In this document: positions 1 through 44,075 of the stretch, one piece after another
Numbering within the stretch: the first letter of the stretch is position 1
Layout: every line of letters starts with the position of its first letter
IMG/VR virus record: IMGVR_UViG_3300032331_001077
Span: 1-44,075 of that record
Origin: a virus
Length of the DNA: 44,075 bases
Direction: 5' to 3' (one strand)
Notes under the pieces: model-generated
What the model saw: only the letters and a program-made list of their open reading frames with translations
Told to the model about the DNA's origin: nothing
The model's database searches: none
Position numbers and translations under genes: made by a program

Positions 1-1212
1 ATCAAGGTGACCTTCCGTTCGTGTGTTGCGAAGGGCCTCCGTGGCGCGGGCAACATCGTCGTCATCCTCGACGAGGTGGCGCACTTCACCGACGCGGGGC
101 AGTCGTCCGCCGACGCGGTGTACAACGCCGTCGTCCCCAGCACGTCGGCCTACTCACCGAAGGACCCGAAAGACCGACGCAAGCCCATCGGGCAGGTGGA
201 AGGCCGGATCATCTTGATCTCCAGCCCCCTCGGTAGGCAGGGGCTTTTCTACAAGATGTTCCAGATCGGCATGGGCGGCGGCATGGCCGCGAGCAACATG
301 CTGTGTATCCAAGCGCCGACGTGGGAGGTGAACCCCACGGTGCCCGCCCACGAGTTTGAGAAGCACTACCTCAAGGACCAAGCGGTCTTCTTCACGGAGT
401 ACGGTGGGGAGTTCTCCGACCGCACGCGCGGGTGGATCGAGCGCGGCGAAGACCTCGTTGCCTGCGTGGACCCGGCGGCACGACCCCAAGTCCGGGGCAT
501 CCCGCGCCGAGCCTACTTCCTCGGACTCGACCTCGCCCTCGTCGGTGACGGCACGGCGGTGGCCGTCGGGCACCTCGACGACAACGGGAAGATCGTCGTG
601 GACCTCGTGGACCAGATCAAAGCGGGCGAGGGCAAGTTCGTGGACAAGGAGCGCCTCGACTTCGACGACGTGGCCGATTGGATTCTCGACCTGTCCAAGC
701 GGTTCTACTTGCAGGAGGGGATGTTCGACCAGTGGGCGGGCATCCCGCTGGAGCAAGCCCTGTCGAAGCGCGGTCTGGGCCAGATGAAGTCGCAGGCCAT
801 GACGAAGCAACTCACGTCCCAGATGTTCCAGAACTTCAAGGACATGATGTGGGACCAGAAGCTCGTCCTGTACGACCACCCCATCCCGCCCAACGAGGCT
901 CACTGCGCGTACATCGCGGAGCTCCTAGAGCTACAGGCCGAGTACCACAGCAAGTTCGTTACGACCGTGGAAGCGCCCAACGTGGACGGCAAGCACGACG
1001 ATATGTCCGACGCCCTCGTCCGCATGGTGTGGCTGGCGTCGAACCGTTTGTCCAAGAACCTCCACCTCGCGGGCAACCAGCGGGTGTCCGGGGCGGTATT
1101 TCCCCCATACGCACGCATGGGTATGCGCCGGAAGCTCCTCCTGTCCGGGTCGCACGAGTCCCGGCAGATCCCACGGGGAGGGCCGGGGGTACGGAAGGGA
1201 TTCTCGCGATGA
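1..1212 (+). CDS. Terminase large subunit, 5'-truncated by the window edge
   Basis: This is the DNA-packaging motor, which pumps the genome into proheads by ATP hydrolysis and cuts the concatemer. The frame is open to the left edge, so the N-terminal Walker A part lies outside. A Walker B segment (ILDEVAHF, Asp/Glu codons at 70-75) and a coupling motif (ISSPLG, about 211-231) complete the ATPase. The RNase H-like nuclease follows, with Asp in FLGLDLA (codon 529), Asp in MFDQW (727) and the terminal HDDMSDA cluster (994-1014). The next gene overlaps its stop by 4 nt and the portal follows within 600 bp, as usual for packaging genes. The call rests on motif order; the exact terminase subfamily is not clear to me. 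Confidence 0.93.
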   Translation: MKVTFRSCVAKGLRGAGNIVVILDEVAHFTDAGQSSADAVYNAVVPSTSAYSPKDPKDRRKPIGQVEGRIILISSPLGRQGLFYKMFQIGMGGGMAASNMLCIQAPTWEVNPTVPAHEFEKHYLKDQAVFFTEYGGEFSDRTRGWIERGEDLVACVDPAARPQVRGIPRRAYFLGLDLALVGDGTAVAVGHLDDNGKIVVDLVDQIKAGEGKFVDKERLDFDDVADWILDLSKRFYLQEGMFDQWAGIPLEQALSKRGLGQMKSQAMTKQLTSQMFQNFKDMMWDQKLVLYDHPIPPNEAHCAYIAELLELQAEYHSKFVTTVEAPNVDGKHDDMSDALVRMVWLASNRLSKNLHLAGNQRVSGAVFPPYARMGMRRKLLLSGSHESRQIPRGGPGVRKGFSR

Positions 1213-1460
1213 GCCTCGACCCTCTCAAGCCAAGCCGCGCCGACTACCGATTGATCCACAAGATCATCGACTCGTCCTACTCGGGCAAGGTCCTTCACAC
1301 CGAGGAGGGCTACGAGCTCGTGATCGCCGTGTTCAAGAAGGCTGGCGGGTCGTGGGAGAAGCTGTTCCTCGGCTCACCGAGCGATGTCTCGCTCCTCAAG
1401 AAGATCATCCGGGTAGCGTACAAGCGTGACTTCCTCACCAAGGCCCCGCAGTGGAGATGA
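1209..1460 (+). CDS. Small protein of unknown function between terminase and portal
   Basis: This 83-residue protein starts at an ATG that overlaps the terminase stop codon (ATGA), implying translational coupling. It is lysine-rich and mostly helical-looking, with the sequence KVLHTEEGYELVIAVFKKAG in the middle, and shows no zinc, membrane or nucleotide-binding motif. I do not recognise the family. Its place in the packaging cluster suggests a packaging accessory or head-assembly role, which is inference from position only. The longer open frame that begins upstream inside the terminase gene is a shadow in another frame. Confidence 0.7.
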   Translation: MSLDPLKPSRADYRLIHKIIDSSYSGKVLHTEEGYELVIAVFKKAGGSWEKLFLGSPSDVSLLKKIIRVAYKRDFLTKAPQWR

Positions 1461-1463
1461 CCA

Positions 1464-1778
1464 TTGAGCCGTCTCCGCGCCACCCTGTCTACTGACCCGC
1501 TCGACAAAGCCGTGTCCACCAAGATGGGCGAGGCCCAGCGGTCGCTGGTGGCTGCGCTGCGGCTCTGTGACGAGGCCGAGCGGAAGGACGCCATGATCCG
1601 GCGACGGCTCGCCAACACCCGTCGAGACCTCCTGCGAGCGTTGGATGCGCTGACGGCCATCCGTCGCATTGCCCCCTTGTACGACGTGACGGACCCCGAC
1701 CTATCTGACACCCCGAAGCCCCGTCGAGAGAAGGAGGCCGCGCCCCCTCCCGTGGACTCCGTGGGACAGGGAGAGTGA
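1464..1778 (+). CDS. Small charged helical protein, unknown function
   Basis: This 104-residue protein starts at TTG 1464, with GGAG at 1453-1456 giving normal spacing. The ATG at 1457 opens only a 12-codon frame, so the TTG is preferred. Residues about 10-70 are rich in Ala, Arg, Leu and Glu with heptad-like spacing and probably form a helical hairpin or coiled coil. The C-terminal 30 residues are proline-rich and acidic. It sits directly before the portal gene. I do not recognise it; a coiled-coil head-assembly factor is possible but unproven. Confidence 0.65.
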   Translation: MSRLRATLSTDPLDKAVSTKMGEAQRSLVAALRLCDEAERKDAMIRRRLANTRRDLLRALDALTAIRRIAPLYDVTDPDLSDTPKPRREKEAAPPPVDSVGQGE

Positions 1779-1784
1779 TGACCG

Positions 1785-3473
1785 ATGCCGACCAAGAACG
1801 ATGACGCCGTCGAGGTGAAGCGTGTCCCTGCCAAGACCAAGGGCGTGAAGGTGGGCAAGCCCGGACGCATCCTCACGTCTACGATGCGCTCCAAGGTCGC
1901 GTACCCGTCCACGGGCGGGACGATGTCGGGCTCTGGTGGCAACTTCTACTCTCCCGAGCTCTCCACCGACTTCCTTGAGCTCCCGCAGAGCCTCGACGAG
2001 AAGCGAAACTACTTTCGGTTCTTCTACCAGAGCGACCCGTTCGTCGGCCAAGCGGTGGACCTCCACACCGAGCTCCCGCTGTCGAAGATCCGGCTGTCCA
2101 CCCCGAAGGCGAAGGACCCCGAGCTCGCCAAGCGGTCGCTGGACTTCTGCTCCAAGTGGGCGCGGGAGATCGGGCTGCTGCACCGCCTCATCGAGATCGT
2201 CCACGATTACAACCTCTTGGGCGAAGTCTTCGTGTTCTGCGAGGACAACTCGCCCGATATGCCCGAGGATGTCACCAACGAGGTGATCCGCGAGCTCGAC
2301 GCGGAAGGCAACCCCACGGAGCGCACCCAGCGCCGGGAGGATGCGGACACCCGCGCCGAGAAGTGGCTCAAGCGCAACTACCGGGGCTGGACGGCGATCC
2401 GGGTGTTGCCGCCCGAGCAGGTCCACATGGAGAGCTTCCCGTTCACCGACGAGAAGCTGGTGGAGCTCATCCCAGATAGCAAGACCAAGGACATCGTGAA
2501 CCGGGCTGACATGGGCGACGAGAACGCCATGCGGATCGTCAAGTCGATGCCCGAGGGCGTGGTCAACGCCATCCGCGAGGGCACGAACATCCCGCTCAAC
2601 ACGGACCCCGACGCCGGGAGCTTCGTGTACTACATGAGCCGGAAGAAGTCCCAGTACGAGCCCCGTGGGCACTCGATGCTGGAACGCTGCCTTCGCATCC
2701 TCGTCTACCGGGACAAGCTGCGGCAGGCGCAGACGAGCATCGCGTCGCGCCACATGACGCCGATCCGGGTCATCTCGGCGGCGGATATGTCGGCCCCCGA
2801 CACGGACGCCCTGCGCGACCAAGTGGACTTGGCCCTCCAAGACCCCGACTACTCGATCATCACGAACTTTGAGATCAACTGGAACGAGATGGGGTCGCAG
2901 GGGCGACTCTTGGAGCTCTCGTCCGAGTACGACATGACCGACCGCCAGATGTACGCTGGCCTCGGCGTGACGGAGTCTCTCCTGTCGGGTGAGTCGAGCT
3001 ACTCCGGGGACCGCATCAACCTAGAGGTCATCAACACCCGGTACATGCTCCTCCGCGAAGTTCTCCAAGACATGGTGGAGGACAGGATGCTGCGCCCGAT
3101 GTGCCGCCGCATGGGCTACATCGAGACGGACGACGAGGGCAACGAGACGGTGATCTGCCCCGCCCTGTCGTTCACGCGCCTCGCCCTGCGGGACAACGCG
3201 GACACGTTCGACGCCCTCTTCAACCTGTACCAGAAGGGCTCCCTCGACGTGGACACGATCTTGGAGCTACTGAACATCGACCCGCACACGACGCTGGAGC
3301 GCCTCAAGCGGGACGCCCTCACGTTCAACGACTCCAAGTTCAACGACGTGCTGGGCGGGCTGTACGGGGAAGTGGGCCGCGCCCTCGCGGAGAACTCCAA
3401 CGCCGCCGAGCGCATCGCGGAGACGCTGGGCCTCAAGTACGCGAAGCCCCAAGCAGACGAGGGGCGTTTCTGA
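1785..3473 (+). CDS. Portal protein
   Basis: At 562 residues it has the length expected of a phage portal, the dodecameric ring at the capsid vertex through which DNA is packaged and to which the neck attaches. The order terminase - portal supports the call. Recognisable features are the N-terminal wing with YFRFFYQSDPFVGQAVDLHTELPLS-type sequence, a central acidic segment with many Glu/Asp (residues about 150-200), and the MYAGLGVTESLLSGES stretch near residue 390 followed by helical stem/crown sequence. ATG 1785 follows GGGAGAG closely. It is followed not by the usual head protease but by a TnpB remnant, so the block has been interrupted by insertions. Confidence 0.88.
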   Translation: MPTKNDDAVEVKRVPAKTKGVKVGKPGRILTSTMRSKVAYPSTGGTMSGSGGNFYSPELSTDFLELPQSLDEKRNYFRFFYQSDPFVGQAVDLHTELPLSKIRLSTPKAKDPELAKRSLDFCSKWAREIGLLHRLIEIVHDYNLLGEVFVFCEDNSPDMPEDVTNEVIRELDAEGNPTERTQRREDADTRAEKWLKRNYRGWTAIRVLPPEQVHMESFPFTDEKLVELIPDSKTKDIVNRADMGDENAMRIVKSMPEGVVNAIREGTNIPLNTDPDAGSFVYYMSRKKSQYEPRGHSMLERCLRILVYRDKLRQAQTSIASRHMTPIRVISAADMSAPDTDALRDQVDLALQDPDYSIITNFEINWNEMGSQGRLLELSSEYDMTDRQMYAGLGVTESLLSGESSYSGDRINLEVINTRYMLLREVLQDMVEDRMLRPMCRRMGYIETDDEGNETVICPALSFTRLALRDNADTFDALFNLYQKGSLDVDTILELLNIDPHTTLERLKRDALTFNDSKFNDVLGGLYGEVGRALAENSNAAERIAETLGLKYAKPQADEGRF

Positions 3474-3483
3474 ACTCCGATAC

Positions 3484-3783
3484 TTACAGGGCCATCCCCT
3501 GATCGGTTCTCGCTTCGACGGAATCCGCCCGGATTGCTCCGGGTCTTACGTTTCCTCCACGAGCAGTCACCGGAGTTCCTCCGGTCATATACGTTACGCC
3601 CCAACCCCGCAGGTTGAGAGCCGCGTTCACGTCTCGGTCTTGCGTGTACCCGCAACAGTCGCAGACGTAGGTGCGCTCCGACAGGGGTAGGACCGACTTC
3701 ACGTTCCCGCAACCGTTACAGGTCTTGCTAGACGGGTAGAAGCGGTCTGCGATCACCAGCGGCAAGGTAACGTGATAACCCGT
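3484..3783 (-). pseudogene. tnpB: TnpB (IS200/IS605 OrfB) C-terminal remnant
   Basis: On the minus strand, about the last 97 codons of a TnpB transposon nuclease survive. They contain the final RuvC-flanking segment IADRFYPSSKTC, the zinc finger CNGCG...CDCCG (3720-3652) and the signature DRDVNAALNL, then a Gly/Thr-rich tail to a TAA at 3486-3484. The rest of the ~400-residue protein is missing. The open frame continues upstream to 3972, but that part is antisense to the next + gene and is not TnpB. The remnant fills the gap between the portal and the next gene. Its 3' part contains small perfect hairpins (3522-3535 and 3569-3585), the region that in intact elements overlaps the guide RNA. 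It cannot encode an active nuclease. Confidence 0.85.
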
Positions 3784-3822
3784 TTCTAGCCCTATCCCCG
3801 GCGCAAGGTGGAGCACGCCACC

Positions 3823-4236
3823 ATGAACCGCCGCCGCGCCGACGAGAGGCCCTCCCTCCTCCCGATCATGCACCCCCTCTTCAACATGAGGGAGGTGTGC
3901 AAGCAGACCGCCCTGTTGGAGGATCACCTCAACAACGAGCGGAAGCGGTGCATGGACTGCATCCGCAAGCACTTCCTGACCATCGAGGCCCTGCTGGAGG
4001 AGGCTGTCAGTCTCGACAACAAGGCCAAGTGGGCCGACCTACTGGACGGCAAGGTGGAGCTCGTGCGGGAGTGCCAAGAGCGGTGGGTTGACGGTGAGGA
4101 GCCCTGTGACATCGCCCAAGATCTCCGGGCGATCCGCAAGGAGCTCACCCCCAAGTGCTTCGACCTCCGTGAGATGACGCAGGAGTCCCGCCTCGCGAGC
4201 CGTGTGGCTTCTCGGTTCCTCCGTAGGGTGGCATGA
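3823..4236 (+). CDS. Small helical protein ending in RVASRFL motif
   Basis: This 137-residue protein starts at ATG 3823 behind GGTGGAG (3807-3813); GTG 3808 is an in-frame alternative. Cysteines sit at residues 26, 41 and 45, the last two in the CMDC pair, and the body is helical and charged. Residues 127-133 read RVASRFL, a peptide that recurs in five other proteins here. A CTAG/CTAT-containing stretch (3786-3795) lies upstream, exactly where the TnpB remnant ends. Its stop overlaps the HNH gene start. I do not recognise the family; the motif suggests a virion-associated role by analogy with the other carriers. Confidence 0.7.
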   Translation: MNRRRADERPSLLPIMHPLFNMREVCKQTALLEDHLNNERKRCMDCIRKHFLTIEALLEEAVSLDNKAKWADLLDGKVELVRECQERWVDGEEPCDIAQDLRAIRKELTPKCFDLREMTQESRLASRVASRFLRRVA

Positions 4237-4754
4237 CCGTGGAGACCGTTCTGAAAACTTGTGTGAGGTGTGGAATTCCCCAAGACCCCCTCAACTTTCA
4301 TCGGGATTCTCGTCGGTTAGACGGTCTCAAGCCCTATTGCAAGGGTTGTCGAAAGACAGAGGGCGATCCCGAAAAGGACCGTTCTCGTAAGCGTACATGG
4401 TACGAGAAGAACCGACTAAAGGTGATCGAGTCGGCACGGGCACGCATCGTAGCCGATCCCGCTCGCCGCAAGAAATGGTGGGCAGATTACTATGGGAAAA
4501 ATTCCGACAAGGTGAAGGCCGATACTGTCAAATGGCAGAAGGCACACCCCCACGTTGTCGCATGGCGAAGTCTCTTGAACACCAACGGAGATTGGCATAT
4601 TGACCATATCCGGCCCCTGTCTAGTTTTCCTTCGGACGCGGATACTCGCATGGTCAACGCCTTGGACAACCTCCAGCCACTCTGGGCTACTACCCGTGTG
4701 ATTGATGGCGTTCTCTATGAGGGAAATCTCAACAAGAACGGTCGGTGGCTATGA
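4233..4754 (+). CDS. HNH homing endonuclease, free-standing
   Basis: This 173-residue protein has an N-terminal zinc ribbon (C10, C13, C36, C39), a basic linker (residues 40-110) and a C-terminal HNH-type core, WHIDHIRPLSSF with H122, D124 and H125, followed by DNLQPLW. This architecture is typical of free-standing phage homing nucleases, which nick or cut DNA at a cognate site and spread by gene conversion. The gene uses many more A/T-ending codons than its neighbours, a sign of recent arrival. It is inserted neatly, with ATGA overlaps at both ends (4233-4236 and 4751-4754), so it preserves the operon. Confidence 0.88.
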   Translation: MTVETVLKTCVRCGIPQDPLNFHRDSRRLDGLKPYCKGCRKTEGDPEKDRSRKRTWYEKNRLKVIESARARIVADPARRKKWWADYYGKNSDKVKADTVKWQKAHPHVVAWRSLLNTNGDWHIDHIRPLSSFPSDADTRMVNALDNLQPLWATTRVIDGVLYEGNLNKNGRWL

Positions 4755-5296
4755 GCCCAATTCGCCTGTCGGTATTTGACTTCGACGGGACGCTGTTCCG
4801 CAGCCCCGAGAAGCCCGAGGGCTGGGAAGCTGGGTGGTGGGGAAACCTCGCATCCCTCACCCCGCCCATCGTGCCCGAGTCCCCCGGTGCCGACTGGTGG
4901 AACGGCTCCGTGGTGCAGCGGGCGAAGCGGGACATCGGGGACGGTGAGACCGTCGCGGTGCTCCTCACGGGCCGTCTCGCCAAGAAGTTCACCCCCCGCC
5001 TCCGAGACCTCCTCTCGCAGGCGGGGCTGAAGTTCCAGCACGTCTACCTCGCCAGCGGCGGGGACACGGAGTCCTACAAGCTCCGGGTGATCGGTGAGCT
5101 CCTCAAGGAGTACCCGACGGTGACGGGCGTGGACATCTGGGAGGACCGGGCGAACCACCTCCAGAAGTTCGCGGACTTCGTGGAGTCGCAGGGGAAAGCC
5201 GCGTTCCCACACCTCGTGACGGTCACCGCCCACGAGCCCGAGAGCGCCCCGAGTGCCGAGAAGGTAGCGAGGCTATACCTAGTTGGGGGGCGCTGA
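4751..5296 (+). CDS. HAD-type phosphatase of the Swiss Army Knife RNA-repair family
   Basis: This protein matches the HAD_SAK_1 family pattern: SVFDFDGTLF at the N-terminus (nucleophile and acid Asp at residues 10 and 12), Trp-rich GWEAGWWGNLASL and DWWN segments, LLTGR (motif II region), and the distal acidic motif DIWEDRANH. The family is linked by domain fusions to RNA end repair and is thought to remove phosphates from RNA or nucleotide ends. ATG 4751 overlaps the HNH stop; an in-frame GTG at 4745 is less likely. Its stop overlaps the start of the next gene, whose first domain is a 2H phosphoesterase, so the two end-processing activities are translationally coupled. Substrate unknown. Confidence 0.82.
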   Translation: MSPIRLSVFDFDGTLFRSPEKPEGWEAGWWGNLASLTPPIVPESPGADWWNGSVVQRAKRDIGDGETVAVLLTGRLAKKFTPRLRDLLSQAGLKFQHVYLASGGDTESYKLRVIGELLKEYPTVTGVDIWEDRANHLQKFADFVESQGKAAFPHLVTVTAHEPESAPSAEKVARLYLVGGR

Positions 5297-8200
5297 TGTC
5301 CGTCGGGCTTTTCATCCCTCTTCCCGCGAATCTCGCGGAGAAATTCCCGTCGCTGGGCGACCATGACACGTCCCCACCGCACGCCACGCTGCTGTACTTC
5401 GGGGACGCCCCCGAGGACACCGAGCGTTTCCTCGACGTGTTGCGGGCGCATCTCCAGCAGTGGCCGAGAGAGATCACCGCGACTCTGCGGGGCCTCCGTC
5501 ACTTTGACAACCCGGACGGCACCGTTGCCTACAACGGCGTGCGGTTCGATGCCGACGTGGCGGGCTTGCGTGCGTCCCTCATCGCGCACCTGTCCGACAA
5601 CGGGTTCCCCTCCACGGACCGATCCCCCACCTACTATTACCCCCACGTCACGCTGGCGTACCTACCGCCCAACAGCGTCGGGGAGTATCGAGGCCCGGTG
5701 CCCGATGGCTCATGGACTTTCGACGAGGTGGAAGTCTGGGGGCTGGGGGACGACCCGGTGGCGCTGCCCTTGGGGGGAGCGAGCACGTCGCGCGTCGCCG
5801 CCCGCTACAAGTCCAAGAAGAAGATCGAAACCAAGGACGGTGGCGAGGCCACGGTGTACGAGTACGGCCCGAGGCAGGTGGCCAACCGTCACCGCGAGAA
5901 GGCCGAGCGGGTCGAGCACCTCCGCAACCACATCAGTGACCTCCGTGAGCGGGTGTCGAGCGACCTCAAGTCCGACGACCCCATGACCCGGCTGACGGCC
6001 CTCGCCGTGAGCCTCATGGATCACACCTGCGAGCGGGTGGGCAACGACGATTCCGCCAAGAACGGCCACTACGGGGTGACGGGCTGGAAAATCGAGCACG
6101 TCACGTTTCGTGGTGACACCGTCACCATCGAGTACGTTGGGAAGTCGGGAGTCGATCACACCAAGACGGTGGACCACGGCCCCACGGTCAAGGCGCTCCG
6201 AGAGGTGTGCAAGGACCGGGATGGCGGGGACGCCATCTTCGACACGGGCGACGCCAAGGTCAGCGCCGACGACGTGAACGATTACCTCGCGGAGTTCGAC
6301 GTGACAGCCAAGGACATCCGTGGCTACCGGGCGAACGACGAGATGTGCAAGGCCCTCCGAGAGGAGCGGTCCAAGGGGCCGAAAGACCTCCCTCGCTCCC
6401 GCAAGGAGAAGGACAAGATCCTCAAGGACGAGTTCAAGCGGGCGCTGGAAACGGTCGCGGAGACCGTCGGGCACGAAGCTGCCACCCTGCGGTCCCAGTA
6501 CCTCGTGCCGGGTCTGGAGGACCAGTACGTCCACGACGGGACGGTCATCAAGTCCCTCAAGACGGCGACCAAGACGGACGCCGAGCGAGAGGACGAGGCC
6601 ACCGAGAAGCTGGTGAAGCCCTCGCCCAAGAAGAAGCCCCCGCGCAAGGACCTACGGAACGAACGGGTGGAGTCCGAGGACGACCCGGACCTCGACACCG
6701 ACGACGACGACCTGTCGCTCAACTTCAAGAAGGTGGCTACCAGCCTCTTCGCGGAGATGGCCGTCCGTGTTGCTGCTCGCTATCTCGACGCCAAGCGAGA
6801 CCGCCCGTCTCGCAAAGAGCGCAAGAAAGAGAAGATGAAGCAGCGCGAGGAGGAGGAAGACGAGTTCCTCGCGGACGTGGAGGGTCGGAAATTCGTCAAC
6901 CCGGACACGGGCAACGAAGTCGGGTTCAAGTCTCTGCCTCGCGAGGAGCAGAAGAAGATCCGCGCCAAGTGGCGGGCGAAGCGTGAGAAAGAGAAGGACG
7001 ACGACTCTCCCGAGGTGACCATCGAGGATTCCACCGACGAGGAAGCCAAGAAGTTGGAGGAAGAGTACTCCGAGGGTGAGAAGCCCGAGGGAGAGAAGAA
7101 GCCCGAGAAGAAGCCCGAGGACGACGAAGAGGGCAAGCGGCTGACGGAGGAGTACGAGGCCGAGAAGTCTCTCACCAAGTCCGAGCTCGACGAAGCCAAG
7201 GCCGACGAGGCCGAGGCCCAGAAGGCGAAGGACGAGGCCGACGCATCCGCCAAGAAGGAGAAGGAGAAGGCCAAAGCCTACAAGGCCCCCCCGTCGGACG
7301 AGCTCCTCAACGAGGTGACCAAGGACCTCACCACGAAGGCCAAGCTCACCGACGCTGCCGCCAAGAGCACCGAGCGGCTCATCGGGGACACCGTCGAGAA
7401 CCAGAACGAGGCTGCGGTCGAGGACTTCAAGCAGCAGAGCCGGGAGCAGGCGCAGGGGATTCTCGACCGTGCCGCTGCGGGCGGTCCCAAGGCGTTGGCT
7501 ATTCCAGACGGGGTCTTCCCGAAGGACGCCAAGCTGGGCAAGACGTACAACGCCGAGAAGGTCGAGAGTTTCTTGGAGAAGTCCCGGGACGCCCGAGACA
7601 AACTCCACGAGAAGGCCGGGGAGGCGCAGGGAGACCTCGCCAAGGTCACGGAGGACATCAGCGAGAACGCCGGGAAGATCCGCGAGCACCGGGCCACGAT
7701 CCGCGAGAAAGCCGCCGAGCTCCGAGGCGCGGACAAGGGGATCGCGGATGCCCAGAAGGCTCACACAAAGGCCGAGGAGGCACTCAAGGCCGCGATCTCG
7801 CCCGTGCGTGACCCGAAGGAACTCAAGAGTGCCCGTGACGCGAAAGACCGGGCGCAGTCGAGCTACGACAGCGCCGTCGAGAGGATCACCTCCAAAGACC
7901 CGAAGGTGAAAGAGGCCGAGGCTGAACTGGATGAGGCCGAGAAGTCCCTTCAGACGGCTGAACCAGAAGCCTCCGAGGAAGCCAAGGCCAAGCGGGACGA
8001 GGCTCTCAAGAAGTTTGAGGATGCCCGAGAGACGGCCATCTCCAATGCCAGCGATGACGCCCGAGAAGAGATCGACCTCGCCAAGAAGGAACTGGACGAG
8101 GCTGATACGGCACTCACGAACGCCCGCAACCCGAAGCGTGATCCGAAGGCCGTCGAGGAGGCCAAGGCAAATGCCCTCGAAGCCCTCAAGAAGCTCGACG

Positions 8201-9261
8201 GGCTGAAGGCCGACAAGGCCGAGGCCCAGAAGGCGAAGACCAAGGCCGAGAAGGACTTGACCGAGGCTACGGAACGGTCTGCCAAGCTGGAGGAGGCGAA
8301 GACCAAGGCCGAGGAGACGGTGAAGGGGCTGGAGGCGGACCTCGCGGCCAAGAACACCGAGCTCAACCGCCAGACCGCCTACGCCATCGGGATGACCCAC
8401 TACATGGCCACCCAGACGGACCCCACCGTGGGGGCCAGCGACCCCGCCACGCGGCGCACCGAGTCGGCCAAGAAGTACGACAACCTCACCCCCGAGGCCC
8501 GTGAGGAGGGGCTGGGGCGGTCCAACGACGAGGTGAAGCGCCTCAAGGAGGAGGTCGAGGACGCCACGGGCGAGGCGCGTGAGGCACTTCAGAAGGAGCT
8601 CGCCGTGGCCGAGGCCGAGAACCAAGCCGCCCGGTTCTCTAACATCGTCAATGGCGAGGAAGACCGTGACGATGACATCGCCACCAAGCTCATCCGCAAG
8701 TTCGGCAAGGAGCGCGGGATCGACGACCCCCACATCCAGACTCTCTTGGAGATAGGAACGAGGGGTCCAGAGGGCCGGAAGGCGTTCTACAACCTCGCCA
8801 GCAAGCTCTCGGACGATGACTTGACCGAGCTCGTCGGGGACATGGGTGGCCCGTCCGCCGACACCCTCAAGAGCTTGGGAGGCTTCGCTGGGAAGGGGGC
8901 GAGGGAGGCCATCCTCAAGATGACGGCGCTCAACCTGTCGGGGGGCGTGGCGACCGAGAGTGAGCTCGACGAGCTAGAAAGCGCCTCCGAGGGGCTGTTT
9001 GAGGGAGTCCGTTCCTCCCTCGCCCGGGCCAAGAGCTCCGGGGCTCGCAAGAAGCTGGTGGAGGGAGCGAAGGGGATGGCATCGTGGATCAAGTCCAGCA
9101 CCGAGAGCCTTCCGGCCAAGCTCTCGGAACAGCGGGACCGCTTCTTGTCGAAGCTCGATCAGATGGCGTTCATCATCAAGCCCTACATCCCTCAAACTTC
9201 CTCCCCCTCGACGGCGAGAGTCGCCGCTCGTTTTCTCTCTTATCCCACGACGGGTAAGTAG
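5296..9261 (+). CDS. Fusion: 2H phosphoesterase + type IB topoisomerase + long coiled coil
   Basis: This 1321-residue protein has three parts. Residues 1-160 form a 2H phosphoesterase (LigT-like) with both catalytic motifs, H29-A-T31 and H117-V-T119. Residues about 175-460 are a poxvirus/bacterial-type topoisomerase IB with the full catalytic set: R247, K283 (GKSG), R342, H393 and nucleophile Y402. The H-to-Y spacing of nine matches the family, so relaxation activity is plausible. Residues about 497-1040 are an extreme Lys/Glu/Ala coiled coil, followed by a helical C-terminal region. The peptide RVAAR[Y/F] sits at 166-171 and 491-497, on both sides of the topoisomerase, and again at 1308-1314 near the end. 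The gene overlaps the HAD gene by 1 nt. A role as a processed or injected virion protein is inference. Confidence 0.85.
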   Translation: MSVGLFIPLPANLAEKFPSLGDHDTSPPHATLLYFGDAPEDTERFLDVLRAHLQQWPREITATLRGLRHFDNPDGTVAYNGVRFDADVAGLRASLIAHLSDNGFPSTDRSPTYYYPHVTLAYLPPNSVGEYRGPVPDGSWTFDEVEVWGLGDDPVALPLGGASTSRVAARYKSKKKIETKDGGEATVYEYGPRQVANRHREKAERVEHLRNHISDLRERVSSDLKSDDPMTRLTALAVSLMDHTCERVGNDDSAKNGHYGVTGWKIEHVTFRGDTVTIEYVGKSGVDHTKTVDHGPTVKALREVCKDRDGGDAIFDTGDAKVSADDVNDYLAEFDVTAKDIRGYRANDEMCKALREERSKGPKDLPRSRKEKDKILKDEFKRALETVAETVGHEAATLRSQYLVPGLEDQYVHDGTVIKSLKTATKTDAEREDEATEKLVKPSPKKKPPRKDLRNERVESEDDPDLDTDDDDLSLNFKKVATSLFAEMAVRVAARYLDAKRDRPSRKERKKEKMKQREEEEDEFLADVEGRKFVNPDTGNEVGFKSLPREEQKKIRAKWRAKREKEKDDDSPEVTIEDSTDEEAKKLEEEYSEGEKPEGEKKPEKKPEDDEEGKRLTEEYEAEKSLTKSELDEAKADEAEAQKAKDEADASAKKEKEKAKAYKAPPSDELLNEVTKDLTTKAKLTDAAAKSTERLIGDTVENQNEAAVEDFKQQSREQAQGILDRAAAGGPKALAIPDGVFPKDAKLGKTYNAEKVESFLEKSRDARDKLHEKAGEAQGDLAKVTEDISENAGKIREHRATIREKAAELRGADKGIADAQKAHTKAEEALKAAISPVRDPKELKSARDAKDRAQSSYDSAVERITSKDPKVKEAEAELDEAEKSLQTAEPEASEEAKAKRDEALKKFEDARETAISNASDDAREEIDLAKKELDEADTALTNARNPKRDPKAVEEAKANALEALKKLDGLKADKAEAQKAKTKAEKDLTEATERSAKLEEAKTKAEETVKGLEADLAAKNTELNRQTAYAIGMTHYMATQTDPTVGASDPATRRTESAKKYDNLTPEAREEGLGRSNDEVKRLKEEVEDATGEAREALQKELAVAEAENQAARFSNIVNGEEDRDDDIATKLIRKFGKERGIDDPHIQTLLEIGTRGPEGRKAFYNLASKLSDDDLTELVGDMGGPSADTLKSLGGFAGKGAREAILKMTALNLSGGVATESELDELESASEGLFEGVRSSLARAKSSGARKKLVEGAKGMASWIKSSTESLPAKLSEQRDRFLSKLDQMAFIIKPYIPQTSSPSTARVAARFLSYPTTGK

Positions 9262-9269
9262 TGGGTGTA

Positions 9270-9331
9270 TCCCGCCGGGAACCCCCCGTTTCGTCCATGC
9301 GCCCACGGTGACCCCGGCGGGACCAAAGGAG
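9270..9331 (+). promoter_or_regulatory. Structured leader with ribosome-binding site
   Basis: A 10-bp perfect inverted repeat (TCCCGCCGGG at 9270-9279 and its complement at 9313-9322) encloses a 33-nt loop and ends two bases before a strong AAAGGAG site (9325-9331). ATG 9342 follows 10 nt later. The arrangement hairpin-then-RBS recurs before 13804 and 24648 and suits stable, highly translated virion mRNA. Confidence 0.5.
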
Positions 9332-9341
9332 AACCACTCTC

Positions 9342-9998
9342 ATGACCACCACCAAGAAGGCTTCCAAGGCGGGTGCTCGCCGCGTTACGGCGAACCTCGA
9401 CGTTCTCGCGTCGCTGTTCCAGAACCACCACCGTTCGCTGGGCATCCCCCAGAAGGTGGCGATGGACTTCGCCTACCGCTGCGACCTCCTGTCGGACAGC
9501 ATCGACCGCCGCAAGCAGGCGGGCTACTTCGACCCGAGCCAGATCGGCAAGGAAGTCCCCGGACCGCTGGTGTACGACGAGAACAACCCCTTCATGGAGG
9601 GGGAGTTCACCCGCGAGGAGTTCCGCGCCCTCGACGAGAAGCAGATGGCTGGTGAGCTCGCGGCGAACGCCGCCGCCCACGTCGCGGACCCCAAGCTCGC
9701 GTCGGTGATCCGCAAGGCTGCGTACAGCGCCGCCCTCGCCGCTCTCCGCACGGCCAAGAAGTCCGAGGAGGCCAAGGCCGAGGAAGCCGAGGAGACCACG
9801 GCGGAAGAGGCCAAGGCGGAAGAGGCCAAGGCGGAAGAGGCCAAGGCCGAGAAGCTCGCCCGCGCCCGCCGCGCCGCGCAGGCTCTCCGTCAAGCCAAGA
9901 AGTCCGAGGAGGCCGAGGAGCAGACCGCCGAGGAGGCTGACGAGGCCAAGGCCGAGGAAGCCAAGAAGTCCGCCAGCGCGTTCGGTCTCTTCCGCTGA
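9342..9998 (+). CDS. Head-block protein with acidic EEAKAEEA tail
   Basis: This 218-residue protein has two parts. Residues 1-125 form a normal globular-looking domain (LASLFQNHHRSLGIPQKVAMDF...). From residue 135 the sequence is a low-complexity Lys/Glu/Ala region with the repeat KKSEEAKAEEAEETTAEEA, three tandem EEAKA units and a basic helix (KLARARRAAQALRQ) between acidic stretches. The same module occurs in the scaffold-like protein at 11998. It has a strong RBS and a structured leader, suggesting abundant expression. The place before the protease and scaffold suggests an internal head/core protein; T4-like core proteins are similarly acidic. Function not established. Confidence 0.75.
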   Translation: MTTTKKASKAGARRVTANLDVLASLFQNHHRSLGIPQKVAMDFAYRCDLLSDSIDRRKQAGYFDPSQIGKEVPGPLVYDENNPFMEGEFTREEFRALDEKQMAGELAANAAAHVADPKLASVIRKAAYSAALAALRTAKKSEEAKAEEAEETTAEEAKAEEAKAEEAKAEKLARARRAAQALRQAKKSEEAEEQTAEEADEAKAEEAKKSASAFGLFR

Positions 9999-10010
9999 AC
10001 GGTGGCCCCC

Positions 10011-10565
10011 ATGAGCACGTCCCGTAGGGGTACCTACGTCAACTATCAAGCCCGGGCGAGCGCCTTCAAGGTGGGCGACCGGGTGTACCCGATTCTCAAG
10101 GGCAACCCGAGCAACGGCGGCACCGTCGTCGCCGTTTGGCCCGCCATCGGGATGGTGGACATTCAGTACCCCCACGGGACGGCTCGTGCCCCGGTAGAGG
10201 ATCTCCTCATCGACCGGGGGACCACCATCGAGTCCGAGGTGGACGTGCAGTCCGACACCGTGCCGGGTGGTACTCACACGGTGCCCGTGTCGGGTGGCCC
10301 GGTCCTAGAGGAGCGGGAGCGGTCAGCGCACCGGGTGGCGTCTCGGCACGTCAAGCAGGCGATCTACTGGGCGGCGAAGGGTCGCCAGTACAGGCCCAGC
10401 AAGACCGAGTTGGAGACGGGCAACCTCTGCTGCCCCCGGTGCGAAGAAGCCTACCTTCGCAAGACGGTGTACAAGCGTGAGGACGGGGCGAGCACGAAGC
10501 TCTACTGCTGCCCCGACTGCCTGTTCCTCATCCGGCGCGACGACATTCTCGGTTTTGAGGAGTAA
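10011..10565 (+). CDS. Zinc-ribbon protein with RVASRH motif
   Basis: This 184-residue protein starts at ATG 10011 with GGTGG just upstream; GTG 10002 is an in-frame alternative. Residues about 15-60 look like a small beta-barrel (FKVGDRVYPIL...GTVVAVWPAIGMVDIQYPHG), KOW/SH3-like in pattern. RVASRHV lies at residues 108-114. The C-terminal 55 residues form a two-knuckle zinc ribbon (CCPRC...CCPDC) of the type seen in small nucleic-acid-binding proteins. It lies between the acidic protein and the protease. The family is unknown to me; a virion-associated nucleic-acid or assembly factor is a reasonable guess only. Confidence 0.72.
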   Translation: MSTSRRGTYVNYQARASAFKVGDRVYPILKGNPSNGGTVVAVWPAIGMVDIQYPHGTARAPVEDLLIDRGTTIESEVDVQSDTVPGGTHTVPVSGGPVLEERERSAHRVASRHVKQAIYWAAKGRQYRPSKTELETGNLCCPRCEEAYLRKTVYKREDGASTKLYCCPDCLFLIRRDDILGFEE

Positions 10566-10571
10566 CCCACC

Positions 10572-11984
10572 GTGGCATTCCTTCGCTACGCCAACGCCCG
10601 TACCGTTCGTCCATTCACCACGGGATCGGGCTGGGACAACGTGCGCGTTGCCGCAGCGCAGGCCCGGATGGATCGGAACCTCGTCGGGCAAGCGTCCAAG
10701 ATTCTCAACGAGCAGTTCGACCCGTCGAAGTACTTGTTGTCCCACGCCACCATCGTGGCGTCCGTGGACTGTCTCGACGTGCCCAACGCCCGTGTCGGCG
10801 CGGCGACGGTGGACGGCAAGAAGGTCAACCGCAAGACGACCGCCTACCGCATCAAGACCGAGTGCGAGCAGTTCATCAACAACAACTTCGACTCGTGGTC
10901 GAGGGATGTGCTCCTCAAGTCGTACAAGACTTTCATCGGGGCGCACAACTTCTTGGAGCACGTCCAGATCGAGAACCTGTCCAAGGGCCGCATCCTCGAT
11001 GCCGTCGCCCGGGACATCGGGGACTCGATCTACATCGACATCCTCATCGCCACGGACCGCAAGCACCGGGAGCTCATCAAGGACATCGAGAGCGGAGAGC
11101 TCTCGACCTTGAGCATGGGCTGCTCTATCGACGGCTCGACGTGTACCAAGTGCGGCCACTGGGCGGCGGACGAGACCGAGTTCTGTGACCACGTCAAGTA
11201 CGCCAAGGGCAACACGTTCTTCGACGAGAAGGGTCAGCGGCACCGCGTCGCGGAGCTCTGTGGCGATGTCTCCCTCGACCCCACGGGCGGGGTGCAGTTC
11301 ATCGAGGCTAGCTGGGTGAAGGTGCCCGCGTTCAAGGGCGCGGTCGCACGGAACCTCATCACCCTGTCCAGCGGCGACAAGAGCAAGACCGCCAAGCGCA
11401 TCGAGAAGGTGGTGGGCTCCGCTGCCCCCGTCATCCCCTCCGACGGGTACCTCAAGGCGGCGCGTACCCTGCTGGCAGACGAGGGTGATGGCGAGGAGGC
11501 TCCTGCGGATGCCCCCGCTGCTGCGCCCCCGGACCCCTTGAAGGAGGTCGCGGACGAGGTGCGGAAGTACGTCCTCGACACCGTGAAGAAGTCTCTCAAG
11601 GAGGACCTCGCCAAGGCTTCCCTCGCCCCGGCCATCCTCCCCCCGAGCGACGCCCCCAACGACACGGTGGTCAAGCAGGCCCGTGCGGTGAAGGCCCAGT
11701 ACCTCGCCGGGGTGCGTAGAGCCATTCGCACCGCTTCCAGCGATAGGGAGCTTATCCAGAAAATCGCACGCTGGAACCACCAGCATTCGATTTTCGTCCC
11801 CGAGATTCTCTATCGTGCCGCCCTAAAGGTCGGGAGCTCGCACAGGTATGCGAGCCTTCCAGCGTTCCTCAACAAGTGTGAGGAGTATCTTGGTCGAGCC
11901 CCCAGCGTGGGCGAAGCCCGTACACTGATCCGACTCGCCAAGCTGCTCACGATTCGTACTGTCGGCGTCAAGCCGAAGCTCTAA
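10572..11984 (+). CDS. Probable prohead (head maturation) protease
   Basis: This 470-residue protein has the layout of a phage prohead serine protease, which cleaves scaffold and head proteins during maturation. A candidate catalytic His lies in GAHNFLEHVQ (H125 or H130) and a candidate Ser in LSTLSMGCS (S181); the roughly 50-residue His-Ser spacing suits the S78/S80-type families. A CTKCGH...FCDH zinc-like motif follows directly after the Ser. The segment FIEASWVKVPAFKGAVARN is typical of these proteases. Residues about 290-470 form a Pro/Ala- and Lys-rich extension that may be self-cleaved. The position between core-like and scaffold-like genes, upstream of the capsid gene, fits. Catalytic assignments are by eye. 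Confidence 0.72.
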   Translation: MAFLRYANARTVRPFTTGSGWDNVRVAAAQARMDRNLVGQASKILNEQFDPSKYLLSHATIVASVDCLDVPNARVGAATVDGKKVNRKTTAYRIKTECEQFINNNFDSWSRDVLLKSYKTFIGAHNFLEHVQIENLSKGRILDAVARDIGDSIYIDILIATDRKHRELIKDIESGELSTLSMGCSIDGSTCTKCGHWAADETEFCDHVKYAKGNTFFDEKGQRHRVAELCGDVSLDPTGGVQFIEASWVKVPAFKGAVARNLITLSSGDKSKTAKRIEKVVGSAAPVIPSDGYLKAARTLLADEGDGEEAPADAPAAAPPDPLKEVADEVRKYVLDTVKKSLKEDLAKASLAPAILPPSDAPNDTVVKQARAVKAQYLAGVRRAIRTASSDRELIQKIARWNHQHSIFVPEILYRAALKVGSSHRYASLPAFLNKCEEYLGRAPSVGEARTLIRLAKLLTIRTVGVKPKL

Positions 11985-11997
11985 CAGGAGAAACACA

Positions 11998-13614
11998 ATG
12001 ACTCGACGCCGTCTGACGTGGAATGGTCGCACCGCTTCTGCCCCCCCGGCCATGCCCGGGTACCAAGAGCCCTCGATTCACCCCGCCGCGTACCCGGACC
12101 CGGAGGCTGACGCCTACGAGAACGGTGACACGAGCTCGTGGGCCGAGGACCCGCACCCCGGTCCGTACCCGAATTCTTTCCACCCGGCGCTCCCGGGCAC
12201 CGAGGAGCCGATGGGCCACCCGGCGACGGACCCCGCCCACTACTTCCCGGCGGGCGTGACGAAGCAGGCGAGCCGCCAGCTTCGCGCCGCGATGGAGGCG
12301 AAGGCCGCTCGCTGCATCCGTCTCGCGACGGCGATGCTGGGCAAGAAGGCCAGCGTGTCGGCCATCGAGGACCAAGCCCTCGACCTCATGAACCTCACCG
12401 AGCGCCAGATCGCCGCCGCCCTCAAGCGCGTGTCGAGCGAGCCGCAGGCGGCGGACCTCCTCGCCATCGAGAACATGACCCTCACCCCGGAGCGGTCGGC
12501 GGACGCGATGCTGGCCGAGATGCTCGCGGAGGAGGCCCCCGTCGCTGGCAAGATGTCGGACGAGCAGGTGGCGGAAGCGATGCTGGCCGAGATGATGGCC
12601 GAAGAGGCTCCCGTCGCTGGCAAGATGTCCGATGAGGCCAAGGCCGAGGGTCTCCTCGCGGAGATGATGGCCGAGGAGGCCCCGGTGGCGGGCAAGATGT
12701 CGGGCAAGCTCTCGGAGGAGATGGCCGAGCAGATCGCGGAGATGGTCGCGGGCAAGCTCTCGGGCAAGCTCTCGGGCAAGATGTCGGAGGAGGCTTCGGA
12801 CGAGGCGCTTCTGGCTTCGATGCTGGCCGAGGTCTCGGGCAAGACGGCGAGCCGCCGTCGTGCGTCGGGCAACTACGACAAGATGCCCGGTGACCAGAAC
12901 GACCCGGCCCACTACAACTTCCGTGCGGAGGGCGTGCTCGCCTCTGCCAAGAAGTCGGAAGAGGCCAAGGCCGACGAGGCGAAGGCCGAGGAGATCGCGG
13001 AGGAGATCGCCGGGGACGTGAAGGGTGCCAAGAAGGCCGCTCTCGTTCGCCGCATCGCCCGCATCCTCGCCGCCAAGAAGTCCGAGGAGGCCGAGGAGAC
13101 CACGGCGGAAGAGGCTGATGAGGCCGACGAGGAGCCCAAGGCTGGCAAGAAGGCTGGCATGACGGCGGAAGTCAAGGCCGCTATCGCGGAGCTCCTCGCT
13201 GACGAGGCGGGTCCGATGGCCGACGACCTCATCTCCGAGGAGGCCCCCGTGGCCGAGGAGATGGCCGACGACCTCATGCTGGACATGATGGGCGACGAGC
13301 TCTCGGGCGACGATGCCCCGGTGGCCGACGACCTCATGGCCCTCTACGGCATGAAGCTCGCGGGCAAGAAGTCGGAGGAGGCCAAGGCCGAAGAGGCCGA
13401 GGAGACCACGGCGGAAGAGGCCGACGAGCAGACCGCCGAGGAGGCCGAGGAGGCCCCCAAGGCTGGCAAGAAGGCGGCGCTTCGTCCGCAGGCCCGCAAG
13501 GCGTCCACGGGCGTCCGCACTCTCGGTGCGGTCTCCAAGGTCGCCTCGGGTGACGTGAACGACCTGTCGAAGCTCTGGGAGAGCGCCCCGGACGTGTCCA
13601 AGGTCTTCGGCTGA
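11998..13614 (+). CDS. Scaffold/core-like protein with acidic repeats
   Basis: This 538-residue protein has a strong RBS (AGGAG) 14 nt after the protease gene. The first 85 residues are Pro-rich. Residues 86-150 are helical (QASRQLRAAMEAKAARCIRLA...). Then come three tandem units containing EEAPVAGKMS (12505-12710), runs of GKLSGKLSGKMS, and C-terminal KKSEEAKAEEAEETTAEEA modules shared with the 9342 protein. Abundant Met, Glu, Ala and Lys with hardly any aromatics indicate an extended helical protein. Position between protease and capsid genes and composition point to a scaffolding or core protein removed by the protease. The last gene of its transcript: a terminator follows 28 bp later. Confidence 0.7.
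   Translation: MTRRRLTWNGRTASAPPAMPGYQEPSIHPAAYPDPEADAYENGDTSSWAEDPHPGPYPNSFHPALPGTEEPMGHPATDPAHYFPAGVTKQASRQLRAAMEAKAARCIRLATAMLGKKASVSAIEDQALDLMNLTERQIAAALKRVSSEPQAADLLAIENMTLTPERSADAMLAEMLAEEAPVAGKMSDEQVAEAMLAEMMAEEAPVAGKMSDEAKAEGLLAEMMAEEAPVAGKMSGKLSEEMAEQIAEMVAGKLSGKLSGKMSEEASDEALLASMLAEVSGKTASRRRASGNYDKMPGDQNDPAHYNFRAEGVLASAKKSEEAKADEAKAEEIAEEIAGDVKGAKKAALVRRIARILAAKKSEEAEETTAEEADEADEEPKAGKKAGMTAEVKAAIAELLADEAGPMADDLISEEAPVAEEMADDLMLDMMGDELSGDDAPVADDLMALYGMKLAGKKSEEAKAEEAEETTAEEADEQTAEEAEEAPKAGKKAALRPQARKASTGVRTLGAVSKVASGDVNDLSKLWESAPDVSKVFG
12505..12710 (+). repeat. Three tandem in-frame repeats (EEAPVAGKMS units)
   Basis: Three copies of a unit of about 26 codons carry LAEM(L/M)AEEAPVAGKMS, with GAGGC(C/T)CC-type codons conserved between copies. 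They lie inside the scaffold-like gene. A diverged fourth version, EEAPVAEEMADD, occurs near 13237. The repeat probably expanded by slippage or unequal recombination. Confidence 0.8.
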
Positions 13615-13642
13615 TCCCGACGCTCTGACCGTCTAAACGAGA

Positions 13643-13673
13643 GGGCTGCGAGAGGAATCTCGCAGCCCTTTTC
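13643..13673 (+). terminator. Rho-independent terminator after the scaffold-like gene
   Basis: A perfect 11-bp stem (GGGCTGCGAGA at 13643-13653 and its complement at 13658-13668) with a GGAA tetraloop is followed directly by TTTTCGTTTT. It separates the head-assembly operon from the decoration/capsid operon. The remainder of the gap, 13674-13772, shows a CGGGGC-AAT-GCCCCG hairpin near 13708-13722 and presumably holds a capsid promoter that I could not define. Confidence 0.92.
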
Positions 13674-13772
13674 GTTTTCTACTCGATAGGTCCACCCGTA
13701 GGGTAACGGGGCAATGCCCCGGCAACTTGCCGCCTACTGACATGGTGTCGGGAAGCAGCAAGGGTCACCACG

Positions 13773-13797
13773 CCCCTGTGAACAGGGGTCAAAGGAG
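13773..13797 (+). promoter_or_regulatory. Leader hairpin and strong RBS of the decoration-like gene
   Basis: The stem CCCCTG / CAGGGG (13773-13778 and 13783-13788) with a TGAA tetraloop lies two bases before AAAGGAG (13791-13797). ATG 13804 follows six bases later. A 5' hairpin directly upstream of an optimal Shine-Dalgarno site suits a very abundant virion protein. Confidence 0.6.
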
Positions 13798-13803
13798 CAC
13801 ATC

Positions 13804-14502
13804 ATGCCTTTGACTGGACAGGCGAGCGGTGGCTGGACGGAGTCCTCGTCGGCCCTTCGGATTCTGCACGTCGGCGTGCGGAACACCGTCGGGAACCTCA
13901 CCGACGACAGCTTCACCCAGACCAACCCTCCGATCATCACGACGGCTGGCACGATTTCGACTTCTCCCGGCGCGCTCACCGAAGTTCTCGGTGTGCTCTC
14001 GGGTTCCGTGGCGTTCACCCGCCCGGACGCGGGGAGCAACTTCATCGGCGGTCCGACCAAGACCGCGATGGCTCTCCCCGCATCGGTGACGCAGGTTCTC
14101 CCGCTGGGCTGCTTCATCAACAGCGCCACGGGCAACCCCTACGAGAACCTCCCCGGCGTCGCGTCGGGCAAGGGTCCGTATGTCGCGGCGATGGGCACCT
14201 ACGGCTCGCGTCTCTTTGAGACGCAGCTTCTCGTCGCCACCACGGGCACCGTGGTCGCGGCGGGCACGGCCCTCACCTACGTCGCGGGCCAGAAGCTCGT
14301 GGCGTCGCAGAACGGCTACCTGATGCCCTCGGTGGTCTTCAACGGCGCGGCCCTCGTGGCCGTGGACAACACCGCTGGTGGCGGTGCGTACAACACGCTG
14401 GAGAGCGTGAACGCGGGCGCGGTCGTGGCGACGACCATCGGCATCCTCAAGATGGCACCCGACTCGGTCATGAACGAGATCGTGTTCGACCAGCGCATCT
14501 GA
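13804..14502 (+). CDS. Head decoration-like protein
   Basis: This 232-residue protein directly precedes the major capsid gene and has an optimal RBS. It is rich in Gly, Ala, Thr, Val and Ser, has few charged residues and looks all-beta (GTISTSPGALTEVLGVLSGSVAF, LPASVTQVLPLGCF, ATTGTVVAAGTALTYVAGQ). Short beta-rich proteins encoded beside the capsid gene are commonly decoration or cement proteins on the capsid surface. That role is inferred from position and composition; no specific family was recognised. A minor structural or fibre role is the alternative. Confidence 0.68.
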   Translation: MPLTGQASGGWTESSSALRILHVGVRNTVGNLTDDSFTQTNPPIITTAGTISTSPGALTEVLGVLSGSVAFTRPDAGSNFIGGPTKTAMALPASVTQVLPLGCFINSATGNPYENLPGVASGKGPYVAAMGTYGSRLFETQLLVATTGTVVAAGTALTYVAGQKLVASQNGYLMPSVVFNGAALVAVDNTAGGGAYNTLESVNAGAVVATTIGILKMAPDSVMNEIVFDQRI

Positions 14503-14523
14503 GGAAGAGAGAGGAACACGACC

Positions 14524-15405
14524 ATGACCACGCCCAACGTCAACACCGCGATCAAGCAGAAGATCATCGGTGACTACATCAAGACCGCCGCTGGCCGTGC
14601 GAAGCTCGCCGCCAGCATGACGCAGCCGCTCCGTACCCGCCGGGACTACATGAGCGTGGGTCGCAAGACCTTCCTCGTGGAGCAGCTTCCCGACGGTGCG
14701 CTGCCGATCTACGACAAGGACCCGGATGTCACGGCCTACGTCGTCGGTGAGGAGGGCGAGAACATCCTCGCCATCACCAAGCCGCGCCGCGTGATCTTCC
14801 CGCTGTTTGAGATCGCCAGCAACCCCGAGATCCCGCTGACGCAGATCAAGGAGCGCCGCTTCGATCTGATCGAGCGTTCGCAGGACCTCGCCCGCGCGAT
14901 GATTCAAGCCGCCGAGGACGAGCGCGTCTTCGCCGTGCTCGACGCCATCGCCGTCAACGGCTTCGACAGCATCCCGGGCGGCACCAACCCGGACATCCCC
15001 GTGGTCGCCCCGCTCAACGGCGCGGTCCTCGCGGATGCCTTCGCACTGATCGAGCGTCACGACCTCCGCGTCGCCCGCGTCTACATGAACGCGCGTGACT
15101 ACGCGGATGTCCGCAAGTTCGGTCGGGACATCCTCGACATCGAGTCGCAGGCGACCCTGCTCAAGACCGGCCTCCAAGCGACCCTCTGGGGCGCGCAGGT
15201 CATCACGAGCCGTCTCGTCCCGGCTGGCACCGTGTACGTCTGCTGCGAACCGGAAATGTTCGGGCGCATCCCGGTCCGTACCGAGCTCACGGTCCTCTCG
15301 GCGGACGACCCCAAGGCCCGCACCATCGGCTTCTCGGTTTTCGAGAATTTGGGCATCGGCGCGTACAACCCGCGCGGTCTCGCCCGCCTCACGATCACCC
15401 GCTGA
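14524..15405 (+). CDS. Major capsid protein, HK97 fold
   Basis: At 293 residues this is a compact major capsid protein forming the icosahedral shell. The N-terminal 30 residues (TPNVNTAIKQKIIGDYIKTAAG...) could be a short arm or removable extension. The middle has the spine-helix-like LIERSQDLARAMIQAAEDERVFAVLDAI, and the C-terminal half has the A-domain-type sequence VYMNARDYADVRKFGRDILDIESQA...LWGAQVITSRLVPAGTVYV with a final IGFSVFENLGIGAYNPRGLARL, a pattern I know from HK97-type capsids. An RBS (GAGGAAGAGAGGA) precedes ATG 14524 and a terminator follows. Confidence 0.85.
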   Translation: MTTPNVNTAIKQKIIGDYIKTAAGRAKLAASMTQPLRTRRDYMSVGRKTFLVEQLPDGALPIYDKDPDVTAYVVGEEGENILAITKPRRVIFPLFEIASNPEIPLTQIKERRFDLIERSQDLARAMIQAAEDERVFAVLDAIAVNGFDSIPGGTNPDIPVVAPLNGAVLADAFALIERHDLRVARVYMNARDYADVRKFGRDILDIESQATLLKTGLQATLWGAQVITSRLVPAGTVYVCCEPEMFGRIPVRTELTVLSADDPKARTIGFSVFENLGIGAYNPRGLARLTITR

Positions 15406-15441
15406 ACCCGAAACGCCCTGTAACACAGGGTGTTGAAGTGG

Positions 15442-15480
15442 ACGGCCCCGGGAGCGAAAGCCTCCGGGGCCGTTTGCTTT
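15442..15480 (+). terminator. Rho-independent terminator after the capsid gene
   Basis: Stem arms ACGGCCCCGG (15442-15451) and CCGGGGCCGT (15464-15473) enclose a 12-nt loop and are followed by TTTGCTTTG. A second small hairpin (AACGCCCTG / CAGGGTGTT, 15412-15434) lies just before it. The same 10-bp arms recur at 15825-15856. Beyond it, 15481-15551 shows no gene that I can support. Confidence 0.85.
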
Positions 15481-15551
15481 GTAGGCACGGTGCGTTTCGG
15501 TGCATTGACAGACACCGAGTTCCCGATGGTGTGGGGGCGGTCCTAGTCCTT

Positions 15552-15569
15552 CTATACAGCCTCTAGGGC
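15552..15569 (+). promoter_or_regulatory. CTAT start element of the lipoprotein gene
   Basis: CTAT begins exactly 18 nt before ATG 15570 and a GGG lies 4 nt before the ATG, too close for a normal Shine-Dalgarno site. The same spacing is seen at four other genes. It may be a -10-like promoter giving a near-leaderless mRNA, or an operator/RNA hairpin. Inference. Confidence 0.5.
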
Positions 15570-15779
15570 ATGAACCGACTCACCCTCATGCTTGTTCTGG
15601 GCCTCGCCGGGTGCGGCGAGTCAACTCCCTCGACCTTCGACGCCACCGTCGATCACCTCGATGCCAGCGACGTGTCCGCCGACGTGTCTTCCCAAGACGC
15701 CTCGATGGATTCCACCCTCGGCGTGGACGCCTCTCTCGACGCCTCTCTCGACGCCTCTGATAGCGCCGACTCGCAGTGA
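15570..15779 (+). CDS. Small phage lipoprotein with Asp-Ala-Ser repeats
   Basis: This 69-residue protein starts MNRLTLMLVLGLAGCGES: a short basic n-region, a hydrophobic core and a lipobox LAGC with Cys15 as the acylation site. The mature part of about 55 residues is almost only Asp, Ala, Ser, Thr and Val, with DASLDASLDAS repeats encoded by near-identical 12-bp DNA units (15727-15762). This implies export and lipid anchoring in the host envelope. Small phage lipoproteins often exclude superinfection or act as outer spanins, but no spanin partner is adjacent. The composition is reminiscent of Myxococcota lipoproteins and could be a gene taken from the host. Confidence 0.75.
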   Translation: MNRLTLMLVLGLAGCGESTPSTFDATVDHLDASDVSADVSSQDASMDSTLGVDASLDASLDASDSADSQ

Positions 15780-15824
15780 TCTCCCAACGGAGAGGCGGGC
15801 ACGGACGTAACCGCTGAAATGGAA

Positions 15825-15862
15825 ACGGCCCCGGTAGCGAGAGCTCCCGGGGCCGTCGCCTT
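15825..15862. terminator. Bidirectional terminator between converging genes
   Basis: Arms ACGGCCCCGG (15825-15834) and CCGGGGCCGT (15847-15856) with a 12-nt loop are flanked by CGCCTTTC on the + side and, read from the minus strand, by TTTCCATTT. It lies between the lipoprotein gene (+) and the minus-strand gene ending at 15876. The stem arms are identical to those of the capsid terminator. Confidence 0.75.
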
Positions 15863-15875
15863 TCATGGGGGGCTG

Positions 15876-16247
15876 TTACGAGGTCTTCTTCGTGCCCTTC
15901 GTGCTCTTCTTCGCACGGGTCTTCTTGACAGGTGCAGGGGGTTCCTCGACCACGGGAGCGACGACCACGGGAGCCGGGGTTTCCACGGCAACGGGAAGGA
16001 CTTCTGCCTTGGGGATGGGGGGTGCGGCCAACACGGGCTTGGTCACGGGTTCGACCACCACGGGCTTGGGCTTGGTCGTGATGGGCTTGTCCCAGAGCTT
16101 CGCCGCTGGCTTGGACACGGACTTGGCCACCACGGGGGCAGCGACGGGAGTAGCGATGGGGGCAGCGACGGGGGCCTCCACGGGACGCGACATGTGGGGG
16201 TGCAGGGATCGCAGGAGCGAGGAGTGATTCCGGGTCGGGAGACGCAT
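15876..16247 (-). CDS. Pro/Val/Ala-rich protein with basic C-terminus, unknown
   Basis: This 123-residue minus-strand protein starts at ATG 16247 with GGAAGG six bases upstream, which favours it over longer upstream starts. After a short N-terminus (MRLPTRNHSSLLRSLHPHM), the protein is a low-complexity chain of Pro, Val, Ala and Lys (PVAAPVVAKSVSKPAAK..., VAPVVEEPPAPVKK) ending in a basic KKTRAKKSTKGTKKTS tail. It resembles extended linker or histone H1/TonB-like Pro-Lys sequences. It is the only minus-strand gene in the capsid-tail part and shares a terminator with the lipoprotein gene. Function unknown; the basic tail could bind nucleic acid or the acidic proteins. Confidence 0.65.
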   Translation of the reverse strand: MRLPTRNHSSLLRSLHPHMSRPVEAPVAAPIATPVAAPVVAKSVSKPAAKLWDKPITTKPKPVVVEPVTKPVLAAPPIPKAEVLPVAVETPAPVVVAPVVEEPPAPVKKTRAKKSTKGTKKTS

Positions 16248-16335
16248 GGTATGCCTTCCAGTAGGAGAGACGCCGTACTTCGTGGACCCTATAGGATGAG
16301 TATGGGTACGGTGCGACACAAGGAGACCCCTCTCT

Positions 16336-17547
16336 ATGGCCGAGCTTCCATTCACCACAGGCGTGTTCCGCGACTACAAGGCGTCCGTCCGCTTCCACTT
16401 GGGCAAGATCCAGACGGATGTCTACAAGGACTCCGTCGTCCAGTTCGATGGTAGCACCCTCAAGATGGACGGCTCGACGCACTCAATCCCCGAGCTCCGC
16501 GCCGCGATCAAGGCGGGGTGGCTCACTCCAGTTGGCACCAACGTCGGTGACTACGTCCCGCCGTCGGCCAACGTGAAGGTCCGCCCCGCGATGGACAAGG
16601 ACAAGGGGAAGGCCGTCAGCACGGAAGTTCAGCAGGACGAGACGTTCGTGGCGGACATCAAGGCCGTGACGACGGACGGGGTGAAGATCGAGTCCAAGAA
16701 GTTCAACGCTACGGTGGTGAGGGACACCGAGGGCGACGGTCGCTCCGTGGGGTCTGCCACGAAGAAGGCCAGTGCCCCCACGGGGGAGGGCTCCTCCGAT
16801 GGTGAGACGGTCGCCAAGCTCAAGTCCGCCTCCAAGAAGAGCTTCACGGTGGACGGGAGCACCAGCATGAACGAAGACCCGTCTGTCGGCACCGACGTGA
16901 CGGGCGTGGTCGAGCACGTCAAGCGTCCCACGGACGCAGGGGACACGCTCATTCGTGAGGGTCAGTCCAGCGACACGGGGAAGGTGCTCGCGAGCGTGAA
17001 GACCGCCGCGAAGCGCAAGGTCACCCTCACGGACGCCAACAGCGTGGACGCCGAGATCAGCAAGCTCGACAACGCTTCCCGCGTGGCCCTCGCCCCCAAG
17101 GGCAAGCGGGACATCGCCGCCCTCGCGGGTGACACACTGGAGGAGATCGTCCCGGCGAACGAGCCCGAGAACCGTGGCCGGATGCTGGCCGAGCAGGCCA
17201 AGGCCAAGCGTCTCGCCGCCCTCAAGATCAAGGAGATCGAGGCCACGGCTCCCGAGGAGGGAGACCTTCCCGACCCTGCGGACAGCCCCATCCCGGTGGC
17301 GGTGATCGACGTGAAGCCCGCGAAGGTGACTGCCAAAGCTCCCAAGTCCATCGAGGACGCGGTGGTCAACGGGGACGAACTGGAGCTCGCCCCGGGCGTC
17401 CGCTGGAACAAGAAGCTCCACTGGAAGACCCGCGTGAAGCAGGCGGTCCAGTACAAGGACCGTCCCGAGGTGCTCGACCTCATTCGTGGCTACGAGGTCT
17501 CCACGGTGGTCAAGGCCATCGACGAGGCTCTCGCGGCAGCGAAGTGA
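16336..17547 (+). CDS. Unassigned virion-module protein, 403 aa
   Basis: ATG 16336 lies 10 nt after AAGGAG (16320-16325). The first 75 residues form a small beta-type domain (GVFRDYKASVRFHLGKIQTDVYKDSVVQFDGS in outline). Residues 80-320 are a Lys/Asp/Thr/Ala-rich, probably disordered chain. The last 70 residues are ordered again, with APGVRWNKKLHWKTRVKQAVQ and a C-terminal helix. It is the first gene after the divergent minus-strand gene, so its promoter probably lies in 16248-16319, where CTATAGGATGAG is seen. I do not recognise it; a capsid-associated or internal protein is possible. Confidence 0.72.
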   Translation: MAELPFTTGVFRDYKASVRFHLGKIQTDVYKDSVVQFDGSTLKMDGSTHSIPELRAAIKAGWLTPVGTNVGDYVPPSANVKVRPAMDKDKGKAVSTEVQQDETFVADIKAVTTDGVKIESKKFNATVVRDTEGDGRSVGSATKKASAPTGEGSSDGETVAKLKSASKKSFTVDGSTSMNEDPSVGTDVTGVVEHVKRPTDAGDTLIREGQSSDTGKVLASVKTAAKRKVTLTDANSVDAEISKLDNASRVALAPKGKRDIAALAGDTLEEIVPANEPENRGRMLAEQAKAKRLAALKIKEIEATAPEEGDLPDPADSPIPVAVIDVKPAKVTAKAPKSIEDAVVNGDELELAPGVRWNKKLHWKTRVKQAVQYKDRPEVLDLIRGYEVSTVVKAIDEALAAAK

Positions 17548-17573
17548 TCGCCGTTTTCTAGCCTTTCACTCGT

Positions 17574-17598
17574 GCGAGGGGAGATGCCCTCCCCTCGC
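17574..17598 (+). promoter_or_regulatory. Perfect hairpin carrying the start codon in its loop
   Basis: GCGAGGGGAG (17574-17583) and CTCCCCTCGC (17589-17598) form a perfect 10-bp stem around the 5-nt loop ATGCC, which contains ATG 17584 of the next gene. The Shine-Dalgarno-like AGGGGAG is inside the stem. It could block initiation until opened, or act as an attenuator for the preceding gene; there is no T-run. Confidence 0.6.
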
Positions 17599-18306
17599 AA
17601 AGCCTCCAGCCAAGTGTCGTGGTCGCTCCTCACAGAGGGTGTCACCCAGTCTCGTGTCGAGGCTCACCGAGTGCGTCTCTTGGTGGACCGGGCGATGGCG
17701 CTCATCGAGACCTCGGAAGCCAAGGACCACCTCTGGCAGGTGGGCGGCGACATCATCCAAGGGCTCCCGCAGCGGCTCTCCGAGCTTGAGCGCGCCCTCG
17801 ACCGCACGAACTACGCCCTCGTCGTGATGGGCGAGGAGTTCTTGCGGGGGCGCATCGGCATCGACGACCGCACCGAGGTGGACGAGGCCATCAAGACGCA
17901 CCCCTACGCGGGTGTCCGCCAGAAGCAGGACTCGCTCGCGGCGCGGGTGGCAGCACGGCACCTCCGGGCGCAGTTCGGTGCCGGGGCGGCTCCGAGCGCC
18001 GAGCACTGGTTCTTCGACAACCCCGAGAAGCGTGAGACTCGCGAGTTCGCGGAGACCGGGGCGCTCTCCAACCTCCCCCCCACGGCTGCGAAGGCCGTGA
18101 AGGAGTTCGCGGCTCCCGACCGTTCGGTGAGCGAGGCCAAGCAGGAGGCCAAGGTCGCCCCGCCCCCGCCCCTCAAGATCGAGAAGAAGCCGGGTGGGAA
18201 GCAGTTCAGCACGCTCAACCGCTACCTCGTCCAGACCGAGCAGCCCAAGGCGGGCAAGAAGGTCCCGCAAGGGCGCGAGGACATCCCGAAGGCGAAGGTG
18301 ATCTGA
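17584..18306 (+). CDS. Helical virion-module protein with RVAARHL motif
   Basis: This 240-residue protein is given from ATG 17584 (MPSPRKAS...); GTG 17572 is an in-frame alternative without an RBS. Residues 5-100 are strongly helical (VSWSLLTEGVTQSRVEAHRVRLLVDRAMALIE...). RVAARHL is at residues 121-127, just before a Pro/Ala/Glu-rich C-terminal half with many Lys. The gene ends in a TGATG overlap with the next. It is probably a structural or head-tail protein on position. Its start codon sits in a perfect hairpin, suggesting translation control. Confidence 0.72.
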   Translation: MPSPRKASSQVSWSLLTEGVTQSRVEAHRVRLLVDRAMALIETSEAKDHLWQVGGDIIQGLPQRLSELERALDRTNYALVVMGEEFLRGRIGIDDRTEVDEAIKTHPYAGVRQKQDSLAARVAARHLRAQFGAGAAPSAEHWFFDNPEKRETREFAETGALSNLPPTAAKAVKEFAAPDRSVSEAKQEAKVAPPPPLKIEKKPGGKQFSTLNRYLVQTEQPKAGKKVPQGREDIPKAKVI

Positions 18307-18875
18307 TGCCGTCCTCGTCGGGTGATGTTGACGACCTGTACGTCATCAAGGCCGGGGACAAGCTTACGGCGACGGCGGGTCCGACCATGCGTGCGTCCGG
18401 GTGGCGTGCGGGCCAATGGGTCCGTTACGTCGAGCCCCAAGTCCCGCCCGTGTCCGAGTACACCGTAGAGAAGTCGGACGGCGTGACGGCGGCTGGCATC
18501 GTCATGTACGGGTCCGAGAACTACTCCAACCCCCGCGTCTCGACCTACCGCAACTACACCAGCTACCAGAATGCCTCGTCGTTCATGGCGGTGAGCGCCG
18601 GGTCCAGCGTGGTCACGATCCTCGTGAACGGCGGGCGCTACCTCACGCTCATGTACGAGACGGTGTCCCTCAACGTGTTCGGCGTGCGGGCTGGGCCTCC
18701 TGCCGTGTACACGATCAACGAGTTCCTCAAGATCAGCGAGAACGGGTTGCTCTGCAACGACCCCGACGCTCTCCTGCTGCTGGCCACGGGCGGCACGGAT
18801 GTCATCACGGCGGGCGTGTGCTCGCGCATCCCGACCCCCGGCAATCCTCAACTCGGTCTGGACCTCAAGTTCTGA
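18306..18875 (+). CDS. Beta-rich virion-module protein, unknown
   Basis: This 189-residue protein is coupled by 1-nt overlaps to both neighbours. It is rich in Ser, Gly, Val, Tyr and Thr, with alternating hydrophobic residues that predict a beta-sandwich (YVIKAGDKLTATAGPTMR, VSAGSSVVTILVNGGRYL). It has no recognised motif. The context, between a helical virion protein and a SWIM-finger protein, suggests a minor capsid or decoration role. The name 'structural protein' is inference only. Confidence 0.68.
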   Translation: MPSSSGDVDDLYVIKAGDKLTATAGPTMRASGWRAGQWVRYVEPQVPPVSEYTVEKSDGVTAAGIVMYGSENYSNPRVSTYRNYTSYQNASSFMAVSAGSSVVTILVNGGRYLTLMYETVSLNVFGVRAGPPAVYTINEFLKISENGLLCNDPDALLLLATGGTDVITAGVCSRIPTPGNPQLGLDLKF

Positions 18876-20440
18876 TGGGACACACCCCGGACAACACGGA
18901 GATCGTCGAACGCCTCCTCGCCCGGATGCGTCTCGCGGACTATCGCGCCCCGGCGGGCGACCTGTCCGGGTACCGCACCTACCCGAGCGAGAAGCCGAGC
19001 AAGGGGATCGGGACTCCCAGCGGCGACAGCATTCACCATGCCCCCGGCGAGTCACCGAGGTCCGACCGGGACCGTGCGGCCCCGATGCGCCCGGGGCAGA
19101 AGGACGAGCTCCTCCAGAAGACGCCCGGGAACGTGGTGTTCAACACCCCCGGCCCGTCGAGCAAGGAGGAGGGCACGAAGATCCACGTCCGCTCTCCGGG
19201 CACCCCCGGCGAGGAGTACGGCCACCCCTACAAGCTCAACGTCACCCCCCGCCGCACCGAGGCGGCGTACAGCGGGATGTCGTACCCGAGCTACAGCCAG
19301 AAGCAGAAGAAGCAGAAGGGCGAGGCCAAGCTCTACTACAAGAAGTACTACGTTCGTCACAAGGGCAAGATCAAGTCGAGGGCCAAGCGGGACTACCTCC
19401 ACAAGAAGAACAGCCAGACGTTCAAGAACACCCGCAAGCGTCGCAACAGCGTCAAGTACGGCTGGCGGTTCCACCGACTGAACAGCGGCGGCTACCGTAG
19501 CCCTGCGGAGCGGTCCCGAGAGCACCGTGAGAACCAGAAGAAGGCCACGGTGGCCATCTCGTTCTACCACCCCAACTACGGGGAGGGGCTGATCCTCGAC
19601 GTGCGGGACCAAGACGTGCTCATCCAACAGACGGACTCGCTGGGCGGTCCGTCACTAGGAATCGGCACGGTCCCGTTCTTCACGTTCCTCCGGGGCGTCG
19701 AGTTCTACGACGAGGCGAACATCGACGCCTTCTTCGACCTCGCGGACCTCGACTTCGACCGTGACGACGAGGACGACGAGGCTCAACGGCTGGCGTCGTT
19801 CTACCGGGAGACCTTCCGGCCCGGTGACAACCTCGATCCCGGCGATGGCGTGCGGGACTTGGGCGAGCCGTCTCCCGTGTCTCCGACGCTCCCGTACTAC
19901 GACACGGACAGGAACTACCGCACCCCTGCCGAGGCGATGAACAACATCAGCCCCACGGACAACAACCCCGGCTCTGCCAAGGTCATCCCCGAGGGGCACG
20001 ACTTCCAGAACCGCAAGGCGAGCGCCGAGAGGGTCGCCGCGAAGATGGCCGAGATCCTCCAAGGGATCGACCCCGGCATCCAATCTCGTGCGGTGGGGAT
20101 CACCCCCAAGATGAAGCGGAGTGACCCGAAGAACACCGTGTACTCGTTCACCGTGCCGGGGAGCGCGGGCGAGACGTACACCGTGAAGGTCAAGGGCGTC
20201 CCCAGCAAGAACATCCGCACCATCGGCAAGATGGACTTGAAACTGTCCTGCACCTGCGACTTCTGGCGGTGGCAGGGGCCAGAGCACTGGGCCAAGGTGG
20301 GGGACTACCTGTTCGGCAAGCCCTCCGGGTCTGCCTCGACGCCCGATGTCAAAGACCCCAAGGGCCGCAACCGCCTGTGCAAGCACGCCGTGGCGGTGCT
20401 GGACCTCGTCGGGAAATGGCCCGCTTTCGGGAAACGGTAG
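18875..20440 (+). CDS. SWIM zinc-finger protein of the virion module
   Basis: This 521-residue protein is given from ATG 18875, overlapping the previous stop. Residues 1-120 are Pro/Ser/Gly-rich and probably disordered. A very basic Lys/Tyr/Arg block follows (about 145-190: AKLYYKKYYVRHKGKIKSR...). Next come an acidic Asp-rich stretch (LADLDFDRDDEDDEAQ) and ASAERVAAKMAEIL, a weak relative of the RVA-R motif. The C-terminus ends with SCTCDFW...NRLCKHAVAVLDL, the CxC...CxH pattern of SWIM zinc fingers, which bind DNA or proteins. Its order in the module suggests a virion or DNA-associated role. Confidence 0.72.
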   Translation: MGHTPDNTEIVERLLARMRLADYRAPAGDLSGYRTYPSEKPSKGIGTPSGDSIHHAPGESPRSDRDRAAPMRPGQKDELLQKTPGNVVFNTPGPSSKEEGTKIHVRSPGTPGEEYGHPYKLNVTPRRTEAAYSGMSYPSYSQKQKKQKGEAKLYYKKYYVRHKGKIKSRAKRDYLHKKNSQTFKNTRKRRNSVKYGWRFHRLNSGGYRSPAERSREHRENQKKATVAISFYHPNYGEGLILDVRDQDVLIQQTDSLGGPSLGIGTVPFFTFLRGVEFYDEANIDAFFDLADLDFDRDDEDDEAQRLASFYRETFRPGDNLDPGDGVRDLGEPSPVSPTLPYYDTDRNYRTPAEAMNNISPTDNNPGSAKVIPEGHDFQNRKASAERVAAKMAEILQGIDPGIQSRAVGITPKMKRSDPKNTVYSFTVPGSAGETYTVKVKGVPSKNIRTIGKMDLKLSCTCDFWRWQGPEHWAKVGDYLFGKPSGSASTPDVKDPKGRNRLCKHAVAVLDLVGKWPAFGKR

Positions 20441-20449
20441 GGTCTAGCC

Positions 20450-20827
20450 ATGCCCACCTACGAGTACCTCTGCGAGACGTGCGAAGCCGGGTTCGAGTGC
20501 TACCTGCCCATGAGCCAATGCTCGGACCCCCAGCCGTGCCCGGAATGCGGGGCTCTCGGCAAGCGTGTCCTCTCCATGCCCAACTTCGTCCTCAAGGGCG
20601 ACGGCTGGCCGGGGAAGAACATCAAGATCAAGGGCCAGATGGAAGCGAAGAACCGGGTGCTCGACCAGAAGCAGGAAGAGCGCAAGCGCAACCCTGCCGT
20701 CCGTCTGTCCCCCAACGTGGACGGTGAGCGCGTGGATAGCTGGTCCGACGCCCAGAAGCTCGCGGCGTCCAAGGGCAAGAACACCGAGAGCTACGACGCC
20801 AAGGTGCGTGAGGAGAAGGCCAAGTGA
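20450..20827 (+). CDS. FmdB-type zinc-ribbon protein
   Basis: This 125-residue protein starts MPTYEYLCETC and continues to CPECG...KRVLSMPNF, the FmdB-like zinc ribbon (two CxxC knuckles) found in many small bacterial and phage proteins. The rest is a Lys/Glu-rich helical tail with ASKGKNTESYDAKVREEK. FmdB was first named as a putative regulator of formamidase genes, but the biochemical role of most members is unknown. CTAG at 20444 and GGTAGGG precede the start. Its stop overlaps the GTG start of the next virion gene. A second FmdB-like protein lies at 43513. Confidence 0.85.
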   Translation: MPTYEYLCETCEAGFECYLPMSQCSDPQPCPECGALGKRVLSMPNFVLKGDGWPGKNIKIKGQMEAKNRVLDQKQEERKRNPAVRLSPNVDGERVDSWSDAQKLAASKGKNTESYDAKVREEKAK

Positions 20828-21576
20828 CCCGCCAACGAGAAATCCCCTCGATCCAGTACCGCTCCCAGAACCAGATCAACATGGTGTTCCCGGTGCTGCC
20901 GGGGGTCCCGAAGATTCGCATTAGCGGCGCGGCGCGTCTCAACGACGCCTATGGCAACGTGGCGGGCGTCGGCGGTGGGGGAGTGATCCCCATGTTTGAG
21001 GTGCTCTCGGGTGCGACCTTCAAGTCCCCGTCGATCATGGCCCGGAAGCTCCCGGCGTTTGAGGACACCAACCGTGGCCTCACGCGCATGATCTTCGACC
21101 CGGACGACTACACCACCCCCGCACGGCCCGCAGGCACCAGCTACATCCCCACGGATGACCAGTCGATCTACCTGCGGATCGAGACGTGGAACCCCGTGAC
21201 CTCGACATGGAACCCACCGGGTCCGATCATGATCGTGCCCCCCTACGACTTCTTCACCACGAAGGAGCCCGTGTTCACCGTCACGGGGAAAGCCCCGGAC
21301 ATGGCGCTGGGGGCGTGGCCTGCGGGCCTGCCCGACTTCATGCAGCCCACGACGATGAACTTCCTGCTCCCGGCGTACAGCACGACCATCTCGGTCGGCA
21401 ACCTCGACTCGGGCAAGGTGCTCTTCACCTCGTTCCACCCCGGGATGCCACCCACGGTCATCATGCCGAAGACCGACATGGGCCTCACCGGGGCGGGCGT
21501 TCCAGAACTGTTCGTGGTGAGCCCGGACGGCAACCCGTGGTTCACCGTCCGGGGCGCCGGGGTGAACAGCGCCTAA
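20824..21576 (+). CDS. Beta-rich virion-module protein, unknown
   Basis: This 250-residue protein starts at GTG 20824, overlapping the FmdB stop. It is rich in Pro, Gly, Thr and Phe with beta-strand character (MVFPVLPGVPKIRISGAARL, ITMNFLLPAYSTTISVG-like segments). There are no cysteines for zinc and no membrane segment. It ends 34 bp before the next small gene, and the gap holds CCTAT...ATAGG, a 5-bp inverted repeat. I do not recognise the family; a minor virion protein is inferred from context. Confidence 0.68.
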   Translation: MTRQREIPSIQYRSQNQINMVFPVLPGVPKIRISGAARLNDAYGNVAGVGGGGVIPMFEVLSGATFKSPSIMARKLPAFEDTNRGLTRMIFDPDDYTTPARPAGTSYIPTDDQSIYLRIETWNPVTSTWNPPGPIMIVPPYDFFTTKEPVFTVTGKAPDMALGAWPAGLPDFMQPTTMNFLLPAYSTTISVGNLDSGKVLFTSFHPGMPPTVIMPKTDMGLTGAGVPELFVVSPDGNPWFTVRGAGVNSA

Positions 21577-21610
21577 CCGTCCTATCAGACCTCATAGGTG
21601 AGGTGTCCCA

Positions 21611-21958
21611 GTGTTGCAGATCATCAAAGACCGTGTGTCTACAACGCTGGGGGCGGGGCCGACAGAGCTTCTCACCTCTAGCGGCATCGAGGTCGGCGGG
21701 TACCAACGCTTATCCTTCATTCTAGTCAACACCGGGGCGGCGGACCTCACGGACCTCGCCGTCTACTGGCTCGACAGCTACACGGGCACCGATTGGTCCC
21801 CCGCTGACGAGGGTGCGTACCTACCGGACGGGACGCTCCCGGCGGGAGATTCCATCGAGATCACGGTGACGGATATCTCTCGCGCCAAGATGCGGATCGT
21901 CGTCACGGGGACGGCGGGACAGACCGTGAGGCTCTCACTCTCCGCGACGTGGTCGTGA
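21611..21958 (+). CDS. Small beta-rich virion-module protein
   Basis: This 115-residue protein starts at GTG 21611 after AGGTGAGG. It has a beta-sandwich pattern (YQRLSFILVNTGAADLTDLAVYWLDS; DSIEITVTDISRAKMRIVVTG; VRLSLSATWS) of the kind seen in small carbohydrate- or fibre-binding virion modules. It is directly followed by the fibre-like gene at 21960. A decoration or fibre-associated role is inference. Confidence 0.68.
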   Translation: MLQIIKDRVSTTLGAGPTELLTSSGIEVGGYQRLSFILVNTGAADLTDLAVYWLDSYTGTDWSPADEGAYLPDGTLPAGDSIEITVTDISRAKMRIVVTGTAGQTVRLSLSATWS

Positions 21959-21959
21959 C

Positions 21960-22898
21960 ATGACCGTTTTCATCAACGGCGTCCCGTCTACTGCGACCAT
22001 ATCTACCATCAAGGCGGCGGTCCGTGCGGCGTCCCAAGGCGACCTCGCCGCGACCCGCACGGGGAACAACCTCATCGCCAACGCCGTGGGATCGCTCACC
22101 AAGGCTGCAATCGACGGCGGGTGGGCCATCGGTGCGGCCCTGTCCGTGGGGGATAGAATCCTCGTCTGCAACCAACTCACCCAAGCCGACAACGGCATCT
22201 ACGTCATCGGGGATCTTGGTAGTGCGGGTACTCCTTGGGACCTCGTCCGCGCGCCCGACGCGAACGAGAGCCACGAGCTCGTACCGCAGATGCTCGTGCC
22301 CGTGAGCGAGGGCACGGACGCCAACGGTTCCTATCAGTTGTCCGTTTCTCCGCCGATCACCATCAACAGCACGGCGCTGATCTTCACGAAGCAGGGCGGG
22401 CCTCCTTCGGGTCCAGCGGGCGGGGCGCTCTCGGGCACCTACCCCAACCCCGGCATCGCCAACAACGCGGTCACCCTGTCCAAGCTCTCGGCGGGTGTCG
22501 TGGCGGTCCTCCCCTCGACGGACGAGAAAGCTGCGCTGGTTGGGACGAACGGCACCCCTTCGGCCCTCAACCCCTACGTCACGAACACGGACCCGCGCGT
22601 GGTCAACGCGATCACGGTGGGTACCCACGAGACGCTGAACACGCTGGTCCACAACCTCGCGGAGACCAGCTACGAGGAGATCACCCGCACGTCGGGACTC
22701 ATCACCAACGTCACCGTGTGGCAGAGCGTCGCGAAGCTCGCGAAGGTGCGGGAGACGGTAATCACTCGCACGGGCGGGTTGGTCAACACCGTCACCGACA
22801 AGCAGTACGACGACTCGGGCGTCCTCGTTCAGACCATCACGCAGACCTACAACAGAACGTCCGGGCTCATCACGTCCGTGAACGTAGTGGAGACGTAA
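21960..22898 (+). CDS. Tail-fibre-like protein
   Basis: This 312-residue protein opens with a domain common in phage fibres: KAAVRAASQGDLA...GDRILVCNQLTQADNGIYVIGDLGSAGTPWDLVRAPDANES. A Gly/Pro linker follows, GPPSGPAGGALSGTYPNPGI, also a hallmark of fibre proteins. The C-terminal third consists of short Thr-rich repeats around SGLITNVTVW, GGLVNTVTDK and SGLITSVNVV, predicting a trimeric beta-stalk. Such proteins mediate host-surface recognition. The C-terminal tip is short, so the receptor-binding part may lie in the next gene. Confidence 0.8.
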   Translation: MTVFINGVPSTATISTIKAAVRAASQGDLAATRTGNNLIANAVGSLTKAAIDGGWAIGAALSVGDRILVCNQLTQADNGIYVIGDLGSAGTPWDLVRAPDANESHELVPQMLVPVSEGTDANGSYQLSVSPPITINSTALIFTKQGGPPSGPAGGALSGTYPNPGIANNAVTLSKLSAGVVAVLPSTDEKAALVGTNGTPSALNPYVTNTDPRVVNAITVGTHETLNTLVHNLAETSYEEITRTSGLITNVTVWQSVAKLAKVRETVITRTGGLVNTVTDKQYDDSGVLVQTITQTYNRTSGLITSVNVVET

Positions 22899-22901
22899 GC
22901 C

Positions 22902-24524
22902 ATGCCTTTCACGGTGATCGAGGGCTCAGTCCTCCTGTACGACGCGAACGGCAACCCGATTGCCGTGTCCAACGGTCAAGTCACCAACAGCAACCGGGCG
23001 CTTCCCGTCGCTGGCACGGACGGGACGAACTTCCGGTTCCTCCGCACGGCGGCGGACGGCACGGTGCGGGTGGACCCCTCGGGTACGACCGCGCAGCCCG
23101 TGACCCAATCCACGGCGAGCCAACTCAACGCCACGGCGACGCAGGGCACCGCAGCGGCGCTTGCGGGTGCATGGCCCGTGAAGGTGACGGACGGGACGAA
23201 CACGCAGCCCACGGGTGACGTGGCGGCGCGGGCCGTATTCCACCAGATCACGGACGGGACCAACGGCCCGGTGGCCGTGAAGACGGCGGGCGCGGACGGT
23301 GCCAGCAACACCGAGAACGTCCTGTCCACTCTCGCACGCCTCGCGGGCTTGAACGGCGGCGGGACGTGGGATCGCCTCCGGGCGGGGCTTACCACGGTGA
23401 GCTCCACCCTCACGGGGATGCTGAATACCCTTCCGTGGGGCGTGTACAACACCTCTCCCACGGTCCGCACGAACGGGCAGGGCGGGCCTCTTCAGACGGA
23501 CGCCAGCGGCAACCTGCTCGTGTCGATGAGCGGTGTGACCACCCCCACTAGCTTCTCGCTGCTTGACCCGCGCAGCACGGGTTTCTCCCAGCGGGTGAAC
23601 CAAGTGGGCGAAGCGGTGGTGCAGCAGCCCATCGTCCTCGTAGACGGGCCGTTCTTGGGTGCCGCCCTCGACCCGCAGTTCTGGACCACCACGGGTTCCA
23701 GCGGCAGCGGGACGACGACCGTCAGCAACTCGGTGGCATCCCTCACCACCGGGGCGACGGCGAACTCGGAGGCCCTTCTCCAGACCGCGCTCATCGCTCG
23801 GGCCGCGCCGACGCACCCCAACTCCCTTCGCACCAACATCTACACTCCCGACTCGGGCACGGCGAACAACGTCCGTCGCATCGGCGTGGACGACGGGACC
23901 AACGGCCTCGGCTTCGTCATCAACGGGTCGGGCGCGGGAAACCTCGGCATCTACACCCGCAAGGCGGGAGGGGCCATCTCCGACACCTACGTTCTCAACG
24001 GCAACGCTGGGGCGTCCGTGAACTGGACGGCGGGGAAGCACACGCTGGAAATCGAGTACCTCACCAGCGCCCAGTACTTCTTCTTGGACAAGGTGCTGAT
24101 CCACACGATCACCCCGGCGACCGCGCCCACCACGGCGAATCTCAACCTCCCGATTCGGTTCACGAACACGAACAGCGGCGGTTCGACCACGAATGTCACG
24201 ATGAACGTGTGGACCGCTGCGATTCGCAAGCTCGGGAACTCCACCGCTCGCCCCACCTACAAGCACATCGCGGGTGCCGCCACCACCATCCTCAAGATCA
24301 GCCCCGGCACCCTCTACACCATTGCTACTGGCAAGACGGCGGGCACCGTGTCGATCTACGACAACGCGGCGGGCACGACGGCGAACCCCATCTCCATCAT
24401 TGACCTGTCCGGGTCCAGCCCCGCAGCGGTGTGGAACTTCGGTTCTATTGGCTTGGACTTCTTGAACGGACTCACCGTCATCACGTCCGCCTCGGGCGTG
24501 GACATCACCGTCATCTACGAGTGA
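22902..24524 (+). CDS. Large beta-rich fibre or receptor-binding protein
   Basis: This 540-residue protein starts 3 bp after the fibre-like gene. Residues 1-120 carry repeats of the type V(S/T)DGTN...P(V/T) (GTDGTNFRF, KVTDGTNTQP, ITDGTNGPV) common in phage fibre stalks. Residues 240-430 look like a concanavalin/LamG-type beta-sandwich (FWTTTGSSGSGTTT...YTPDSGTANNVRRIGVDDGTNGLGF...KHTLEIEYLTSAQYFFLDKVLIHT), a carbohydrate-binding pattern. The last 90 residues form another small beta-domain. Adhesion to host glycans is the likely job, inferred from composition and position. Confidence 0.72.
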   Translation: MPFTVIEGSVLLYDANGNPIAVSNGQVTNSNRALPVAGTDGTNFRFLRTAADGTVRVDPSGTTAQPVTQSTASQLNATATQGTAAALAGAWPVKVTDGTNTQPTGDVAARAVFHQITDGTNGPVAVKTAGADGASNTENVLSTLARLAGLNGGGTWDRLRAGLTTVSSTLTGMLNTLPWGVYNTSPTVRTNGQGGPLQTDASGNLLVSMSGVTTPTSFSLLDPRSTGFSQRVNQVGEAVVQQPIVLVDGPFLGAALDPQFWTTTGSSGSGTTTVSNSVASLTTGATANSEALLQTALIARAAPTHPNSLRTNIYTPDSGTANNVRRIGVDDGTNGLGFVINGSGAGNLGIYTRKAGGAISDTYVLNGNAGASVNWTAGKHTLEIEYLTSAQYFFLDKVLIHTITPATAPTTANLNLPIRFTNTNSGGSTTNVTMNVWTAAIRKLGNSTARPTYKHIAGAATTILKISPGTLYTIATGKTAGTVSIYDNAAGTTANPISIIDLSGSSPAAVWNFGSIGLDFLNGLTVITSASGVDITVIYE

Positions 24525-24608
24525 CCCGCACTCCTACACCGTTTTCCGTTCTATTCCTCGGCGGGTAGGTAGGGCGGATTTCGTTCCCCCCGGACCCCGT
24601 GGACTCTG

Positions 24609-24640
24609 CCACCGACACCCGGTGGAAACGAAAACAGGAG
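24609..24640 (+). promoter_or_regulatory. Leader hairpin and RBS before 24648
   Basis: CCACCG (24609-24614) and CGGTGG (24620-24625) form a hairpin with a 5-nt loop, followed by AGGAG (24636-24640) and ATG 24648. The 123-bp gap also has TTCTATTCC at 24549. This is the third hairpin-then-RBS leader in the window and may mark a transcript start for the block from 24648. Confidence 0.45.
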
Positions 24641-24647
24641 CAAAACC

Positions 24648-25343
24648 ATGCCGTTCATCTGCCTCGCTCGCACCGACATCCCCAACAGCACCCTTCAAGT
24701 GACGGACCTCTGGCCCAACAAGAGCCAGTACAACCCGACGCTGGACCCCCCGGCGGTCGGTCCGCTCTACATCGACGCCGTGGTGACCAACAACGTCGTC
24801 CTCATCGCCCCCGTTGGCGGGACGCTGAAGTTCGTCGCGGCGGTCTCGGGTCTCGCGGCCTACCTGCTCGCCAACGTGCAGGCGTCGGGCGCGGGTGGCT
24901 CGGCCCTCACCCCGACGCAAGCCAACGATGCGGCGACGGCGATCATCGCGGCGATGCGGGCGGGCTCGTCCCTCTCCCTTGCGGCCATCAACGCCCTCCT
25001 CGTGATCGCTGCTGGCGCGGGCACGGAGCTCACCACGGCGGGCGGCTCTCTCTCGACGGGTGCCGTCTCGGACGTGCTCCGCATCCTCGCGGGCATCTCC
25101 TACACGGTCCCGGCGGGCACCACCGTCCAAGTGGCGGGCGTGTTCACCGCGCAGGCTGGCGCGGCGGCGTGGAACGCGGCGAACTTCGCCGTGGGCAACA
25201 AGGACATCCTCCCGACGGACTCGTCGTTCTACCAGTCGCTCGCCTACGGCAAGATCGCGGGCTTCAAGTCCGCGAGCTTCTCGTACAAGGGCGTGACGGG
25301 CGCGGCGATCACCGTGTACGACGACGCTGGCGGCGTGTACTGA
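24648..25343 (+). CDS. Ala/Gly-rich virion protein, unknown
   Basis: This 231-residue protein has a strong RBS and a structured leader, suggesting abundant expression. The first 75 residues are beta-type (FICLARTDIPNSTLQVTDLWPNKSQYN). The middle is an Ala/Leu/Ile-rich helical stretch (ANDAATAIIAAMRAG...AINALLVIAAGAGTEL). The C-terminus contains FKSASFSYKGVTGAAITVYDDAGG. It lies directly after the fibre genes. An abundant tail or decoration protein is possible; no family recognised. Confidence 0.7.
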   Translation: MPFICLARTDIPNSTLQVTDLWPNKSQYNPTLDPPAVGPLYIDAVVTNNVVLIAPVGGTLKFVAAVSGLAAYLLANVQASGAGGSALTPTQANDAATAIIAAMRAGSSLSLAAINALLVIAAGAGTELTTAGGSLSTGAVSDVLRILAGISYTVPAGTTVQVAGVFTAQAGAAAWNAANFAVGNKDILPTDSSFYQSLAYGKIAGFKSASFSYKGVTGAAITVYDDAGGVY

Positions 25344-25370
25344 ACCACCCCCCACGAAGGGAATCCAACC

Positions 25371-25835
25371 ATGACCATCGTAGCAGCCATCGGCGCGACC
25401 GACGCCACAGCCCTCGGCAGCGCCGGGGCGGTGACGGGGCCTCGCTCGCTTCTCTTCTTCGGAACTGCGAACATCGCGGCGGGTGACAACGTCACCCCCG
25501 CGAGCTCGACCCCGGTGCAATCGGGCTTCTGCGGCGTTTCCGCCGTCGTGGTCAGCGTCCCCATGATCCGCCCCGGTTCCGTCACGGGTCTGGGCATCCG
25601 GCTCTCGGGTGCAGCGGCGGGCAGCGTGGCGATCTTCGGTGTCTACAAGAACGGCACCATCGTCGCCTCATTGAACATCGGCCTCACGGGGGACCAGAAC
25701 TTCGCCACCTATCCAGAGGGTCGCTATGCCTTCGCGGCGAACGACGTGATCGACGTTCGCATCCGCACGGGCTCGGGTTGGTCCGCGACCACCGTGGACG
25801 CGGCCATCTCCGTCGAGATTCAGACCACCACCTGA
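25371..25835 (+). CDS. Beta-sandwich virion protein, fibre-head-like
   Basis: This 154-residue protein is preceded by GAAGGGA. After an Ala/Gly-rich N-terminus it has a jelly-roll-like strand pattern: VSVPMIRPGSVTGLGIRLSG, GSVAIFGVYKNGTIVASLNIG, YAFAANDVIDVRIRTGSGW and a final VDAAISVEIQTT. This pattern is common in small phage proteins that cap fibres or decorate virions. A role in host binding is inference from the pattern and from the adjacent fibre genes. Confidence 0.7.
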   Translation: MTIVAAIGATDATALGSAGAVTGPRSLLFFGTANIAAGDNVTPASSTPVQSGFCGVSAVVVSVPMIRPGSVTGLGIRLSGAAAGSVAIFGVYKNGTIVASLNIGLTGDQNFATYPEGRYAFAANDVIDVRIRTGSGWSATTVDAAISVEIQTTT

Positions 25836-25843
25836 TCTCCCCC

Positions 25844-25886
25844 GCCATCACGGTAGGTAGGCTTTCAGCCCGCCTACCGTGATGGC
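25844..25886 (+). promoter_or_regulatory. 14-bp perfect inverted repeat covering a start codon
   Basis: GCCATCACGGTAGG (25844-25857) is exactly complementary to 25873-25886, with a 15-nt spacer that itself has GGC/GCC pairs. The right arm includes GTG 25879 and ATG 25882 of the next gene. It could hide the start codon in mRNA, act as a terminator-like hairpin without T-run, or bind a dimeric protein. Confidence 0.65.
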
Positions 25887-26289
25887 CATCGACGCCTACA
25901 TCGGGCAACCGTTCGTCTTTCAGACGGTGTTTCTCGATCCCGTGACGGGAGCTCCGCTCACCGTTACGGGCGTCAACGTCACGCTGTTCTATTACACACC
26001 TACGCCAGCGACGAGGATTACTCTCCTCAACGCAGTGGCGATGAGTGCCGTGACCCCCCCGTCCCCGTCCCGGTACTCCTACCAGTACACGCTGGACCCA
26101 GCACTGACGGACGGAACGCCCCTGTACGTCGAGTACCGTGGGACGGACGCCCTTCTCAACGTGATCGTGCAGCGGGAAGTGCTCAACGCCAAGTCGTACC
26201 CCAGCGACCTCGGGTTGCGGGCCAGCTTCACCACCCCCCTCGGATCGGGCGGTGGTGGGCATGGGTGGGACTGCGGGTGCGGGTGCTGA
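25882..26289 (+). CDS. Small beta protein with Cys-rich C-terminus
   Basis: This protein of 135 residues from ATG 25882 (GTG 25879 is also possible) has an immunoglobulin-like strand pattern (FVFQTVFLDPVTGAPLTVTGVNVTLFYYT; YSYQYTLDPALTDGTPLYVEYRGTD) close to that of the next protein's N-terminus. It ends GGGGHGWDCGCGC, an unusual terminal cluster of three cysteines and one histidine that could bind metal or form disulfides. The start lies within a perfect inverted repeat. Probably a baseplate or tail-associated module; unproven. Confidence 0.68.
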   Translation: MAIDAYIGQPFVFQTVFLDPVTGAPLTVTGVNVTLFYYTPTPATRITLLNAVAMSAVTPPSPSRYSYQYTLDPALTDGTPLYVEYRGTDALLNVIVQREVLNAKSYPSDLGLRASFTTPLGSGGGGHGWDCGCGC

Positions 26290-26309
26290 ACCTCCAAGGA
26301 AGGTGACCC

Positions 26310-27209
26310 ATGAGCGTAGTCTTCACCCCGAATCAGACCATCGGCCAAGGGGACCTCGACATCTTCTTGACCAACGCGACGGGCGCAGCCGCGAACGCCT
26401 ACTCGATCACCTACGCCATCTACTACGTCGATCCCGGCCCCCCTGAGACGGAAGTTCTCATCGGGAGCCCGACGCGGACGCCCGTGAACCCCACGGTGGG
26501 CGAGTATTACGCCAGCCTCACGGTGCCCGGTACGGCGACGCCCGGTGACTACCGCATCCGTTGGACCTTCCAGCAGTTCGCCGGGTCGCCGCCGCAACAG
26601 GTGGTGATGGAGTGGGCCGTGGTCGCCACGGGCACGGTGACTTCTCTCCCGACGTACAGCGGCCTCACCCAAGGGATGATAAACAAGCTGCGGCTCCTCC
26701 TCCGCGACCAGAACCCCGACAAGTACTATCACTTCCGGCCCCCGGAGGCGGAAGGAAACATCGGGAACTACAACCGGGTGTTCGGTCAAATCTGGGAGGA
26801 CGCCGAGCTCTACGAGTACTTGGAGCGCGGGCTCGACTGGTGGAACATGATGCCGCCCAACACTGCTGGGCTCCGCACCATCGACCAACTCGTGACCGAG
26901 AAGCCCGAGTGGCGCACGGCGGTGCTGTGGGACGCCATCACCCACGCCTGCTTCGCCCTCGCGTGCAACTGGGTGGCGGACGAGTTCGACTACAGCATCG
27001 GCGGGGTGAGCCTCTCCATCGAGAAGAGCTCCAAGTACGAGAGCCTCAAGCAGAACGCCGAGGGGCAGTTCGACAAGGCGGCGGAAGCCAAGGCCCGGAC
27101 GGTCAAGTTCATCCGGGGAATCCAGCAGCCCAAGTATGGCATCGGTATTCGCTCCAGTTTCGGACCGTTTGTAGGTAGAGGTGTGCTAAGTCCGAGAAAC
27201 TTCCTCTAG
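26310..27209 (+). CDS. Ig-like plus helical connector-like virion protein
   Basis: This 299-residue protein is preceded by AAGGAAGGTGA. Residues 1-110 form an Ig/BppU-like beta-domain (VFTPNQTIGQGDLDIFLTN...EYYASLTVPGTATPGDYRIRWTF). Residues 120-299 are helical, with GMINKLRLLLRDQNPDKYYHFRPPE and FDYSIGGVSLSIEKSSKYESLKQNAEGQFDK in outline, a pattern I associate with structural proteins of large myophages and with head-tail adaptors. This suggests a tail or neck protein with an added surface domain. It is the last structural gene before the accessory island. Confidence 0.7.
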   Translation: MSVVFTPNQTIGQGDLDIFLTNATGAAANAYSITYAIYYVDPGPPETEVLIGSPTRTPVNPTVGEYYASLTVPGTATPGDYRIRWTFQQFAGSPPQQVVMEWAVVATGTVTSLPTYSGLTQGMINKLRLLLRDQNPDKYYHFRPPEAEGNIGNYNRVFGQIWEDAELYEYLERGLDWWNMMPPNTAGLRTIDQLVTEKPEWRTAVLWDAITHACFALACNWVADEFDYSIGGVSLSIEKSSKYESLKQNAEGQFDKAAEAKARTVKFIRGIQQPKYGIGIRSSFGPFVGRGVLSPRNFL

Positions 27210-27256
27210 CGGTTGCGGTCTTGACTAACGTGCGGACATAGCTTACGTTTTCGGGC

Positions 27257-28822
27257 ATGGTCAGTTGCCCGCATTGTCAAGCAAACCTCCCCTCCATCAC
27301 CTCCCGTCACAAGGCCGTCTGCCCCGGCTGGCCGAAGGCTCCCCCTCCCGACCCGTGTCTCTGCGGTCATGTCTCCACGTCGGGGACGCAGATGAAGCGG
27401 CACAAACAGGGGTGCGACGTGTGGAAGGCGCGGGACGCCAAGGCTGTTCGGGCTGAACGGAAGCGCGCCACGAACGTCGCCCGCTACGGCGTCGAGGACG
27501 CCACGCAGACGCCCGAAGCTCGTGCCCGCAGGGCGGCGACGAACGTCGCCCGGTACGGCGCGGACAACCCCTTCGCGAAGGGCGCGAGCACCTTCCAGAA
27601 GGTGCAGGACGCCATCGACGGGAAGCGCCCGGTCCTCAAGGGCGCGGACAACCCCTTCGCCAAGCCCGACGTGCAGGAGAAGGTGCGCGCCGCGATGGTC
27701 GAGAAGTACGGCGCGGCGAACCCGCAACAGGTGGGGGAGATCCGCGCCCGCACCCGTGACACGATGCACGCCCGCTACGGCGGGGAGCTCTTGGGGTCGC
27801 CCGTGCTGCGGGAACAGATCAACGCCACGAACCTCACCCGTTACGGCACGACGGAGCCTTCACGCACGCCCGAAGTGACTGAGCGCATCCGTCAGACGAA
27901 CCTCGCCCGCTACGGGGTCGAGTGGACGAACCAAGACTCGGACGTGCGTCGGCGGCAGTTGGAAACGATGTTCGCCCACTACGACGGCAAGCACTACTTC
28001 GCCAGCGAGGAGGGCAAGCGGGAGGTGCGTGCGGCCCTCACGGAGCGGTATGGCGTCGAGTTCCCCGGTGCCATCGACGGTCACTGGGAGAAGGCCGTCG
28101 CGGCGTTTCGTGAGCGGTACGGGGTGGACCACCCCCTTCAGCTAGAGGAGTTCCTCGACAAGCGGGTGCGGACCAACCGCGAGGTCTACGGCGCGGATAG
28201 CCCCCTCCAGAACCCGGAGATCATGGCGAAGCTCGTAAGCACCAATCGCGAGCGGTACGGGGTGGACTACCCCACCCAAAATCCCGACGTGTTGACGAAG
28301 GTGATTGAGACCAATCGCGAGAGGTACGGGGTTGACCACGCACTTCAGAACGAAGCCGTGAAGCAGAAGGGGGTTCAAACCAATCTCGCCAAGTACGGGG
28401 CCACGCACCCCATGAAGAACCGGGAGTACGCGCGCAAGCACCTAGAACGCATGGGCACGAACCTGAGCCCGACGTTGCCGGAACGTCTGGTGTCTTCCTA
28501 CGCGCCGACGCTCGTCTACACGGGAAATCGCACCTACTGGCGCTGGCTCCCGAAGCTGGGGCGACACAAGAACCCCGATTTCATCCTTCCCGGCCCTGAC
28601 GCTGCCAAGCCCAAGAAGGGCGTGACCCGCGTGGTCGAGGTTTTCGGAGACTTCTGGCACTCCCGTATGTTCACGGGCAAGGCCCCGTTCGACCACGAGC
28701 AGGAGCTCATCGACGCCTACGCCGACATCGGCATCTCCTGCCTCGTCCTGTGGGAGTCCGAGGTGAAGACCGACCCGGAGGGTGTGCGGGCGCGGATCGC
28801 GCTCCACCTCTCCGGGGCGTAA
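27257..28822 (+). CDS. EDxHD (Vsr-like) homing endonuclease with YG-repeat DNA-binding region
   Basis: This 521-residue protein has three parts. Residues 1-55 carry two zinc-knuckles (CPHC...H...C and CLCGH...H...C). Residues 70-395 contain about a dozen copies of a unit with consensus TN..RYG...P.Q.PE, the repeat found in phage homing enzymes. Residues 400-521 form a Vsr-like nuclease with D441 (NPDFIL), E461, D465 and H468 (VEVFGDFWH) and a distal LVLWESE, the EDxHD pattern. Such enzymes cut at a specific site and drive their own spread. It sits alone between structural and accessory genes, with CTCTAG at 27204-27209. A cognate site nearby is expected but not identified. Confidence 0.82.
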   Translation: MVSCPHCQANLPSITSRHKAVCPGWPKAPPPDPCLCGHVSTSGTQMKRHKQGCDVWKARDAKAVRAERKRATNVARYGVEDATQTPEARARRAATNVARYGADNPFAKGASTFQKVQDAIDGKRPVLKGADNPFAKPDVQEKVRAAMVEKYGAANPQQVGEIRARTRDTMHARYGGELLGSPVLREQINATNLTRYGTTEPSRTPEVTERIRQTNLARYGVEWTNQDSDVRRRQLETMFAHYDGKHYFASEEGKREVRAALTERYGVEFPGAIDGHWEKAVAAFRERYGVDHPLQLEEFLDKRVRTNREVYGADSPLQNPEIMAKLVSTNRERYGVDYPTQNPDVLTKVIETNRERYGVDHALQNEAVKQKGVQTNLAKYGATHPMKNREYARKHLERMGTNLSPTLPERLVSSYAPTLVYTGNRTYWRWLPKLGRHKNPDFILPGPDAAKPKKGVTRVVEVFGDFWHSRMFTGKAPFDHEQELIDAYADIGISCLVLWESEVKTDPEGVRARIALHLSGA

Positions 28823-28831
28823 CGTAACACC

Positions 28832-29656
28832 GTGAACGACATCACCCGCCAGATACGCGCCCACTTTGACGAGGGCGGCACCGTCCGCACAGCGACCGAG
28901 GTGTTCGGTATCACCCGCCCTAGCGCAAAGCACTATTGGATTGAGTGGCAGCAGTCGCGAGGGGACGATGCGAAGCACCACCCGGAGGAGAAGAAGGTGC
29001 AGATCGGGGCGGTTCTCGCAGGGCGGTCGGGTCTGTCCATTTACGAGGTCTACGGGGGCCACGGATATTGCACGGGGGTCTACCAGCAGTTTGGCACGGT
29101 CACGTCCCGCACTCTGGACGACGGCAACGACTGGCACGTTCTGCACGCGGAACTTGCTTCCAAGCGCACCTACGACGTGGTGGACGTAGACGGCTACGGC
29201 TACCCCTCACGAATTCTCGCTTCGGGTGTGGTAGAGCTCTTGGGGCCAGAGGGCGTGCTGTTCGTGACGTTCCCCATCTCTGGGGCCAATCACCTCAACG
29301 GTATTACGGTAGCCCACATCAAGCTGTTTTACGGGACGGACCGCCCCGAGGTGGGGGACTTGGTGCGGTCTGTGAAGGCGCACGCCCTCGCCTATCACCG
29401 TCTTGCCGAGGTGCGACACGTCGCCAAGCTGGGGAGAACTTGGCGGATTGCTTTCGACGTGAAGCGCGTCCCCGCGACCCTTCTGTACGGGGTGAGGAAC
29501 CGTCCCGACGCCCCCCACGGCGAGGCGATGATCTTGGAAGTCCCCCCCCTCTACCCAGACCTTGAGGTTGCGTCCAAGCCCGCGCGGCACAGCACCAAGA
29601 GCTCTCCCGAAGGCGGGATTCTGGACTTGCTGGCATACTCGGACACAACTCGGTGA
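28832..29656 (+). CDS. Methyltransferase-like protein with N-terminal HTH
   Basis: This 274-residue protein starts at GTG 28832, nine bases after the endonuclease. Residues 1-45 look like a helix-turn-helix (QIRAHFDEGGTVRTATEVFGI). Then comes an SAM-binding-like segment YEVYGGHGYCTGVY (motif I) and YDVVDVDGYGYPSRIL...EGVLFVTFP, which resembles the DxDPYG catalytic loop of Trm1-type or N-methyltransferases with Gly in place of Pro. Substrate could be tRNA or DNA. The Pro-to-Gly change in the loop makes activity uncertain. It may belong with the homing endonuclease as a mobile cassette. Fold assignment is by eye. Confidence 0.5.
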   Translation: MNDITRQIRAHFDEGGTVRTATEVFGITRPSAKHYWIEWQQSRGDDAKHHPEEKKVQIGAVLAGRSGLSIYEVYGGHGYCTGVYQQFGTVTSRTLDDGNDWHVLHAELASKRTYDVVDVDGYGYPSRILASGVVELLGPEGVLFVTFPISGANHLNGITVAHIKLFYGTDRPEVGDLVRSVKAHALAYHRLAEVRHVAKLGRTWRIAFDVKRVPATLLYGVRNRPDAPHGEAMILEVPPLYPDLEVASKPARHSTKSSPEGGILDLLAYSDTTR

Positions 29657-29705
29657 TGCGGGCACTTCTCGCGGCGCACCTCGCTGGGGCGTAGGGGCAG
29701 GTGCG

Positions 29706-29949
29706 CTATTCCGGTTGGATACTCATTGCTTCGGTGCCGTCCGCATAGATGACGCGGATGCCTTCTTGGAGGATTCCCTCCATCGTTTTGCCGGTGAGTA
29801 CCTTCACGATGCGTCGAACGGTGTAGGGACTGACGACCAGCCCTTCTTCTGGGAAATCGTTAGATACGGACCCCCACGACCTTGTCCGGGGTGCTGGGTT
29901 CGTGGAATATGTAACCTTTCTCGGTGAGTCGGCAGTGAACTTCGATCAT
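29706..29949 (-). pseudogene. Small minus-strand gene broken by a 1-nt frameshift
   Basis: Read on the minus strand, ATG 29949 opens MIEVHCRLTEKGYIFHEP...DKVVG and stops after 28 codons. Shifting by one base at a run of five C (29871-29875, G on the minus strand) continues as SNDFPEEGLVVSPYTVRR...GIRVIYADGTEAMSIQPE to TAG 29708-29706. Together they give one coherent ~80-residue protein. The total length (244 nt) is one more than a multiple of three, as expected for a single inserted base. Family unknown. It fills the otherwise gene-free gap 29657-29957. A sequencing error or a programmed shift are the alternatives to a real mutation. Confidence 0.65.
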
Positions 29950-29957
29950 CGATCACG

Positions 29958-30266
29958 ATGAGCGCCCAAGACTTCGCGGTGCTTCGCAGTGATGGGCGTT
30001 TCACCCCCTGCAACGACCGAGAACTCTTGGGGCGAGGGTGTTTCGGGACGTGGGCGGGGGAATCTCCCGTGTGGGTCTCGCGAGCCATTCCCGTGGGGTA
30101 CTACTGGCGAGGCGCGTTTGAGACGGTGAGGCCGACGCGGGAGAACGGGGTGCTGAACGTCCCCGACGTGGACCCGATGCTGGATGCCACGATTCTGTCG
30201 GAGCTTCAGAGCTTCTCTGTCGGAGCTTCAGAGCTTCAGCCTCTAGGGCGACCTGTTCGGGCGTAA
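29958..30266 (+). CDS. Small protein with a frameshifted C-terminus, unknown
   Basis: This 102-residue protein starts at ATG 29958 in a GATC-rich divergent gap. Residues 1-75 include DFAVLRSDGRFTPCNDRELLGRG and a Trp/Tyr-rich centre; no family recognised. The last 20 residues are encoded by a 22-bp tandem duplication that shifts the frame. Without it the protein would end ...ILSELQSFSL at a TAG (30244-30246). The present ending, SVGASELQPLGRPVRA, is therefore probably a new, non-selected tail. Confidence 0.6.
   Translation: MSAQDFAVLRSDGRFTPCNDRELLGRGCFGTWAGESPVWVSRAIPVGYYWRGAFETVRPTRENGVLNVPDVDPMLDATILSELQSFSVGASELQPLGRPVRA
30194..30237 (+). repeat. Perfect 22-bp tandem duplication
   Basis: Bases 30194-30215 are repeated exactly at 30216-30237; each unit contains GGAGCTTCAGAGCTTC. 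Because 22 is not divisible by three, the second copy shifts the reading frame of the host gene near its 3' end. The perfect identity points to a recent replication-slippage event. Confidence 0.92.
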
Positions 30267-30274
30267 CCACCGAC

Positions 30275-31162
30275 ATGAGGTTCACACCCAAGCCGTGTGG
30301 GGTCTGCACGGAGATTTTTTCGACCCCCGGTGCCCTCTACGAGCACCGAGAACTGGCCCATCAGTTTCAAGCATTCGCGGACAGCATCCACGAGCCCGGT
30401 GTCCGTCCAGAATTTGCGAAGGGGGCCTCGCTGGAGGCCGTGATTCTCACGGTCACGTCGGATTGGCACCGCTGCAAGGTCCACGGCAAGAGCTACCAGT
30501 ACTACCATCACTTCGCGCAGCACGTTCTCAACGAGCACGTCTGCCACGAGTGCGGCGTGCTCGTTGAGAACTTTGCGCCGCATAACCGGGAGTTTCACCC
30601 GGTCTCCGAGCAATGCCAGCATTGCGGCAATATCTTCCCCTGCGGCGGTCTGGAGCCCCATCTCCAACAGACGCAGTGCGACAAGCTGCGGTGCTTCAAG
30701 TGCAACCTGCGCGTCTCGCACATCTCCGAGGTGGAACACCACCGAGACCACCTGTGTCCGGGCCGGGAGGTGGCCTGCCAAGAGTGTGGTGCCGTGATGC
30801 AAGGCAGGTTCTTGGAGGAACACTACGAGTACCACCGCCGGAAGAGGCAAGAGCGGGCGAGACTAGAGCAGGAGAGGCAAGAGCGGGCGAGGCGGGAGCG
30901 GGAGAGACAAGAGCAGCGAGAGCGGGCGAGGCAGGAGCGGGAGAGGCAAGAGCGAGAGCGGCAAGAGCGGAGAGAGCGGGAGAGACAAGAGTGGGCGGCA
31001 CGAGAGCAGGAGAGGCTCTCACAGGTGCAGACGACGGCCACACAACCCGTGGGCAGGACGGTGCCCTGTCCCTACTGTAAGAAGCTGTTCAAGACGGTGC
31101 AGGGGGCGACGGATCATTTCCGACAGGTGCATCCCAACAAGAACTTCCCGGTGCAGCCGTAG
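30275..31162 (+). CDS. Multi-zinc-finger protein with Arg/Glu coiled coil
   Basis: This 295-residue protein carries about six C2H2/C2HC-type fingers: C8-C11-H24-H29 (a classical finger), C90-C93-H103-H108, C114-C117-H129-C135, C140-C143-H155-H159, C168-C171-H183-H187 and, after a gap, C265-C268-H281-H286. Residues 67-88 (CKVH...HH...H...H) may form another. Between the last two fingers, residues 188-250 are an almost pure Arg/Glu/Gln helix built of RERERQE-type repeats, coded by near-repetitive DNA. Arrays of C2H2 fingers are common in eukaryotes but rare in phages. DNA or RNA binding and self-association are plausible; the target is unknown. Confidence 0.72.
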   Translation: MRFTPKPCGVCTEIFSTPGALYEHRELAHQFQAFADSIHEPGVRPEFAKGASLEAVILTVTSDWHRCKVHGKSYQYYHHFAQHVLNEHVCHECGVLVENFAPHNREFHPVSEQCQHCGNIFPCGGLEPHLQQTQCDKLRCFKCNLRVSHISEVEHHRDHLCPGREVACQECGAVMQGRFLEEHYEYHRRKRQERARLEQERQERARRERERQEQRERARQERERQERERQERRERERQEWAAREQERLSQVQTTATQPVGRTVPCPYCKKLFKTVQGATDHFRQVHPNKNFPVQP

Positions 31163-31266
31163 GCGGGCGCTCGTTGTGGGTGTGGGCGGCTCTCTTCCAC
31201 TACCAGCACTTCGTCGCGCGCGGGGCGTTCACCAAGAAGTGACCCCTGCGAGGGGCGGTTTCTGGT

Positions 31267-31284
31267 CTATGCCCAAGCCGGGGC
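31267..31284 (+). promoter_or_regulatory. CTAT start element of the metallopeptidase gene
   Basis: CTAT starts 18 nt before ATG 31285. ATGCCC (31269-31274) and GGGCAT (31281-31286) form a perfect 6-bp inverted repeat that includes the start codon. No normal Shine-Dalgarno site is present. The preceding 31163-31266 holds a weak CCCCTGCGAGGGG hairpin and a 20-codon open frame (31178-31240) that may be chance. Confidence 0.5.
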
Positions 31285-32418
31285 ATGGCACCCTGCGCTG
31301 TTCGTGTCGCCTCCCGGTTCCTCGCTGCCAAGGAGTGGGGTGACCCCTCGGGGATGATCTCCGACTACCGGGGGGCTCTCACGGCGTTCCAGACCAGCAT
31401 GACTTCTGCCACCAGCGACGCCGCTCTGGCCTTCAGCCGCTACACCTCCGTCGCCTCGACTCCGAGGGAGAAGGAGATGGTGGAGAAGGCGATGGCGAAG
31501 GCGCTCCGTGGGCGTCTCTCCCACACCCTCGCCCCGCTCATCACCGCTGCCCGCCCGCTGGCCGAGTGGGTGGTCCAGACCCGGGAGATTCCCGCTAGCA
31601 AGGCCAAGGCGGTCGAGATGGCGGCGCGTCTCGTCGGAAGCATGGCGCGTTTCCCGCAGGATGTCACCGACTGGTACGAGAAGAACGCCAGCCGTCTGAA
31701 CCTCCTACTGGAAGCTGCCTCGTGGCCGGAACGGTCGGGGGAGGGTGAGGCGGCGGCGCAGGTGGTGACGGTTGGGCCGTTCAAGGTCCACAACACCATT
31801 GGTGCGGACGAGCGTCACTACAAGGAGATCCAAGGACTCGTCGAGAACGCGGTCCGTGCCCTGTCCACCACGCTGGACTTCAAGAAGGTCCTCTACGGGG
31901 ACGTGTACGTCGTCGGGCAACTGCGGCAGTCCAACACCCTCGCTTGGTACAAGGTTCAGTCGGACGACGTGTTCGTTCGATCCCTCGCCAAGAAGGGCGG
32001 CGACGACCTTCACTCTCTCATCCACGAGCTCGGCCACCGCTACTGGTTCCAGTTCGCCACGAACGACCAGAAGCGGAACATCAACATGCTTTTCATGGAC
32101 CTCGGGACGGCCCCGGCTCCCGCCGTGAAGCGCCCCACGGTAGGGGACGAGCTCCCGGTGCCCGTGAGGGGCTCCAAGGGCACCAAGTTCATCATCGTGA
32201 AGGACGACGGGCGGTACTACGAGACGGAACCGACGGGTCGTTTCCCCATCCACGAGGTCCTGCGACTCATCACCGAGAGAGCGAAGGGCACGGAGACGTT
32301 CCCGTCGCAGTACTCGATGACCGACAGCGACGAGTTCTTCGCGGAGTGCTTCGCGTTCTACACGCTGGGTCGGCTCAAGCCAGACCTCGCCCGGAGGTTT
32401 GAGGAAGCCCTGTCGTAG
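31285..32418 (+). CDS. Zinc metallopeptidase with N-terminal RVASRFL motif
   Basis: This 377-residue protein has the zincin motif H247-E248-x-x-H251 (LIHELGHRYWF) and, about 100 residues later, DSDEFFAECFAFY, giving a likely third Glu ligand (E350 or E354), the gluzincin arrangement. Residues 7-13 read RVASRFL, right after the start, as in an N-terminal tag. Residues 20-150 are a helical N-terminal domain (RGALTAFQTSMTSATSDAALAF...) that could be a prodomain or virion anchor. It begins with a CTAT element. A virion-borne or assembly peptidase is possible. It differs from the prohead protease, which is a serine enzyme. Confidence 0.78.
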   Translation: MAPCAVRVASRFLAAKEWGDPSGMISDYRGALTAFQTSMTSATSDAALAFSRYTSVASTPREKEMVEKAMAKALRGRLSHTLAPLITAARPLAEWVVQTREIPASKAKAVEMAARLVGSMARFPQDVTDWYEKNASRLNLLLEAASWPERSGEGEAAAQVVTVGPFKVHNTIGADERHYKEIQGLVENAVRALSTTLDFKKVLYGDVYVVGQLRQSNTLAWYKVQSDDVFVRSLAKKGGDDLHSLIHELGHRYWFQFATNDQKRNINMLFMDLGTAPAPAVKRPTVGDELPVPVRGSKGTKFIIVKDDGRYYETEPTGRFPIHEVLRLITERAKGTETFPSQYSMTDSDEFFAECFAFYTLGRLKPDLARRFEEALS

Positions 32419-32423
32419 GGAGG

Positions 32424-32906
32424 TCAGAAGGGGGAGTCTTCGTCCGGGTCGTAGGGACGCATGGGGAACACCACCACGGCGTCGGTTCCCCGGACGGAGA
32501 ACTTGGGGTTGTCCCCGATGACGTACTCTTCGATGTCGAGGGCCTCGCGAAGCAGGTCCTCGAAATTGTTATGCCCTCGCATCGTCCGTTCCGCGATGGC
32601 CTCTGCCAGATCCCGCACGGTGCCGTTCCAGTTCGGGAAGACGAAGGTGATCGCCGTCGGGGTGTAGTCCACCTCGGGGGTCCCCTTTAGACCGTAGGCG
32701 GTCATGAACTCTTTCGCGAGTGTGAGGGCACCCGGAGGGACTCTCAACGAGGCCCTCCTCGTCGGGGGCTCCAGCACCTCGATGAGCGTGCGGTTTCCCG
32801 TCTGGGCCTCGTACTTGAGCATCTCGTCGGCCAGCTTCTTCACGTCGGTGTGCCGCGCGAGAACCTTGCCGTTGTGGTTCTTGAGGATGTACACGGTGTC
32901 GCTCAT
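32424..32906 (-). CDS. Unknown protein, minus-strand pair
   Basis: This 160-residue protein is given from ATG 32906; the upstream part of the open frame is antisense to its neighbour. Its start overlaps the stop of the upstream minus gene by 1 nt (TGATG). The N-terminus, SDTVYILKNHNGKVLARHTDVKKLADEMLKY, looks like a small alpha/beta domain and the C-terminus is acidic (EYVIGDNPKF...YDPDEDSPF). No motif recognised. It ends 5 bp from the converging peptidase gene, leaving no room for a terminator. Confidence 0.68.
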   Translation of the reverse strand: MSDTVYILKNHNGKVLARHTDVKKLADEMLKYEAQTGNRTLIEVLEPPTRRASLRVPPGALTLAKEFMTAYGLKGTPEVDYTPTAITFVFPNWNGTVRDLAEAIAERTMRGHNNFEDLLREALDIEEYVIGDNPKFSVRGTDAVVVFPMRPYDPDEDSPF

Positions 32907-33214
32907 CACGTCCTCCCGACGATGGCCTTCTTCATGGCGTCGTTCCACTCGCTCCAGATGGCGTCCCGGGAGTCCGAATCGGTGGTCCCGAGATGGGAGT
33001 TCTTGGCGATCAGCCGCTCGATGGCCTTGTAGGTGCTGGCGACGTTCACGGCGGTCATCGCGATCTCGCCGCTGATCTGCTCCGTGACCTCTTCGTGACC
33101 CTCGTAGAGGTTGTAGGGGTTGTCGTCCATCGCCGTCTTGAGCAGGGGCATGAGGTGCGGACGGAGGGACGGGTTCTGGTGAGCCAGTCGAATGAGCTTG
33201 GTGCGGAGGTCCAT
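32906..33214 (-). CDS. Small protein with N-terminal LIRLAH motif
   Basis: This 102-residue minus-strand protein begins MDLRTKLIRLAHQNPSLRPH and continues LMPLLK, nearly the same 25-residue segment as the + strand protein at 38452 (LRTRLIRLAHQ.P.LRPHLLPLLK). The remaining 75 residues differ completely from that protein. The pattern suggests a portable N-terminal helix used as a docking or targeting tag. It is the first gene of a two-gene minus unit. Function of the body (DNPYNLYEGHEEVTEQISGEIA...) unknown. Confidence 0.72.
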   Translation of the reverse strand: MDLRTKLIRLAHQNPSLRPHLMPLLKTAMDDNPYNLYEGHEEVTEQISGEIAMTAVNVASTYKAIERLIAKNSHLGTTDSDSRDAIWSEWNDAMKKAIVGRT

Positions 33215-33257
33215 GTCCCACCACGGTTATAGAGCAATCAATGCAGCGATTCCCGGT

Positions 33258-33275
33258 CTATACGGCTCGGCAGGT
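33258..33275 (+). promoter_or_regulatory. CTAT start element of the membrane protein gene
   Basis: CTAT lies 18 nt before ATG 33276, and ATAC/GTAT (33260-33263 and 33274-33277) pair across the interval. The fixed spacing helped choose ATG 33276 over the longer open frame from 33192, which would overlap the divergent minus-strand gene. Confidence 0.5.
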
Positions 33276-34121
33276 ATGACTCCCTCCAGCAACCGGGTCG
33301 CCACCCGACACCTCATCCGTCTCGCCGCACGGGATGCCTGTCGCACGACCTACCGCACCCGCACGGCGTCCGTGGACCTCACGGAGAGGGTGCTGGTGGC
33401 CGTGGCCGAGGGGGCGTACCTGTCGCACGGCGGGAACGTCCGCGTGGCGAGCCTCGTGTCGAAGCTCGCGGAGCTCGCCAAGGCCCTCAAGCGGTTCCCG
33501 AATCTCTGGGAGAAGTTGAAGGAGCTCCTCGGCATCGAGAGCCTGTCGGCTCTCCCGGGCAAGATCAAGGCGCTCCTCCAAGAAGCCTACGGGGCGCTCC
33601 GCAAGCTCCTCACCAAGGCGTTCGACTCGTGGCCTCTCAAGCTGTTCACCCTGCCCGAGAGCAAGCTGTTCTCGGTCAACAAGCTGCTGGAGGCGCTCAT
33701 GAAGAAGTACCCGCAGTTCGGAAAGTGGCTGGAGTCCAACGTCAAGCCTCGCGTGGACCAGTTCGACAAGTGGCTTCGGCAGTACCTCCCCACGGTCAGC
33801 AAGGTGCTGATGGTGGGCATCTACCTGTGGCTCTGGATGAACACCACGGAGTTTGAGTGGGACATCAAGGGCATCCTTGACGCGGCCACGGGACACCTGT
33901 CTCTCGCAGACCTCTTGGCCGGGTTGCCGGGGACCGTCATCGGCGGGCTCTTGGGGACGTTCAACCTCGGCACGTTCTCTCTCCTCCCCGCCGCCATCGC
34001 CGCACGAGTTCTCTTCCTCCTCGGCAAGCGGTACCTCGTGTGGACGGGCTCCGGGTTCAAGTTCGACGCCGAGGCCCTCAACGCGGACTTCGGCATCGCT
34101 CCCTCGGAAGTCCCGGCCTAG
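33276..34121 (+). CDS. Membrane protein with RVATRHL motif
   Basis: This 281-residue protein starts MTPSSNRVATRHLIRLAARDA, combining the RVA-R motif (residues 7-13) with a LIRLA element. Residues 60-175 are a Leu/Lys-rich amphipathic helical region (LAELAKALKRFPNLWEKLKELL...). The C-terminal third holds at least two hydrophobic segments (VLMVGIYLWLWM; LAGLPGTVIGGLLGTFNLGTFSLLPAAIAARVLFLL). No holin-like shortness: the protein is large. It could be a virion protein that inserts into the host membrane during DNA entry, or an envelope-remodelling factor. Not recognised with certainty. Confidence 0.72.
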   Translation: MTPSSNRVATRHLIRLAARDACRTTYRTRTASVDLTERVLVAVAEGAYLSHGGNVRVASLVSKLAELAKALKRFPNLWEKLKELLGIESLSALPGKIKALLQEAYGALRKLLTKAFDSWPLKLFTLPESKLFSVNKLLEALMKKYPQFGKWLESNVKPRVDQFDKWLRQYLPTVSKVLMVGIYLWLWMNTTEFEWDIKGILDAATGHLSLADLLAGLPGTVIGGLLGTFNLGTFSLLPAAIAARVLFLLGKRYLVWTGSGFKFDAEALNADFGIAPSEVPA

Positions 34122-34136
34122 CCCTCGGTAGCCCCT

Positions 34137-34154
34137 CTATCCCTCTACGGGAGT
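34137..34154 (+). promoter_or_regulatory. CTAT start element of the metacaspase gene
   Basis: CTATCCC starts 18 nt before ATG 34155 and pairs with GGGAGTA next to the ATG (one bulge). The sequence from 34122 to the ATG closely resembles 38419 to ATG 38452, including TCGGT about 15 nt further upstream, so the conserved element may be some 30 bp long. Confidence 0.55.
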
Positions 34155-34961
34155 ATGACGGACCGAGCACTCCTCGTCGGCATCAACAAGTACCCCGGTG
34201 CGCCTCTCAACGGGTGCATCAACGACATCAACGACATGGCGACGTACATCACGTCGGTCTGCAAGTTCGCCCCCACAGCGATCAAGTCGCTGAAGGACAA
34301 GGCTGCGACGACGGCGGCGATCCTGTCCGGGCTCCAATGGCTGGTGACCGGGGCGAAGGTGGGCGACCGCCTGTTCTTCCACTACTCGGGGCACGGCGCA
34401 CAAGTGCCGACGAAGACCCCGGCGGGCGAGGTGGACGGGCTGGACGAGGTGATCTGTCCCGTGGACTTCGATTGGTCCGACAAGCGTCTCATCCGCGACA
34501 AGCAGTTCCGGGCGCTGTTCGCGACCATCCCCACGGGTGTCGAGTTCGTGTGGTTGAGTGACTCGTGTCACTCTGGCGACCTGTCCAAGGGGATGCCCAA
34601 GCCGCACGTCACCCACCGCGTGATGCCCCTCCCCGACGTGAGCCACCCCGTTCACGCTGACCTCGCCAAGGCGCGGGAAGTTCTCCGTACCAAGAAGGCT
34701 GCGGCCCCGGCGGCGTTCAACGGGGCGCTGATCTCGGGCTGCAAGAGCAGCCAGACCAGCGAGGACGCTTACATCAACGGGCGGTACAACGGCGCGTGTA
34801 CCTACTACCTGTTGCAAGAACTCCGCAAGAACCCCAAGGCCAAGCTGACGGACGTGGTGATTCGCATGGATGCTGCGGTCAAGGCGGCGGGCTACGACCA
34901 AGTCCCCGGCTTGGAGGGTTCGGCCACGGTCGAGTCCCGCGCGTTCCTCTCCCTCACCTAG
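34155..34961 (+). CDS. Metacaspase-type cysteine peptidase (caspase fold, C14)
   Basis: This 268-residue protein has the complete p20-like caspase core. ALLVGINKYPGAPLNGCINDI is the first strand-loop, FFHYSGHGAQ carries the catalytic His80, DGLDEVICPVD is the conserved acidic loop and FVWLSDSCHSG carries the catalytic Cys138. This identifies a bacterial-type metacaspase/orthocaspase, which normally cleaves after Arg or Lys and takes part in programmed cell death or proteolytic regulation. There is no extra death-fold or membrane domain. It lies 10 bp upstream of a superoxide dismutase gene and starts with the CTAT element. Target unknown; the Arg-rich RVA-R peptide would suit metacaspase specificity, which is speculation. 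Confidence 0.88.
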   Translation: MTDRALLVGINKYPGAPLNGCINDINDMATYITSVCKFAPTAIKSLKDKAATTAAILSGLQWLVTGAKVGDRLFFHYSGHGAQVPTKTPAGEVDGLDEVICPVDFDWSDKRLIRDKQFRALFATIPTGVEFVWLSDSCHSGDLSKGMPKPHVTHRVMPLPDVSHPVHADLAKAREVLRTKKAAAPAAFNGALISGCKSSQTSEDAYINGRYNGACTYYLLQELRKNPKAKLTDVVIRMDAAVKAAGYDQVPGLEGSATVESRAFLSLT

Positions 34962-34971
34962 AGGCCCCGCG

Positions 34972-35571
34972 ATGACCCCCGGCACGCACAAGCTCCCGCT
35001 CCTGCCCTACGACTACGACGCCCTCGAACCGTGGTTGGGTGAGCAGACGGTGCGCCTGCACCATGACAAGCATCACCAAGCCTACGTCGATGGGCTGAAC
35101 GAGGCCGAGGTGGCGCTTGCCAAGGCGAGGGCAGCGGGTGACACCAAGCTGGTGCCGTACTGGCAGACCCGGCGGGCGTTCAACGAGGGCGGGCACGTCC
35201 TGCACTCGATCTTCTGGCACTGTATGTCGCCCGACGGCGGCGGGCTCCCCCAAGGCTACCTCGCCCGACTCATCGACCGAGACTTCGGCGGGTACAAGCA
35301 GTTCCGGGCCGAGTTCGTCGCCACGGCCAAGGGCATCGAGGGCTCGGGCTGGGCGGTGCTGGTGATGAAGCGCGGGATGCGGGGTGAGTGGCTGGAGATC
35401 GCCCCGGTCCACAACCACGAGAACCGCGCCCTGTGGCAGAGCCAAGTTCTCCTGCCGCTGGACGTGTGGGAGCACGCCTACTACCTCGACCACCAGAACG
35501 ACCGGGAAGGCTGGGCCAACACCTTCCTCGATCACCTCGTGGACTGGGACTACGTCGGCTCCCGTTTGTGA
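34972..35571 (+). CDS. sodA/sodB-like: Iron/manganese superoxide dismutase
   Basis: This 199-residue protein is a full-length Fe/Mn SOD, converting superoxide to oxygen and hydrogen peroxide. The N-terminus KLPLLPYDYDALEPWL is typical. The four metal ligands are present: H30 (LHHDKHHQAYVD), H78 (GGHVLHSIFW), D164 and H168 (LPLDVWEHAYYLDHQ). Gly-Gly before HVLH resembles the Mn type, while His in VHNHENR takes the place of the usual Gln. No signal peptide is seen, so it acts in the cell or virion interior. ATG 34972 is chosen because the family N-terminus begins there. It pairs with the metacaspase in one unit. Confidence 0.93.
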   Translation: MTPGTHKLPLLPYDYDALEPWLGEQTVRLHHDKHHQAYVDGLNEAEVALAKARAAGDTKLVPYWQTRRAFNEGGHVLHSIFWHCMSPDGGGLPQGYLARLIDRDFGGYKQFRAEFVATAKGIEGSGWAVLVMKRGMRGEWLEIAPVHNHENRALWQSQVLLPLDVWEHAYYLDHQNDREGWANTFLDHLVDWDYVGSRL

Positions 35572-35593
35572 CGGGAGCCCCAGCCTTGGACGG

Positions 35594-35833
35594 CTACCCA
35601 GCAGCGAGGATTGCTGCGATGCGGAGGGGTCCCCTCCCCGCCCTCGCAAGGGTGATGGGCGAGGAGGAGTAATCCGGCCCCGCATCACCGAAACGGGCCA
35701 CTACGGACCCTTGGCAGGAGTAGAGGTCGAACACCCGCCCACCGTCCACGACGGTGGTGAGGAGGCGGCACGACTCGCAGTCGTGCGTGAAGGAGGGGGA
35801 GGAGGCGGCGATGCGGTGGGAGGGGGTGGTCAT
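35594..35833 (-). CDS. Small Cys-containing protein, minus strand
   Basis: A 79-residue protein (ATG 35833; an in-frame GTG at 35860 would add nine residues) occupies most of the 390-bp gap between the SOD and vWA genes. It contains FTHDCESCRLLTTV, then DLYSCQ, and a conserved-looking VVARFGDAGPDYSSSPI. I have a general memory of small phage proteins with HDCxxC...DLYxC...RFGxxGxxY patterns, which supports coding. The spaced Cys may bind zinc. Function unknown. Confidence 0.6.
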   Translation of the reverse strand: MTTPSHRIAASSPSFTHDCESCRLLTTVVDGGRVFDLYSCQGSVVARFGDAGPDYSSSPITLARAGRGPLRIAAILAAG

Positions 35834-35916
35834 GCCCTCACTACGGAGCGCCCCCTGCACCTGTAATCAAGAATCGTCCGGGGGCGGTTCCGACCACGCA
35901 GAAGTTCGATTGTCTC

Positions 35917-35942
35917 TTACGCACCGGGGGGTCGGAGCGTAA
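35917..35942 (+). promoter_or_regulatory. Inverted repeat upstream of the vWA gene
   Basis: TTACGC (35917-35922) and GCGTAA (35937-35942) form a 6-bp inverted repeat with a G-rich 14-nt spacer. A normal RBS, AGGAG, follows before ATG 35962. It may be an operator or a leader hairpin. The rest of 35834-35916 shows nothing further that I can support. Confidence 0.35.
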
Positions 35943-35961
35943 TGGGGGGCAGGAGACAACC

Positions 35962-38418
35962 ATGTCCAAGACCAAGTCCCTCACCACCACCAAGTTCGCC
36001 CTCCACACGTTCGCGGGTCGGGCGACCCGCTACTTCCGCTGCGAGGCGGAAGACCTCACCGCACAGGCCCCCGTGACGGTCAAGAAGCCGTCGCACCACA
36101 TCCTCGTTCTGGACCGCAGCGGGTCGATGTACGGGGACATCGGGGACGTGAAGTCCACGGTGGAGAAGCTCCTCACGCTGTCGGAGTTCAAGGACCCCAC
36201 GCTGAAGGTGTCCCTCGTCTCGTACTCGTCGCAGGGCGACGTGAAGCTGCACTTCAGCAAGGTGACGGTGGAGGACGTGATGCGGGCGGGCTCCCCGTAC
36301 CTCGGTGAGATCCGCAGCATTCACGCCACGGCTCTCACCTGCATCTCGCAGGGTCTCGTCATGGCCGAGACCATCGTGGACGACGCCGACGTGACGTGCG
36401 TCACCCTTCACACGGACGGTTTCGCCAACGACCGCTCGCCCACGGCGGAAGCCCGCGACATCAAGGCGGCGGTGGCCAAGCTCAAGAAGCACCCCAACCT
36501 GTTCGCGAACACCATCGGCTACCGGGACTGGTGTGACTACAACCTCCTCGCGTCCATCAGCAACGCGCTCTCGGGCGTGTGCGTACAGGCCAAGGGCATC
36601 AAGACCGTCTACGAGTCCGTCTACGCCACGACGAAGCTCCTCGCGGGCACCATGTCCCCCGCCATCGAGGTGTCCATCGGCAAGGCGGACCACGCCCTGT
36701 TCGTGTCCCGCAGCGCCCGCAAGGTGCTGGGGATGCCCGACACCTTCGCGGTGCAGGGGCTCGCTCCCGCCGACGACAAGACCGCCTACCGTCTGTTTGA
36801 GGTGTCGGCCAAGGACTACGCTGACCTCGACGCGCCCGTGAACGGCGAGAACGCCCCGGTGGACCCGGTGCTGGCGTTCGCCCGGACGCAGATCGCCTCG
36901 GGCAACCTCAACGCGGCCAAGTACGCTCTCGTCAGCACCCGGTGCGGCGAGCTCCTCGGGAAGCACGCTCGCGCCCTCGTCGCCAGCGACATCGCCGCGA
37001 TGGCAGCGGGCACGGAGGAGTACCTGTTCGACCGCATCCCGTTCGTCCCGTCGAACGGCTACGGGCTCGGGGCCACGGGACCGTCGGTGCTCACGGTGCT
37101 CACCTACCTCAACGGCCACGCGGACACCCTCACGGTGGACCTCCCGACGTTCGCGGCGGCGTACAAGCGGCGGGGCGTCAAGCGCATCCCGGGCACGCGC
37201 CTCGCGGACGGCACGGTGGAGCCGCCGACGGTGGCTTCCCGGCACCGGGACGGCGACGGCTGGGTGCGGGTGAGCTCGTTCGACCTCAACCGCAACACGG
37301 CGACCATCAACATGCTGGTGTCGCAGCCCATCGACCTGTTCGCCAACGGCAGCACGGCGCGGGTGGCGAGCGTCGCGGGCGTGAACCTCGACAACCTCAA
37401 GTCGTTCAACAACTACACGGTCGTCGGTGACGGGATGCTCAACGCCCCGTCCCTGCCTCTCCGCACGTCGAGCCAGAAGGTGCTCGACGGGCTCGTGGCC
37501 CTCGGGCTCCCCCTCGCCAATGCCAAGGCTGGTCAGCCCTTCACCCTCGACCTCGCCAACCTCCCGCTGGTGGACTACGACCTCAACGTGGGCGCGGTGG
37601 ATCACACCACGGCGACGCGCCTCGCGCGCCTCACGGTCCTCTCCAAGATCCTCAACGGCATGGTGAAGGGCGACGCGAGCGGTTTCACGTCGGAGCAGGT
37701 GGACGAGCTCAAGAAGCACTACCTCACCCCGGCGCTCTACTTCAGCCCCCCCACCACCACGGAGTACGCGGACCTCGCGGACGCCATCGCCACGGGCAAG
37801 GTGGACACCAAGCTCTCGTACAAGGTCAACATCGGCACCCAGACCATCACGGGCCTCGACAAGCTCAAGTCGGGCAACGAGTACCTCCAGCGGCGCTTCG
37901 CGCTCACCTTCATGGGCAAGGACATCGAGAAGCCGACGCTGGACTACATCGCCCTCGCGGATTCCAAGTGGGCGGTCAAGAAGCTCTCGGCGCGCACGAC
38001 GCTCGATGCCGTGGATGAGCTCTCGTACCCGATCTACGAGGGTGTGCTCGGGCTCGGTGAGGGCAAGGCGCTCAAGGAGCTCCTCACCTCCATCGGGTGC
38101 GTGGACCCGGACCGTTTCCTCGCGGACATCAAGGGTGCGAACGCCTCCGACGCGGTGCGGGAAGCCATCCGTTTCGTGGACGGGGCCATCGAGACCGTGT
38201 ACGAGACGGTGCGCCCGCTGGCGTTCTACGTCGGCGCGACGGGCCTCGTGCCCGACTCCCTCGGGGCCAAGGCGATGACCGCCGAGGAGTTCGCCACGGC
38301 GTACCCCGACGCGAAGCTCTCCAAGGCCGAGAAGGAGGAGGGCAGCTTCCACGTCCTCCCCGACAACACGGTGCTCACCGTCTACGTCAAGGGCGAGCAC
38401 TTCAGCACGGGCAACTAG
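35962..38418 (+). CDS. Large vWA-domain protein
   Basis: This 818-residue protein has an N-terminal von Willebrand A domain with an intact metal-ion-dependent adhesion site: D51-R-S53-G-S55 (LVLDRSGSM), a Thr in HATALT (residues 123-126) and D152 in LHTDGF. Such domains bind a partner through a Mg2+ ion. The remaining 600 residues show no membrane segment; they include a beta-rich middle (about 250-450) and an Ala/Leu/Lys-rich helical C-terminus. No AAA+ ATPase partner (MoxR-like) is in the window. It could be a virion or host-interaction protein. A strong RBS and very GC-biased codons suggest high expression. Confidence 0.82.
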   Translation: MSKTKSLTTTKFALHTFAGRATRYFRCEAEDLTAQAPVTVKKPSHHILVLDRSGSMYGDIGDVKSTVEKLLTLSEFKDPTLKVSLVSYSSQGDVKLHFSKVTVEDVMRAGSPYLGEIRSIHATALTCISQGLVMAETIVDDADVTCVTLHTDGFANDRSPTAEARDIKAAVAKLKKHPNLFANTIGYRDWCDYNLLASISNALSGVCVQAKGIKTVYESVYATTKLLAGTMSPAIEVSIGKADHALFVSRSARKVLGMPDTFAVQGLAPADDKTAYRLFEVSAKDYADLDAPVNGENAPVDPVLAFARTQIASGNLNAAKYALVSTRCGELLGKHARALVASDIAAMAAGTEEYLFDRIPFVPSNGYGLGATGPSVLTVLTYLNGHADTLTVDLPTFAAAYKRRGVKRIPGTRLADGTVEPPTVASRHRDGDGWVRVSSFDLNRNTATINMLVSQPIDLFANGSTARVASVAGVNLDNLKSFNNYTVVGDGMLNAPSLPLRTSSQKVLDGLVALGLPLANAKAGQPFTLDLANLPLVDYDLNVGAVDHTTATRLARLTVLSKILNGMVKGDASGFTSEQVDELKKHYLTPALYFSPPTTTEYADLADAIATGKVDTKLSYKVNIGTQTITGLDKLKSGNEYLQRRFALTFMGKDIEKPTLDYIALADSKWAVKKLSARTTLDAVDELSYPIYEGVLGLGEGKALKELLTSIGCVDPDRFLADIKGANASDAVREAIRFVDGAIETVYETVRPLAFYVGATGLVPDSLGAKAMTAEEFATAYPDAKLSKAEKEEGSFHVLPDNTVLTVYVKGEHFSTGN

Positions 38419-38433
38419 CCTTCGGTGATCCCC

Positions 38434-38451
38434 CTATCCCTAGCACGGGAT
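38434..38451 (+). promoter_or_regulatory. CTAT start element of the LIRLAH gene
   Basis: CTAT begins 18 nt before ATG 38452. TATCCC (38435-38440) and GGGATA (38447-38452) form a perfect 6-bp inverted repeat overlapping the start codon. There is no Shine-Dalgarno site at normal spacing. Confidence 0.55.
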
Positions 38452-38916
38452 ATGACCACCCTTCGTACCCGTCTCATCCGTCTGGCCCACCAGCAGCCCA
38501 ACCTCCGTCCGCACCTCCTGCCCCTGCTCAAGTCGGCGCGGAGCTCGTTTGAGTTCCTCATGTCGATGGCGATGAACCATGACATGGCGGACGCCGTGCG
38601 GATGGATCGGGACGAAGAGCTCACCGAGAGCTACGTCGATCTCCTTCGATCTTCCCTCAACCGGGTCGAGAACTCGCTGGACGGCGAGCGCGTCAAGGGG
38701 TCCGTCCTCAAGGTCAAGCGTATCGAGGCCAAGCGCGGGAAGCTCGTCGTGGTCCTTGAAACTTCCCCCCCTCCTGTTACGGAGGAAGATGAGGAGGCAG
38801 TCCTCTACGGGGCAGAGCGTCTGCTGGAGAGGGAGATCATCGAGGAATTCAATCGACCCGGCGGGGAATGGTTGTACGAAGAGATGAAGCAAGAGATTGA
38901 GATCGAGACTCTCTGA
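38452..38916 (+). CDS. Small acidic protein with N-terminal LIRLAH motif
   Basis: This 154-residue protein begins MTTLRTRLIRLAHQQPNLRP and HLLPLLK, the segment it shares with the minus-strand protein at 33214. The remainder is different: an acidic helical body with SLNRVENSLDGERVKGSVLKVKRIEAKRGKLVVVLE as a probable beta-hairpin and a Glu-rich C-terminus. ATG 38452 is chosen by the CTAT spacing and the motif. The shared N-terminus in unrelated bodies argues for a docking signal. Function unknown. Confidence 0.72.
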   Translation: MTTLRTRLIRLAHQQPNLRPHLLPLLKSARSSFEFLMSMAMNHDMADAVRMDRDEELTESYVDLLRSSLNRVENSLDGERVKGSVLKVKRIEAKRGKLVVVLETSPPPVTEEDEEAVLYGAERLLEREIIEEFNRPGGEWLYEEMKQEIEIETL

Positions 38917-38935
38917 TCCTTCCTAGCGGTCTTCG

Positions 38936-39184
38936 GTGAAGTACAAGACCCACACCACCGATCCGCGCATTCCAGAAGGTTTCGTCGTGCGCGAGTACGA
39001 CGAGGAGTCTCTCGACCCATCCGTCCGCGCTTCCGGGTGCCGTTGGATGGCCCGCCACGAGGGGCTCGACCCCTCCTGCGAGTGGCACTCTTGGCACCGC
39101 TCCTACCCCGCCGCAGTTCTCGCGGCTCGCGTTCACGCGGGGCAGGAGACGCTCGTCCGTGGGCGTCGGGCTAGAACTCGGTGA
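38936..39184 (+). CDS. Small protein, unknown
   Basis: This 82-residue protein starts at GTG 38936, 19 bp after the previous stop; CCTAG and TCTTCGG lie between. It contains a compact Cys/Trp/His segment (ASGCRWMARHEGLDPSCEWHSWHRSYPAAVLAARVHAG in outline) that could bind a metal, and an Arg-rich end. Codon use matches its neighbours, supporting coding. No family recognised. Confidence 0.55.
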   Translation: MKYKTHTTDPRIPEGFVVREYDEESLDPSVRASGCRWMARHEGLDPSCEWHSWHRSYPAAVLAARVHAGQETLVRGRRARTR

Positions 39185-39214
39185 CGGGGCTATCACCCCG
39201 GACAGGTGGGATAC

Positions 39215-39511
39215 ATGACGACCTCCAACAAGACCAACTGGGTGGACTTGGGTTTCAAGCTCCTATCCCTGCTGTTCCTCCCGCTCTTCGGGCTGGGGGT
39301 GTCCATGTACACCGAGGCGTCGCTCACCCGCGAGCGCGTGTCCCAGATCCAGCACCAGCAGGACGAGGCCAAGACGCAGATCGAGGCCGTGAACACCCGG
39401 ATCAACCAGATCGCCCTCACCGTGCAGGACACCAACGGGCAGATCCACGAGCTCCGCACGGTGATCGAGATCATCCGTGACCAAGTCTCTCACGCTGGGA
39501 ACAGGCCATGA
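39215..39511 (+). CDS. Membrane-anchored coiled-coil protein, possible inner spanin
   Basis: This 98-residue protein starts at ATG 39215 behind AGGTGG. A short N-terminal tail is followed by one transmembrane segment (LLSLLFLPLFGLGVSMYT) and a 65-residue coiled coil (ERVSQIQHQQDEAKTQIEAVNTRINQIAL...). That topology resembles inner spanins, which span the periplasm during lysis, or XhlA-like proteins. Its last codons overlap the next gene, another small membrane protein, which adds some support. No endolysin or holin was identified in the window, so the lysis role is a guess. A virion-linked membrane protein is the alternative. Confidence 0.65.
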   Translation: MTTSNKTNWVDLGFKLLSLLFLPLFGLGVSMYTEASLTRERVSQIQHQQDEAKTQIEAVNTRINQIALTVQDTNGQIHELRTVIEIIRDQVSHAGNRP

Positions 39512-39858
39512 ACCACCGCCCCTTGGAAATCATCGCCGGGATCGTGACCCTCCTGTCCGTCATCTCGGTGCCCGTGCGGAGTTCTGTCCAGACGCCCCCT
39601 CGTCCCCCGTCCGTCATCCCCCCGGTCAACCTCGACCAACTCGACCGGGTCCGCCAAGACGCCCTGTCACAGCAACTAGAAGTTGCCAAGCTCACGCGGG
39701 ACACCCGCGCCCTCGCGGAACTCTTCGCTCGCACCCGCCCCCAGACTCTTCCTCCTCCCCGGGTCGTTCACAATGCCAGCGACGCTGGTACGGTGAGGAC
39801 CGCCCCCGACGTGCGGGGGTCAGAGACGGAGAACGAAGAGCATGGATGCAGCCAGTGA
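39508..39858 (+). CDS. Small exported or membrane protein, Pro-rich
   Basis: This 116-residue protein overlaps the previous gene by 4 nt (ATGA). Residues 7-22 (EIIAGIVTLLSVISVP) are a membrane segment or uncleaved signal. There is no lipobox, which weighs against a classical outer spanin. A Pro-rich linker, a helical segment (LDQLDRVRQDALSQQLEVAKLTRDTRALAEL) and a polar tail follow. The next gene starts inside its 3' end. The pair may act together at the envelope; evidence is topology only. Confidence 0.6.
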   Translation: MNHRPLEIIAGIVTLLSVISVPVRSSVQTPPRPPSVIPPVNLDQLDRVRQDALSQQLEVAKLTRDTRALAELFARTRPQTLPPPRVVHNASDAGTVRTAPDVRGSETENEEHGCSQ

Positions 39859-40132
39859 CATCGCGAAGAAGCTGACCAACGACGAGAACAAGCAGATCAC
39901 GGCCCTGCACCGACAGGCGCAGGACATCGTCCACACCATCGGCCAGACCGAGGTCCGCAAGGCCAAGCTCCTGTCGCAGCTTTCCGACGTGGAGGAGAAG
40001 GCGCAGGGGATCATGAACTCGGTGGGCGCTCGCCTCGGGCTCCCGCAGGGCGTTCCGTGGCAGATCACCCCGGACGGACAAGTGATCCTCATCGACCCCA
40101 AGACGGGCCAGCCCATCCCGCCGCAGCAGTAG
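39842..40132 (+). CDS. Small coiled-coil protein, unknown
   Basis: This 96-residue protein overlaps the previous gene by 17 bp. Residues 5-60 form a charged coiled coil (KKLTNDENKQITALHRQAQDIVHTIGQTEVRKAKLLSQL). The end, QITPDGQVILIDPKTGQPIPP, looks like a small beta-hairpin. The upstream GAAGAG may serve as an RBS. It precedes the tail-completion-like gene. Function unknown; a chaperone or assembly helper is conceivable. Confidence 0.65.
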   Translation: MDAASDIAKKLTNDENKQITALHRQAQDIVHTIGQTEVRKAKLLSQLSDVEEKAQGIMNSVGARLGLPQGVPWQITPDGQVILIDPKTGQPIPPQQ

Positions 40133-40156
40133 CCCGTCTATCCCCCCCGGTACTTG

Positions 40157-40606
40157 ATGGGTGTCTTCAGTCAGAAAGAACTTGAGGCCATCGGCAAGTC
40201 TTGGGTGAAGTACGTCAAGCGCGAGGCCAAGAAGGACTCGGCCAAGAGCGCCTACGTTCCGCGCACGGGCGAGTTCTACAACAGCTTCTCGTTCGGCGTG
40301 GACCGGGGGGTCATCACTCTCTACTCCACCTACGAGTGGCTCGACCTCATCACCAAGGGCACTCGCGGCAAGTACAAGATGGAGTGGCTCACGCAGGAGC
40401 GTGGAGTCCACGTCGTGCCCATTTGCCAGCGGGACGGTAGGATGGCGTTCCGCACCGCGCCGCTGACCGTGGGCCAAGCGTGGGTGCATCCCAAGATCGC
40501 CCAGCACACGTTCATCACCCGCGCCTACGACCTCGCCGTGCAAGAGCACATCGAGACCATCATGGGCAAGGCCATCGACCATGCAGCCAGCAAACGGAAA
40601 CGGTGA
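40157..40606 (+). CDS. Head-tail joining / tail-completion-like protein (gp10-like)
   Basis: This 149-residue protein is given from ATG 40157; TTG 40154 adds one residue. The pattern TGEFYNSFSFGVDRGVITLYSTYEWLDLITKGTRGKYKMEWL followed by a long C-terminal helix resembles HK97 gp10-type and related neck or tail-completion proteins, which have a small beta core for joining. CTATCCC begins 19 nt upstream, close to the spacing of the CTAT elements. It overlaps the next gene by 26 bp. The call is by pattern and context. Confidence 0.6.
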   Translation: MGVFSQKELEAIGKSWVKYVKREAKKDSAKSAYVPRTGEFYNSFSFGVDRGVITLYSTYEWLDLITKGTRGKYKMEWLTQERGVHVVPICQRDGRMAFRTAPLTVGQAWVHPKIAQHTFITRAYDLAVQEHIETIMGKAIDHAASKRKR

Positions 40607-41159
40607 GGTCACGATCATCTCGTTGACGGACCTCGTGGTCATCGGTGACCTCGGGTTGCGTCTCACGAGGGGTGCCCGGGTGAGTGTCCCGCTCTCATCA
40701 GCGATGAAGTCGCGAGACCTGTCCAAGGCCAAGCTCGACGGGACGGTGACGACCCAGACGCTCCGCTCGGCGGCGATCCGCGCCCAAGAGAACGTGTCCT
40801 CGGACACCGTCACGTCGCAGTCCCCCCGGCACAGTTCGCTGGACTTCACTCCCCTTCTTGAAGCCCTCTCGGTGCTCACGGAGGAGGTGCGGGGGCTTCG
40901 TCGGGACCTCGCCCGTGCGCCCACCCCAGCGCCGACACCGACGCTCGACCTCACCCCCCTGCTGGCCCAACTGCAAGCCGTGGCGGGTGCCCCCGTGGCT
41001 CCCAGAAGCGTGGTGGTCGCCCCGGACGAGGTGTTCATCCCCTCCAACCTCACGGGTAGGGATCTCTCGGCAAGCCTCAACGTGTCCTCGGAGAGCAGCG
41101 ACGACCCCGGTCTCGCGGACACGCTGAAGGCTCTCAAGGCGGCGAAGAAGAAGCGGTAG
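40581..41159 (+). CDS. Virion-module protein, unknown
   Basis: This 192-residue protein starts inside the previous gene. Residues 8-50 form a compact domain (EVTIISLTDLVVIGDLGLRLTRGARVSVPLSSAMKSRDL). The middle holds two LDFTPLLEALSVL / LDLTPLLAQLQAV units separated by a Pro/Ala linker, and the C-terminus is Ser/Asp-rich and ends KAAKKKR. This looks like a docking protein with repeated helices. Not recognised. It is followed after 9 bp by the actin-like gene. Confidence 0.62.
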   Translation: MQPANGNGEVTIISLTDLVVIGDLGLRLTRGARVSVPLSSAMKSRDLSKAKLDGTVTTQTLRSAAIRAQENVSSDTVTSQSPRHSSLDFTPLLEALSVLTEEVRGLRRDLARAPTPAPTPTLDLTPLLAQLQAVAGAPVAPRSVVVAPDEVFIPSNLTGRDLSASLNVSSESSDDPGLADTLKALKAAKKKR

Positions 41160-41168
41160 GGTACAGGC

Positions 41169-42176
41169 ATGGCGAAGCAAACTGAACTGACTCAAGGCAT
41201 CGGTCTAGACGTGGGTACCATGAATGTGGTCGCGGCCCGCAAGACCCCTTCGGGCGTCGAGACCCGCCGCGTGCGGGACGCCTTCTTGGAGCTCCCGGCG
41301 GACTCCAAGAAGATGCTGAAGCTCGCGAACGTGTCCTACGTCGAGCGTGCCGACGAGCTCCTCATCCTCGGGGACGCCGCGATGGACACGGCCAACATCT
41401 TCGGGCGCGAAGCCCGTCGTCCGTTGTCGGCGGGCTTGGTGAGCTCGTCCGACGTGGACGCGATGGAGATCCTCGGGCTCCTCGTGAAGAACGTCCTCGG
41501 TGAGCCCAAGGTTTCCGGTGAGCACTGCTACTTCAGCGTTCCCGCCGCGCCCGTGGACAAGCCGGGGCAGGACGTGATCTACCACCGTGGCGTTCTGGAG
41601 AAGATCGTCCGCGAGTGCGGGTACACCCCCACGGCGGGCAACGAGGCGATGGCAATCGTCTACGCCGAGACCGCGAAGGAGAGCTTCTCGGGCATCGGCA
41701 TCTCCTTCGGTAGCGGCATGACCAACATCGCCCTCGCGGTGAACACCATCGAGGGTCTGTCGTTCTCCGTGGGCCGTGGTGGTGACTGGATCGACGGGGG
41801 CGCGGCCAAGTCCATCGGCATCACGGCCAGCCGCATCTGCGCCATCAAGGAGAAGGGCATCGACCTCAACGCCCCCGTGGGGCGCGAGCAGGAGGCTCTG
41901 ACCTTCTACTACAAGAACTTGATCGAGTACGCCATCGACCAGATCGCCCTCCAGTTCGCCTCGGTGCAGGGCAAGTTCACCCTGCCCAAGCCCATCCCCA
42001 TCGTGGTGTCGGGCGGCACGTCCAAGGCGGGCGGCTTCCTCGACCTGTTCAAGACGGTGTTCGTGAAGAAGCACAAGCGGTTCCCGATTGAGGTGAGTGA
42101 GATCCGTGCGGCCACGGACCCCCTCAACGCCGTCGCCAACGGGCTTCTCATTCAAGCGATGCAGGAGAGCGAGTGA
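41169..42176 (+). CDS. Actin-like ATPase (ParM/MreB/Hsp70 superfamily)
   Basis: This 335-residue protein carries the actin-superfamily nucleotide-binding signatures: phosphate-1 IGLDVGTMNVVAAR (D14, G16, T17), phosphate-2 GIGISFGSGMTNIALAV (about residues 175-191), GRGGDWIDGGAAKSIG (about 202-217) and the adenosine motif IPIVVSGGTSKAGGF (about 276-290). The size suits bacterial actins such as ParM, AlfA or MamK. Such proteins polymerise with ATP; in phages they may position DNA or the replication centre, or fold partners if chaperone-like. It is unusual among neck/tail genes. Its stop overlaps the next GTG start, so it is translated with virion genes. Confidence 0.85.
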   Translation: MAKQTELTQGIGLDVGTMNVVAARKTPSGVETRRVRDAFLELPADSKKMLKLANVSYVERADELLILGDAAMDTANIFGREARRPLSAGLVSSSDVDAMEILGLLVKNVLGEPKVSGEHCYFSVPAAPVDKPGQDVIYHRGVLEKIVRECGYTPTAGNEAMAIVYAETAKESFSGIGISFGSGMTNIALAVNTIEGLSFSVGRGGDWIDGGAAKSIGITASRICAIKEKGIDLNAPVGREQEALTFYYKNLIEYAIDQIALQFASVQGKFTLPKPIPIVVSGGTSKAGGFLDLFKTVFVKKHKRFPIEVSEIRAATDPLNAVANGLLIQAMQESE

Positions 42177-42388
42177 GCCCGACGTGTGACTACTCGGAGG
42201 TGGACGACACCTCCCCATGCTCGGGCGTGGTCACCCTCATCGAGGACACGGACCCGGCGAGCGGCGACCGCGTGGCCCTTCAAGCCTGTGAGGGTCACCG
42301 GGGCATGGTGAACTCTCACGACCCGGTGGAGGCTCCCGTGACTCCGTGGGAAGATGTCCCCGACAGTTTCTTCGACGACGGTCTTTGA
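42173..42388 (+). CDS. Small acidic protein with paired cysteines
   Basis: This 71-residue protein starts at GTG 42173 and overlaps the actin-like gene by 4 nt. Cysteines in CDYSEVDDTSPC and LQACEGHRG resemble half of a zinc-ribbon pair separated by a beta-hairpin. The tail is very acidic (WEDVPDSFFDDGL). It may be an accessory to the actin-like protein or a virion factor. No family assigned. Confidence 0.6.
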   Translation: MSPTCDYSEVDDTSPCSGVVTLIEDTDPASGDRVALQACEGHRGMVNSHDPVEAPVTPWEDVPDSFFDDGL

Positions 42389-42394
42389 GGGCGC

Positions 42395-43513
42395 ATGTAC
42401 TACTTCTTGACCACGGCGGTGGCTCGGCGCTTCGTGGGTGAGCTCCGCTCGTTCTGGGCGACGCACCCCCGGTACCAAGACTTGGTGGACAACATCCAAG
42501 GGAAGTACTCGTTTGAGCAGCGTCCGCAGTACGGCATCGTCGTCAAGACGGGCTCGGCCAACCAAGTCCAACTCTCTCCCGACAACTTCGTCGGGACGGT
42601 GCAGAGCTACGTCGCCCTCGCACGGATTCCCGGCTACCCGGGTCTGTCGTGCGAGTGGGTGCGCGAGGACACGCTCGCGATTCAAGCCAACGGCGGGCAG
42701 TTCCCCACGCCTCCCGGCGTCTACTACATCGAGATGACCGAGGACGACCAGTTCTACGTTGACCCCCTGCTGGAGGTCCGCAACGAACGGCTCACGATGG
42801 TCACGTCCGCCGAGGGCGTGCTCCAGCAGGCCCCCTACGAAGGCACCCTACGGCTCGTCGAGGTTCCCAGCGGGCGGTTGTACGTCGAGGGGACCGACTA
42901 CACTGTCGGCGGTGACGGTGTGACCATATACCTACGGTCACCTCTCCCGCAGGGAGTGGCTCTGTCGGCCACCTACCGCTACACGGGCGAGACCACGGGG
43001 CCGTGGGAGGCCAAGGCCCTCTACGGCTACAACAAGGCCATCCCGGGCTGCGTGCTGGTCTTCGGGCGGCGGGGCAAGAAGGGTGACCGCTTCGCGGTGG
43101 TGGTCGGAGGCACCCGTGAGGATGCCTACTTGGAGTACGGCGGGCGGTGGGACCTCACCATCGACATCGACGTGATCGCTCGCGACGTGTACGCCCAGCG
43201 AGAAATCGCGGACATGACAGCGATGTTCCTGTGGGCCAACCTCCGCGCCAACATCATCGACCAAGGGCTGGAAATCTCCGAGGTGTCGATGGGCGGCGAG
43301 ACGGAAGAGGTCTACGACGAGAACGGCGACGACTACTTCTACAACTCGACGATCTCGATGACGGTGCAGGCCGACTGGTTCAGCTTCGTGCCCATCATCC
43401 CGCGCATCGTGTCGATCCAAGAGTCTGTCAAGGAGCTCCCAGAGGCCCTCACCATCAAGGCATTCCGAGACCCGTTCTTCGGGGCCAAGTTCACGAGCGA
43501 GACGGTGTCCTAG
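42395..43513 (+). CDS. Neck/tail-terminator-like virion protein
   Basis: This 372-residue protein is preceded by GAGGG. The N-terminal quarter is alpha/beta (YYFLTTAVARRFVGELRSFWATHPRYQDLVDNI). A beta-rich insertion occupies residues 130-200 (LLEVRNERLTMVTSAEGVLQ..., VEGTDYTVGGDGVTIYLRSPLPQGVALSATYRYTG), typical of a PKD/Ig-like baseplate module. The C-terminal half includes WDLTIDIDVIARDVYAQREIADMTAMFLWANLR and YFYNSTISMTVQADW, a pattern I associate with tail-terminator or neck proteins of large myophages. The role is inferred; the final codon overlaps the next GTG. Confidence 0.62.
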   Translation: MYYFLTTAVARRFVGELRSFWATHPRYQDLVDNIQGKYSFEQRPQYGIVVKTGSANQVQLSPDNFVGTVQSYVALARIPGYPGLSCEWVREDTLAIQANGGQFPTPPGVYYIEMTEDDQFYVDPLLEVRNERLTMVTSAEGVLQQAPYEGTLRLVEVPSGRLYVEGTDYTVGGDGVTIYLRSPLPQGVALSATYRYTGETTGPWEAKALYGYNKAIPGCVLVFGRRGKKGDRFAVVVGGTREDAYLEYGGRWDLTIDIDVIARDVYAQREIADMTAMFLWANLRANIIDQGLEISEVSMGGETEEVYDENGDDYFYNSTISMTVQADWFSFVPIIPRIVSIQESVKELPEALTIKAFRDPFFGAKFTSETVS

Positions 43514-43941
43514 TGCCCAGCTACCGCTTCCAGTGCAACGCCTGCGGGTTGTCGTTCATGGCGCGGGCGCGTCCCGACGCTTCGGAGTCTCCCTGCGAGT
43601 GCGGCGAGCTCGGCAAGCGCACGCTTCCCAAGAGCGTGAACGTGGCCCTCTCCGGGGGGACCGTGGACCTCACCAAGGACACGGGGCTCTCGGGCATCGA
43701 CTACAACTTCGACCGGGCCGTGGGGGAGAGCTCCAAGAAGAACTGGCGAGGGATCGCCCAGCGGCAACGGAGCAAGCTCGACGTGATCCGGGCGAACAAC
43801 GTCACGGGCTGGGACCTCTCCAAGAACACGGACGGGACGTACCGGGTGATGAACTCGGAGGAGCGTGCGGCCAGTGAACGCTCTCGGGAGTTTCACTTCA
43901 AGGCCGTGAAGCAGGGCAAGGACAAAGGGCTGCTGAAGTAG
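43513..43941 (+). CDS. Second FmdB-like zinc-ribbon protein
   Basis: This 142-residue protein starts at GTG 43513, overlapping the preceding stop. It begins MPSYRFQCNACGLSFMARA and continues CECGELGKRTLPKSVNV, an FmdB-like two-knuckle zinc ribbon, then a Lys/Arg-rich helical part (SSKKNWRGIAQRQRSKLDVIRANNV) and EERAASERSREFHFKAVKQGKDK. It is a distant relative of the 20450 protein in the first 45 residues only. It probably binds a virion partner or nucleic acid; unknown. Confidence 0.75.
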   Translation: MPSYRFQCNACGLSFMARARPDASESPCECGELGKRTLPKSVNVALSGGTVDLTKDTGLSGIDYNFDRAVGESSKKNWRGIAQRQRSKLDVIRANNVTGWDLSKNTDGTYRVMNSEERAASERSREFHFKAVKQGKDKGLLK

Positions 43942-44065
43942 CAGTTTCCTGCGGTTCCGGCCTTATACCGAGAGCCTTCGTGTAGCGCCCCCGCAGTCGT
44001 GAGCTTTCCGCACCGGGATATTCCCGTCGGTCCGTTAGCTTTGGGGGGCTACTCGGAGTCCCACC
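43942..44065 (+). other. Intergenic gap with a short inverted repeat
   Basis: This 124-bp gap contains CTTATACC near 43960 and a perfect CGGGA-TAT-TCCCG hairpin (44014-44026). No gene or clear terminator was seen. It probably contains the start signals of the next gene. Confidence 0.4.
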
Positions 44066-44075
44066 ATGCCCAGTC
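44066..44075 (+). CDS. Start of a further gene, cut by the window edge
   Basis: ATG 44066 after GGAGTCCCACC opens a frame (Met-Pro-Ser) that runs off the window. Only three codons are visible, so nothing can be said about the product; the spacing of GGAG to ATG is normal. Confidence 0.35.

Follow-up and report, generated by a model that had tools for sequence, protein, structure and literature searches.

A predicted active metacaspase beside a superoxide dismutase in a huge-phage genome fragment: probably two separate cargo genes

A metacaspase and a Fe/Mn superoxide dismutase (SOD) encoded side by side in a fragment of a huge-phage genome are best read as cargo, two accessory genes that are independent of each other and lie in a variable region, with the metacaspase acting as an Arg/Lys protease in the infected cell. 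We give this reading a probability of roughly 0.7. The supposed module for host death and oxidative stress is thereby turned into two exchangeable cargo genes, and an attractive but wrong lead is removed. The remaining interest lies in the metacaspases themselves, which have relatives in at least 109 viral contigs (E <= 1e-3) and an intact active site in 75 of the 75 compared. What caspase-type proteases do in phage infection is now directly testable with one recombinant protein.

The window, meaning the whole stretch of DNA analysed here, is a linear viral record from IMG/VR, 44,075 bases long and probably a fragment. It gave matches to terminase, portal and major head protein as well as to a head protease, and we treat it as part of the genome of a huge phage. 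A near DNA relative of its first 20 kb was not found in the phage collection. The metacaspase gene (34155..34961, plus strand) encodes a stand-alone p20-p10 protein of 268 aa (peptidase C14), and the SOD gene (34972..35571, plus strand) a protein of 199 aa. The 10-nt gap between them reported in the earlier note was recovered exactly (AGGCCCCGCG), and from their position the two genes are probably co-transcribed; a scan for a shared promoter gave no sigma-70-like site, a result that is uninformative either way. GC3 is 0.88 for the metacaspase and 0.90 for the SOD, like the surrounding phage genes, and residence of both in the phage genome is supported.

Both genes sit in a variable region flanked by conserved core genes. 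In many huge-phage relatives, the left anchor (26310..27209, plus strand) keeps its place upstream of the volactin gene. That gene is the right anchor (41169..42176, plus strand); its product is an actin homologue of the volactin family (PF25216, E 3.6e-76), and related loci number 36 in viral contigs, many of which are from huge phages. Between these anchors, spacing and content differ among relatives. Directly upstream of the metacaspase is a 309-aa protein (33192..34121, plus strand) that has hydrophobic stretches and, close to its N-terminus, an RVATRHL motif, and for which neither Pfam nor PHROG gave a match. L017 encodes a homologue at 88% identity and L018 one at 54%, each having an SOD downstream; in L019 the homologue stands directly after the SOD. 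A scan with this gene as query recovered L017 alone. Further upstream, a 377-aa protein (31285..32418, plus strand) was read directly as carrying a zincin-like HELGH motif as well as an RVASRFL motif at its N-terminal end. It had no Pfam match, has homologues in L017 (82%) and L004 (35%), and is a second candidate protease about 3 kb upstream of the metacaspase. Downstream of the variable gene pair, an 818-aa VWA-domain protein (35962..38418, plus strand; VWA_2 E 7e-6; phrog_2426 E 6.4e-24 over residues 30-257) forms a conserved anchor, with identities of 61% in L002, 50% in L004, 81% in L016 and 86% in L017. Two other products of the window were noted: a 1321-aa protein (5296-9261) joining a 2'-5' RNA ligase-like domain to a eukaryotic-type topoisomerase IB catalytic core, and a protein (30275-31162) that weakly resembles C2H2 zinc fingers and has a long repeat stretch rich in Arg, Glu and Gln.

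The metacaspase assignment draws on Pfam and PDB matches, an AlphaFold2 model and residue conservation. PF00656 matches residues 4-256 (E 9.2e-32), bearing out the complete caspase core with H80 and C138 that had been noticed earlier. PDB metacaspases match at E 2.8e-31, and the profile match covers both p20 and p10. The model (mean pLDDT 83.9, pTM 0.83, from an 18-sequence alignment) has as its best structural match Arabidopsis metacaspase 4 (6w8r_B; Z 29.6, rmsd 3.4 A, 245 residues aligned), with Yca1, MALT1, legumain and caspases ranking lower. H80, C138 and D136 are invariant in 75/75 viral and 76/76 cellular relatives, a figure that is partly selected for the Cys, given that the viral search patterns held the Cys motif or the p10 motif, and not for the His, which was absent from the patterns. 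D24 and S78 are likewise kept in every relative of these two sets that covers the positions. It had been suggested that the protein might be a decoy, a catalytically dead bait for caspase-type immunity; the retention of H80, C138, D136, D24 and S78 throughout the viral relatives makes this scarcely credible, and we rejected it.

The S1 pocket of TbMCA2 consists of Cys92, Asp95, Ser156 and Asp211, and metacaspases cut after Arg or Lys (reviewed in PMC4357240). These four pocket residues align with C21, D24, S78 and D136 of the phage protein, so that an acidic S1 pocket is present. Because of this correspondence, cleavage after Arg or Lys can fairly be inferred for the phage enzyme, which is probably a complete, active cysteine protease. 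The ORF begins at the first strand (MTDRALLVGIN), and the prodomain of type I metacaspases is absent. The four-Asp calcium site of TbMCA2 comprises D173, D189, D190 and D220. In the calcium-site region of the phage protein, D94 and D115 are well kept, while R114 and K145 occupy positions that are Asp in Yca1.

The neighbouring gene product is, judged by its sequence, a complete Fe/Mn SOD, as Pfam, PDB and phage relatives agree. It holds both Sod_Fe domains (PF00081, E 4e-27; PF02777, E 2.2e-28), and the four metal ligands expected from the earlier reading were found by motif (H30, H78, D164 and H168). The catalytic Tyr is present in KHHxAYV. The closest PDB chain is 8bhx_A (E 5.9e-51), which likewise has a His in the outer-sphere region, here in the stretch PVHNHEN. 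Its counterparts in L016, L017 and L018, all large phages, are 70-89% identical and share the start MTPGTHKLP. The enzyme would remove superoxide in the infected cell. Both genes had been called rare in phages, and neither is unique among them: metacaspase relatives occur in the many viral contigs counted above, and jumbo phages in culture have Fe/Mn SODs, which carry the annotation sodB in the Pseudomonas phages MIJ3 and Callisto and are also present in PA5oct and Paride.

The earlier note had proposed that the pair could control host death and oxidative stress. In a functional unit of this kind, the metacaspase would drive control of host death and the SOD would restrain oxidative damage. 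The 10-nt spacing on one strand fits such a unit, and yet the wider distribution of the two genes does not. Of 50 other viral records with a metacaspase, 2 (L091 and L086) were found to contain an SOD (PF02777), leaving 48 without it, and the reverse search for the metacaspase (PF00656) in 23 SOD-bearing viral records gave 0/23 while detecting the positive control L002; viral records may be fragments, so that these absence counts understate presence. Among 34 volactin-bearing relatives, which were found without reference to either gene, none had a metacaspase and two (L016 and L017) had an SOD. When only records of at least 150 kb were considered, SOD was present in 2 of 13 with a metacaspase versus 2 of 12 volactin-bearing kin without one, which is no enrichment. 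In L091 an SOD does lie downstream of the metacaspase, with two genes between them. L091 is an unrelated 385-kb phage, so the co-location of the two genes arose at least twice, an independent case that speaks for a functional unit. Against this, the L091 SOD had no counterpart in the compared DNA of relatives with the L091-type metacaspase neighbourhood. In L086 the SOD is far from the metacaspase.

Near relatives of the window carry one gene or the other. L016 and L017 have the SOD without the metacaspase, and L002 and L004 the reverse. No metacaspase was found in the 266 kb of L016, where a GGACT-like gene and the SOD are present, and no SOD was found in L002 (485 kb) or L004 (94 kb), where the metacaspase lies near the VWA gene. 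In L017 the order is the homologue of 31285..32418, the homologue of 33192..34121, an AIG2/GGACT-like gene, the SOD and the VWA protein. The third of these (L017:5498-6001) is a chimeric ORF, made up of the first 11 metacaspase codons, a 4-nt deletion and a complete GGACT/AIG2-like protein, so that the GGACT-like (gamma-glutamylcyclotransferase-like) protein starts from the metacaspase start codon. It opens MADRALLVGVN, against MTDRALLVGIN in the window metacaspase, and after the deletion the next metacaspase codons (GAPLNGCV) can be read in another frame. The remnant thus comprises about the first 20 metacaspase codons, just upstream of the SOD, and its local DNA alignment score was 67, whereas the best of 500 shuffles reached 33.

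This stub, which is frameshifted, is direct evidence, at the level of sequence, of gene replacement: in the L017 line a gamma-glutamylcyclotransferase-like gene was written over the metacaspase, and the SOD was retained. The common ancestor of the window phage and L017 therefore most likely had a metacaspase at this site. The adjacency would then be older than their split and would have lasted some time, which can be counted in favour of a functional unit, although the survival of the SOD in L017 after its neighbour was replaced counts against it. On the distribution and this replacement, we rejected the functional pair and regard it as very unlikely. The two genes appear to have been gained and lost separately, with the metacaspase of a sister phage replaced by another gene.

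Recurrent motifs of the RLIRLAHQQPNLRPHLLPLL and RVASRFL types were observed at one or the other terminus (N or C) of proteins that otherwise show no relation, at 38461-38530, 31303, 33294, 4201 and 9217 in the window and also in L002, L004 and L016-L018. The motifs contain Arg and occur both in the window and in the metacaspase-bearing kin L002 and L004, as would suit a metacaspase that processes phage proteins with RVASRFL-type or RLIRLAH-type terminal motifs; the earlier note had suggested cuts after Arg in RVA-R tags. They are, however, also present in L016, L017, L018, L208, L211, L217 and L241, records in which no metacaspase was found, and were seen in 0/878 ORFs around 33 other phage metacaspases. 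Tag processing is highly improbable on this distribution and was rejected.

With two independent cargo genes as the preferred reading, the stand-alone metacaspase, predicted to be active and to cut after Arg or Lys, would most likely act in the infected cell on proteins of the host or of rival elements during takeover. Its target could be a defence or competitor protein, in which case it would serve as an enzymatic weapon in counter-defence or between phages. The gene is accessory and exchangeable and lies in a variable region, its catalytic residues are kept, and it partially matches the PADLOC 'caspase' model (E 3.4e-25), all of which agree with such a role; but no defence gene or known partner adjoins it, it has no sensor domain, and 79 phage loci show no conserved neighbour. 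We consider this reading unlikely. A role in proteostasis or in remodelling the host proteome is possible, though still rather doubtful; remodelling is given somewhat better odds than a specific cut in counter-defence. Such a role is suggested by one seven-member clade (L011, L064, L072, L075, L082, L083 and L091) in which the metacaspase stands in a run with ClpS, several members also carrying an Hsp20-like gene and ClpX. In that clade, to which it is confined, this neighbourhood suggests a part in protein quality control or in remodelling of the host proteome; it is absent from the window.

No partner gene was conserved across the 79 phage metacaspase loci, and the largest set of recurrent neighbours was limited to that clade of seven. 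ClpS and ClpX of L091 were confirmed by Pfam. We also observed that L091:3975-10962 brings close together ClpX, a metacaspase with a C-terminal hydrophobic helix, ClpS, a SufBD-core protein and the SOD, with GTP cyclohydrolase I near this cluster.

A quick maximum-likelihood tree intermixed the viral and cellular metacaspases, requiring 10 label changes, at least four of them forced by well-supported branches, and this mixing implies several gene exchanges. The literature searched, which had most subscription papers outside its reach, covers metacaspases of bacteria and giant viruses and yielded no paper on those of phages. The main text of a huge-phage survey (PMC7162821) mentions neither caspase nor superoxide. 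In BFVD, the named clear matches were caspases of eukaryotic viruses only, with no phage protein having a comparable named match. Phage metacaspases as a family therefore appear to be undescribed in the literature searched, while the individual protein falls within the known metacaspase family. A broader picture can be drawn tentatively, with the odds somewhat against it: huge phages may carry widespread, undescribed, active metacaspases as host-directed proteases serving takeover or counter-defence, one clade having a ClpS, ClpX and Hsp20 proteolysis cluster.

Compared with known anti-phage caspases, the likeness is partial. The match to the PADLOC model PDLC02987 covers profile positions 5-130 of 453, the NCBIfam EACC1-associated caspase NF047832 scores 37 bits against a cut-off of 140, and neither a full-length match nor the partner genes of known anti-phage caspase systems were found at the metacaspase locus. 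Giant-virus metacaspases (Fadolivirus, Clandestinovirus and Medusavirus) gave the best BFVD matches and are also virus-encoded caspase folds, but they belong to eukaryotic viruses and are about 13-31% identical. The nearest non-phage relatives, full length and 51-54% identical, are the chromosomal metacaspases of Bacteroidota (L123, L124 and L125) and Sandaracinaceae (L166) MAGs, which differ in having bacterial gene contexts; many more distant Bacteroidota members read CHAED after the Cys rather than CHSGD. In L123 and related MAGs, the metacaspase is followed by a gene for a small secreted-looking protein of ~180-190 aa (L123:5943-6524, L128:5799-6344 and L142:5811-6350), possibly a partner or substrate of the metacaspase. 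The jumbo-phage Fe/Mn SODs (Pseudomonas PA5oct, MIJ3, Callisto and Paride; Vibrio 2.275.O) belong to the same enzyme family as the window SOD but are only 23-26% identical to it, those of L016-L018 being nearer. The metacaspase itself shares with the metacaspases of MEROPS C14B (Arabidopsis 4 and 9, yeast Yca1, Candida glabrata MCA1 and T. brucei MCA2) the common fold, the His-Cys dyad, the acidic S1 pocket and the p20 and p10 parts. It differs from them in being phage-encoded and without an N-terminal prodomain, and from Yca1 in the Arg and Lys noted above.
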